From a virus, in IMG/VR virus record IMGVR_UViG_3300025154_000039, positions 1-38,168 of that record: a stretch of 38,168 nucleotides of DNA. One strand, written 5' to 3'. Position 1 is the stretch's first letter; each line of letters opens with the position of its first letter. The notes beneath the pieces were generated by a model. It saw only the letters and a program-made list of their open reading frames with translations. It was not told the DNA's origin and searched no databases. Made by a program: the position numbers and the translations under genes. This document shows, one piece after another, positions 1 through 38,168 of this stretch.

Positions 1-240
1 CGACGATTGGCGGGGACTGCGACCTGCGCGGATACTCGCACGCGCTGCCGGCCGGGCTGACGACGATTGGCGGGTACTGCGACCTGCGCGGATACTCGCA
101 CGCGCTGCCGGCCGGGCTGACGACGATTGGCGGGGACTGCGACCTGCGCGGATACTCGCACGCGCTGCCGGCCGGGCTGACGACGATTGGCGGGTACTGC
201 TACCTGCGCGGATACTCGCACGCGCTGCCGGCCGGGCTGA
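1..240 (+). repeat. Four tandem copies of a 60-bp in-frame repeat
   Basis: Four head-to-tail 60-bp units differ only by G-to-T changes at 75, 195 and 201, each turning an Asp codon into a Tyr codon. Near identity at synonymous sites indicates very recent expansion by slippage or unequal recombination. The same unit fills the right end of the window. Confidence 0.95.
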
Positions 241-263
241 CAGCAAATGGAATCATCAGATAG
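1..263 (+). CDS. C-terminal part of a 60-bp tandem-repeat protein (continues from the right end)
   Basis: The reading frame entering at position 1 runs through four 20-residue repeats (core L-P-A-G-L-T-T-I-G-G), adds seven more residues and stops at TAG 261-263. The gene starting at 37734 reads into the same repeat in the same frame, so on a circular molecule the two pieces are one gene. The repeats look like a short leucine-rich, solenoid-type repeat, a shape usually used for binding. Asp and Tyr alternate at two positions of the unit (GAC/TAC). The real number of repeats is unknown because an assembler can collapse such a repeat. The binding partner is unknown. Confidence 0.7.
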   Translation, partial: TIGGDCDLRGYSHALPAGLTTIGGYCDLRGYSHALPAGLTTIGGDCDLRGYSHALPAGLTTIGGYCYLRGYSHALPAGLTANGIIR

Positions 264-278
264 CGGAGGCGGGAATGT

Positions 279-506
279 ATGAACCTGATGAAAATGCGAG
301 TGGAAGACCGGCTGGACCGCGATTTCATGGCGCAGACGATGTTCGGGTATCAGCAGATGCAGCATGACAAGCTGAAGAACAAGGCGGAGGAGTTGCGGTA
401 CATCATTGAGCAGAACATCCCGGAGGGCAAGGCGCGCGATCTGGCGCTGGCGAATCTTGAACAGGCGATCCACTGGGCGGAAGTAGGGATGGGTCACATT
501 AATTGA
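279..506 (+). CDS. acb2: Acb2/Tad1-like anti-CBASS cyclic-nucleotide sponge
   Basis: A 75-residue protein with a GGAGG ribosome site at 265-269. Its second half (about residues 33-71) follows the pattern I recall for the Acb2/Tad1 hairpin family (DUF7681-type): K-A-x-x-L with an I-I pair, a Pro-containing turn, then A-x-x-x-L-E-x-A-x-x-W-A-x-x-G. Known family members are small helical hairpin proteins that oligomerise and sequester the cyclic di- or trinucleotides made by CBASS (and for Tad1, Thoeris) immune enzymes, so that the effector is not activated. Its place at the head of the early operon suits a protein needed at once on infection. The family call rests on recalled sequence pattern, not on a search, and the bound nucleotide cannot be told. 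Confidence 0.75.
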   Translation: MNLMKMRVEDRLDRDFMAQTMFGYQQMQHDKLKNKAEELRYIIEQNIPEGKARDLALANLEQAIHWAEVGMGHIN

Positions 507-581
507 TGCGGGGTAGCTCAGTGGCAGAGCACGGCACTCATAATGCCGGGGTCGGCGGTTCGAATCCGTCCCCCGCTACCA
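507..581 (+). tRNA. tRNA with CAT anticodon (elongator Met or Ile2 type)
   Basis: A full cloverleaf with encoded CCA begins directly after the stop codon of the preceding gene. Acceptor 507-513/571-577, D-stem 516-519/527-530, anticodon stem 532-536/544-548 (5 bp), loop 537-543 with anticodon C-A-T at 539-541, T-stem 554-558/566-570 with loop TTCGAAT, discriminator A578, CCA 579-581. Base 1 (T507) faces T577, so the top acceptor pair is mismatched. The anticodon stem lacks the three G:C pairs of initiator tRNA and the D-stem has C11:G24, both elongator-like. Met versus lysidine-modified Ile2 cannot be decided by eye. Confidence 0.9.
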
Positions 582-651
582 AACGAGCGTAGTAATGGTC
601 TAGCCTTGAAGTGGCGGAGGCGGTGACGTTGTCCCGTTTTCGCAGTAGCAC

Positions 652-686
652 CCGGGCCGAGCCGGTGGCGAGGCCCGGACATTTTG
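652..686 (+). terminator. Hairpin downstream of the tRNA, possible terminator
   Basis: CCGGGCC (652-658) pairs with GGCCCGG (672-678) across a 13-base loop and is followed by ATTTTGA with four Ts at 681-684. The T tract is short, so termination is only possible; the hairpin could also be a 3' processing or stability element for the tRNA transcript. Confidence 0.35.
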
Positions 687-750
687 AGATTAAAGCGCTG
701 CGGCGTTGAAGGAAACGCACCTGCGAACTGACGGTCGCCAGTCATTCTGG

Positions 751-827
751 TGGCGCGGATCGGCACCGTGAAATGCCGCGTAGGCTACCCGACGGGGGAA
801 AGCCGGTATCAAGCCCGGCCAGCGCCA
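751..827 (+). ncRNA. Unidentified structured element with tRNA-like folding
   Basis: The stretch 590-870 has no convincing gene. Inside it TGGCGC (751-756) pairs with GCGCCA (822-827) and encloses a 5-bp hairpin CGGCA/TGCCG (761-765/774-778), an imperfect middle hairpin (779-794) and a 5-bp hairpin GCCGG/CCGGC (802-806/815-819), followed by TTTT. The outline recalls a cloverleaf, but the T-loop has eight bases and lacks TTCRA, the D-loop lacks the GG pair and there is no proper anticodon arm. It may be a decayed tRNA, a small RNA or chance pairing in GC-rich DNA. Confidence 0.25.
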
Positions 828-873
828 TTTTATCAGCTTCGTTGAGGCTGGAAAAACGAAATTGGAGGGGAAT

Positions 874-1230
874 ATGGATCCGAATAACACAGTCAGTCTT
901 GCAACACTTGGCGGCGGATCAGCAATCGAGCGGTTTGACGATGAGTTGAGGCGCGTGCTGAGCAACATCATTGACCCGAACACGACCGATGGTGCGCGCG
1001 AAGTGACGTTGAAGGTGAAGATCAAGCCGAACGAGGACCGCGACCGCTGCGATGTCGATGTGACGTGCAGCTCACGGATCTGCCCGGCGAAGTCGTTCAG
1101 CACGATGATGTTTGTCGGGAGCACACCGTCCGGCGCGGTGGCCACGGAGCACAACCCGAAACAACTGCAGATGGACCTGGACGCGGCGCGCAGCCCGAAA
1201 ATCGTCCCGATGCAATCGAAGGAGGCGTAG
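874..1230 (+). CDS. Conserved small phage protein ('replication terminator'-type annotation)
   Basis: 118 residues. ATG 874 is chosen because GGAGGGG at 864-870 sits just ahead of it; an in-frame TTG at 862 lies inside that ribosome site. Acidic N-terminal half, then a beta-rich part with K-I-K-P-N-E-D-R-D (about residues 47-55). This matches a small phage family that I remember being annotated as replication terminator protein, usually beside the kind of gene that follows here. That name is historical and no function is proven. Likely part of the early DNA-metabolism block; the gap to the next gene is three bases. Confidence 0.6.
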   Translation: MDPNNTVSLATLGGGSAIERFDDELRRVLSNIIDPNTTDGAREVTLKVKIKPNEDRDRCDVDVTCSSRICPAKSFSTMMFVGSTPSGAVATEHNPKQLQMDLDAARSPKIVPMQSKEA

Positions 1231-1233
1231 GCC

Positions 1234-1956
1234 ATGATCGACAGGTCATTTATCGAGAAAATCGTTGACCTCGCAACGCCGGTACTTGTCACGGTTTCCG
1301 GGCGCGAGTATTCGACACAGCAGATCCACCCGGTGAAAGACCCGGTGATGCCAGGGTTCAAAGTCTCGACGTTGTCCAGCATCGTTGATTATATCGTGGA
1401 CAATTTCGATGAGGCGAACAAGTTGGTCATCCACGTCGAAAGCGAGGCGAGCGTGAAGCTGTTTTCGCCGATCTTCGGCAAGTACCGCCAGCGTGACGAA
1501 ATGCTGCAGGCGCAGCCATCGGTCAAACCGTTCCAGTTTGGCACGAGGATGTCGATCGAAAGCTTCATTATCTCAATGCAGGCGCTGTTCATCGCCGACG
1601 AAACCACTGCGCAGATCCTCAAAATCGTCGGCAATATCACTGATAATGCGACGCGCAATCATTCCGACGACGGCGTTACTCAGTCGGTGACTGCAAAGTC
1701 CGGCATCGTCAGGGTCGAAAATACCCCGCTGCCGAACCCGGTGATGTTGCGGCCGTATCGCACCTTCATCGAGATCGAACAGCCGGCGTCCCGGTTCGTG
1801 TTCCGCATGAGCACGGGGCACAATGGGCCGGAGTGCATGCTGGTCGAGGCCGACGGCGGCGCGTGGAAGATGGCGGCGATCGACAGTATCAGCAGTTATT
1901 TCAAGGAACACCTGCAGGACCTGATTGCTGCCGAAAAAGTACACATTCTGGCGTAA
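1234..1956 (+). CDS. Conserved phage protein of unknown function, about 240 residues
   Basis: ATG 1234 follows GGAGG at 1221-1225, which lies in the end of the preceding gene, so the two are probably coupled. The protein has no membrane segment or signal. Segments such as L-S-S-I-V-D-Y-I (about residues 46-53), D-D-G-V-T-Q-S-V (about 143-150) and L-R-P-Y-R-T-F-I-E-I (about 171-180) resemble a family I recall in many siphophage and podophage early regions next to the gene before it. Its job is not established, but the pairing suggests a shared role in replication or recombination. Confidence 0.6.
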   Translation: MIDRSFIEKIVDLATPVLVTVSGREYSTQQIHPVKDPVMPGFKVSTLSSIVDYIVDNFDEANKLVIHVESEASVKLFSPIFGKYRQRDEMLQAQPSVKPFQFGTRMSIESFIISMQALFIADETTAQILKIVGNITDNATRNHSDDGVTQSVTAKSGIVRVENTPLPNPVMLRPYRTFIEIEQPASRFVFRMSTGHNGPECMLVEADGGAWKMAAIDSISSYFKEHLQDLIAAEKVHILA

Positions 1957-1968
1957 CGGATCCAGTTT

Positions 1969-1996
1969 CGCTTCCACCTCTGACGGGGTGGAGGCG
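1969..1996 (+). other. Hairpin after the 1234-1956 gene
   Basis: CGCTTCCACCTC (1969-1980) pairs with the segment 1985-1996 through 12 base pairs with G-T wobbles and a 4-base loop. No T run follows, so it is more likely an mRNA stability or processing structure between early genes than an intrinsic terminator. Confidence 0.4.
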
Positions 1997-2019
1997 GAAC
2001 ATTACCTTGGGAGGGGACA

Positions 2020-2247
2020 GTGAACGGTAAATCTTTGCAAAACGTCTCGCCGCAAACAATCAGTGCGTATCAGGACAGCCGGTTCAGTTTCATCACGATG
2101 ACCTCACGCCAATTCGACCTTGAAATTGACGCCCAGCGCCGCGATGCGGTCAGCCGCGTGTGGTTGAAGGTCGCGGCGTTTGGCCTGGTATTTGGCGCGC
2201 TGTACGGCGCGATTACGGTCATTTTGCTGCAGCGGGCGGCGATATAA
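2020..2247 (+). CDS. Small protein with one C-terminal membrane segment
   Basis: 75 residues starting at GTG 2020, preceded by GGGAGGGG (2009-2016). The N-terminal two thirds are soluble and charged (residues 30-47 include R-Q-F-D-L-E-I-D-A-Q-R-R-D). Residues about 51-70 form one hydrophobic helix (A-A-F-G-L-V-F-G-A-L-Y-G-A). A tail-anchored layout with the body in the cytoplasm is inferred. No family recognised. The stop abuts the next gene's start. Confidence 0.6.
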   Translation: MNGKSLQNVSPQTISAYQDSRFSFITMTSRQFDLEIDAQRRDAVSRVWLKVAAFGLVFGALYGAITVILLQRAAI

Positions 2248-2580
2248 ATGAGCCTTGGCCCGCGGATCTTCTGGCGTGAGCGTTTCCAGCGCTTCCACGC
2301 CGATAATCCGCAGGTATTTGACCGGCTGTACCAGTTTGCCAAGGAGGCCAAGAATCGCGGCCTGGAGCGCATTGGAATGCGCCTGCTGATCGAGCGCGCG
2401 CGGTGGGACATGATGATGGAAACTGCCAGCTGTGACGGGTTCAAGATCAACAACAATTACGCGCCGTTCTACGCCCGGATGCTGATGGAGCGCTGTCCGT
2501 CGCTCCGGGGGCTGTTCGAGACGCGCAAGATGACCGGTGAGCAGTTGGCTTTGCCCATCGATGGGAGAAAGGTGGCGTAG
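2248..2580 (+). CDS. Conserved phage early protein of unknown function
   Basis: 110 residues starting directly after the preceding stop. The sequence has F-x-x-D-N-P-x-V-x-D near residues 16-25, R-W at 53-54, D-G-F-K-I-N-N-N-Y-A at about 64-73 and Y-A-R-M-L-M-E-R at about 76-83. I recall this pattern from a family of roughly 90-110 residues common in temperate phage replication regions, of unproven function. It stands just before the replication initiator gene. Confidence 0.6.
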   Translation: MSLGPRIFWRERFQRFHADNPQVFDRLYQFAKEAKNRGLERIGMRLLIERARWDMMMETASCDGFKINNNYAPFYARMLMERCPSLRGLFETRKMTGEQLALPIDGRKVA

Positions 2581-2581
2581 T

Positions 2582-3430
2582 ATGGAATGGGTAAATCTGC
2601 ACATCAGCACGCAGCTCCGGCATCCATCATTTGTCGGCAGCAGCCCGGCAGAGCGCGGCACGTGGCTATCTGTCCTCGCCTATGCGTGCTCAATAGAATG
2701 CGGAGGACGTCTCGAAGGTGCGGCAACATGGCGTGACCGGCAGTGGCAACAGGCTGCTGGCGTCACACTGCGCGAGGTCAAGTCAGCGTATAAGCTGCTG
2801 GCAATCGACGGTGAGGACATCATCATAAACGGTTATCCAGACGAACGCGAACGCGAGATACAGCAGAAGAGGAATGCAGGGTCAGCCAAAACAGACAGAA
2901 AGGCCATGGCAGCACGGATGAATGGCGTGAAGGGTGGCAGGAAAAAACCCAACGAGAACCCAACGGAAGAACCCAACGAAACCGAACAGAAAAACCCAAC
3001 GGATAACCCAACACCGAACCCAACGGAACCCATAGAAGGGGAAGGGGAAGGAGAAGGGGAATTGGAAGGGGAAGGGGAAGTTGCGCGCGTGCGAGAAATT
3101 ATCCCAACGCCATGTGTCGGGGATACTGAAGTTGTGGCAGCCATATTGCTTGATCCGATGTTCCACAAGATATTTTTCGCGTATCCGGCTGGCCGGCGCG
3201 GGACTGCCCCGCGCGCCATCGCGCAGATATTTGCCGGGCTTGACCCGCCGCCGGTGCTGGCGGATGTACTGGCGGCATTGCAGCAATATTCAAACAGCGA
3301 CGAGTGGCAACGCGAAAAAGGGCGTTTCGTACCGCGAATGGCGCGGTGGATTGAATCGAGGGCATGGGAAGGAGCAGCACAATGCAAGCCGCGACGGGAA
3401 TGGAAAACGAAGACGACCGCAGCACGGTAA
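2582..3430 (+). CDS. Replication initiator (phage O/DnaD-like) with iterons in its gene
   Basis: 282 residues. ATG 2582 is used because AGGTGG at 2570-2575 precedes it; the open frame begins further upstream. The N-terminal 90 residues look like the winged-helix front part of phage replisome organiser proteins. They are followed by a basic K-R-x-A stretch, a low-complexity linker rich in N-P-T-E (about residues 120-150), a Glu-Gly repeat (about 151-166) and a C-terminal alpha-helical domain. The linker is encoded by direct DNA repeats, the lambda O arrangement in which the origin lies within the initiator gene. It overlaps the helicase-loader gene, a second sign of a lambda-like replication pair. 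The initiator family is inferred from position and organisation. Confidence 0.65.
   Translation: MEWVNLHISTQLRHPSFVGSSPAERGTWLSVLAYACSIECGGRLEGAATWRDRQWQQAAGVTLREVKSAYKLLAIDGEDIIINGYPDEREREIQQKRNAGSAKTDRKAMAARMNGVKGGRKKPNENPTEEPNETEQKNPTDNPTPNPTEPIEGEGEGEGELEGEGEVARVREIIPTPCVGDTEVVAAILLDPMFHKIFFAYPAGRRGTAPRAIAQIFAGLDPPPVLADVLAALQQYSNSDEWQREKGRFVPRMARWIESRAWEGAAQCKPRREWKTKTTAAR
2946..3080 (+). repeat. Candidate replication origin: AACCCAAC iterons plus homopurine tract
   Basis: Six exact AACCCAAC copies start at 2946, 2957, 2970, 2993, 3005 and 3017, and a degenerate AACCGAAC lies at 2980. Spacing is 10-13 bases, about one helical turn. An almost unbroken purine run of GGGGAA units follows (3034-3061 and 3064-3080). 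Iterons inside the initiator gene followed by an easily distorted tract match the design of a lambda-type origin. The coding constraint (N-P-T and E-G repeats) could also explain part of the pattern. Confidence 0.55.
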
Positions 3431-4092
3431 TCTGCGATTGCGGGGCCGAGTACCAGACGCGGGTTATCGCCCTGGGGGAGCGCGACGTCCGCCAGCAGCC
3501 GCTGTGCGAGGAGTGCACCGGTAAGCTGCAACCGGCGGCAGGAGAAACGCGGCAGACGGTGCTGCAGCTCGACAGCAAGTGGCGGAACCTGTGCCCGGCG
3601 CGATACCAGCTCGCCGAGGTGGCAAAGCTGCCATGCGGACGAAAGGTTGCCAGCGTGATCGAGGAGTGGCGCCCGAACGCCATGGGACACGGACTGCTGC
3701 TGGTCGGCCCGACCCGCAGCGGGAAGACCATGGCGGCGTGGAACGGGCTGCGGCACATCATGCGCAGCGGGGTGTCAGATGTCGCGGCGATCAATGACGC
3801 GACAATCGGCGTGCGCTACGGTGACGCGCTTGGCCGAGGCGAGGGTATGGACTACATCGACCGGCTGGTGCTTCCGGCGCTGCTGTTTTGGGATGATTTT
3901 GGGAAGGCGAAGCCGAGCGATCGTTACTCCGAGCTGGCGTATGCGGTGATCGAGACGCGCATGGCGGCGCTTCGCCCGATGATCATCACCACGCAGCTGG
4001 ACCCGGACGCTATTGTGGCGAAGCTGGGAGAGTACAACGGAAGCGCGATTGTCGAGCGCCTCCAGGAATGCTGCCAAACGGTACCGGTATGA
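3382..4092 (+). CDS. DnaC/IstB-like AAA+ helicase loader with N-terminal zinc site
   Basis: 236 residues from ATG 3382, chosen for the GAAGGAG ahead of it; ATG 3364 is in frame but poorly placed. Four cysteines (C18, C20, C42, C45) form a zinc-binding head like that of phage DnaC proteins. Walker A is G-P-T-R-S-G-K-T (109-116) and Walker B is L-L-F-W-D-D (167-172). The C-terminal part carries a sensor-1-like I-I-T-T-Q-L segment. Such proteins load the host replicative helicase onto origin DNA opened by the initiator encoded just upstream, whose 3' end this gene overlaps by 49 bases. The IstB/DnaC family is clear; the loader role follows from the neighbour. Confidence 0.8.
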   Translation: MQAATGMENEDDRSTVICDCGAEYQTRVIALGERDVRQQPLCEECTGKLQPAAGETRQTVLQLDSKWRNLCPARYQLAEVAKLPCGRKVASVIEEWRPNAMGHGLLLVGPTRSGKTMAAWNGLRHIMRSGVSDVAAINDATIGVRYGDALGRGEGMDYIDRLVLPALLFWDDFGKAKPSDRYSELAYAVIETRMAALRPMIITTQLDPDAIVAKLGEYNGSAIVERLQECCQTVPV

Positions 4093-4370
4093 CAAAGGTA
4101 GCCTACCTCAATTGGTCCAAAGACCGAAACATCCCGGGAGAGGACACCGTGGCGGCTGCGCTGGAGGAGGCGGGCGGGCACATGCAAAAAGAGCATGTCC
4201 GAAAGTGTGTGGTTATATCATTGGACGATTTCGATGGTAATTACAATACGCGATTTTTCAATGCAGGGATGACGATGAGTGAGCTTATTGCTCTGCTGGA
4301 ATATCTGAAAATGCAGTGCCTGTGCAACATGCTTGGTTTGGATTATGGGCAGGAAATACCAAAAAAGTGA
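4089..4370 (+). CDS. Unknown early protein, 93 residues
   Basis: ATG 4089 overlaps the stop of the helicase-loader gene (ATGA), so translation is probably coupled. Soluble; contains K-D-R-N-I-P-G-E-D-T-V-A-A-A-L-E-E-A-G near the N-terminus, a charged middle and a hydrophobic helix-prone C-terminal half with two cysteines (C-L-C). No family recognised. Confidence 0.55.
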   Translation: MTKVAYLNWSKDRNIPGEDTVAAALEEAGGHMQKEHVRKCVVISLDDFDGNYNTRFFNAGMTMSELIALLEYLKMQCLCNMLGLDYGQEIPKK

Positions 4371-4380
4371 GGACGGAATA

Positions 4381-4575
4381 ATGTCGGTTATTGAAGTGAA
4401 GGATGAACACGGGAAAATGCATCGCGTGGCGGAGGAGGCGGTGCAGAGCTATTGCATTGGCTGCGCCAGCGACAGCAAGGAAAAGCGCTGCACCCATGGT
4501 CTGGCCCGGCACATCGGCCGGCCGTGGATCGGCAAGGCGTGCGAGTTCAAGACGACCTGCGGAAGGGGAAAGTGA
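4381..4575 (+). CDS. Small cysteine-rich protein, possible zinc binder
   Basis: 64 residues from ATG 4381 with GAGGA upstream. Cysteines occur in C-I-G-C, then K-R-C-T-H-G and near the C-terminus (C-E-F and T-C-G), with a G-L-A-R-H-I-G-R-P-W segment between them. The spacing suggests a small zinc-stabilised fold. The stop overlaps the next start (GTGA), placing it in a run of tiny coupled early genes. No function known. Confidence 0.5.
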   Translation: MSVIEVKDEHGKMHRVAEEAVQSYCIGCASDSKEKRCTHGLARHIGRPWIGKACEFKTTCGRGK

Positions 4576-4724
4576 TCTGCCCATTCCAGCCGGGTGATTG
4601 CAGCGAAGAGTGCGCGTTGTGGATGGACTACCAATGCGCGGTGAAAGCAATTGCCGTGGCGATGCAGTGCAGTGTCGGCGCGTTACGTGACGGGCTGCCG
4701 TTGAAGCCGTTGGTGCCGAGCTAA
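4572..4724 (+). CDS. Tiny cysteine-rich protein, 50 residues
   Basis: GTG 4572 overlaps the previous stop and GGAAGGGG (4561-4568) precedes it. The N-terminus C-P-F-Q-P-G-D-C-S-E-E-C-A-L-W followed by a further cysteine matches a short pattern seen in many small phage early proteins with four metal-binding cysteines. Length and layout agree with that group, whose role is unknown. Confidence 0.5.
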   Translation: MICPFQPGDCSEECALWMDYQCAVKAIAVAMQCSVGALRDGLPLKPLVPS

Positions 4725-4729
4725 AACTG

Positions 4730-4960
4730 ATGAAGGTGAAAGTGATTTGCAAGGAGTTCAAAGACATCACGATCGACGATCTGATCAGCGTCTTTAACGC
4801 AGTGTTAAACGAGCCGATGCGTAGTGACATCGTGCGGTATTCGCAGAGCGAGGCAATGTGGTTGTCAGAACGCCTTCCGCAATTTGTCGAGGCGTTCCCT
4901 GACGGTCTAGTGATATATGGTAAGAATGCGACGATTTTTGATTATTACACGCTAACGTGA
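4730..4960 (+). CDS. Unknown early protein, 76 residues
   Basis: ATG 4730 starts five bases after the previous stop; no good ribosome site is visible, so expression probably depends on coupling. Mixed alpha/beta character, acidic middle (D-I-T-I-D-D-L-I) and a C-terminal aromatic segment (D-Y-Y-T). No family recognised. Confidence 0.45.
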   Translation: MKVKVICKEFKDITIDDLISVFNAVLNEPMRSDIVRYSQSEAMWLSERLPQFVEAFPDGLVIYGKNATIFDYYTLT

Positions 4961-4991
4961 ATGCAATAGGCAATACCCTGGGAGGGGAAAG

Positions 4992-5255
4992 ATGGCAGGA
5001 GAAGATGAGGTGAAGTGGATGACGCCGCGGCAGATCATGGTAAGTGTCCGCGCGCGGGGTTTGGTGTGGAGCTACAAGTTCGTGCTGAAGCAGATCAATA
5101 AAGGGTTCCTTCCGGCCCGGCGGCCGAGCCGCAATATGATCATGGTGAAGCGGTCTGACTTCGAAGAGTTTTACAGCAGCCTTCATGATGGCAATAACGG
5201 AGGAGGAGAGAACAATGGAATCAACAGCGGTACAGCCAGCGCAGCAGGTGCTTAA
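4992..5255 (+). CDS. Excisionase-like winged-helix DNA-binding protein
   Basis: 87 residues with a GGGAGGGG ribosome site just ahead. Residues about 10-65 follow the HTH_17/excisionase layout: an M-T-P-R-Q-I-M opening helix, a V-L-K-Q-I-N-K-G recognition segment, L-P-A-R-R-P-S-R-N wing and a V-K-R-S-D-F-E-E-F end helix. The tail is Gly/Asn-rich. Excisionases of this shape bend attachment-site DNA and bias the integrase toward excision. Two small genes separate it from the integrase, and repeat arrays next to attP could be its target. A transcription-regulator role is the alternative. Confidence 0.55.
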   Translation: MAGEDEVKWMTPRQIMVSVRARGLVWSYKFVLKQINKGFLPARRPSRNMIMVKRSDFEEFYSSLHDGNNGGGENNGINSGTASAAGA

Positions 5256-5466
5256 CACATTCGCCTATGCTACATTTTCGCTGCGGGAGCAGTGTAAGCG
5301 CTTCAGCGTGAGCTATAGCACCATCAGTAAGCTGCTGGCGGCAAATCGCAGCCTGAACAAATACAGCTACAATCCGGGGCGGGGCAAGAAGAATGTTTTT
5401 CGGCGCTACACTGATGACCAGTTTCGCGATCTGCTGAAGGCCATCAACCGCAGGTGCGCGGCGTGA
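5215..5466 (+). CDS. Small putative helix-turn-helix protein
   Basis: 83 residues from ATG 5215, with a strong GGAGGAGGA (5199-5207) inside the preceding gene, which it overlaps by 41 bases. Residues about 28-45 (L-R-E-Q-C-K-R-F-S-V-S-Y-S-T-I-S-K-L) read like a helix-turn-helix, followed by a basic loop and T-D-D-Q-F-R-D-L-L. It may be a partner or paralogue of the excisionase-like protein. The DNA target is unknown. Confidence 0.5.
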   Translation: MESTAVQPAQQVLNTFAYATFSLREQCKRFSVSYSTISKLLAANRSLNKYSYNPGRGKKNVFRRYTDDQFRDLLKAINRRCAA

Positions 5467-5591
5467 ATGTGTTGACGGCCATATTCATACTAGCATACTA
5501 CGTGTTGTTCGCCACACTGGCTGTGTTCTGCCCATTGATGTTGTTTATGGGGCTCACTATAACAGTGATAGGATTTATATGCCATCCGTGA
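5463..5591 (+). CDS. Putative 42-residue membrane protein
   Basis: GTG 5463 overlaps the previous stop (GTGA) and the frame ends at 5591, 13 bases into the integrase gene. Almost the whole product is hydrophobic (A-I-F-I-L-A-Y-Y-V-L-F-A-T-L then M-L-F-M-G-L-T-I-T-V-I-G), enough for one or two membrane helices. Stop/start overlaps on both sides and the lack of any other gene in this gap support it. It could instead be a leader that couples integrase translation. Confidence 0.4.
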   Translation: MNVLTAIFILAYYVLFATLAVFCPLMLFMGLTITVIGFICHP

Positions 5592-6967
5592 AGAAACACC
5601 GATATTGGAAGTATATTTATCCCGCTGGCCATCGTCTGGCGGGTAAAGGCGAGCAGAGCATTTATTGCATGCCGCTGCGGTCTGATCATGCCGGCCGGCC
5701 GCGCATGGTTGTCGTGCACAAAAGGAAATGGCGGTTCATCGATTTTGAAGGTAGGCCGATCTACGATATCCGCATAGCCGTCAAGGTCCGCGATCTGCTG
5801 CGGGTTGAATCATTGCAGAAGAAGGTGGGTATCGTTCCTGACCGGTGGCAGAAGAGCTATTTCAAAGAGGCGATCGATTCACTCACCGATGGCAAAGGAT
5901 CCCCGCTCACGGCCATAGGAAAAACAGGTGACGGGATCATCAAATACACCAGCAGTGACAGGGGGATTGAAGCTGAATTGCGCCTGCCGTCGCTGATCAG
6001 ATATCTTGGCGATTACCGGCTTTCCGATATCGATATGGCAATCCTGTCTGACTTCATTGCGCACCGGCATGAGGACGGGAAAAGCAACAACACTATCCGG
6101 CGCGACCTTTGCACGTTGTCGGTGGTCTACGATTACTTCGTGCGCAGGAGGATGGTTGAGCCATCACGACACGTGCGGAAGATCATTGCTGAGGCGGGGA
6201 TCATGCCGGCACCCAGCAAACCCACCCAGGTGGACAGCCGGCGGGTGCTGAGCAAGGTCCAGCTGGCGGCGTATCGGCTGGCCGCATTCGAGGTGTACAA
6301 AACGGCTGACCGCCGGGCGATCACCCACAATATCGCGGCGGACACTGGCCAGCGGCCCACCGAAATACTCCGCGCGCGCCGGGAAAACCTGCGGCTGGAT
6401 GCCGGGCACCTGCTGATATCACCCAATACCGGCATGACCAAGAACCAGAAAAGTGATGCGTTCACCAACATGCGCCGGGTGTGGCTGTCTGATGACGCGG
6501 TGGCGCTGATCCGCGATTACGTGGCCGCGGTGGATAGCGACATGCTCATCGCGGAGACCGACAGGATAAACAACGACCAGTTGAAGCAGATCCACTGGAA
6601 GATATGCCGGCTGGCGGCAACCATGGTCCCGGCGCCGCGGTTCACGGAGAAGGCGCTGCGGCACACCAGGGGGACCCTGTTTTTCGAGCAGGAGCCGCCG
6701 GCGGGGGTATCGATGGGTGATTACCTGCTGGCCGTGGCGGACCACATGGGGCACAGCAAAAGCATCCTGCTGGATCGGTATGTGCACCGGACCAAGGCGA
6801 TCGACCTGTACGGCAGGACATACAAAATAACTGAGGCTGATCAGCAGCAGCCGTGCGCAAACCCGGATGAAGTGCGGGAAAAGGTGATGAAGCTGCAGCA
6901 ACTCGGCGCGCCAGCCGGCAGCGTGAGCGTTATTTTGCATTGGCTTGACGAGCCGAAGAAAAAATAG
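5579..6967 (+). CDS. int: Tyrosine integrase
   Basis: 462 residues. After an N-terminal arm-binding region and a core-binding helical domain (about residues 80-200), the catalytic domain carries box I Arg in D-T-G-Q-R-P-T-E-I (R259), box II A-L-R-H-T-R-G-T (R361), G-H-S (H392) and the nucleophile in D-R-Y-V-H (Y401). The usual first His of the H-x-x-R motif is Lys here (K358), a tolerated variant. Strand exchange would occur in the tRNA-derived core at about 7271-7299, 300 bases downstream. The gene is read with the early operon, and the integrase-excisionase order and nearby arm-type repeats fit a lambda-like integration module. Confidence 0.93.
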   Translation: MPSVKKHRYWKYIYPAGHRLAGKGEQSIYCMPLRSDHAGRPRMVVVHKRKWRFIDFEGRPIYDIRIAVKVRDLLRVESLQKKVGIVPDRWQKSYFKEAIDSLTDGKGSPLTAIGKTGDGIIKYTSSDRGIEAELRLPSLIRYLGDYRLSDIDMAILSDFIAHRHEDGKSNNTIRRDLCTLSVVYDYFVRRRMVEPSRHVRKIIAEAGIMPAPSKPTQVDSRRVLSKVQLAAYRLAAFEVYKTADRRAITHNIAADTGQRPTEILRARRENLRLDAGHLLISPNTGMTKNQKSDAFTNMRRVWLSDDAVALIRDYVAAVDSDMLIAETDRINNDQLKQIHWKICRLAATMVPAPRFTEKALRHTRGTLFFEQEPPAGVSMGDYLLAVADHMGHSKSILLDRYVHRTKAIDLYGRTYKITEADQQQPCANPDEVREKVMKLQQLGAPAGSVSVILHWLDEPKKK

Positions 6968-7270
6968 TTTTTCCGCGTTTTGCCTGCGCACGGTGAACAA
7001 CTGGTAGACAAAGCAGTTTTCACACTGACATTTGACCGGCAAGAAACCAAATCGAATCTCCATCGACAAAAGCAGTTTTCAGCCAAGCAAAATCAACTGG
7101 GAGAAATTATAGTCGGCCTAATCCTGTTGTTGTTGGCGCGAAAACTGATGTTTATGGCATCATATTTTGAATGTGGGTAGACAAACGTTTACAAAAACCT
7201 ATTGCAGACAGCACAATACCAATATTATAGCGGATATAGCGAACCATGTATTTACTGAAAATCCTGGTGT

Positions 7271-7299
7271 CCCCAGTTCAATCCTGGGTCTCGGCACCA
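7271..7299 (+). other. attP: attP core: 3' end of a tRNA gene
   Basis: The bases form a T-stem CCCAG/CTGGG (7272-7276/7284-7288) with loop TTCAATC, then TCTCGGC as the 3' acceptor strand, discriminator A and CCA (7297-7299). No matching 5' half (expected GCCGAGA) lies upstream, so this is not a working tRNA. A tRNA 3' end just downstream of an integrase is the classic phage attachment site: it restores the host tRNA after integration. GCCGAGA-type acceptors are common in tRNA-Leu, so a Leu gene is the best guess for attB. Confidence 0.8.
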
Positions 7300-7360
7300 T
7301 TTTTGTATACGTAATCCAATGAGTTGCGACGACAACCGCCAACAATATTAACGATGATGT

Positions 7361-7397
7361 TTTTCCTCATTTGTCCTCATTTTGCCTAATATTTCCC
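7361..7397 (+). repeat. 10-bp phased repeat array A (TTNTCCTCAT type)
   Basis: Consecutive decamers TTTTCCTCAT, TTGTCCTCAT and TTTGCCTAAT, then ATTTCCC, share CC at the same place every 10 bases. This gives one site per helical turn on one DNA face. It lies between the attP core and array B. Confidence 0.5.
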
Positions 7398-7430
7398 AAA
7401 ATCGATAGACAAAAGATGAACAAAACGGGC

Positions 7431-7508
7431 ATGGTGTGCCCTGCAGTGCCCTGTAGTGTCGTCTTGTGCCTTTTTGTGCCATTTTGTGCCTTCATGTGCC
7501 AGTGTGCC
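7431..7508 (+). repeat. 10-bp phased GTGCC array B
   Basis: GTGCC, or GTGTC once, starts at 7436, 7446, 7456, 7466, 7476, 7486 and 7496, exactly 10 bases apart, and then once more at 7504. Several copies are preceded by T runs (TTTTGTGCC). The exact helical phase implies a row of protein sites on one face of the DNA, as seen for Xis or Cox filaments. It cannot be coding repetition because 10 is not a multiple of three and no gene spans it. Confidence 0.7.
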
Positions 7509-7636
7509 TAAAAATCTGTGGTATCACAATGACAATGAGAAAGACCGCTCCGCAATATACGGGGCAATGCACTGAATTGGTTGGCACTGTTGAACTGTTG
7601 AATTTACACAGATGGGGCTATCATTAAGGAGACCAC

Positions 7637-7975
7637 ATGCGTTATGCCGCGGTAATTATTTGCCTCGCAATTACGCTGCTTGCTGTCGGGTGCGAGCATG
7701 AATCGCAGTTGCTCCCGCCGGCAGGAGATTGCATCTATTGTCCGGAATGTCGTACCAACCTGTTTCTGCGGCTCTGGGGCACCAGCCGCACGTCATTCAG
7801 CAAAACGGAATATATCCCCCTGGTGTTCGATATTGACATTCCGCTGATCATGCGCGAATTCAACTGCCCCGTGTGCGGCGAGCAGTTTGTTGACCGTGAC
7901 GAAAACGGGAAAGTGGTGAAGATCTATTATCACCGGTACCAAGTTGATGGTCGTGATTGGGGCTATGACGGATGA
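7637..7975 (+). CDS. Lipoprotein with a four-cysteine zinc-ribbon-like motif
   Basis: 112 residues with AAGGAG just ahead of ATG. A signal peptide ends in the lipobox L-A-V-G-C (C19), so the mature protein is probably lipid-anchored. The body has C-P-E-C (about 35-38) and C-P-V-C-G (about 77-81), spaced as a zinc ribbon. It is the first gene to the right of attP, ahead of the terminase genes, and its stop overlaps the next start. When integrated it would lie at the prophage edge, a usual place for host-altering genes. Function unknown. Confidence 0.6.
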   Translation: MRYAAVIICLAITLLAVGCEHESQLLPPAGDCIYCPECRTNLFLRLWGTSRTSFSKTEYIPLVFDIDIPLIMREFNCPVCGEQFVDRDENGKVVKIYYHRYQVDGRDWGYDG

Positions 7976-8208
7976 GTGAATATTTCATCTGTTTCGTCGT
8001 CGGCGGTTTGATGATCGGTGGTGCTTATTGTTTTGGGATAATCATGGGTTTCAACATGGGGAAAAACGGCGTGGCGAAAATCCCGCTGCCGTCAATACCG
8101 AAGAAACGAAAACTTGGCAACCTGACGGAAGTCGAGCTTGATGTGCGTGAGCATCAGCAGCAAGTCGAACGGGCCCGCGACATGATCGGCAAGAGGCGGG
8201 TGCTCTGA
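7972..8208 (+). CDS. Small membrane protein ahead of the terminase
   Basis: 78 residues; ATG overlaps the stop of the lipoprotein gene. Residues about 4-27 form a hydrophobic, glycine-rich helix and the rest is a basic cytoplasmic tail (P-K-K-R-K) ending in a charged helix. Coupled at both ends with its neighbours. It could be a partner of the lipoprotein. No family recognised. Confidence 0.55.
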   Translation: MSEYFICFVVGGLMIGGAYCFGIIMGFNMGKNGVAKIPLPSIPKKRKLGNLTEVELDVREHQQQVERARDMIGKRRVL

Positions 8209-8750
8209 TGACGAAGAAGAAGGAAATCCGCAAACCAATTATCCGGGTGAAAAATCCGGAGAAAAGCAAGAAACCGCAGGAAGGGCACACCATGAGCCGC
8301 GCTGAAGCATTCAAGGCGCGGATCTCCAAATCCATAATTGACCTGTACGTGCAGGGGCACTCGTATCGTCAGATTGAAGTGGAACTCAAATACCAGGTGA
8401 GCTTTGCTGAGGTAGGACGGATTGTGCGTGAGTGGTATGGCGAAATCCAGACCGCCACCGCTCAAACAATCGAGGAAGCCCGCCAGTATGAGATTGAGTG
8501 CCTCATGGCGGATCGCGTCAGGTTGGCCAAGATGATCCAGCTTGGCCACATCGATTCGATTGAGTTGGATCTGGCCATACTTCGCCGGATCACCGCCCTC
8601 CGTGGCGCCGACGTTGCGTCGAAAATTGCGGCCACCGATTTTAACGGCCGCCCGCTGGCCGGCGAAAGCGATGAGGAATTGCTGGCAAAAGCACAAAAAT
8701 TACTGGCAGGCGAAAATGGGATTGGCTTTAAGCCTTCCGCGCGAGCCTAA
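8208..8750 (+). CDS. terS: Terminase small subunit (probable)
   Basis: 180 residues, start overlapping the previous stop. A very basic N-terminus is followed by a helix-turn-helix-like region (about residues 38-68, D-L-Y-V-Q-G-H-S-Y-R-Q-I-E) and a long helical part suited to ring formation. It lies directly ahead of, and overlaps, the large terminase gene. Small subunits bind the packaging site and regulate the large subunit. The family is assigned mainly from position, size and the DNA-binding motif. Confidence 0.65.
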   Translation: MTKKKEIRKPIIRVKNPEKSKKPQEGHTMSRAEAFKARISKSIIDLYVQGHSYRQIEVELKYQVSFAEVGRIVREWYGEIQTATAQTIEEARQYEIECLMADRVRLAKMIQLGHIDSIELDLAILRRITALRGADVASKIAATDFNGRPLAGESDEELLAKAQKLLAGENGIGFKPSARA

Positions 8751-10224
8751 GGCCCGGGAGCAGTTCCTCGAGGTAATGAGGGAGCTTGAGTTGCGCGCGG
8801 CCATGCGGTTCTGGTGGTCTGACAAGCAGCAGTTGTGCATCGATGAAATTGAGCGGATCAGGCGCGAGCAAAACTGCACGCCGATCATGCTCTACGGCGG
8901 CGCCATGGGTGGCGGGAAAAGCCATTTCGGATGCCAGTATTCTGTCGACACCTGCGAGAAGCACCCGGGTATTCGTGGGTACATGTTCCGTAAAGAATCC
9001 GTCACCTTCAAGAAAACAACCCTTTTCACGCTGCGCGACGATGCCGATGGCGTTCGCATTCTTGACCGGCCGGGTTGGGATGAGCGCGAAAGCAAACAAT
9101 ATTTCATCCACAAAAACGGGTCGCGCATCGATTACGGCGGCCTGGGCGACAATAAGGACAGGGAGAAAGTGAAGTCGATGAATATTGACTTCGCCTTCGG
9201 GGATGAAGTGTCGGAAGTGGAAAAACTGTCGGCCATGCTTGTTGAGAGCCGGGTTGGCCGTAACCCGAATTTCCTGCCGTTCAGCTTTGTGCTGTACACC
9301 AGCAACCCGGAACAATGCTGGCTGAACGACGATTTCATTCTGCAGACGCTGCCCGGCCACGGGTATGTCCAGGCGCTTCCAACCGATAACCCATGGCTGG
9401 CGGCGGGGTACATCGAGCATCTGCAAAAAGTGTTTGCGCACGATCCGGCCATGCTCAAGGCGTATATGGAGGGTATTTGGGGCGTTATTGGCATGGCGAA
9501 CAGCATGTACTCGGCCCAAGACGTGGCAAACGCCATGACCCGGATCATCATACCCGCTGATAGCGCTGAAGAGTATTGGGGTGTTGATGTTGCGCGGTAT
9601 GGTGATGATGAAACCGTGCTGACGAGCGTCTGCGATTACCGGTCACGGATCGAAGACGTGTGGAAAAAAGAAGGTGTGGACGTGACCAGCGAACGGATAA
9701 TGGCAAGATACAAGGCTGCCAGTCGGAAACCCCGCATGATCGGGATCGATGATGACGGGGTTGGCGGTGGCGTGACCGATATCCTGAGCAGAGCCAAACT
9801 GCCCGTGATGGGTATCAAGTCCGGTGAGACGCAGGGCGTCCCTGATAAGTTCAAAAACCGCAAGACGATGATCAAATTCCGTCTGAAAATGATGCTGGAA
9901 CGCAACCGTCCCGCCCTACCGGATGATCTCAAGCTCCGGACCGACCTTACCTCACAGAAGTTCCGGGTCAAAGACGGCGTGATCGTGGCTGAAACCAAGG
10001 ATGAACTGAAGAAGCGGCTTGGGCGGTCACCTGACCGCGGTGACGCGATTGAGAATGCCTATCATGTCGCCAATATCTACGGCGGGCCGAAGTACCACAT
10101 CGATGACGGCGAGGTCCCGGCGGCGCCGCAGGTGCAGACGGGCACCTATGACGCGTCAAACAACACCATGACCGTGCCCTTTGGCCCGTGGGCGCAGCGC
10201 CCGGGCCGGCGGAGGATAATGTGA
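8716..10224 (+). CDS. terL: Terminase large subunit
   Basis: 502 residues from ATG 8716, inside the end of the small-subunit gene; ATG 8779 is an alternative. The ATPase has Walker A G-G-A-M-G-G-G-K-S (61-69) and Walker B with I-D-F-A-F-G-D-E (157-164). The C-terminal RNase H-like nuclease shows the acidic sites G-V-D-V-A-R-Y-G-D-D (about 288-297), G-I-D-D-D-G-V-G-G (about 342-350) and S-P-D-R-G-D-A-I-E-N-A-Y (about 437-448). It pumps DNA into the prohead through the portal encoded next and cuts it. Length is normal for the family. Confidence 0.93.
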   Translation: MGLALSLPREPKAREQFLEVMRELELRAAMRFWWSDKQQLCIDEIERIRREQNCTPIMLYGGAMGGGKSHFGCQYSVDTCEKHPGIRGYMFRKESVTFKKTTLFTLRDDADGVRILDRPGWDERESKQYFIHKNGSRIDYGGLGDNKDREKVKSMNIDFAFGDEVSEVEKLSAMLVESRVGRNPNFLPFSFVLYTSNPEQCWLNDDFILQTLPGHGYVQALPTDNPWLAAGYIEHLQKVFAHDPAMLKAYMEGIWGVIGMANSMYSAQDVANAMTRIIIPADSAEEYWGVDVARYGDDETVLTSVCDYRSRIEDVWKKEGVDVTSERIMARYKAASRKPRMIGIDDDGVGGGVTDILSRAKLPVMGIKSGETQGVPDKFKNRKTMIKFRLKMMLERNRPALPDDLKLRTDLTSQKFRVKDGVIVAETKDELKKRLGRSPDRGDAIENAYHVANIYGGPKYHIDDGEVPAAPQVQTGTYDASNNTMTVPFGPWAQRPGRRRIM

Positions 10225-12191
10225 TGCCTGAATATGGCAAGCCTGTTGCCGGCCAGGCCGATGACCTGCAGCGCAATGCGGCGGCGCGCGAGGCCCTGCT
10301 GAAGAACCTGCAGGCCATGCGCACGGCCTCGATCAGGACGTCAAACAGCGAATCCGTGCGCTTGCGGGAACGGATTGAGTACGGCAATAGGTATTTTCGG
10401 GGGATATATGACCTTCCCAATCGCATCCGTGAGGGCGATTACCGCGACAGAGATGGTTATGAAGCAGTGAAAATGCATCAGGCACTGCTGACAGCAAACG
10501 ACCCCAAGTATTCGTTTGAGCCGGTTGAGCCGTACGATGCCCCTATATCCAAGGACATCTCTACCGTTGACGCATTTCTTTGGGATCAGAAGCAGCTGGC
10601 GTTGCGCTGGTCCATGGCGGTGTTGGACTGCCTGCGTACCCCGGTTGGCTACATCATGCCTCGCATCACCAAGGGGAAAAGTGGTCTTTACGAACTGCAA
10701 TATATCAATCCCAGCCCGGCTGATATTCTGGTTGAGGATTGGACCCAGTGGGACGTTGCCAAGCAGGGATACATCATCCACAGCTTCCTGATGAGCATTA
10801 AGGCGATTGAAGCAGAATGGCCGCAGCTCAAAGGAAAGCTGAACGCGGAATTGGAGAAAGATTCCAGCAGCCCGCAAAGCGCGCTGGGACAGGATTATTT
10901 CAAGATCGCGGGTGGCGATGGCGTGGTCAGCAAGAATGAGCATGCCCATATTCAGGCAATGCTTTCGGCCGGCAAGGCCATGGTTCACGAATATTGGTTG
11001 CCTGTTGGTGACAAATTCCACATCGCGTACGAAATCAATGGAAATCTGGCTGAGCACCGAACCGGCACCGATTATGAAGACTTTGCGCTGATCGCCTTGC
11101 GCAATGATATGGAGCCGGACCGGTTCCTTGGCACTAGTGACATTGATGTCAGCAAGGGCAACACGGATATCGTCACGCAGTTGACGCACTCACTTATGCG
11201 CAATGACGCCATGGTTACGGCCCCGCCTTTTGAGTTCGATGAGTCGACCGGGTATGACGCTGCCGATTACCAGAACGCATACCGCGGCGGGAACAAGGCA
11301 ATCGGGTTGTCGCATGATCAGTATGAGGCTGGGCCGCGGTCACGCCAAGTCAAAATTATCCCCCAGCACGAAAACAAATTCCGTCTGATCGAGTATTTCC
11401 GTCAGCGCAACCAGCGGGTGCTCGACAATAGCGATTGGCTGAATGGGTCAGTTGGTTCAGGGCCTGACCCAGCGGTGAAAGTCGACCTGATGCAGAAGGC
11501 CGGTCTACATCGCATCAAGCAGCGGGCCAAGATGCTGGATTATGACGCCCTGTTCCGGCTGGGTAATTTCCAGAAATGGTTCATCCAGCGGAAGATGACC
11601 GCAAAGCAGATCATCCGGATCACCGGGGATACCAATCCGGACGGGTCGCCAAAGTTCTTTGAGTTCAACATACCAGTGGCGGGCGGTATTGAGGAACTCA
11701 ACCAATTGATTGGAAAAGCGGAACAGAGCGAGAACGGAACCGTGCGGCCCGATGACAGCATTACCGATTTCACAGCTCAGGAACTGAAGGCATACAAGGA
11801 ACTGTTCCTCAAACGGGTGTCCAAAGAAGGTGGCGTCGCCAAGCTGATGCTGCGGGACATGAGCGTCGGCAAATTCGATGTCATCACCAAGAACAGCGAC
11901 ACCCTGCCCTATAACAAGATGCAGCGGATGCAGAGCATCGCGTACTTGCAGAAAATCGGCGAGACGGCGCCGGGAGAGCCGCGCGAAGAGATGGGGTTGA
12001 GTATGTCCCCTGAAATCATCGAGAAGCTGCGGGCCAACGCCAATATCGTCCCGATCGAGCAGATCGCCATGCGCCTGGCGCAGGTTATGGGCGCGCAGGA
12101 TGAGCAGCAGGCCCAACAGGTGATTGAGAACCCTGTGGTGACGGAATTGCTGGAATATATTCAGAGTTTGCAGAAGAAGATTTCGGTGTAA
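10224..12191 (+). CDS. Portal protein
   Basis: 655 residues; ATG 10224 overlaps the terminase stop and GGAGGA (10211-10216) precedes it. The size, the place between terminase and scaffold, and an N-terminal half with I-N-P-S-P-A-D-I-L-V-E-D-W (about residues 171-183) fit the podovirus portal type. The C-terminal 60 residues are Gln-rich and helical (Q-V-M-G-A-Q-D-E-Q-Q-A-Q-Q), as in portals with a barrel. The protein forms the dodecameric DNA gate and the nucleation point of the prohead. Confidence 0.85.
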   Translation: MPEYGKPVAGQADDLQRNAAAREALLKNLQAMRTASIRTSNSESVRLRERIEYGNRYFRGIYDLPNRIREGDYRDRDGYEAVKMHQALLTANDPKYSFEPVEPYDAPISKDISTVDAFLWDQKQLALRWSMAVLDCLRTPVGYIMPRITKGKSGLYELQYINPSPADILVEDWTQWDVAKQGYIIHSFLMSIKAIEAEWPQLKGKLNAELEKDSSSPQSALGQDYFKIAGGDGVVSKNEHAHIQAMLSAGKAMVHEYWLPVGDKFHIAYEINGNLAEHRTGTDYEDFALIALRNDMEPDRFLGTSDIDVSKGNTDIVTQLTHSLMRNDAMVTAPPFEFDESTGYDAADYQNAYRGGNKAIGLSHDQYEAGPRSRQVKIIPQHENKFRLIEYFRQRNQRVLDNSDWLNGSVGSGPDPAVKVDLMQKAGLHRIKQRAKMLDYDALFRLGNFQKWFIQRKMTAKQIIRITGDTNPDGSPKFFEFNIPVAGGIEELNQLIGKAEQSENGTVRPDDSITDFTAQELKAYKELFLKRVSKEGGVAKLMLRDMSVGKFDVITKNSDTLPYNKMQRMQSIAYLQKIGETAPGEPREEMGLSMSPEIIEKLRANANIVPIEQIAMRLAQVMGAQDEQQAQQVIENPVVTELLEYIQSLQKKISV

Positions 12192-12209
12192 TTCACGGAG
12201 GCGAACTCA

Positions 12210-12335
12210 ATGAAGACCAGGGGAACAATCGAAAGCGAACTCGCGATACTGCGAACAAACGCCGACGAACTCACCGCCTTCACGGAACAATCGCTTGCGT
12301 ACAGAGGAGGCCATTATGGCCAACGGACTACCTGA
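12210..12335 (+). CDS. Tiny ORF between portal and scaffold, 41 residues
   Basis: ATG 12210 has a very good ribosome site (GGAGG, 12197-12201). The product is a charged single-helix peptide (E-S-E-L-A-I-L-R-T-N-A-D-E-L) and its end overlaps the scaffold start by 20 bases. Without this gene the ribosome site would serve nothing. Function unknown. Confidence 0.5.
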   Translation: MKTRGTIESELAILRTNADELTAFTEQSLAYRGGHYGQRTT

Positions 12336-13329
12336 GGGCGCCGGCGGAGGCATGGCGGCGCTGTTCGGGATCAATCCCGGAGGTGATGGGGCAGGTGCTG
12401 GCGGGCAACCGCCGGAGCTTGTGTTGCCCCCGCTCCCGGGCAGCGAAGGCGGCGCCGCAGCTGGCGCCGCAGCGGCAGGCAGCAAGGAAGGTGGCAGTGA
12501 AAATGGCGGTTCAGGGCAGAAAGCCGGCGTTGCCGGATCTGCGAATGAACCGCCGGTGCATCTGTATCGCGGCAGGCATGGCAATTTGACGCAGCAAGAA
12601 CTCGATGAACGCCTTGACCGCCAGCTGATGCATGACGACTACAGCCGAAAGACAACGGGTCATTCGGAAGCGGTCAAGCAGTTCACAACTCAAAAAGAGG
12701 CATTTCAGCAGCAGATGCAGGAAGTCGCTCCGCTACTCGAAGCTGTCCGCAAACTTCCTCCGGAAATCCAAGGGCAATTGCTCAAGGGCGATTACTCGAC
12801 GATTTCCCGGGCGAACGAAACGGATGCACGGCTGGCGGAGCATCTGGCTGGTCTTCCCCCGGATGACCCCTCCCGTTTGGCCCATACCAGGGCGAGCACG
12901 CTGGAGAAGTTGATGGCGGAAAAGTCGCAGCAGGTCGAGCAGATGAAGGGGAACCTCGAATCAATGGCGGAAGTGATGTTCAACCTCGCCACCGATCGCG
13001 ACCTTGACCTCGTCCAGCGCGACTTTGAGGCCCGCGGGGTGCAGTTTGACCGCGCGGCCGTCCGCAAGGCCATCGACGAATCCGGTGAGCCATATTCGGG
13101 CAATTTGGTCACGACAGTGGCCAAATCAATGCACGAACAGGCGATGCTTGCCGCCGCAGTTGAACGCGGTCGGCAGGAGGCGTTGAAGCAGCAGGGGGCG
13201 CTCAAGAAGGATGCGCTCCCGGCCCCGGGCAGTGGTACGGGTGCGCCTCAGAGCGTGGTAAAAACCGAGAAAGAACGGTTTGCTGAGGCTGGTCAGATTT
13301 TGGACAACTTGTATTCTGGCATGCTGTAA
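12316..13329 (+). CDS. Scaffolding protein (probable)
   Basis: 337 residues from ATG 12316 (GAGGAGG, 12304-12310). The N-terminal 75 residues are Gly/Ala-rich and disordered. The middle is a long acidic, Gln-rich helical region (about 95-230), and the C-terminus is basic with a helix that would bind the coat. This composition and its place between portal and major capsid are typical of phage scaffold proteins, which shape the prohead and then leave it. No protease domain is visible. Confidence 0.75.
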   Translation: MANGLPEGAGGGMAALFGINPGGDGAGAGGQPPELVLPPLPGSEGGAAAGAAAAGSKEGGSENGGSGQKAGVAGSANEPPVHLYRGRHGNLTQQELDERLDRQLMHDDYSRKTTGHSEAVKQFTTQKEAFQQQMQEVAPLLEAVRKLPPEIQGQLLKGDYSTISRANETDARLAEHLAGLPPDDPSRLAHTRASTLEKLMAEKSQQVEQMKGNLESMAEVMFNLATDRDLDLVQRDFEARGVQFDRAAVRKAIDESGEPYSGNLVTTVAKSMHEQAMLAAAVERGRQEALKQQGALKKDALPAPGSGTGAPQSVVKTEKERFAEAGQILDNLYSGML

Positions 13330-13352
13330 GGTGCCTGAGTGGAGAAGTAACA

Positions 13353-14534
13353 ATGGCTGATACGATTACAGCACTGGACCTGATGCGTACGGCGATTGGT
13401 CAGGGTACGTGGGATCCGATCACGACCATGATCAACCAGAATTTCATCATGCCGGAAAGCATCGACATGGTCTACAACCAGAAGGTGTCGCCGATGCTGG
13501 CTTCGGTGGCGATGAACAACAGGGACCCCGAGACGGGCAGCATGGATCGGTTGCTGCATACCATTCCGCCCGGCGGCACGGCGATTACCTGGACCGCGAC
13601 GGTCAAGAATCAGGAAGCGGACGATGTCAACGCCAACGGCCAGTTTACGCCGAAACCGGCGCTTGAGGACTGGAGCAAGCAGCTGTCTCTACCTTATGCG
13701 GCAATGATCGTGCAGATCAAGGACAGCGACTTCATCAACCAGGTGGTCGCGAATCAGGGCAGCACGGCCGCGATGCTTGAGTACAAAACGAAGTATCTCA
13801 AGCAGCATTCGATTGGTGTCACTGAGGGCCTCGCCCGGCGTTTCGCGGGCAATTCCCTCCAGTATTACGATGGGAATGACGGGACGATGAAGAACATGCC
13901 GACGACGTCGCTGTCCACGCCGATGCGCTGGTACGGGCTGGGCTGGGGTGCGTCGACGACTGACAACATCATCATGGGCGCCACGAACAATTACGCCGGT
14001 CTGTCGCGCACGGATAACCCGTTGTTCGCCGCCAATATGTTTGACTGCACCGGCACGAACACCTTTGGCAAGAACCTCGCCAAAGTGACGAGCATTAAGG
14101 ACCTCACCCTGATGCACATTCTTTACGCCCACCTGAGCACGTACACGGGCAACGAATACTGCACGGATATGTGGTGTTCGCTGGAAGAGTACATGCGGTT
14201 CCAGAAGGAAGCGGAGGACCGGAAGATCATCAACCGTACGGATTCGCACCTGGACAAAGAGTTCGGGGACAAGTACGGATTTGACCACTTCCGGGTCACC
14301 CGCGGTCTGCGCATCGTGCTGGACCAGAAGTTCGCGCGCCCCGGCTACCTGCAGGCGTCGAACACGAAGTACACGAAGCCGGTCATGGTCCGTGGGTGGC
14401 AGCCGCATCTGTCGCCGCGGCAGTGGCAGGCATTCGGTGGCATTGGCATCCACTACCAGCAGTGGCAGTGTGTTGGCCAGGTCATCAGCGAAAATCCGCA
14501 CCTGAATCTCAGCATCTTCGGGTACGAGGTGTAA
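13353..14534 (+). CDS. Major capsid protein
   Basis: 393 residues, ribosome site GGAGAAG just ahead. Position right after the scaffold and typical length support the major coat role. The N-terminal third carries M-P-E-S-I-D-M-V-Y-N-Q-K-V-S-P-M-L (about 30-46) and the C-terminal part ends in a beta-rich segment (H-L-N-L-S-I-F-G-Y). The fold is presumably HK97-like, as for all tailed phages. I see no fused decoration domain. High codon regularity and strong translation signals fit a highly expressed protein. Confidence 0.85.
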   Translation: MADTITALDLMRTAIGQGTWDPITTMINQNFIMPESIDMVYNQKVSPMLASVAMNNRDPETGSMDRLLHTIPPGGTAITWTATVKNQEADDVNANGQFTPKPALEDWSKQLSLPYAAMIVQIKDSDFINQVVANQGSTAAMLEYKTKYLKQHSIGVTEGLARRFAGNSLQYYDGNDGTMKNMPTTSLSTPMRWYGLGWGASTTDNIIMGATNNYAGLSRTDNPLFAANMFDCTGTNTFGKNLAKVTSIKDLTLMHILYAHLSTYTGNEYCTDMWCSLEEYMRFQKEAEDRKIINRTDSHLDKEFGDKYGFDHFRVTRGLRIVLDQKFARPGYLQASNTKYTKPVMVRGWQPHLSPRQWQAFGGIGIHYQQWQCVGQVISENPHLNLSIFGYEV

Positions 14535-14548
14535 AGGAGGAACTGACA

Positions 14549-15112
14549 ATGCGCACAATTCACAAGGTTCTGATGGTGGCAGTGCTGCTGGCGGCCATGG
14601 TGGCGCCGGCGGCGGCGTTCCAGTCGACGACGTTTCCGGAGCCGAGGGCTGGCGGCAATGAGGTGGTATTTGCGGTCAATGCTGGGGGCGACAGCATCGC
14701 GGTTGGCGATTGGGTGCAGATTGCCCTCGGCAGCCAGGTGGCGACGAGTTTGAGCGGTCGGTACGACACCGGCGTGATGGTGGTCAAGGCACCGGCTACG
14801 GAGAACACCGGGACCATTCTTGGCGTTTCGCTCCAGGCGGCCGATACTGGCCAGTGGCTGACTGTTCTCACCCGTGGCTATACCACGGCCTACGTTGATG
14901 GCAGCGACACAAACACGGCGTCTGGCATCAGTGCGCGTGGTCGCATTTCCATCACGGACAAGGCGGGATTTGCCGGAAGCACGTTCTACATCGGTGGGGT
15001 TGTTACGACCGCTGCGGATCTGACATCCATGCAGACGGTTGGCTGGGTGTGTGAAGCGGTGACTACCTCGGAGACGACTGCGCTGCAGCCCGTCTACGTT
15101 GATTGCCGGTAG
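14549..15112 (+). CDS. Signal-peptide protein next to the capsid gene (possible head decoration)
   Basis: 187 residues from ATG 14549 with AAAGGAGG ahead. Residues 1-23 are a textbook Sec signal peptide: M-R-T-I-H-K, a hydrophobic core and A-P-A-A-A before F24. The mature part is beta-rich and Gly/Ser/Thr-rich, like the small head proteins (decoration or fibre bases) that usually follow a coat gene in phages; S-L-Q-A-A-D-T-G-Q-W near residues 94-103 belongs to that type. A head protein would be made in the cytoplasm, so an export signal is unexpected. It may be exported, or the segment may be kept as a membrane anchor. Confidence 0.65.
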   Translation: MRTIHKVLMVAVLLAAMVAPAAAFQSTTFPEPRAGGNEVVFAVNAGGDSIAVGDWVQIALGSQVATSLSGRYDTGVMVVKAPATENTGTILGVSLQAADTGQWLTVLTRGYTTAYVDGSDTNTASGISARGRISITDKAGFAGSTFYIGGVVTTAADLTSMQTVGWVCEAVTTSETTALQPVYVDCR

Positions 15113-15122
15113 GGGGTGACCC

Positions 15123-15371
15123 ATGGCGGCAGCAATTTCGAAGGAGCGTGACATCTACATCCCGGGCGTGGGGATCCGCATCCGCATCGCCAAGGTCGTG
15201 CTGAGCGGCGGGGCCGACAGCTACGACTGGGTAATTGGTGGTGACGTGCAGTTTGCCATCAATTCGGGCGCTGTGCAGGGCGCGGCGGACTGGGATACGA
15301 CGGCTGGCACAGTGGCGTTTACCAGTTTGACGGCGAATTCAACGAATTACCTGTTCGCCATCACGTGGTGA
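15123..15371 (+). CDS. Small beta-rich structural-type protein, 82 residues
   Basis: ATG 15123 has a weak GGGGG ribosome site and starts 10 bases after the previous stop. The product alternates hydrophobic and polar residues (G-I-R-I-R-I-A-K-V-V-L) and ends in T-N-Y-L-F-A-I-T-W, all beta. No signal peptide. It sits before a terminator, closing the head block, and could be a minor head or decoration protein. No family recognised. Confidence 0.5.
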   Translation: MAAAISKERDIYIPGVGIRIRIAKVVLSGGADSYDWVIGGDVQFAINSGAVQGAADWDTTAGTVAFTSLTANSTNYLFAITW

Positions 15372-15390
15372 CAGGGAAGATGATCAAATT

Positions 15391-15430
15391 GGGGGGCGCG
15401 GATGTTATGAGCGCCGCGCTCCCCTTTTTA
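15391..15430 (+). terminator. Rho-independent terminator inside the morphogenesis operon
   Basis: GGGGGGCGCGG (15391-15401) pairs with CCGCGCTCCCC (15414-15424) through 11 pairs including one G-T, and TTTTT follows (15425-15429). This would reduce readthrough from the capsid genes into the tail genes and so help make more coat than tail protein. Confidence 0.8.
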
Positions 15431-15442
15431 AAAGGATGACCG

Positions 15443-16138
15443 ATGAACCTAACCGAAGCCGTCGTTGAGGTGCGGGATGCAATCCGTAACGGTCTTCCTG
15501 CCGGTGTCGTCACAGGCAATTGGGGCGACGACAAACTGAAACGCTACATCGCCAAGGCGGAGAAGCAGGCGTTCTATCTCGAACTGGATATCGACCGTAC
15601 GCGATTCCGCAAGCAGGCAACCATCACCGTGACGGTTGCCCAGGAGCTGCAGACCCTGCCAACCGATTACATCAAATTTGGCGAATTGAAGCTGGCCGCT
15701 GATACCGGCGTGGCATATTTGCCGTACACATTCATAAGCTACGATATGCGCGACAATTACCTGATGCACACTCCCAGTGGCCGCGCCTGCTACGAATTCA
15801 GCCCGACGCAGATCGGGATATTGCCGAAACCGGCTGTCGGGGACGCGTTTACCCTAACCTATCTCAGGCGCTACACGCCCATGGCGGTCCCGGTTGTCGG
15901 GCCCCCGGCAGTTACCGGGGCAAGCGATCTGCATGAACTGACCTTGGACGTGGTCATTCTCAAGGCCGCGCTGATGGCGCTGGCCGACCGTGGTGATGTG
16001 AATACGAATAGTACCGCCGGTTTGCTTGCCGAGGCGATAAATATGCTGCCGAAGATGAAGCGCCATTCGCGCGCGCCGCATGCCCTTGAACCGTATGGTT
16101 TGGGTAATCCGTTCGAACAACCGTTTATGTTCACCTGA
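15443..16138 (+). CDS. Head-to-tail adaptor / tail-tube-like protein
   Basis: 231 residues; AAAAGGA precedes the start. The N-terminal helix bundle (E-A-V-V-E-V-R-D-A-I) is followed by a beta domain and a second helical part. The order capsid, adaptor, tail hub fits the podovirus adaptor that binds the portal (P22 gp4 / T7 gp11 group). L-P-T-D-Y-I-K-F (about residues 73-80) and the L-T-Y-L-R-R-Y (about 138-144) segment recall that group. Assigned from position and general pattern, not a search. Confidence 0.6.
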   Translation: MNLTEAVVEVRDAIRNGLPAGVVTGNWGDDKLKRYIAKAEKQAFYLELDIDRTRFRKQATITVTVAQELQTLPTDYIKFGELKLAADTGVAYLPYTFISYDMRDNYLMHTPSGRACYEFSPTQIGILPKPAVGDAFTLTYLRRYTPMAVPVVGPPAVTGASDLHELTLDVVILKAALMALADRGDVNTNSTAGLLAEAINMLPKMKRHSRAPHALEPYGLGNPFEQPFMFT

Positions 16139-16148
16139 GGAGGATGCA

Positions 16149-16619
16149 ATGCGCACAATTATCGTGGTGATTATGATGTCGCTGGTGCTGGTGACGGCCG
16201 CTCAGGCCCTAGACCCGGTCCGCACATTACCGACTGACGGTAATGGGAACGTTCCGCCCCTTGTTTGGACGGGAACTGATTGGGCTTTGGATACCAGTGT
16301 GCGCAAGATTGATGGCGCAATTGTGTTTGATACGATTGCCGCGTCGTGTGTGAGTACGGAAATTCTCACCGACACTACCCTTGACGCGACGTTCGATACT
16401 TTTGCCTTCGGATCGACGTACAACTGGTACCAGGTGACGGTTGCTGATACCGATATTCTGGTTTCCCTGACCTATGCTGAAGCAGCGGCCGGCAAAGGAG
16501 ATTACCAGCCAGCCAAAACGCTGTACCTGTACCCGTTCCGTGTTCCCACGCTGTGGATCCAGACGCGCAGCGGACTTGCCTGTAGCGGCGACTACATTGC
16601 TGTGCGCGGGATGCGCTGA
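16149..16619 (+). CDS. Signal-peptide protein in the tail block
   Basis: 156 residues from ATG 16149 with GAGGAGG upstream. Residues 1-20 form a clear Sec signal (M-R-T-I-I-V-V-I-M-M core, cleavage site A-Q-A before L21). The mature protein is beta-rich with two cysteines (about residues 67 and 146) that could pair in an oxidising compartment. The first 14 bases around the start (CAATGCGCACAATT) are identical to those of the 14549 gene, suggesting a shared or exchanged signal cassette. Function unknown. Confidence 0.6.
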   Translation: MRTIIVVIMMSLVLVTAAQALDPVRTLPTDGNGNVPPLVWTGTDWALDTSVRKIDGAIVFDTIAASCVSTEILTDTTLDATFDTFAFGSTYNWYQVTVADTDILVSLTYAEAAAGKGDYQPAKTLYLYPFRVPTLWIQTRSGLACSGDYIAVRGMR

Positions 16620-16693
16620 TGCGCTTTATCATCGATGCGCTGCTGTTGTTCTGTGGCGATGTCCCGCGCAACGAATACCGGGCAAGGTGCTAA
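16619..16693 (+). CDS. Candidate 24-residue peptide, signal-peptide-like
   Basis: ATG 16619 overlaps the previous stop and TAA 16691-16693 directly touches the next ATG 16694. The peptide M-R-F-I-I-D-A-L-L-L-F-C-G resembles the start of the neighbouring signal peptides (M-R-T-I, M-R-Y-I-I). It may be a coupling leader or the remnant of another exported protein. Confidence 0.3.
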   Translation: MRFIIDALLLFCGDVPRNEYRARC

Positions 16694-17206
16694 ATGGAAA
16701 AGGTCGGACACAGCAAAGCGTTCGAGCGCATCTTGATCTGGATTGCCATCGCCTTTGCCATATTCTGTCTCGCTGTCGAACCAACGCCATCGTTCGCTGA
16801 CAATGGCAACCGTCAGAATATCCATGTTGACGATGCGCTGGGCAGCGACAGCAACAGCGGTTTGACTGAAACTGAGCCGGTAACTTCAAGCAACGGCTCG
16901 TGGCATCGTGTGGTTAATCTGGGGGTATTTGGCGCTGATACTGGCGTGGTGGCAAAGAATATCAACGATACGCCGACGGCTGAATGGGTTCGCCAGGCTA
17001 TGCGTGAAAAGCCCGATCGCACAAATCGAAGTGATACGCGTGAAGTTATTCCCGGCCACGGTGAATTGCCGTATGAGGATATTGAAGAAAGCGAAATCGC
17101 CAATATGCGGGTTCGCCGCCGGTATGTATGGGAGACATTCATTGCCCCTAACGGACAGTTGGCTGAAAGAGTTATCGACGTTGTTGAAACCGTGGAGGCG
17201 TACTGA
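16694..17206 (+). CDS. Signal-peptide protein, 170 residues
   Basis: Residues 1-35 contain a charged n-region, a hydrophobic core (I-W-I-A-I-A-F-A-I-F-C-L-A-V) and P-S-F-A before D36, a signal peptidase I site. The mature part is acidic and looks partly disordered, with D-D-A-L-G-S-D-S-N-S-G near its start (a calcium-loop-like composition) and a charged C-terminal helix. The stop overlaps the next start. No family recognised. Confidence 0.55.
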   Translation: MEKVGHSKAFERILIWIAIAFAIFCLAVEPTPSFADNGNRQNIHVDDALGSDSNSGLTETEPVTSSNGSWHRVVNLGVFGADTGVVAKNINDTPTAEWVRQAMREKPDRTNRSDTREVIPGHGELPYEDIEESEIANMRVRRRYVWETFIAPNGQLAERVIDVVETVEAY

Positions 17207-18369
17207 TGCGTTACATTATCGCGATGATACTTGTGCTGTGTGCCGCTCCGTGTTTTGCCACAGCTGGTATTAATCTGTACGTTAGCGCCGGTGACACTCG
17301 CGCCCGCAATCTGCCTGCCTATGGCTACACTCCTGACAGCCCGGTAATCACCGTTACGTATGGCAAGACGAAGTTGGTTTCCACTGATACCAATTTCCCG
17401 GATACGATGTGGGTGTATGGATATTCCTGCACAGGAGACACATCAGACTACATGCAGGACTATGTCACGCTGTCTGACCAATATGTCAAATTTCGTGGTG
17501 TTTCCGTTGGATCTGATAGCCCTACCTTTGGTTCGTATTCAGGATACCGGTCGTGGTCAACTCCCATATTCAACTACGGCTCAAACTTCCTGACGTCTGG
17601 CAAAAAGGACGGTATCATTAGCATAGACGGGTTCGCATTCAGAAATATCAATATGGTCGTACCGTCGTCTTCGCACAACGCCGTGATACAGTGCCAGCCT
17701 ACCGTTGGCACGGACAGCAAAGTCTTTTTGGATGTCCAAAACTGCTTGTTCTTCAACATCACCTATACTGGCGACACACTCAACGGCGTCATCGGGCACC
17801 GTGAATACGGCGGCGGAGTTGACGACACGAACAAGCGTGGTGTGGTGCGCATATATAACAGTTCATTCGTGAATGTGAACGCCGTTTATTGCCCCACCCC
17901 GCGCGACCTACCGGTGAATGTCTATGCTTACATCGACCACTGCACCGTGCGCAATGCCAAGTATATCGTCAACGGCTCAAACGCTGCCCTGAACGGAGGG
18001 AGCGACACGACAATTATCACCAATACCATTATCGACGGTTGCACCGAAGTATTCAATACAGGTAATGACGGGGCAATCGCTTCGACTTGTTACATTTCGT
18101 ACACCGACACCTATAATTGTGGGATGGGTGATGCCCCGTCGATTGGTGTGGGAAACATCTCGATTCAGCCGACGTGGACGAATATGCTGACAGATACATA
18201 CAGTACTCTGGCATATTTCAGTGATCCGATATCACTGACGACCGCAAGTAGCACCGGTGGGATCATTGGCGTATCGTGGGGATATTATGTCCCTGTTTCT
18301 GTGATTGGCGAACATCGGCGCGAATCAATGGTTAACACCTTCCGCCGGCTGCTGTGGAGGAATAGGTAA
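17206..18369 (+). CDS. Exported beta-helix-like protein, possible tail spike or fibre
   Basis: 387 residues; start overlaps the previous stop (TGATG). Residues 1-18 are a Sec signal ending C-F-A. The rest shows the repeating short strands of a right-handed parallel beta-helix: V-F-L-D-V-Q-N-C-L-F-F-N, V-R-I-Y-N-S-S-F-V-N, Y-I-D-H-C-T-V-R-N, I-I-T-N-T-I-I-D-G-C. Such folds are used by phage tail spikes and by secreted polysaccharide-binding or cleaving proteins. Several cysteines fit export. It is tightly coupled to the tail-hub gene that follows. Confidence 0.6.
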   Translation: MRYIIAMILVLCAAPCFATAGINLYVSAGDTRARNLPAYGYTPDSPVITVTYGKTKLVSTDTNFPDTMWVYGYSCTGDTSDYMQDYVTLSDQYVKFRGVSVGSDSPTFGSYSGYRSWSTPIFNYGSNFLTSGKKDGIISIDGFAFRNINMVVPSSSHNAVIQCQPTVGTDSKVFLDVQNCLFFNITYTGDTLNGVIGHREYGGGVDDTNKRGVVRIYNSSFVNVNAVYCPTPRDLPVNVYAYIDHCTVRNAKYIVNGSNAALNGGSDTTIITNTIIDGCTEVFNTGNDGAIASTCYISYTDTYNCGMGDAPSIGVGNISIQPTWTNMLTDTYSTLAYFSDPISLTTASSTGGIIGVSWGYYVPVSVIGEHRRESMVNTFRRLLWRNR

Positions 18370-20291
18370 TGACCTTCAAGCGTACAAACCACGGTGGCAT
18401 TGAATGGAACATCGAGTGTGACAAGTTGGGGCTGGTAACCATTGATGATCCGATCAGCGTTGACCTGACCGCGGCGATGCGCCTGTCGAATATCAGGCTG
18501 CGTGACGGTGTCCTGTCGCGCCGGCCCGGCTCGCGCTTTGCCAGTGACTATGTGTTCCCCGGCCGCTGCGCAGGCATTCACCAGGCGTATCCATCGACCG
18601 GTGATGCCGCCGACCGCCTGTATGCGGCTTGCAAAAGCACTATGATCCGTTTCAGCGGCACGGTGCCGACACTCACGGCCAACGCGATGACGTTCCCGAG
18701 CGGTATGACCTGGTCAGCAGCCACGAAACGAGTGTGCTTTGTCGATTGGGATGACAAGGTATTCGCCTTCAACGGTATCGATTGTGGAATGACGCTGCGC
18801 AGCGACAGCCTGAATGACATGCACACCTTCATGCTGGCAAAGCCGGCGGCCCCGGTGGCGTCATCGGCAGGAACGGGTTCCGTCACCGGGAAATACAGGT
18901 ATAAGACGCGCGAGGTGCGCGAGGTCAACGCCGAACTGCGCGAATATTACGGGGCCATGTCGGCCGCCAGCAACCAGATCGATGTGACGGCCGAGAACAT
19001 CAACCTTGCTTATGCCGTGCCGACCGATCCGCAAACGAACGCGGTCAATGTATACCGAACTTCCGATGATGGCGGCGCTTACTTCTTCCACGACCGCATC
19101 ACTGCACCGTTCACCGGGACCTATGTTGACAGCGTCGCCGCCACCGATCAAACGCACATGGACCCGAACGTCATCGATCGCATTGTCGGGCCGAAATGGG
19201 CGTGCAAGCATGACGGGGTACTGATTATTCTCGGCACTGCGGCTGAGGATGACCGGTTGTTCTGGTCGGTTGCGGAACATCCGCAGGAATTCGACCCGAG
19301 CAATGCCGGTTTCTTCAAGGACGGGCACGGCCGAACGATGGGCTGCAACACAGTCAACAACAGCGTGGTGACCTTCAAGGAATCGGGGGTAGCGTACTAC
19401 CGCCGGAACAGCGCGCAGGGCTACGATCAGGGGGCGTTTTACGGCGCGTTCGGGACATGCTCGCCGGGCTCGATCAAGGAAGTGGCTATATCCCGCGGAT
19501 CATATCTGACGTTCTGGGACCCGCGCGAGGGCCTGTGCGTCTGCGACGGCATCAATCCGCCGCAATCGTTGAAGAAGACGAAGCGCGGCAGCGATATTCT
19601 GAATATCATCAAAAAGGAAATCAGGAAATCGTCGATTGAGGACATCAGCATATGCGTGCACGACAATTACATCGTGGTCTCGTACAACGCGGCCGATGCG
19701 GATGACTCGTACAACAATAACGCAGTGCTGTATGACATCGAAAAGGATGTGTTTGTTGGCCCGGATTACGGCTACAGCGCGGGCCCGATGATCTCCCGCG
19801 ATATCAACTACGGCGCTTCGGGCGAGGGTGAGTTGTTTACCCTGACGGACTCCGCGGCGCCGCGCCTGGTGCAGCTCTTTTACCAGTCGGTTGACACGGA
19901 TGCGATCGTGGCCGCTCCCGGCACGCAGTTCATCGAATATTGGTGGCTGATGGGGAAGATTGGGGCAAAGTCCATCAACGAGATATTCGAGTATACCCAG
20001 CTCAGCATGGTGGCGAAGCTTCAGGACCGCATAACGGTGACCTGCGATACCTACAACGGGAACACTCAGAGCGGGGTCATTGACGGCATCTCGACCAACA
20101 TCGCCATATTCGACGAGTCGCTTTTTGATGACGGGTCGGTGTTTGGTGATTTCTCGTTTTACAGCTATTCCCTGACCTTCGGTGAGGAGAATCAGGGGTT
20201 TTGGACACAGCTGCAGGTGAAGGACGCGACGAATAACTATCTGGGTATTGCCGCGGTGACACTATACGGAATTGCGAGGGGGTATCAGTGA
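18369..20291 (+). CDS. Large tail-hub protein (P22 gp10 / T7 gp12-like)
   Basis: 640 residues, start overlapping the previous stop (TAATG). The N-terminus R-L-S-N-I-R-L-R-D-G-V-L-S-R-R-P-G (about 37-53) followed by repeated W-x-x-x and V-Y-R-T-S-D-D-G-G segments fits the beta-propeller tail-nozzle proteins that describe their own model as a list of strands. No signal peptide, unlike its neighbours. It would form the short tail tube after the adaptor. Assigned by size, position and the beta-propeller pattern. Confidence 0.65.
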   Translation: MTFKRTNHGGIEWNIECDKLGLVTIDDPISVDLTAAMRLSNIRLRDGVLSRRPGSRFASDYVFPGRCAGIHQAYPSTGDAADRLYAACKSTMIRFSGTVPTLTANAMTFPSGMTWSAATKRVCFVDWDDKVFAFNGIDCGMTLRSDSLNDMHTFMLAKPAAPVASSAGTGSVTGKYRYKTREVREVNAELREYYGAMSAASNQIDVTAENINLAYAVPTDPQTNAVNVYRTSDDGGAYFFHDRITAPFTGTYVDSVAATDQTHMDPNVIDRIVGPKWACKHDGVLIILGTAAEDDRLFWSVAEHPQEFDPSNAGFFKDGHGRTMGCNTVNNSVVTFKESGVAYYRRNSAQGYDQGAFYGAFGTCSPGSIKEVAISRGSYLTFWDPREGLCVCDGINPPQSLKKTKRGSDILNIIKKEIRKSSIEDISICVHDNYIVVSYNAADADDSYNNNAVLYDIEKDVFVGPDYGYSAGPMISRDINYGASGEGELFTLTDSAAPRLVQLFYQSVDTDAIVAAPGTQFIEYWWLMGKIGAKSINEIFEYTQLSMVAKLQDRITVTCDTYNGNTQSGVIDGISTNIAIFDESLFDDGSVFGDFSFYSYSLTFGEENQGFWTQLQVKDATNNYLGIAAVTLYGIARGYQ

Positions 20292-21118
20292 TGAAGAACG
20301 AGCGGACAGTGCGCGCCATCAGCATCGGTATTGCGCGGTTGTTGGGTGTGGTGGTGGCATTAGGTACGATTTCTGTCTACCACGCCTTGGCTGACCCGGT
20401 GACTACCCCGTGGGTGTTCAGTCCCGGACAGTCGGTGTCGTCGTCGAAATTTAACGACAATTTTGACGCCCATCAGCTCGGCATCAACAGTGTCGCCAGC
20501 AGCCAGATTGAGGACAGCACAGTGCTTGGCACTGACATCGCGCAGCACACCATCACGCAGGACAATATGGGGTATCACAGTGTCGGATCGTACGCCATGG
20601 ACAGCGGCGCGATCAGTAGTGATACGATGTTTGCTCCGGCATTCACTTTTCCCACGTCACGACTTGTTTCACAGTCTGACACCTCACAAAACTTCGTGAA
20701 GATGGTCAACGGACGGTATCTTGGTGATGGAACTGACACGCGTACCATTTACTGCACGCAGCAGGGTGCCGGCCACGTACAAGGAGGGGCAAAGATCAAT
20801 TTCACGGTGACGAGGGTTGTGGTCTACAGCAATTACCATGCAACCTCTCCTGGCGGCAGCGATGGTTCGTTTTTTTTGGCTATGGATTGTCTTCCTGACA
20901 GCGTGATCGTCAGCACCAGTAACGAGGCCCCGAGTTATGAGGAATATTTCAGCATGGTCGCCTTGAATGGATCTGGTTTGACGTGGGATCCCGGAACGTA
21001 CGCAACATTGGTTAACAACAGTGACAGCCATGGGTTTCGGGTGAGGGATAATACTGGCGGACTGACCACGGCAAATAGCGCTGGTTACCTCTATATGTGG
21101 ACAGCGTGGGGCTACTGA
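20291..21118 (+). CDS. Signal-peptide protein, possible fibre or spike
   Basis: 275 residues from ATG 20291, overlapping the tail-hub stop. The N-terminus has basic residues, a hydrophobic core (L-L-G-V-V-V-A-L-G-T-I-S-V) and H-A-L-A before D35. Residues about 45-115 resemble a coiled, trimer-type stalk (F-S-P-G-Q-S-V-S-S-S-K-F-N-D-N-F and S-S-Q-I-E-D-S-T-V), and the C-terminal half is a beta-sandwich-like head with aromatic residues. This is a fibre-like layout with an export signal. Confidence 0.6.
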   Translation: MKNERTVRAISIGIARLLGVVVALGTISVYHALADPVTTPWVFSPGQSVSSSKFNDNFDAHQLGINSVASSQIEDSTVLGTDIAQHTITQDNMGYHSVGSYAMDSGAISSDTMFAPAFTFPTSRLVSQSDTSQNFVKMVNGRYLGDGTDTRTIYCTQQGAGHVQGGAKINFTVTRVVVYSNYHATSPGGSDGSFFLAMDCLPDSVIVSTSNEAPSYEEYFSMVALNGSGLTWDPGTYATLVNNSDSHGFRVRDNTGGLTTANSAGYLYMWTAWGY

Positions 21119-21405
21119 TGGCTGACATCACTGGGAACACGCTGGCCGACATGAACCACCGGGACGCACTGATTGAGGTCAGCGTTGCGACCAGTGAGGT
21201 GGACAACCCGTCAGGGACGCGCCGGGCGATCGCGGTCAACCACAAGCTGAAGCGGCGGCCGTTCGGGTACATTCCGGGCAAGCACCTGCCCAGCGGCGCG
21301 CCGGGCGCCTGCTACCACATACTGGCGGATGAAGAGAAGTGGAACGATACGCAGATTCTGCTGCGGTTCAGCGCGGCCGGCAAATACTACATCGAGGTGA
21401 TCTGA
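21118..21405 (+). CDS. Small unknown protein in the tail block, 95 residues
   Basis: ATG 21118 overlaps the preceding stop. The product is soluble, starts with M-A-D-I-T-G-N-T and has a compact alpha/beta composition (R-R-P-F-G-Y-I-P-G-K). No signal peptide. Coupled on both sides, so made together with the internal virion proteins. No family recognised. Confidence 0.5.
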   Translation: MADITGNTLADMNHRDALIEVSVATSEVDNPSGTRRAIAVNHKLKRRPFGYIPGKHLPSGAPGACYHILADEEKWNDTQILLRFSAAGKYYIEVI

Positions 21406-22166
21406 TGGGATTCCTGAAAAGCATTAAAAAAGCGCTGTTCGGAAAAAAAGAAGAAGCGAACTGGGACGCGTCGAACGCGGCGATGGATGCCCAGAATCAG
21501 GCCATCGGCGATTATGCCGGGTTCCAGCCCCCGCGCGAGGCGTACACCACGGAAGGCATCAAGCGCGGGGTGCTCGATGTCACGCGCACGCAGGTCGGCA
21601 ATCAGGCCAAGGCGGCGCGGTCGAATTTCCTGAATAGGTTCGGGTCCCGGCTTGGTAAGTCCGGGACTGCCATCGCGGCGGCGTCGGAGCTTGAGGAAAA
21701 CGTTGCCGGTAGCGCGCTCGACCGCATTCTGGGGGCAAAGGTCGAGCTGGCGAATCAGGACCTCGCCCTGCAGCGCGAGTACGCCGGGACGCGGATGAAC
21801 CAGTTGTCGAATGTCGCCAGCATGCGCGGGAATTACGCCGGCGCGGTCACCTCGCGCGACATGGCCGACTTCCAAACCCGCAAGGCGGGCGAGGACAAGG
21901 GGCTGCTGTCCACATTCATCGCGCCGCTGGCGGGTAAGGTTGCCGGCGCATGGCTGGGGAAAAAGTATTTCGACGATGCAGCCGAATCTGGCAAAAATAC
22001 CAGCGCGCGGCGCATTCTGGTGGGCGAGAACTTGAAGGGCAGCGACCGCGGCCGGCAGAATCCGGAGGTGGTCTCGAACCCCACCGGGGCCCCGCTGGTG
22101 ATTAAGCCGGTGCGCGGCAAGGCGCTGGACCGGTTCCGGAAGAGCGCCAAGCGGCGCGCGGCGTAG
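21405..22166 (+). CDS. Internal virion / DNA-ejection protein 1 (probable)
   Basis: 253 residues, start overlapping the previous stop. A basic amphipathic N-terminus (K-S-I-K-K-A-L-F-G-K-K) is followed by long Ala/Gln-rich helices (about residues 25-150) and a Gly/Ala-rich segment (F-I-A-P-L-A-G-K-V-A-G-A-W) that could insert in a membrane. This is the character of the smallest ejection protein of podoviruses (T7 gp14, P22 gp7). First of three consecutive ejection-type genes of growing size. Confidence 0.6.
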   Translation: MGFLKSIKKALFGKKEEANWDASNAAMDAQNQAIGDYAGFQPPREAYTTEGIKRGVLDVTRTQVGNQAKAARSNFLNRFGSRLGKSGTAIAAASELEENVAGSALDRILGAKVELANQDLALQREYAGTRMNQLSNVASMRGNYAGAVTSRDMADFQTRKAGEDKGLLSTFIAPLAGKVAGAWLGKKYFDDAAESGKNTSARRILVGENLKGSDRGRQNPEVVSNPTGAPLVIKPVRGKALDRFRKSAKRRAA

Positions 22167-22175
22167 GGGGATCAC

Positions 22176-24629
22176 ATGGCCATCAATTGGGGTGAGGTGG
22201 GGGCCGGGGCGTTCGCCGGCGTCCAGCAGGGCGAGGAAATAGCGTGGAAGTCGTTCCAGGCGTCGATGCAGCGCAAGGAACAGGCCCGGCTCGAGCGGCA
22301 GACGGCGATTGCCGAGGCGGAAAACGCCCGGAAACAGCAGGAATTTGACTTAACCGGTCCAATTCGTCAGTTGGTGGTCGAAAACCAGACCGCCAGCATG
22401 CAGGCCGGCCAGCGGCGCGCGGCGGCGCGTGCCGTCACCGACTTCTCGCAGCGCTTCAACCCCAACGGAGTGGATGTTTCACTGGATTTGATGACGATTG
22501 GCGCGCCCGGGGCGGCGCCGAATGGTGCTGCAGCAGCAGCCGGCGCGCCCGTAGCGCGCGCGATCGAGCCGGGCCAGCCGGTGCCGCGCCCGGCCCCTGC
22601 CGCGCCCCCTGCAGCCGTGCGGCCCGCGCCGCCGCCGGTTTCCGCGCCAGCCCCTGCCGTGCGCACCGCGCCGGCTGCGGCAGGCGCTCCGCCGGCGCCA
22701 GCCCCGCGCTCTGCGTCGGGTATCCCGGTAATCCAGCTGCGCGGCGGCGGCGGCCAGGGCGAGGCCGGCGGTCCCCCGGAACTGCCAACCTTCCAAGCCA
22801 ACGACAGTCGGCTTGTGCACCAGATGATCATGGATATCCCCGGCCTGACCGGATCGTCCTTTGCCCGCCAGCGCGAGCTGTACGCCAAACTGGGCGGCGA
22901 GGCCGTCAACGGCCCGTACCGCGGTTCCACACAGCAGAACCTGTGGATGCGCGGCCATATCGTCAGCAACAGCTACCAGCAGGCCCTGCAGCAGGAATCC
23001 GGCGGCCAAGGACCTGCCGCCCCGGCTCCGGCGGCGGCGCCGGCGGAAGCAGCAGCCCCTGCCGCGCCCGCCCCGGCAGCGGTTGCCATGCCGGAAAATG
23101 AGTTTTACTACCCGCCGGCGCCGATGGCCGGAAGTTTGGCGGAGGGATTGGTTGACCTGTCGGCCGCGCCGCCGGGGACCGTGCCAGCGCAGGAGCCGCC
23201 GGCCGCGCCTGATGGCCGCGCCCCGGAGATCCCGGACAGCATATACCGGCAGGACCTCTACCGCGGGATGCTGGACCAGAAGCGCCAGTTCGAACAGGAT
23301 CAGCAGGAGTGGGAGCAGCAGCGTCAACAGGCGGAGCAGGATGATTTTCGCTCGCGATACCCGGAATATGCCATGAGTATATCGGTGGGAGGGCTCAATA
23401 TTGACATCCAATCATTTGAAGAAGCGGTGCAGCAGCATTACAAAACATTGCAGCTCGCCGCACAGACCAACACAATTTTGAGTAATACCGATTTGCTCAT
23501 GTCGGCGCAAGGATATCGTAAAGTTAAAGTGTCGCGTGACGGTTCTATTACCTATGAAAATAGCGAAGGGAATCAAATCGGGATGAATGATAATGATTAT
23601 CGTTTGCTCGATACGGTACAACAGGAATACGGTGTTGAAGACCAGCAAACTGGACGATTGGCTGGGCAAGTGCCATTTTCTGTCTATCAAATGTTGGTGT
23701 CACAAGTTGGTAATCTGCCAGGCTTGGTTCGATATGAACTTGACCCTATCACAAAAATACCTGTTATTGGCGACGATGGTAGGCCAAGATTATTATTTGT
23801 TAATGGAGATGTTATGTTGGATGTGGAGGCATTAGCGGCAACGTCGGCGCGTGGAAGACAACTCCGTGAAAATAACCAGAGGTCAGTTACATCGAGTATT
23901 TCCGCTGAACTTGGCCGGTTCCGTGACGAACAGCCGCCCGATAATTTACTGCAGCAGCTTGCGCAACGGCACAACACAGCGTTCCCTGACAATGAGTGGA
24001 CAAAGGATGACATACTTGCGCAGTGGAACGGGATGGTTATCAGTACGGAAGAACGTCGGGTAATGGATCAAGCCAAGCAAAATGCCGCATATCAGCGATC
24101 AGTTAATCTGGCGCAGCTCAGAGATTCCATTCGGGATGAAAATGTGGTACAGCAACATGACTTCCAGCGCAGTATGCAGGATTTGCGCTCGGCGGGCCGG
24201 GCAAGCGGATCGGTTGTACGTTCGAGAACGGGACGTCCGGAAGTGAATTATGATGAGTATTATCGGACCCGTGAGAATATTGAGGCGTTGGTCGGTCGGG
24301 TTGATCATTATGCGAACGTTGATGAAAGAGGGAGATGGGATGGAACGATAAACGATCAGGCCCCGATCTATTTGCAGGAAATATGGAATACCCCGGAGAT
24401 CCAGCGGGCGCTCATACGCTACACCGAACGCGACGGTAGCCGCCATTCAATGGCCACTGCCAATCCCGGTAACGCGGTGATACTGGACGAGGTGCGGACT
24501 GTTTTGGCGCGCTATCTGCCAAATAGCCTGTTCAATGCCCCAGCTGGGAGCGGGCGCGGCGCGCGGGGCGCGGCGGCGGGCACGTCAGCGGCCGCCAGTC
24601 AGGCGGCGCTGGCCGCGATGGGGCTCTGA
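22176..24629 (+). CDS. Internal virion / ejection protein 2 (probable)
   Basis: 817 residues. The N-terminal 100 residues form a charged, Gln-rich coiled coil (K-E-Q-A-R-L-E-R-Q). Two Pro/Ala-rich disordered linkers lie at about 113-178 and 270-300. The remainder is helical with another Gln/Glu-rich coil (about 365-395). Position between two ejection-type genes parallels T7 gp15. Base composition changes sharply: 22500-22760 is very GC-rich while about 23370-24330 is much more AT-rich, so the C-terminal half may come from a different source. Confidence 0.6.
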   Translation: MAINWGEVGAGAFAGVQQGEEIAWKSFQASMQRKEQARLERQTAIAEAENARKQQEFDLTGPIRQLVVENQTASMQAGQRRAAARAVTDFSQRFNPNGVDVSLDLMTIGAPGAAPNGAAAAAGAPVARAIEPGQPVPRPAPAAPPAAVRPAPPPVSAPAPAVRTAPAAAGAPPAPAPRSASGIPVIQLRGGGGQGEAGGPPELPTFQANDSRLVHQMIMDIPGLTGSSFARQRELYAKLGGEAVNGPYRGSTQQNLWMRGHIVSNSYQQALQQESGGQGPAAPAPAAAPAEAAAPAAPAPAAVAMPENEFYYPPAPMAGSLAEGLVDLSAAPPGTVPAQEPPAAPDGRAPEIPDSIYRQDLYRGMLDQKRQFEQDQQEWEQQRQQAEQDDFRSRYPEYAMSISVGGLNIDIQSFEEAVQQHYKTLQLAAQTNTILSNTDLLMSAQGYRKVKVSRDGSITYENSEGNQIGMNDNDYRLLDTVQQEYGVEDQQTGRLAGQVPFSVYQMLVSQVGNLPGLVRYELDPITKIPVIGDDGRPRLLFVNGDVMLDVEALAATSARGRQLRENNQRSVTSSISAELGRFRDEQPPDNLLQQLAQRHNTAFPDNEWTKDDILAQWNGMVISTEERRVMDQAKQNAAYQRSVNLAQLRDSIRDENVVQQHDFQRSMQDLRSAGRASGSVVRSRTGRPEVNYDEYYRTRENIEALVGRVDHYANVDERGRWDGTINDQAPIYLQEIWNTPEIQRALIRYTERDGSRHSMATANPGNAVILDEVRTVLARYLPNSLFNAPAGSGRGARGAAAGTSAAASQAALAAMGL

Positions 24630-24630
24630 C

Positions 24631-27600
24631 ATGGCGCTTGACCAGGCGCGCCTGCAGCGCGGCTACGAGGCATTCAGCAACGTCTACCGCGAGCGCGGCG
24701 AGGAACCGCCGTCGTTCGATCAGTTCTCAGCCCGATTCCAGAACGCCGCCCCGCCCGCGCCTGCGGCACCACCGGAGGCGGCCGCGCGCCCGGTCAGCGA
24801 CGTTGCCCGGCTGGCTGGCGAGGCGGCGGACCGGCATGGCGTCGATGCCCGGCTGGTTGGCGCGGTCATCCTGCAGGAGAGCGGCGGCCGGCATTATGCC
24901 GATCGCGGGCGGGTCCTGACCTCGCCAGCCGGCGCGCGCGGGCTGATGCAGCTCATGCCCGGCACCGCGCGGGGTCTCGGGGTTGACCCGGACGACCTTG
25001 CCCAGAACATTGACGGCGGGGTGCGCTACCTGCGCCAGCAGCTCGATACCTTCCACGGCGATGTCCCCAAGGCCGTGGCGGCGTACAACGCCGGCCCGGG
25101 CAATGTGGAGAAGTACCGCGGCATCCCCCCGTTCCACGAAACGATCAATTACGTGCGGAACGTGATGTCCACATACCGCCGCGTGACCGGTGAAACCAGT
25201 GGTGGCGGCGGGCAGGCGGCCGTCCCCGCGCCGGCCACCGCCGACTTCACAGCGCCGGCCGCCGAGGCGGCCCCGCGCACGCGCACTTTCACCGTGGCCG
25301 GTTATCACGCGATACAGCGCGGTGACACGCTTGGCGCCATTGCCGCGCGCTACGGTTCCACGGTGCAGGATATGGCCGATCTGAACCAGATTCCCGACCC
25401 GAACCGCATCAATGTCGGGCAGTCGTTGATGATCCCGGGCGGCCAGGGTGGCCCGCGGCGGCAGCCCCAGCGGCAGGTTACGGTACCACTCACCACGGGT
25501 CAGCGATTTGCCTATGGCAATGAGGCCCCTGGGACCATGGCGCGTGATCAGCGAGCGCGGGAAAACGTTGATATTGCGGTGCGCGCGGCAGCTGAGGCAG
25601 AGATGCCATCACTGGGGGCAACTGTCGCGGAACCGTATATTGACGCATTTCGCGATGTGGCCGCCGGCAGCGGTCAAGCCGGGCAAACGGCCGCGGGTGC
25701 TGTCGAATGGGCGGGTAATCGGCTTGGGTTATCACCTGAAGATTGGGATATTGTCCGCCGGGTACGGAGAAACAGTGAAGATCTGATCAGCGTCGCTCCG
25801 CAAAACCCGACCTTGGCTGACAAATTCATCATGAATTTGCCGCTGACGATGGCCATGATGGCAATACCGATCGGTGGAGCCGGCGCGGCGGCGCGCGTCG
25901 CCACGTCATTTGGTGCTGGCGCAATAACTGCGGGGCTGGCCGGCGCCACAGTAGGACCGGCTCTTGGCCGCCTATTCGAATCAGTGACCGAAGCTGGCGA
26001 CACCTACAATGAGGCGTTGCGAAGTGGTATGACGAAGGAACAGGCATCGGAGGCGGCACGAAACACCTATACCGGAAACATGCGTTTGTATGGCCTTGAT
26101 GTGGCCGAATTCGCCACGGCCTTTGCCGGGAGCGTTGCACCGCAGTTACGCGTGCTCAATGGGCTGAGCAAGATATCGCGCGCTGACCGGGCCATGATCG
26201 GGGTGGCCCGCTTTGTCACCAGTGCCGGTCTCGAAGGAATGGAAGAGGTCGAACAATACCGGATTCAAAGTGAATCGTTGGGCCAGCGAGAAAATGCTGC
26301 TGACCGGCGCGAATCATTCATTCTCGGGGCGCTCACGGGTGGCGTATTCAGCACGGTTGGTGCGGTCCATGAGGCGCTGCAACGTAATCCACAAAGCATC
26401 ACTGACGCATTTACTGAAGGAAATCAGCCGTTTATCCCGCCACCGTCCTCAGGTGATGGCGTTACTGTCGGCACCATGGGAACCAGCTACGGGCGATCAC
26501 AGCAGGCAGCCCCACCCGCGGCCCCTGGCGCGGCGGCGGTGACCGATCTGCGCACCGCCCCGGCCACGGATGAGCAGCGGATCGCCCTGCGGGAGATTGG
26601 CCGTCAGGATCTGGAAATTGACGGGATGAGCAGGGCTGAGGCGGGCGCGATCATCACCCGGCAGATGGACCAGCCGACCGCGCACACTTTGAAAAATCAG
26701 GCCGAAATTGAAAATTCACGGCCGCAGGTTTCAGAAATTGCAACGCCACAAAATGCGAGTGAAGACGATATTAATGAGCGAATGACGCGTTGGGTTCGTC
26801 GGGCTGCGCTTGAGGCTGGCGGCAAGGCCACGCTGCAGGATATCGCTGCAGAAGGGCTTACACCCAACCAGGTGAGCGGATCATTTTGGCGGGATACTTT
26901 CTACCAGTTGCCGCGTGAACAACAGCGGTGGTTCTGGAAAAATGTCGCAACTTCCTTGGGCGACAGCACCATGCCAATCCCGACCATAGACAATCCGGTT
27001 GTTGTTGGTACTCAGCATGGTAAACCAATTATGGCGGTCAGCCCGGCGGAGGCAGCAGAATTTGCCGGGATCGGTGATAGGGTCGAGTTTCTACAGGGTG
27101 AGGAACGCGGATATGTTGCCTTGTTGTATGAGGCAAATAAGAAAATTTCGCAGGGAATGCAACGTGAAACGGAAACCGCCAGTATAACCAGACAGGTAGA
27201 ATCGCCAAGCCCTGACCGTGAAAGCACAGTTCAGCAACTGACTGCGGAAGAAAACACGACAATCACCGAAACGAACGATTTGCGTGCACTCGAACAGATG
27301 CGCGAAGCTGCGGCGCAGGGAAACCTACAGTATCATGTCGATGCGATTGATAAACAAATTAGCACGCTTCGAAACCAGTATGCGGTAAATGATTTTATTG
27401 ATTACGTGTCAAGAGTTTTAGATAACAGCAATAAAACTCCGAAGATTATAGGCAAAGTGAAGGACACCGAAGCTGCGCGTATCAAAGAAATTTCCGGGGT
27501 AGATGTTTCCGGATTATCCCATGAGATTCGACCCGATTACATAAAGCACATGCTCAATGAGCATGGTGACTCGGTTAAAGAGGCTAAACGCGGTCAGTTG

Positions 27601-30600
27601 CCAGTAACAAGGGATGACATTACGCGCATACCTGAAATTCTCGATTCATACGATAAAATAATTCCAGGGAAGAAGGGGAATAATCCCTCAGTCGTCTACG
27701 TGAAAAAGTTCAACGGAACAACGTATTACGTGGAACGGATCATCAGTAATCCGAAAAACAAAAAACCAAGAATGAGTGGCGTGACGATGTACAAAAAGCC
27801 CACGCCATCCGACGGGAACAATGCCGTTTCCGGCTCTGTTCATACGCCCAAAGCAGCCGCAGGCGGGGCTACCAGAAGTATACCACAGGTCGGCGAAAAG
27901 TCAACAGGATCGGTGTCCCCGGCCGCACCGCGTTCGGGGAATAAATTCAGTAGTGAACGCGGGGCGATCAATCCCGACCTGCTGGTTCCGCCACCAGTGC
28001 GCCGCGCGGTCGAGGCGATCCGTGACGGGGTGGGGAGTGTACGCGACCACGTGTTTGAGATCGGAAAATCGGCGTATCTGGCCGGCAAGCGGACCTTCCA
28101 GCCATTCATGCAGCAGATGCGGCAGTGGCTGGGCGATCAATGGGCGAAGGCGGGAAAGTACGCCAGCGCCGCCTATTCGAACGCGCACCGGTGGTATCAG
28201 GTGTACGCCAAGCAGTTTGTTTTTGATGAAAGCGGCGAATTCACGCCAGAAAACAAAATCACCCCGGAACAGCGTTTTAACTCGCTGGATGACGAGCAGA
28301 AAGCGCGGGTCGAGCAATTCCGTGCGCTACTCAGCAAACGTTCTTCCGCGAACGGCAAGACCGATCAATCGCGCGCGGCTGCGGGGACGGCTCAGACCGT
28401 TCCGGCGGTGGGCCGGCCATTTGGCCCAGAGGGCCAGCCGCGTAATCAGACGAAGCGCGAGCAGATGGATGAACAATATGCCATGATCGCCGACCCGGCA
28501 AAACGCAAGGAGATAAACCGACAGGTCCAGGAGGCGCAGAAGGATACTGTGCCGGTGGCTATCAGCATGGCCGGCCGGTTGCTGAATCCAATACTTACCC
28601 CGATATCTTCGACGCTGCGCCGGATAAACACCGAACTATTTTCAGCACTCCGCAAGTTTGAATACGGTGTGGTGCAAAATATCAAGCGGCGCGCGGAGGC
28701 GGTAGCCCCTTTCCTTGATGCCATGCGCAAGATGGATGTTCTTGATTACCAGGCGATGGACTTGGCGTTGAAGAACCGCGATGTCGACAAAATTGACCAA
28801 CTGGTGAAGAAGTACGGTATCCGGGACAAATACCTTGCCTATCGCGCGGTATGGAATGAGATATTCGCGGAGGCGGAGGCGGCCGGGTTCGATGTGAGCT
28901 TTCTCGAACAATTTTCGCCGCGGCGGATAAAAGATTACGAGGGGTTGTTGAATGCCCTTATGGATACGGAGGCATTCGGCCGCATTACGGAGGCGCTGGG
29001 CAGGGCTATGGCGCGCAATCCGAACCTGACGCAGGAGGAAAAAGGGGAGATTGTCAACGCCGTGATTCGCGGCTACGGCCAGAACGGCCGGCTGGCGCTG
29101 GCGGAGCCGGGCGCGCTGAAAACCCGGTATGTGGATACTATCACCCTCGACCTGAACAGCTACTACTACGACACGCCGACGGCGGCGCTGAAGTACATCG
29201 AGGATGTCACCGAAGCCATCGAGGCGCGGCGGTTCTTCGGCAAGTCGGCGCAGACGGAAGGGACACGGGTTAACGTCGGGAGCAGCGTCGGCATACTGGT
29301 ACTCGACCTGATTGAAAAGGGCAAAATCAATTCACACCAGCAGAATGAAGTTGCCGACGCGCTGCAGGCGCGGTTCGGTTTCATCAAAACTGACCCCGGC
29401 GTTGCCAAGCTGAAAACGATCAATTATTTTATGACCATCGGCAGCGTGATTTCAACAATCACCCAATTGCAGGATTTGTCCTACAGCCTGTACAGCAACG
29501 GCACGTTTCGCACGGTCACCGCATTGGCCAAGGCGATAAGCAAGAAAAGCGAGATGACCGCAGTTGACCTTGGCATTGAAAAGCCGTGGGAGGAAATGGC
29601 GGACTCCGGCAAGCTCGGGCAATGGCTTGACCGGCTGCTGACCGCCACTGGCTTCAATAAGCTCGACCTGTTGGGCAAGGAAACGCTGATCAACAGCACG
29701 CTGACGAAACTGCGTGCGGAAGCGCAGGCGGGCCGCTTCGGCGCCAAATCGCAGCGCCTGTTGGATGCCGTGTTTGGTGAAGATCAGCGGGCCGTAATTA
29801 ATGACCTGGCTGCCGGCCGGACCACTGATGACGTGAAACTGCTGATGTTCAACCATCTGCTGGACTTCCAGCCGCTGGCGAAGTCAGAGATGCCTATCCG
29901 GTACCTGAATCACCCACAGGGCCGCATATTTTACCAGTTAAAAACCTACACGATTAAGCAGCTTGATGTGTTCAGGCGGGAGGGCCTTGACCTGATCGCG
30001 GAAGGTTCGCGCACGAACGACCGTGTGAAGGTGAAACAGGGGATCGCCAATCTCGGGCACCTGGCATTTGTGATGATGTTATGCGGTATGGGTACGGACT
30101 GGATTAAAGACTGGTTGCTTGGGCGCGATCAGGACCTGTCAGACTATGTGATTGATAATTTCGTCAGGTTGGTCGGCATTAACCGGTACATGGTCAATCA
30201 GTTGCGGACAGATGGCCCGGTCATGGTCATGGCCAAGCTGGCGTTACCGCCGTTTCCCCTGCTTGAACTGCCGGCGCGGGATATTTCATCCATCACCCCG
30301 GCAATCAAGGCTGATATCGACGTCATGGCTGGTAAGTTCGATTTTTCCCGTACCGGTGAGAGTTTTGCTGAAAAATGGGACAAGTTCCGGGTGGTCAATA
30401 TGCAGTCATGGCAGACCATCCCCTATTTCGGGAAGTTGTACTACTGGTGGTTTGGCGGCGGGGCGGCACGCACTGAGAAAAAAGCGGAACTGGAATCACG
30501 AAGGGAAGAGACAGCAGCCAAGCAGGAGGCCCGCGCGGAGGTCATGCAGGGCCTGCGGGCAGGGCGCGCCATGAGCACGGAGATCGCCGCGGCGCGCGCG

Positions 30601-30948
30601 GCCGGGTACATCCCCCGCGGGACCAGTGACGAAGAACTGCGCGCGGAGGCGGCCATGCCGGAAGCGGCGGTCAAGGTGAAGCATATGACCGTTGACCGAG
30701 CCATGGCCTACTGGGCGGAGGCGGACGAGACCACGAAGAAACAGGTGGCGGACGTGCTCAATAAGAAACTGGAAAACGCTGACCTTACCGAAGCGGAGCG
30801 GAAGTGGTATGCGGAGATGATGGGCAGTTATTACCAGCGCAGCGCCCTGTCGCGGTTCCGTGGCGCGCGCAGCGGTGCCGCCAGCAGATTCAGGACCACC
30901 GACCGCCGCCGGCAGCAGTCGTCGCGGTTCCGCAGCAGTGGCGATTGA
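24631..30948 (+). CDS. Giant internal virion protein: transglycosylase, LysM, PBECR-like nuclease
   Basis: 2105 residues from ATG 24631. Residues about 65-185 are a lytic transglycosylase of the SLT/goose-lysozyme type: the catalytic Glu is E83 in L-Q-E-S-G-G, with G-L-M-Q-L-M-P and A-A-Y-N-A-G-P-G-N-V later. A LysM wall-binding domain follows (about 225-269), then a hydrophobic stretch (about 398-450). At about 951-1056 lies a domain matching the PBECR nuclease type of phage polyvalent proteins (Y-I-K-H-M-L-N-E-H-G-D, then V-T-R-D-D-I-T-R-I-P-E-I-L and T-M-Y-K-K). Long helical regions fill the C-terminal half. Like T7 gp16 it would enter the host first, cut peptidoglycan and guide DNA; the nuclease could attack host RNA or rivals. 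The nuclease part is AT-rich and looks inserted. Confidence 0.8.
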   Translation: MALDQARLQRGYEAFSNVYRERGEEPPSFDQFSARFQNAAPPAPAAPPEAAARPVSDVARLAGEAADRHGVDARLVGAVILQESGGRHYADRGRVLTSPAGARGLMQLMPGTARGLGVDPDDLAQNIDGGVRYLRQQLDTFHGDVPKAVAAYNAGPGNVEKYRGIPPFHETINYVRNVMSTYRRVTGETSGGGGQAAVPAPATADFTAPAAEAAPRTRTFTVAGYHAIQRGDTLGAIAARYGSTVQDMADLNQIPDPNRINVGQSLMIPGGQGGPRRQPQRQVTVPLTTGQRFAYGNEAPGTMARDQRARENVDIAVRAAAEAEMPSLGATVAEPYIDAFRDVAAGSGQAGQTAAGAVEWAGNRLGLSPEDWDIVRRVRRNSEDLISVAPQNPTLADKFIMNLPLTMAMMAIPIGGAGAAARVATSFGAGAITAGLAGATVGPALGRLFESVTEAGDTYNEALRSGMTKEQASEAARNTYTGNMRLYGLDVAEFATAFAGSVAPQLRVLNGLSKISRADRAMIGVARFVTSAGLEGMEEVEQYRIQSESLGQRENAADRRESFILGALTGGVFSTVGAVHEALQRNPQSITDAFTEGNQPFIPPPSSGDGVTVGTMGTSYGRSQQAAPPAAPGAAAVTDLRTAPATDEQRIALREIGRQDLEIDGMSRAEAGAIITRQMDQPTAHTLKNQAEIENSRPQVSEIATPQNASEDDINERMTRWVRRAALEAGGKATLQDIAAEGLTPNQVSGSFWRDTFYQLPREQQRWFWKNVATSLGDSTMPIPTIDNPVVVGTQHGKPIMAVSPAEAAEFAGIGDRVEFLQGEERGYVALLYEANKKISQGMQRETETASITRQVESPSPDRESTVQQLTAEENTTITETNDLRALEQMREAAAQGNLQYHVDAIDKQISTLRNQYAVNDFIDYVSRVLDNSNKTPKIIGKVKDTEAARIKEISGVDVSGLSHEIRPDYIKHMLNEHGDSVKEAKRGQLPVTRDDITRIPEILDSYDKIIPGKKGNNPSVVYVKKFNGTTYYVERIISNPKNKKPRMSGVTMYKKPTPSDGNNAVSGSVHTPKAAAGGATRSIPQVGEKSTGSVSPAAPRSGNKFSSERGAINPDLLVPPPVRRAVEAIRDGVGSVRDHVFEIGKSAYLAGKRTFQPFMQQMRQWLGDQWAKAGKYASAAYSNAHRWYQVYAKQFVFDESGEFTPENKITPEQRFNSLDDEQKARVEQFRALLSKRSSANGKTDQSRAAAGTAQTVPAVGRPFGPEGQPRNQTKREQMDEQYAMIADPAKRKEINRQVQEAQKDTVPVAISMAGRLLNPILTPISSTLRRINTELFSALRKFEYGVVQNIKRRAEAVAPFLDAMRKMDVLDYQAMDLALKNRDVDKIDQLVKKYGIRDKYLAYRAVWNEIFAEAEAAGFDVSFLEQFSPRRIKDYEGLLNALMDTEAFGRITEALGRAMARNPNLTQEEKGEIVNAVIRGYGQNGRLALAEPGALKTRYVDTITLDLNSYYYDTPTAALKYIEDVTEAIEARRFFGKSAQTEGTRVNVGSSVGILVLDLIEKGKINSHQQNEVADALQARFGFIKTDPGVAKLKTINYFMTIGSVISTITQLQDLSYSLYSNGTFRTVTALAKAISKKSEMTAVDLGIEKPWEEMADSGKLGQWLDRLLTATGFNKLDLLGKETLINSTLTKLRAEAQAGRFGAKSQRLLDAVFGEDQRAVINDLAAGRTTDDVKLLMFNHLLDFQPLAKSEMPIRYLNHPQGRIFYQLKTYTIKQLDVFRREGLDLIAEGSRTNDRVKVKQGIANLGHLAFVMMLCGMGTDWIKDWLLGRDQDLSDYVIDNFVRLVGINRYMVNQLRTDGPVMVMAKLALPPFPLLELPARDISSITPAIKADIDVMAGKFDFSRTGESFAEKWDKFRVVNMQSWQTIPYFGKLYYWWFGGGAARTEKKAELESRREETAAKQEARAEVMQGLRAGRAMSTEIAAARAAGYIPRGTSDEELRAEAAMPEAAVKVKHMTVDRAMAYWAEADETTKKQVADVLNKKLENADLTEAERKWYAEMMGSYYQRSALSRFRGARSGAASRFRTTDRRRQQSSRFRSSGD

Positions 30949-30958
30949 ACGTAAAACC

Positions 30959-30978
30959 CGCCCCCTATACCGGGGGCG
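30959..30978 (+). terminator. Hairpin after the giant virion protein gene
   Basis: CGCCCCC (30959-30965) pairs perfectly with GGGGGCG (30972-30978) over a 6-base loop. The T run is missing, so it may only slow transcription or protect the 3' end of the upstream message. Confidence 0.45.
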
Positions 30979-31004
30979 TGACTAAAAATGGAAGGGGTAA
31001 CGAT

Positions 31005-31259
31005 ATGCTGAAGCCATTTTGTGACGGGATTTGCGGGCATGAGATCAAGCAGGGGGAAATTATCCATAAGGTCGTGCTGATGGTCAACGAACGCCCGGTA
31101 TTTGCCGGGATCTTCTGCGATTCATGCCATCACCACAATGAACTGCCGGTCCGGTCGTTCGTGAAGCGCATGACGGCGCAGGCGGGTGGGCAGAACGTGC
31201 AGGGCGTGGACAGCGCGCCGGCGGAGCCCAGCCGGATCATCTTGCCCGGGGGTGCGTGA
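31005..31259 (+). CDS. Small protein with cysteine/histidine cluster, 84 residues
   Basis: ATG 31005 is chosen for the GGAAGGGG at 30989-30996. C-D-G-I-C-G-H (about residues 6-12) and F-C-D-S-C-H-H-H (about 37-44) give a likely zinc-binding fold. The C-terminal 30 residues look disordered. It opens the lysis block and its stop overlaps the holin-candidate start. No family recognised. Confidence 0.5.
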   Translation: MLKPFCDGICGHEIKQGEIIHKVVLMVNERPVFAGIFCDSCHHHNELPVRSFVKRMTAQAGGQNVQGVDSAPAEPSRIILPGGA

Positions 31260-31630
31260 TGGGGCCGAAAGGAAGCTGCGAAGACGGCGAACACTGCGCC
31301 GACCACCTCAAAGCTGAGGCGGACCGCGCTGTGCTGCAGGAAACGGTGAAAACACTGTGCGCGCAGATTAGCAAGCATGTCGAGAGCAATCAGGAACTGC
31401 TGCCGAAGCTCTACGAAATGATGGCCGAGGTGAAGCAGGCGCGGATCGACAACGCGCGGCATGAAGCCGAACTGACGGCTCACAAGGAATCGACCGACCG
31501 CCGGCTGCAGGAACTGGAAAGGTTTCGGATCAAGATCATCACGGCGGCAACGATTGGCGGGCTGGTTGGCGGGGCCGGCGCCCAGCCGCTGTTCAAGGCC
31601 ATGGCGGCCGCGCTGGGGGCCGGGGGATGA
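31259..31630 (+). CDS. Holin candidate: coiled coil plus C-terminal membrane helix
   Basis: 123 residues; start overlaps the previous stop. Residues about 15-90 are a charged helical coiled coil. Residues about 94-120 (I-I-T-A-A-T-I-G-G-L-V-G-G-A-G-A) are hydrophobic and glycine-rich, a single membrane segment. This soluble-coil-plus-membrane layout resembles XhlA-like lysis accessory proteins. It lies two genes before the endolysin, which has no signal peptide and so needs a holin. The next small protein is the only other candidate. Confidence 0.5.
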   Translation: MGPKGSCEDGEHCADHLKAEADRAVLQETVKTLCAQISKHVESNQELLPKLYEMMAEVKQARIDNARHEAELTAHKESTDRRLQELERFRIKIITAATIGGLVGGAGAQPLFKAMAAALGAGG

Positions 31631-31815
31631 GCGAATCGGCGGCACGCCTGGCGGATGTGCTGTATGGGGTCTACCAGAGCTACGCGGTTCGAATTGGGGT
31701 GCCGGCCCCGCCCGGGCTGGCGGCGGCTGACCAGATTGTGCAAAAGGTGGTGAAACTGCTGGCAACGACGGCAGATACTATGCTCCGCACATTGGCGGAG
31801 AAGGGGAGGATTTGA
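31627..31815 (+). CDS. Small lysis-block protein, 62 residues
   Basis: ATG overlaps the preceding stop (ATGA). Two amphipathic helices around a P-A-P-P-G turn, the second (I-V-Q-K-V-V-K-L-L-A-T-T-A) with a hydrophobic face; no true membrane helix. Position between the holin candidate and the endolysin suggests a lysis role. Not recognised. Confidence 0.45.
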   Translation: MSESAARLADVLYGVYQSYAVRIGVPAPPGLAAADQIVQKVVKLLATTADTMLRTLAEKGRI

Positions 31816-31817
31816 AC

Positions 31818-32675
31818 ATGAGCAAGAAAATGACGATTTGCGTTGACGCCGGGCACGGCGGCGGCGATCCGGGCGCGGTTGGCCGGGTGAAAGAGAAGGA
31901 CGCCAACCTGATCGTGGCCATGGCGCTGCGCGAACTGCTGTGGAAGGACGGCCACCAGGTGGTGATGACCCGCCACGCGGACAACACGGTGGCCCTGATG
32001 GAGCGGGCGCATGTCGCCAACCTGTCGCGGACCGACCTGTTTATCTCGATCCACCACAATGCGGGCGGCGGGGACGGCTGGGAGGCCATCCACAGCGTAT
32101 TCCACGGGGAAGGCAAGTCGCTGGCGGAGTGTATCGGGGCGGAGTTCAGCAAAACGCAGAACCCCCATGGCGTGAGCCCGATTTACGACAAGAAAGGCAC
32201 CCACGGCGGCGACTTCTTCACGGTCATTTCCGAGACCAAAATGCCGGCCATCATCCTCGAATATGCGTTTGTGGACAGCAAGGACGCGGCGGCGATCGAC
32301 TCGGAAGCGGAACTGAAGGGCGAAGCGAAGGCCATCGCGGCCGGCGTGCGGGCCTATATGGTCATGCTGCAGGCGGCGGAGCGCGAGCAGGCGGTGAAGG
32401 ATCGCAACTCACATAGCCCGGTTTCCAAGGGTCTGGCCGAATTCACGGAGACGGCGACGCCCGCCGCGGTTGTTGCTGGTGAATCCGTGGCGAGCACCCC
32501 GGCCCCGGCCGGCAGTACCGATGAACTGGTCAAACAGCCGAAGCCGGAAGAAGCGGAGGCAATGTCGTCCGTAAACGATGACGATCATAAGGCTGATCAG
32601 GCCCCGGCCAAGGATTCGGAGCAGGCCGGAGCGCCCAAGGGCAAGGACAAGTACCAGCGGGGGCGTCGGGCGTGA
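31818..32675 (+). CDS. Endolysin: N-acetylmuramoyl-L-alanine amidase (Amidase_3)
   Basis: 285 residues from ATG 31818; GGGGAGG lies ahead. The zinc ligands H13 (D-A-G-H-G-G), E26 (K-E-K-D) and H79 (S-I-H-H-N-A) and the catalytic E148 (I-L-E-Y-A) are all present, so the enzyme should cut the amide between muramic acid and the stem peptide. The catalytic domain ends near residue 185. The rest is an Ala/Pro/Glu/Lys-rich disordered tail with no wall-binding repeat. Without a signal peptide, access to the wall would be through a holin. Confidence 0.9.
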   Translation: MSKKMTICVDAGHGGGDPGAVGRVKEKDANLIVAMALRELLWKDGHQVVMTRHADNTVALMERAHVANLSRTDLFISIHHNAGGGDGWEAIHSVFHGEGKSLAECIGAEFSKTQNPHGVSPIYDKKGTHGGDFFTVISETKMPAIILEYAFVDSKDAAAIDSEAELKGEAKAIAAGVRAYMVMLQAAEREQAVKDRNSHSPVSKGLAEFTETATPAAVVAGESVASTPAPAGSTDELVKQPKPEEAEAMSSVNDDDHKADQAPAKDSEQAGAPKGKDKYQRGRRA

Positions 32676-33295
32676 CCCTGATCAAATCAGGCAATCGCGT
32701 GAGGGTTGCCGGGGCATCGCGCTGGCGGCGGGGGTTCCCCCGGCGCGCGCCGGTGTTCCGGCCGGCCGGCGGCGGCGGGCAAGCTCCCCTGCCGCCGGCC
32801 GGGACCGCCCCGGAACCGGAGCCGGCGGCAATATCGGGTGATGCCACGGCGCGGCGGCGGGCGGCGGCGGTGATCGGCCGGCAGCGCAAGGAGGCGCTGA
32901 TCGCCATGTTCAACGCCGGGGTCGCCGGGCGCGGGATACAACTGCCTGAATCTGAGTACCGGTTCGCGGCGGTGGCGGTCGGCAAGGCCCACAACGGCCT
33001 GCGCGCGGTGCCGGCGGAGGAGTTCGCGGGCGATATCGGCAAGGGCCTGCGGCGCCGGCTGCGGGATTCTGGCCTGCAGGACTGGCGGTTCGACTTCGCC
33101 TGGGCAAATATCAAGCTGGCGGTGGAGGTGGACGGCGGGGCGTGGACGCACGGCCGGCACACCCGCGGGCAGGGCTTCATCGATGACCAGCGGAAGCGCA
33201 ACGCGGCTATCCTGCTGGGCTGGCGGGTGCTGCATTATACCCCGCAAACAATCGATTTCGCCCAGATATTCAACGCGTACATGGCAGCTAAATAA
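32672..33295 (+). CDS. DUF559/Vsr-like endonuclease domain protein
   Basis: 207 residues; GTG 32672 overlaps the endolysin stop. After a Pro/Arg-rich N-terminus, residues about 137-192 form a PD-(D/E)XK-type core: W-R-F-D-F-A-W (D141), L-A-V-E-V-D-G-G (E152, D154), a Q-R-K-R-N segment and W-R-V-L-H-Y-T. This matches small nicking-type nucleases found in many phage genomes near lysis or packaging genes. Specificity is unknown; packaging assistance, DNA repair or attack on other DNA are possible. Confidence 0.7.
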   Translation: MTLIKSGNRVRVAGASRWRRGFPRRAPVFRPAGGGGQAPLPPAGTAPEPEPAAISGDATARRRAAAVIGRQRKEALIAMFNAGVAGRGIQLPESEYRFAAVAVGKAHNGLRAVPAEEFAGDIGKGLRRRLRDSGLQDWRFDFAWANIKLAVEVDGGAWTHGRHTRGQGFIDDQRKRNAAILLGWRVLHYTPQTIDFAQIFNAYMAAK

Positions 33296-33312
33296 CGGGG
33301 GAGGGGAACACC

Positions 33313-33531
33313 ATGGCAAATGATCATATGCACGATGTGCTTGATCCGAAAATGGATGCGATGTTCGATGAAAATCCGGTACTTGAGGAACTGCGCAAGC
33401 GCGGGTTTGATGATGCCGTGAATTTCTATATGCAGAAGCAGCGTGAGATCATGGACTATTCGTTCAACCAAGAAGAAAAGGATGTGTTGCTGGCGTTTGC
33501 AAAGCTGACGGGATTCCAGTTGCCGTTCTGA
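33313..33531 (+). CDS. Small acidic protein, 72 residues
   Basis: ATG 33313 with GGGGGAGGGG just ahead, a strong start. Helical and acidic (E-N-P-V-L-E-E-L-R-K-R-G-F-D-D, then E-I-M-D-Y-S-F-N-Q-E-E-K-D), no membrane segment or cysteine. No family recognised. Confidence 0.55.
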   Translation: MANDHMHDVLDPKMDAMFDENPVLEELRKRGFDDAVNFYMQKQREIMDYSFNQEEKDVLLAFAKLTGFQLPF

Positions 33532-33538
33532 TTAAATC

Positions 33539-33554
33539 CGCGCCAGTTGGCGCG
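33539..33554. other. Perfect hairpin between two small genes
   Basis: CGCGCC (33539-33544), loop AGTT, GGCGCG (33549-33554), followed on the plus strand by an A run. It is short for a terminator; as read on the plus strand no T run follows, so an mRNA-processing role is as likely. Confidence 0.3.
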
Positions 33555-33587
33555 CAAAAATCTAGGAAAGACCGTAGGAGGGTTGAT

Positions 33588-33797
33588 ATGGGAACGATGG
33601 CGAATGTAACGCGCGCGGATATTGATGAGGCAATCAAGCGCCTGCAGGAATTGCGCGAGACGATTCCGGAGGGCGGCGAGGCCATGGAAATACCCACCGG
33701 TGAATCCCCAGCGGCGCCAGCAATCCGTGAGGCGGTAGGGTCGTTGTTGGGCAGGCTTGGCCGGTTTTTGACCAGCAATCAGGAGCCGCGCAAATAA
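33588..33797 (+). CDS. Small helical protein, 69 residues
   Basis: ATG 33588 with GTAGGAGGG upstream. Helical N-terminus (R-A-D-I-D-E-A-I-K-R-L-Q-E-L-R), an acidic Pro/Gly linker and a basic amphipathic C-terminal helix (V-G-S-L-L-G-R-L-G-R-F-L). It could contact a membrane. Not recognised. Confidence 0.5.
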   Translation: MGTMANVTRADIDEAIKRLQELRETIPEGGEAMEIPTGESPAAPAIREAVGSLLGRLGRFLTSNQEPRK

Positions 33798-33824
33798 TAG
33801 ACGCGTGGCCAGGGGGAGAGCGAT

Positions 33825-34505
33825 ATGGTTATTCTGACACTGGACGATTTGCACCGGGGCGATATCATCGGCGTGGAGCGCCCTGAGCCGCGGACCATGA
33901 TTCCGCGTGCCATCGTCGCGCACCAGATACGGATAGGTTTGCCACCGCCATTTTGCTATCAATCGCATACGTCGCTAGCCTGCGGCGGTACGCGTGTAGT
34001 CGAGATGGTACCGCCGCGCGGCAGGTTCTATGACCTCGAGAAGCGCACGATCAGCCGCGAATTACATGCGCCGGTCGAGGTGGACAAGGACGACGATTAC
34101 GCCGGTTGCAAATTGCACGTTTACCGCTATGACTTCACCGGGCGCGACGATCTGCGTCTTGCGTTGGTGGATGACGCCGTCTACAGCGCTAACTGCCGGT
34201 ACAATACCGCTGGCGTGCTGGCGGCCGGGTGCGCGCTATTTCGCCCGCTGCAGGTTCGGACGGCTGAGTACTGCTGCCAGTTAATCGAGGATACCTACGA
34301 ACGCCACATAGGCCGCGGAGGGCTACTGCCGCGTGTGCCTGGCGAGCGGTCCGTCCCGGGAGGGCTTTGTATGAGTTCGCGGCTGGTGTATCTCGGCTAC
34401 ATCCTGATGCTACCGCGCGCGGCGGAGGTGGCCCGCACCGCGTGTGCAACAACCGATTCCGTCACCGGCTATTCCCGCCGCGATCGCGGAATCTGTTTTA
34501 CATAA
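33825..34505 (+). CDS. Permuted NlpC/P60 (YiiX-like) cysteine hydrolase, possible
   Basis: 226 residues from ATG 33825. The order His first, Cys later is that of the circularly permuted papain-like NlpC/P60 group: H48 in Q-S-H-T-S-L, E60 in V-V-E-M, then C150 or C151 in E-Y-C-C-Q-L-I-E-D-T-Y. The group includes peptidases, amidases and acyltransferases that act on cell wall, lipids or proteins. It is the last late gene, after the lysis block, followed by a terminator. No signal peptide. Substrate unknown. Confidence 0.45.
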   Translation: MVILTLDDLHRGDIIGVERPEPRTMIPRAIVAHQIRIGLPPPFCYQSHTSLACGGTRVVEMVPPRGRFYDLEKRTISRELHAPVEVDKDDDYAGCKLHVYRYDFTGRDDLRLALVDDAVYSANCRYNTAGVLAAGCALFRPLQVRTAEYCCQLIEDTYERHIGRGGLLPRVPGERSVPGGLCMSSRLVYLGYILMLPRAAEVARTACATTDSVTGYSRRDRGICFT

Positions 34506-34515
34506 TGATGACACC

Positions 34516-34562
34516 ACGGGCGCGCCAATGATCTGACGGCCACGGCCGACGCCCGTTTAATT
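34516..34562 (+). terminator. Terminator-like inverted repeat at the end of the late operon
   Basis: ACGGGCG (34516-34522) pairs with CGCCCGT (34550-34556), with an inner GGCC-ac-GGCC pair in the loop, followed by TTTAATT. It lies between the converging late operon and the minus-strand accessory genes, where a two-way stop is expected. The long loop makes its strength uncertain. Confidence 0.45.
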
Positions 34563-34590
34563 CAACAGCGGTACATGTAAAATATAGAAG

Positions 34591-34821
34591 TTAACGCGTA
34601 GCACTAACAGCAGTAGCGACTTCATCCATGCGTCGCTGAACAACTATTGAAAGTGATTCTCCCATCCTCTTGCGTTCTTCCTCTGTTATTTCCACCCTTG
34701 GAACCCCTACCGCAAGGCAACCACCGCGAATGTCTATTTTCTGATATTCTATCCGGCTCTTTTTGGCACACGGAACAACAGAAGTGTTGGTCGCACTAAA
34801 ACCAAACATTTTCATATCCAT
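34591..34821 (-). CDS. Unknown partner protein of the proteasome-like gene, 76 residues
   Basis: ATG at 34821 starts one base beyond the stop of the upstream Ntn-hydrolase gene, and its GGAGG ribosome site (34828-34832) lies inside that gene's end, so the two are co-translated. The N-terminus M-D-M-K-M-F-G-F-S-A is followed by a two-cysteine beta part and an acidic, then basic C-terminal helix (E-E-E-R-K-R-M). No family recognised. Tight coupling suggests it works with, or is a substrate or regulator of, the Ntn hydrolase. Confidence 0.55.
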   Translation of the reverse strand: MDMKMFGFSATNTSVVPCAKKSRIEYQKIDIRGGCLAVGVPRVEITEEERKRMGESLSIVVQRRMDEVATAVSATR

Positions 34822-34822
34822 C

Positions 34823-35641
34823 TTACACCTCCGGATTGTATGTGTCGTTGTAATACATCTTTCTTTTAACCCACTTGAACCCTTCGTGCTTTGTTATTGC
34901 AGCGACTTCAATTGGTCCACCAACAGTAGGTGCTCCAGGGATGAACCTGTAATACATCGACGCAGTGTACACCAAGAACTCCGCCAAGTCAATAGCATCC
35001 TGTATAGGCATTGCCGGATGGACCAATGCAGCGTCAAAATTGGTGTGAATCTCGTTCATTATAAAATCAATTTGAACTTGCGCAAATCCAATCTTGGTAA
35101 ACACGCCTGATATATCAGGATCATAGCCGAGGACCAATCGTTGTAGAGGTTTAGGTTGTCCATTCCACTTAATGCCCCATGGAAATATCATCTGACTTGG
35201 AATAGGAATGTTGCCTTGTTCTATTTCAACAATCCACTCTTCAGCAAGCATTGAGTTCGATGAATATCCTGAAATCGAAAAGCCAAGAGATGGTTGACAT
35301 CCGGCGCTAATAAAGGTTGAGAAAAACTGGCATGCCTTGTCTACAACTTCCTTAATGGTATAGTTATTCTCATCGATGCCGTATTCTTTTGGCGCGCCTG
35401 ATTCGTCCTTTTCTCCAAGCTTTATACGAAAATCCTTCATCAACGTTGCTACCGATTGGCTACCTATGCCGGCCTCACCCCAAGTCATGTATCCTATGGG
35501 AAGTGTTTTGTATAGATTGATTATTTTGTTCATGCTGTTGTAGACGTTAGCAATTCCACCACCATTCGCCGGTAGAGAACCGGCGCTGTCAGCTGCAAGA
35601 ATTATTCCGTCGTTTACTCGAACTGTCAAAGCTATCGTCAT
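34823..35641 (-). CDS. Proteasome-like Ntn hydrolase (T1 family fold)
   Basis: 272 residues. ATG 35641 is preferred over GTG 35647 because AAAAGGA is seven bases ahead of ATG and only one from GTG. The chosen start gives M-T-I-A-L, so methionine aminopeptidase alone could free Thr2 as nucleophile. From Thr2, the pattern T-x-A-L ... D-G-I-I-L-A-A-D-S lines up without a gap with proteasome beta subunits: Thr2 is T1, Asp18 is D17. K39 in N-K-I-I-N-L fits catalytic K33 after a five-residue insertion, and G-E-A-G follows as in the family. This suggests an active peptidase or amidase, possibly assembling into a ring. The gene is AT-rich compared with the phage body and lies in the lysogeny-expressed strand, as expected for a moron gene. 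Target unknown. Confidence 0.7.
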   Translation of the reverse strand: MTIALTVRVNDGIILAADSAGSLPANGGGIANVYNSMNKIINLYKTLPIGYMTWGEAGIGSQSVATLMKDFRIKLGEKDESGAPKEYGIDENNYTIKEVVDKACQFFSTFISAGCQPSLGFSISGYSSNSMLAEEWIVEIEQGNIPIPSQMIFPWGIKWNGQPKPLQRLVLGYDPDISGVFTKIGFAQVQIDFIMNEIHTNFDAALVHPAMPIQDAIDLAEFLVYTASMYYRFIPGAPTVGGPIEVAAITKHEGFKWVKRKMYYNDTYNPEV

Positions 35642-35667
35642 GGCCACGTCCTTTTATCAAGTCATTT

Positions 35668-35696
35668 ACCATAATATCGGCAACCGATAACACCAA
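35668..35696 (-). promoter_or_regulatory. Promoter with a palindrome in its spacer, for the Ntn-hydrolase operon
   Basis: On the minus strand TTGGTG (35691-35696), a 17-base spacer and TATGGT (35668-35673) form a weak sigma70-type promoter whose start would lie about 20 bases before the gene. The spacer itself (35674-35690) is a near-perfect inverted repeat, TTATCGG-TTG-CCGATAT, an ideal operator position. Which regulator binds is unknown. Confidence 0.4.
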
Positions 35697-35844
35697 CCTT
35701 ACCCCCTACCTCGTTATACCACGTATGTTAACTCATAACTCCACATTATTCCGCTTTTGATTGACCGGATCACGCATTTTGCCAGATCTATGTGATAACC
35801 ACTATCGCCATTTGCAATTCCCTGATTACCCGCGCGGGGCGGGG

Positions 35845-35872
35845 AAAATGGCGGGGCAACGATCGCCCCGCC
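35845..35872 (-). terminator. Rho-independent terminator, minus strand
   Basis: GGCGGGGC (35850-35857) pairs perfectly with GCCCCGCC (35865-35872) around a 7-base loop. Read on the minus strand it is followed by ATTTT (35849-35845). It ends the repressor-lipoprotein transcript and separates it from the Ntn-hydrolase unit, which has its own promoter. The stretch 35697-35844 holds no gene I can support. Confidence 0.7.
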
Positions 35873-35879
35873 TGTTCCT

Positions 35880-35987
35880 TTAGAATGTACTCGATGCCGG
35901 GGCCGCCGCTATTGGACGGTTCAGCATCTGCTGGTACTGCGCCGGGGTGATGACGCCAGCGGCGACGGTTATTGGTTTGGCAACCAT
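35880..35987 (-). CDS. Candidate 35-residue protein after the lipoprotein gene
   Basis: ATG at 35987 lies inside the last codons of the lipoprotein gene in another frame, and TAA is at 35880-35882, just before the terminator. The peptide has V-A-A-G-V-I-T-P-A-Q-Y-Q-Q-M-L, a pattern like the ends of small phage proteins. No clear ribosome site, so coupling would be needed. Confidence 0.35.
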   Translation of the reverse strand: MVAKPITVAAGVITPAQYQQMLNRPIAAAPASSTF

Positions 35988-36673
35988 TGAGTACTGCCAC
36001 ATGGGCAAATTGCTGAATTGTCATTACTCGGCATCGTGCATATTCTGCACCGGAATTTTGACTGGTTAGCGACCACCTCATTATCAATATACATGTTCAT
36101 TTCTTCCCGGTGCCGCACGATAAATGGCCTGTTGTCTTCGTTGCATTCTTCTGTCTGTGTAAATTCATCACCACAATAAGTGCATTTGGTTTGAGATTCT
36201 GTGGCAGGAGCGCCGCATTTATCACATTGATAATCGTATTTTCCTTGAGCAAGTTTTGCCGACAGTTTTTTACGCTCTCTCTGTCGTATAATAAGCCGTC
36301 GTTTTAGTTTATAGACATAGTAATATTGTTTTGCATAATAGAGTACCCCGTTATTGCAAAATACTGATGAGTTGCCGCGTGTCATGAAAATCAAATAGGA
36401 ACAAAGAACTGCCGCAGCAATAACGAATGAATATTTATTTTTGGCTACCCCCTCGACGATTCCGCTGCGAGTATCGATTCCATACCAAGAGTAATAATAG
36501 GATGGACTTATTGGCATTGGTCTAATTGTCCTGTTTGACGTTGCAAAACGTGTGGTAGGTGTCCTCGTTGATCTTGCAGAACTTGTGATGGATGACCGTT
36601 CTGACGCACATCCAAGCATCATAATAATTATAGCGACAAACAACGTTAGTATTTCGTTCTGTAGTTTGTTCAT
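35969..36673 (-). CDS. Lipoprotein with membrane segment and two zinc ribbons, expressed with the repressor
   Basis: 234 residues; ATG overlaps the stop of the repressor gene, so it is made in the lysogen. The N-terminus ends in the lipobox M-M-L-G-C (C22). A Ser/Thr/Arg-rich linker and a second hydrophobic segment (about 81-97) follow, then a basic helix (about 122-142). Two zinc ribbons follow: C150/C153/C164/C167 and C209/C212/C223/C225. It is AT-rich. Position directly behind the repressor is typical of superinfection-exclusion or lysogenic-conversion genes; this role is inferred. Confidence 0.6.
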   Translation of the reverse strand: MNKLQNEILTLFVAIIIMMLGCASERSSITSSARSTRTPTTRFATSNRTIRPMPISPSYYYSWYGIDTRSGIVEGVAKNKYSFVIAAAVLCSYLIFMTRGNSSVFCNNGVLYYAKQYYYVYKLKRRLIIRQRERKKLSAKLAQGKYDYQCDKCGAPATESQTKCTYCGDEFTQTEECNEDNRPFIVRHREEMNMYIDNEVVANQSKFRCRICTMPSNDNSAICPCGSTQWLPNQ

Positions 36674-37311
36674 AGCATCGATCGGTGGATGCCTATTACC
36701 TTTAGCATCTTGACGATTTCCTTGGCGTCGACGACGCGCGGGGGGTATTTCGGGTTGGCGGAGAGCAGCGCGTATTGCTCCGGGCGCTCGCGGGCTCCCA
36801 TGAACTGGACGCGCTTCAGGGCGAGGCCCAGAGCGTCCACCATGACAACCACCATGTCGTTGTTCTTGATCCGGTAGTTCTGCGAGAAGAAAACCATGTC
36901 GCCGTCGTGAACTTCTGGATCCATGGAATCGCCCTTGATGCGGATTGCTCCGGCTTCCGGATCCGGGCAGAGGTCGGAGGAAGCGTTTTTGTATTCGTCG
37001 ATGCAGGCGTCAGGATGTTCGGTAAATTTTCCGGCGGAGCAGGCAGTGTTATATACTGGGATACGGTACATCTCGTTGCTGATTGCTACTGGTATCATTA
37101 GATCTTTTACCATAGGGAAATCAATCAGCTCTGAAGGTGGGACACCTAACGCAAGTGCGAGTTTAGAAATGTACGCTATCTTGGGTTTTCGTTTACCAAG
37201 TTCGTACTGACTAATAGTTGCGTGAGATATTCCAGTCAACTTCTCAAGATCAAGTGTTGTCATTTTACGCAGTGCGCGCAATTGACGTAACTTCTTATCT
37301 ATGTTGTCCAT
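36670..37311 (-). CDS. CI/LexA-type phage repressor
   Basis: 213 residues from ATG 37311, chosen for the upstream AAAGG and because the helix-turn-helix begins shortly after. N-terminal HTH (T-T-L-D-L-E-K-L-T-G-I-S-H-A-T-I-S-Q, about 18-35). C-terminal S24 peptidase domain: cleavage site A93-G94 in C-S-A-G-K-F, nucleophile S129 in G-D-S-M, and K166 in A-L-K-R. All parts for RecA-stimulated self-cleavage are present, so induction by DNA damage is expected. It faces the rightward early promoter across a 96-base control region and is followed by an overlapping lipoprotein gene. Confidence 0.92.
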   Translation of the reverse strand: MDNIDKKLRQLRALRKMTTLDLEKLTGISHATISQYELGKRKPKIAYISKLALALGVPPSELIDFPMVKDLMIPVAISNEMYRIPVYNTACSAGKFTEHPDACIDEYKNASSDLCPDPEAGAIRIKGDSMDPEVHDGDMVFFSQNYRIKNNDMVVVMVDALGLALKRVQFMGARERPEQYALLSANPKYPPRVVDAKEIVKMLKVIGIHRSML

Positions 37312-37330
37312 TGTGAAAAACCTTTGGGAA

Positions 37331-37367
37331 AGTGATCCAAATGGCGCAAAAATACTTGACAATCACT
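37331..37367. promoter_or_regulatory. Candidate repressor operator half-sites
   Basis: AGTGAT (37331-37336) and its inverted copy ATCACT (37362-37367) are 31 bases apart centre to centre, about three helical turns. The second copy lies immediately after the -35 box of the rightward promoter. On the minus strand TTGTCA (37357-37362) overlaps the rightward -35 box and could serve a weak repressor promoter. All of this is pattern only. Confidence 0.35.
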
Positions 37368-37384
37368 GAGCTATTTGCTACAAT
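37356..37384 (+). promoter_or_regulatory. Strong sigma70-type early rightward promoter (PR)
   Basis: TTGACA (37356-37361), a 17-base spacer and TACAAT (37379-37384) give a near-consensus promoter. The expected start at about 37391 leaves a 17-base leader with GAGGGTGGG before the gene at 37408. It would drive the early operon through the contig end. Confidence 0.85.
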
Positions 37385-37407
37385 GACCTGTAGATCGAGG
37401 GTGGGAC

Positions 37408-37734
37408 ATGAAAACACGCGAACTAAAAATTGAATTCACTGGTGAGGAAGCGACGGAGATCACGTCAGCGACCTCAGAGCGTGTTGCGGCATACACCCTC
37501 CAATCTTCCCGCTCCCGGATTCATTCTACCACAGCGGCGGAGGGAACACAAGGTAATTTTGTGAACTGGACAGGTGGTGGGGAAGTCCAACCACTTCCGC
37601 CCTCGATCTACCCATCTGTCCAGTTCTTTTTGACAGTGAACCGCGGCTCCGAAGCCGCGCAGAGATACCGGCGGCGCCGCGCCCTCCCGCGCACCGCCGC
37701 CGGGCTGTTTAAAAATACCCATGAGGTGGCGTGA
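37408..37734 (+). CDS. First gene of the early operon, unknown
   Basis: 108 residues right behind PR. It starts K-T-R-E-L-K-I-E-F-T-G-E-E-A-T-E-I-T, then becomes Ser/Thr-rich and ends in a very basic stretch (R-Y-R-R-R-R-A). It stands where lambdoid phages carry cro, but no helix-turn-helix is visible. A hairpin-forming DNA segment lies inside. The stop overlaps the next gene's ATG. It may be an antirepressor or a leader; the later half could be non-coding. Confidence 0.45.
   Translation: MKTRELKIEFTGEEATEITSATSERVAAYTLQSSRSRIHSTTAAEGTQGNFVNWTGGGEVQPLPPSIYPSVQFFLTVNRGSEAAQRYRRRRALPRTAAGLFKNTHEVA
37642..37659 (+). other. Hairpin inside the first early gene
   Basis: CGCGGCT (37642-37648), loop CCGA, AGCCGCG (37653-37659): a perfect 7-bp hairpin. 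A TTGACA-like hexamer lies ten bases upstream. There is no T run, so it could be an antitermination (nut-like) or RNA-processing element, or a chance structure. Confidence 0.3.
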
Positions 37735-38168
37735 TGTGTAAATTTGCGAGTGCGATTATCAGCCACAAGACCGGCAAGGTCAAGGTTGCCGACCTCACCA
37801 GTCACAGCAACACGTACGAATATTTCAAACTGACCGACACGCCGAGAAGCGAATGGCGCGAGATGCACTATTTGCCAACCGGTAAAATCGAATGCCGGAC
37901 GATAAAAGGCGATAAGCTCAGCAGCGATCAGCTGGAAAATTACGTGCACACCGGATGGCCGACATTCCATGATTTCGTTGCGTGGGCAATGACAGAGGTG
38001 TCAGTTAAAATCAATCCGAATAATTTCATTGTTGCTGACCACGCGCTGCCGGCCGGGCTGACGACGATTGGCGGGGACTGCGACCTGCGCGGATACTCGC
38101 ACGCGCTGCCGGCCGGGCTGACGACGATTGGCGGGGACTGCGACCTGCGCGGATACTCGCACGCGCTG
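37734..38168 (+). CDS. N-terminal part of the 60-bp tandem-repeat protein (continues at position 1)
   Basis: ATG 37734 overlaps the previous stop (TGATG). About 102 unique residues start M-C-K-F-A-S-A-I-I, an opening I recall from a family of phage and bacterial proteins with leucine-rich-like repeats. From 38040 the sequence turns into the 20-residue repeat, with two full copies before the window ends. In a circle it joins the piece ending at 263. An early, cytoplasmic, repeat-built binding protein is inferred; its target is unknown. Confidence 0.7.
   Translation, partial: MCKFASAIISHKTGKVKVADLTSHSNTYEYFKLTDTPRSEWREMHYLPTGKIECRTIKGDKLSSDQLENYVHTGWPTFHDFVAWAMTEVSVKINPNNFIVADHALPAGLTTIGGDCDLRGYSHALPAGLTTIGGDCDLRGYSHAL
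38040..38168 (+). repeat. Two tandem 60-bp repeat copies at the right end
   Basis: From 38040 the same 60-bp unit as at the left end is repeated just over twice. Bases 38122-38168 equal bases 1-47 exactly, so the window was cut or the assembly stopped inside this repeat. Confidence 0.95.

Follow-up and report, generated by a model that had tools for sequence, protein, structure and literature searches.

What a temperate phage would gain from a proteasome-like hydrolase, and why the gene for this enzyme should be followed by one for a tiny protein, is the question raised by the minus-strand locus 34591-35641 of the virus record IMGVR_UViG_3300025154_000039. The window analysed is the whole stretch of 38,168 nt (positions 1 to 38,168 of the record), in which an integrase, a DnaC-like loader, a portal protein, an endolysin and a CI/S24 repressor indicate a temperate phage; no near relative of the window DNA was found among deposited phages. 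The enzyme gene (34823-35641, minus strand, 272 amino acids) and the partner gene (34591-34821, minus strand, 76 amino acids) are placed between the endolysin (amidase) gene that ends the late/lysis region (31812-32675), which lies on the opposite, plus strand, and the minus-strand gene of a CI-like phage repressor composed of an HTH and an S24 peptidase domain (36670-37362). The enzyme gene has a GC content of 43% compared with 57.7% for window positions 1-34000, and the count of 22 G/C among the 60 nucleotides of 35221-35280 given in a preliminary description of the locus is exact. This is a cargo (moron) layout, and the earlier description of the pair as a phage moron is borne out by its position and by the AT-richness of the gene. 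A further gene in this area (35969-36673, minus strand, 41% GC) has a 4-base overlap with the end of the repressor gene and encodes a 234-amino acid zinc-ribbon protein whose N terminus has a hydrophobic segment; this gene is itself a candidate for lysogenic conversion. Elsewhere in the window, the plus-strand gene 24535-30948 encodes a 2137-amino acid virion protein with a lytic-transglycosylase-like domain at its N terminus, for which no phage record gives good coverage.

The enzyme begins with the sequence MTIALTVRVNDGIILAADSAG. The Shine-Dalgarno sequence AAAAGGA (35649-35655, minus strand, read from the sequence) is spaced 7 nt from ATG 35641 and only 1 nt from the upstream GTG 35647, and the aligned relatives begin at a matching Met-Thr or Met-Ser. 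ATG 35641 is thus the right start, as had been proposed from the ribosome spacing, and GTG 35647 is rejected on the same spacing and on the conservation of the start. Threonine directly follows the start methionine and, as the preliminary description also held, there is no cleavable propeptide. A promoter belonging to the pair, claimed in the same description, was not confirmed: on the minus strand near the start, the only good sigma-70-like match (35629-35601) is located inside the gene; a dedicated promoter just upstream of the enzyme gene was rejected accordingly. An RNA element at the locus was considered and rejected.

The AlphaFold2 model of the enzyme, built with 50 sequences, has a pLDDT of 91.7 and a pTM of 0.89 and shows the alpha-beta-beta-alpha fold of the proteasome type. 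Foldseek matches the model to 20S proteasome beta subunits with a probability of 1.00 and an E value of 5.6e-10, and also to phage proteins termed proteasome beta type-2 and HslV-like. With VIA-align the best structural match is Anbu, the ancestral beta subunit (5nyw; Z 19.7, rmsd 3.4 over 205 residues), followed by 20S beta5 with Z ~19. Thr2, Asp18, Lys39 and Gly55 of the enzyme correspond to Thr1, Asp17, Lys33 and Gly47 of the proteasome. The alignment with the Thermoplasma beta subunit (1pma) places Thr2 on Thr1, Asp18 on residue 17 (a glutamate there) and Lys39 on Lys33, and the GGPIDVA strand of the enzyme on GGMIDVA; Gly55 falls at the Gly47 position once the loop is given a two-residue insertion, which is our own reading of the alignment. 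Asp18, Lys39 and Gly55 are invariant in an alignment of 50 short-form sequences (see below), with Met1 and Thr2 conserved in at least 90%, and residue 2 is threonine in 150 of 157 relatives, serine in six and alanine in one, the last being a contig-end fragment that is probably mis-started. The conservation of these residues and the beta-subunit alignment therefore describe a complete and conserved catalytic set. The model and the alignments taken together make it almost certain that the enzyme has a proteasome-like fold with an intact catalytic set, and hydrolase activity would be expected of it. The earlier proposal of a proteasome-like Ntn hydrolase is upheld by both: a structure search finding no Ntn fold, or relatives lacking Thr2, Asp18 and Lys39, had been named as grounds for abandoning it, and neither was encountered.

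To place the enzyme, profile and structure comparisons were needed. Single-sequence searches gave no Pfam, NCBIfam or PADLOC match and only a chance match in the PDB, and a scan of viral contigs with the single enzyme sequence found no close relatives. The enzyme does match one PHROG of unknown function (phrog_5990, E 1.2e-21), and single members of the family match Pfam PF00227 (Proteasome) weakly, at best with 8.9e-05. An alignment-based scan recovers 168 relatives from viruses and at least 498 from genomes, with approximately 60 of the same short length as the window enzyme and 35-49% identical to it. A tblastn search against phages and plasmids recovers longer relatives of 400-430 amino acids, which have in common with the enzyme M1, T2, A16, D18, S19 and K39 and the C-terminal pattern TVGGP-V-G-W-RK-Y. 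The tree separates this long form from the short form, to which the window enzyme belongs, with full support, and the long form adds approximately 100 residues in the helix-1/helix-2 region. The tree mixes phyla, for example placing Helarchaeota with a Proteobacteria bin, a pattern that a mobile gene should give but that errors in binning can also produce.

Fuchs, Alva and Lupas (2021; PMC8665760) defined the classes PMI-1 to PMI-6 (Proteasome homologs with Multiple Insertions) and reported 22 families of proteasome homologs without a function, finding no genomic context suggestive of one. The PMI classes resemble the enzyme in the proteasome-like core, the Thr/Asp/Lys/Gly set, the lack of a propeptide and the segment between helices 3 and 4, and the enzyme group is distributed as broadly over bacteria and archaea as PMI-2 and PMI-4 are. 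The short form fits PMI-2 and the long form PMI-4, as judged solely from the description in that paper with the helix numbering being our own. Table 1 of the same paper reports PMI-4 in phages but not PMI-2, and no gene context was found there for any of the new classes, whereas the short form described here is carried by a phage and has a tiny protein as its partner. Against the 20S beta subunit, with which the enzyme has in common the fold, Thr1/Asp17/Lys33/Gly47 and the C-terminal GG-(I/V)-D-V-A strand, the differences are the lack of a propeptide and of an alpha partner gene, the replacement of Ser169, which precedes the GG strand, by Val240, and the insertion of a further 40 residues between helices 3 and 4, where the model has the additional helices 177-183 and 188-202 between helices 164-171 and 213-232. 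Anbu, for all its structural similarity, is only 11% identical and has a different gene context. HslV is accompanied by an adjacent HslU ATPase, whereas nothing HslU-like is found next to the enzyme in the window and no neighbor of this kind recurs around the relatives. PPH (Fuchs 2021) is likewise a phage-borne proteasome homolog, but has approximately 140 residues and lacks helix 2, where the 272-residue enzyme has two helices. In the model, helix 96-108 is present, residues 76-95 form a short loop and the helix-1/helix-2 region is without a long insertion.

In the window the partner gene begins one base past the enzyme stop codon, and its Shine-Dalgarno sequence GGAGG (34828-34832, minus strand, read from the sequence; 6 nt spacing) overlaps the last enzyme codons, an arrangement indicative of translational coupling. 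Nearly all short-form relatives are directly followed by an ORF of 45-70 amino acids (~130 in Acidobacteria) with its own Shine-Dalgarno sequence, which 65 of 82 short-form entries have ahead of the partner start, and the ORF often overlaps the last enzyme codons by the same 8 bases. When one rule is applied to all ORFs, a small ORF lies directly downstream of 59/73 short-form and 77/84 long-form relatives compared with 206/1202 control ORFs, taken as the other ORFs of the same loci. Of the 56 partner pairs that could be compared, 52 show more synonymous than nonsynonymous change, and Ka/Ks, where it is defined, is mostly 0.05-0.3. The small ORFs are thus genes, and a chance ORF is rejected on this evidence of purifying selection. 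The downstream tiny gene is a conserved partner of the enzyme gene at the level of sequence and is described here for the first time; the two-gene pair postulated in the preliminary description from the window thus recurs across the family. In E. coli H3 the small ORF carries no annotation, and missing annotation of this kind may be why no genomic context was reported in PMC8665760.

Many short-form partners have a core resembling P-x-Y-x-Y-Q-x(3-8)-G/S-x-S/T (the YxYQ...GS-like motif). The simplified motif [YF]x[YFH][QR] occurs in 23 of 61 partners compared with 1.7 expected; the highest count reached in 1000 shuffles is 8. The window partner (P0002) carries IEYQKIDIRGG, of the pattern IEYQ(x)5GG, and is a divergent member of the short-form group: against a partner profile built without it, it scores a weak 7.1 bits, second of 2001 when ranked with its own shuffles. 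The long-form partners are equally tiny and of other sequence, and the strict motif is not seen there. Similarities among enzymes and among partners correlate (Mantel rho 0.245, with 0/1000 permutations as high). The suggestion that the small protein is a partner or substrate of the enzyme is in line with this co-divergence and with the conservation of the gene, and the small protein probably acts directly on the enzyme. In a one-chain prediction of enzyme and partner, at a locus where the two are in frame (L014), the partner is unstructured (pLDDT 35-65) and no docking is seen; lone small proteins did not align to the fused rows in MAFFT. The Acidobacterial loci L106, L108, L111, L112 and L142 have longer, mutually similar partners of ~130 amino acids; four of these loci have a serine nucleophile instead of threonine, and L142 is frameshifted or fragmentary.

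The pair occurs in phages, phage satellites, plasmids, bacteria and archaea, with one copy per genome in all 19 genomes checked. The short form is found in 1/104 genomes of one bacterial family and 1/200 of another, and the long form in 22/5426 E. coli genomes and 13/50,697 phage records, most of the latter being Streptococcus prophages or satellites. Relatives are located between the antiterminator Q and methylase/lysis genes, adjoining lysis genes in a Stenotrophomonas phage and 3' of the lysin in Javan85; in an E. coli prophage that carries RecE/RecT, the long-form gene is next to the repressor. In Javan468, a Streptococcus satellite phage of 9.9 kb (L196, 3986-5355), the enzyme and a 58-amino acid protein are the last two genes and are likely satellite-carried cargo. 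The neighbor scan identified no third gene recurring around the pair beyond small groups of close relatives. The pair is therefore rare, patchy and found at cargo positions of temperate elements, and we hold with high confidence that it is a conserved two-gene mobile unit. In E. coli Res13-Sevr-PER07-33 (L173, 6787-8190) the long-form gene is directly downstream of the prophage HTH repressor gene and ahead of RecE/RecT, a location that rex-like superinfection-exclusion genes occupy. On conjugative Rhizobium plasmids (L008, 2930-8106; L011) the long-form gene lies ~1.5 kb from multiubiquitin-domain and ThiF/E1-like genes, which constitute a ubiquitin-like conjugation operon.

The neighbors of short-form genes include integrases, endolysins and PemK/MazF-like toxins, and some match PADLOC families, for example HEC-01, AbiLi, a type II restriction enzyme and a phospholipase effector. 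PADLOC families number 97 around short-form genes and 36 in random regions of 14 host genomes, the latter mostly generic; because these are un-normalized counts of families and not of proteins, the association of the pair with defence genes is graded as suggestive only. PADLOC has no match for the small protein, as for the enzyme, and no report of a defence role for such proteins was found in the open-access literature searched.

The best explanation as a whole, to which we assign a probability of approximately 45%, is a self-contained two-gene cargo cassette in which a threonine hydrolase and a tiny regulator or substrate benefit the lysogen. The first product is an N-terminal nucleophile hydrolase similar to proteasome beta and Anbu that would be made active without a propeptide, removal of Met1 presumably exposing Thr2 as the catalytic N-terminal threonine. 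The second, translated from a Shine-Dalgarno sequence inside or beside the end of the first gene, is a tiny, fast-evolving, motif-bearing protein that probably works with the enzyme. Its likeliest mode would be to dock there as a propeptide supplied in trans, an inhibitor or an adaptor; otherwise it would be a dedicated peptide substrate. As a moron between the lysis genes and the repressor, the pair would most likely be of use to the lysogen or the mobile element. Stress or a second infection could then activate or release the protease to cut a host or phage protein, resulting in superinfection exclusion or abortive defence. That the pair serves defence or host control on the lysogen side falls slightly short of even odds. 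The preliminary description thus stands in what it observed, the promoter excepted, and its interpretation is supported in part. A more tentative proposal is that the pair amounts to a novel immune or host-control system with two components, carried by temperate phages, satellites and plasmids: a proteasome-like hydrolase lacking a propeptide would be held or aimed by a tiny fast-evolving companion acting as a phage sensor, trans-propeptide or dedicated ligation substrate.

Three other explanations have to be weighed against this cassette. The small protein could be purely a dedicated substrate that is cut, or ligated to another protein, at the YxYQ...GS-like motif to give a signal or modifying peptide. 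Connectase, a highly specific relative of proteasome beta that has become a ligase (PMC8665760), sets a precedent for such non-degradative chemistry, and the tiny partners vary around a short common motif. However, far fewer than half of the short-form partners show the strict motif clearly, it was not seen in the long-form ones, and the two-helix insertion of connectase between strands 3 and 4 (S3/S4) is absent from the enzyme model, in which no helix is found between residues 18 and 49. We consider this explanation unlikely, though the strongest of the three. An addiction pair akin to a toxin-antitoxin system, with a toxic protease and a small-protein inhibitor stabilizing the mobile element and having no part in defence, would account for the two genes, the tiny second protein, the tight translational coupling and the patchy spread on prophages, satellites and plasmids, but the small protein of the window has no known antitoxin domain and we judge this the more doubtful of the two. 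Proteases serve phage head maturation, so that a maturation or housekeeping enzyme that processes capsid or tail proteins and has its own chaperone might also be envisaged; the enzyme gene of the window, however, is on the strand opposite to the structural genes and adjoins the repressor, and its relatives are found in chromosomes, plasmids and small satellites, which makes such a role highly improbable.

Of most use is the finding that the two genes form a real and widespread unit in this protein group. For the families left without function or context in PMC8665760, the tiny partner gene is the first handle on this group, and it points to targets for co-expression, deletion and substrate searches. 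The enzyme-partner pair is possibly a simple case of a threonine protease under the control of a separately encoded tiny protein. A proteasome-type enzyme now stands among the cargo that temperate phages, satellites and plasmids carry, where functions in defence and lysogeny collect.
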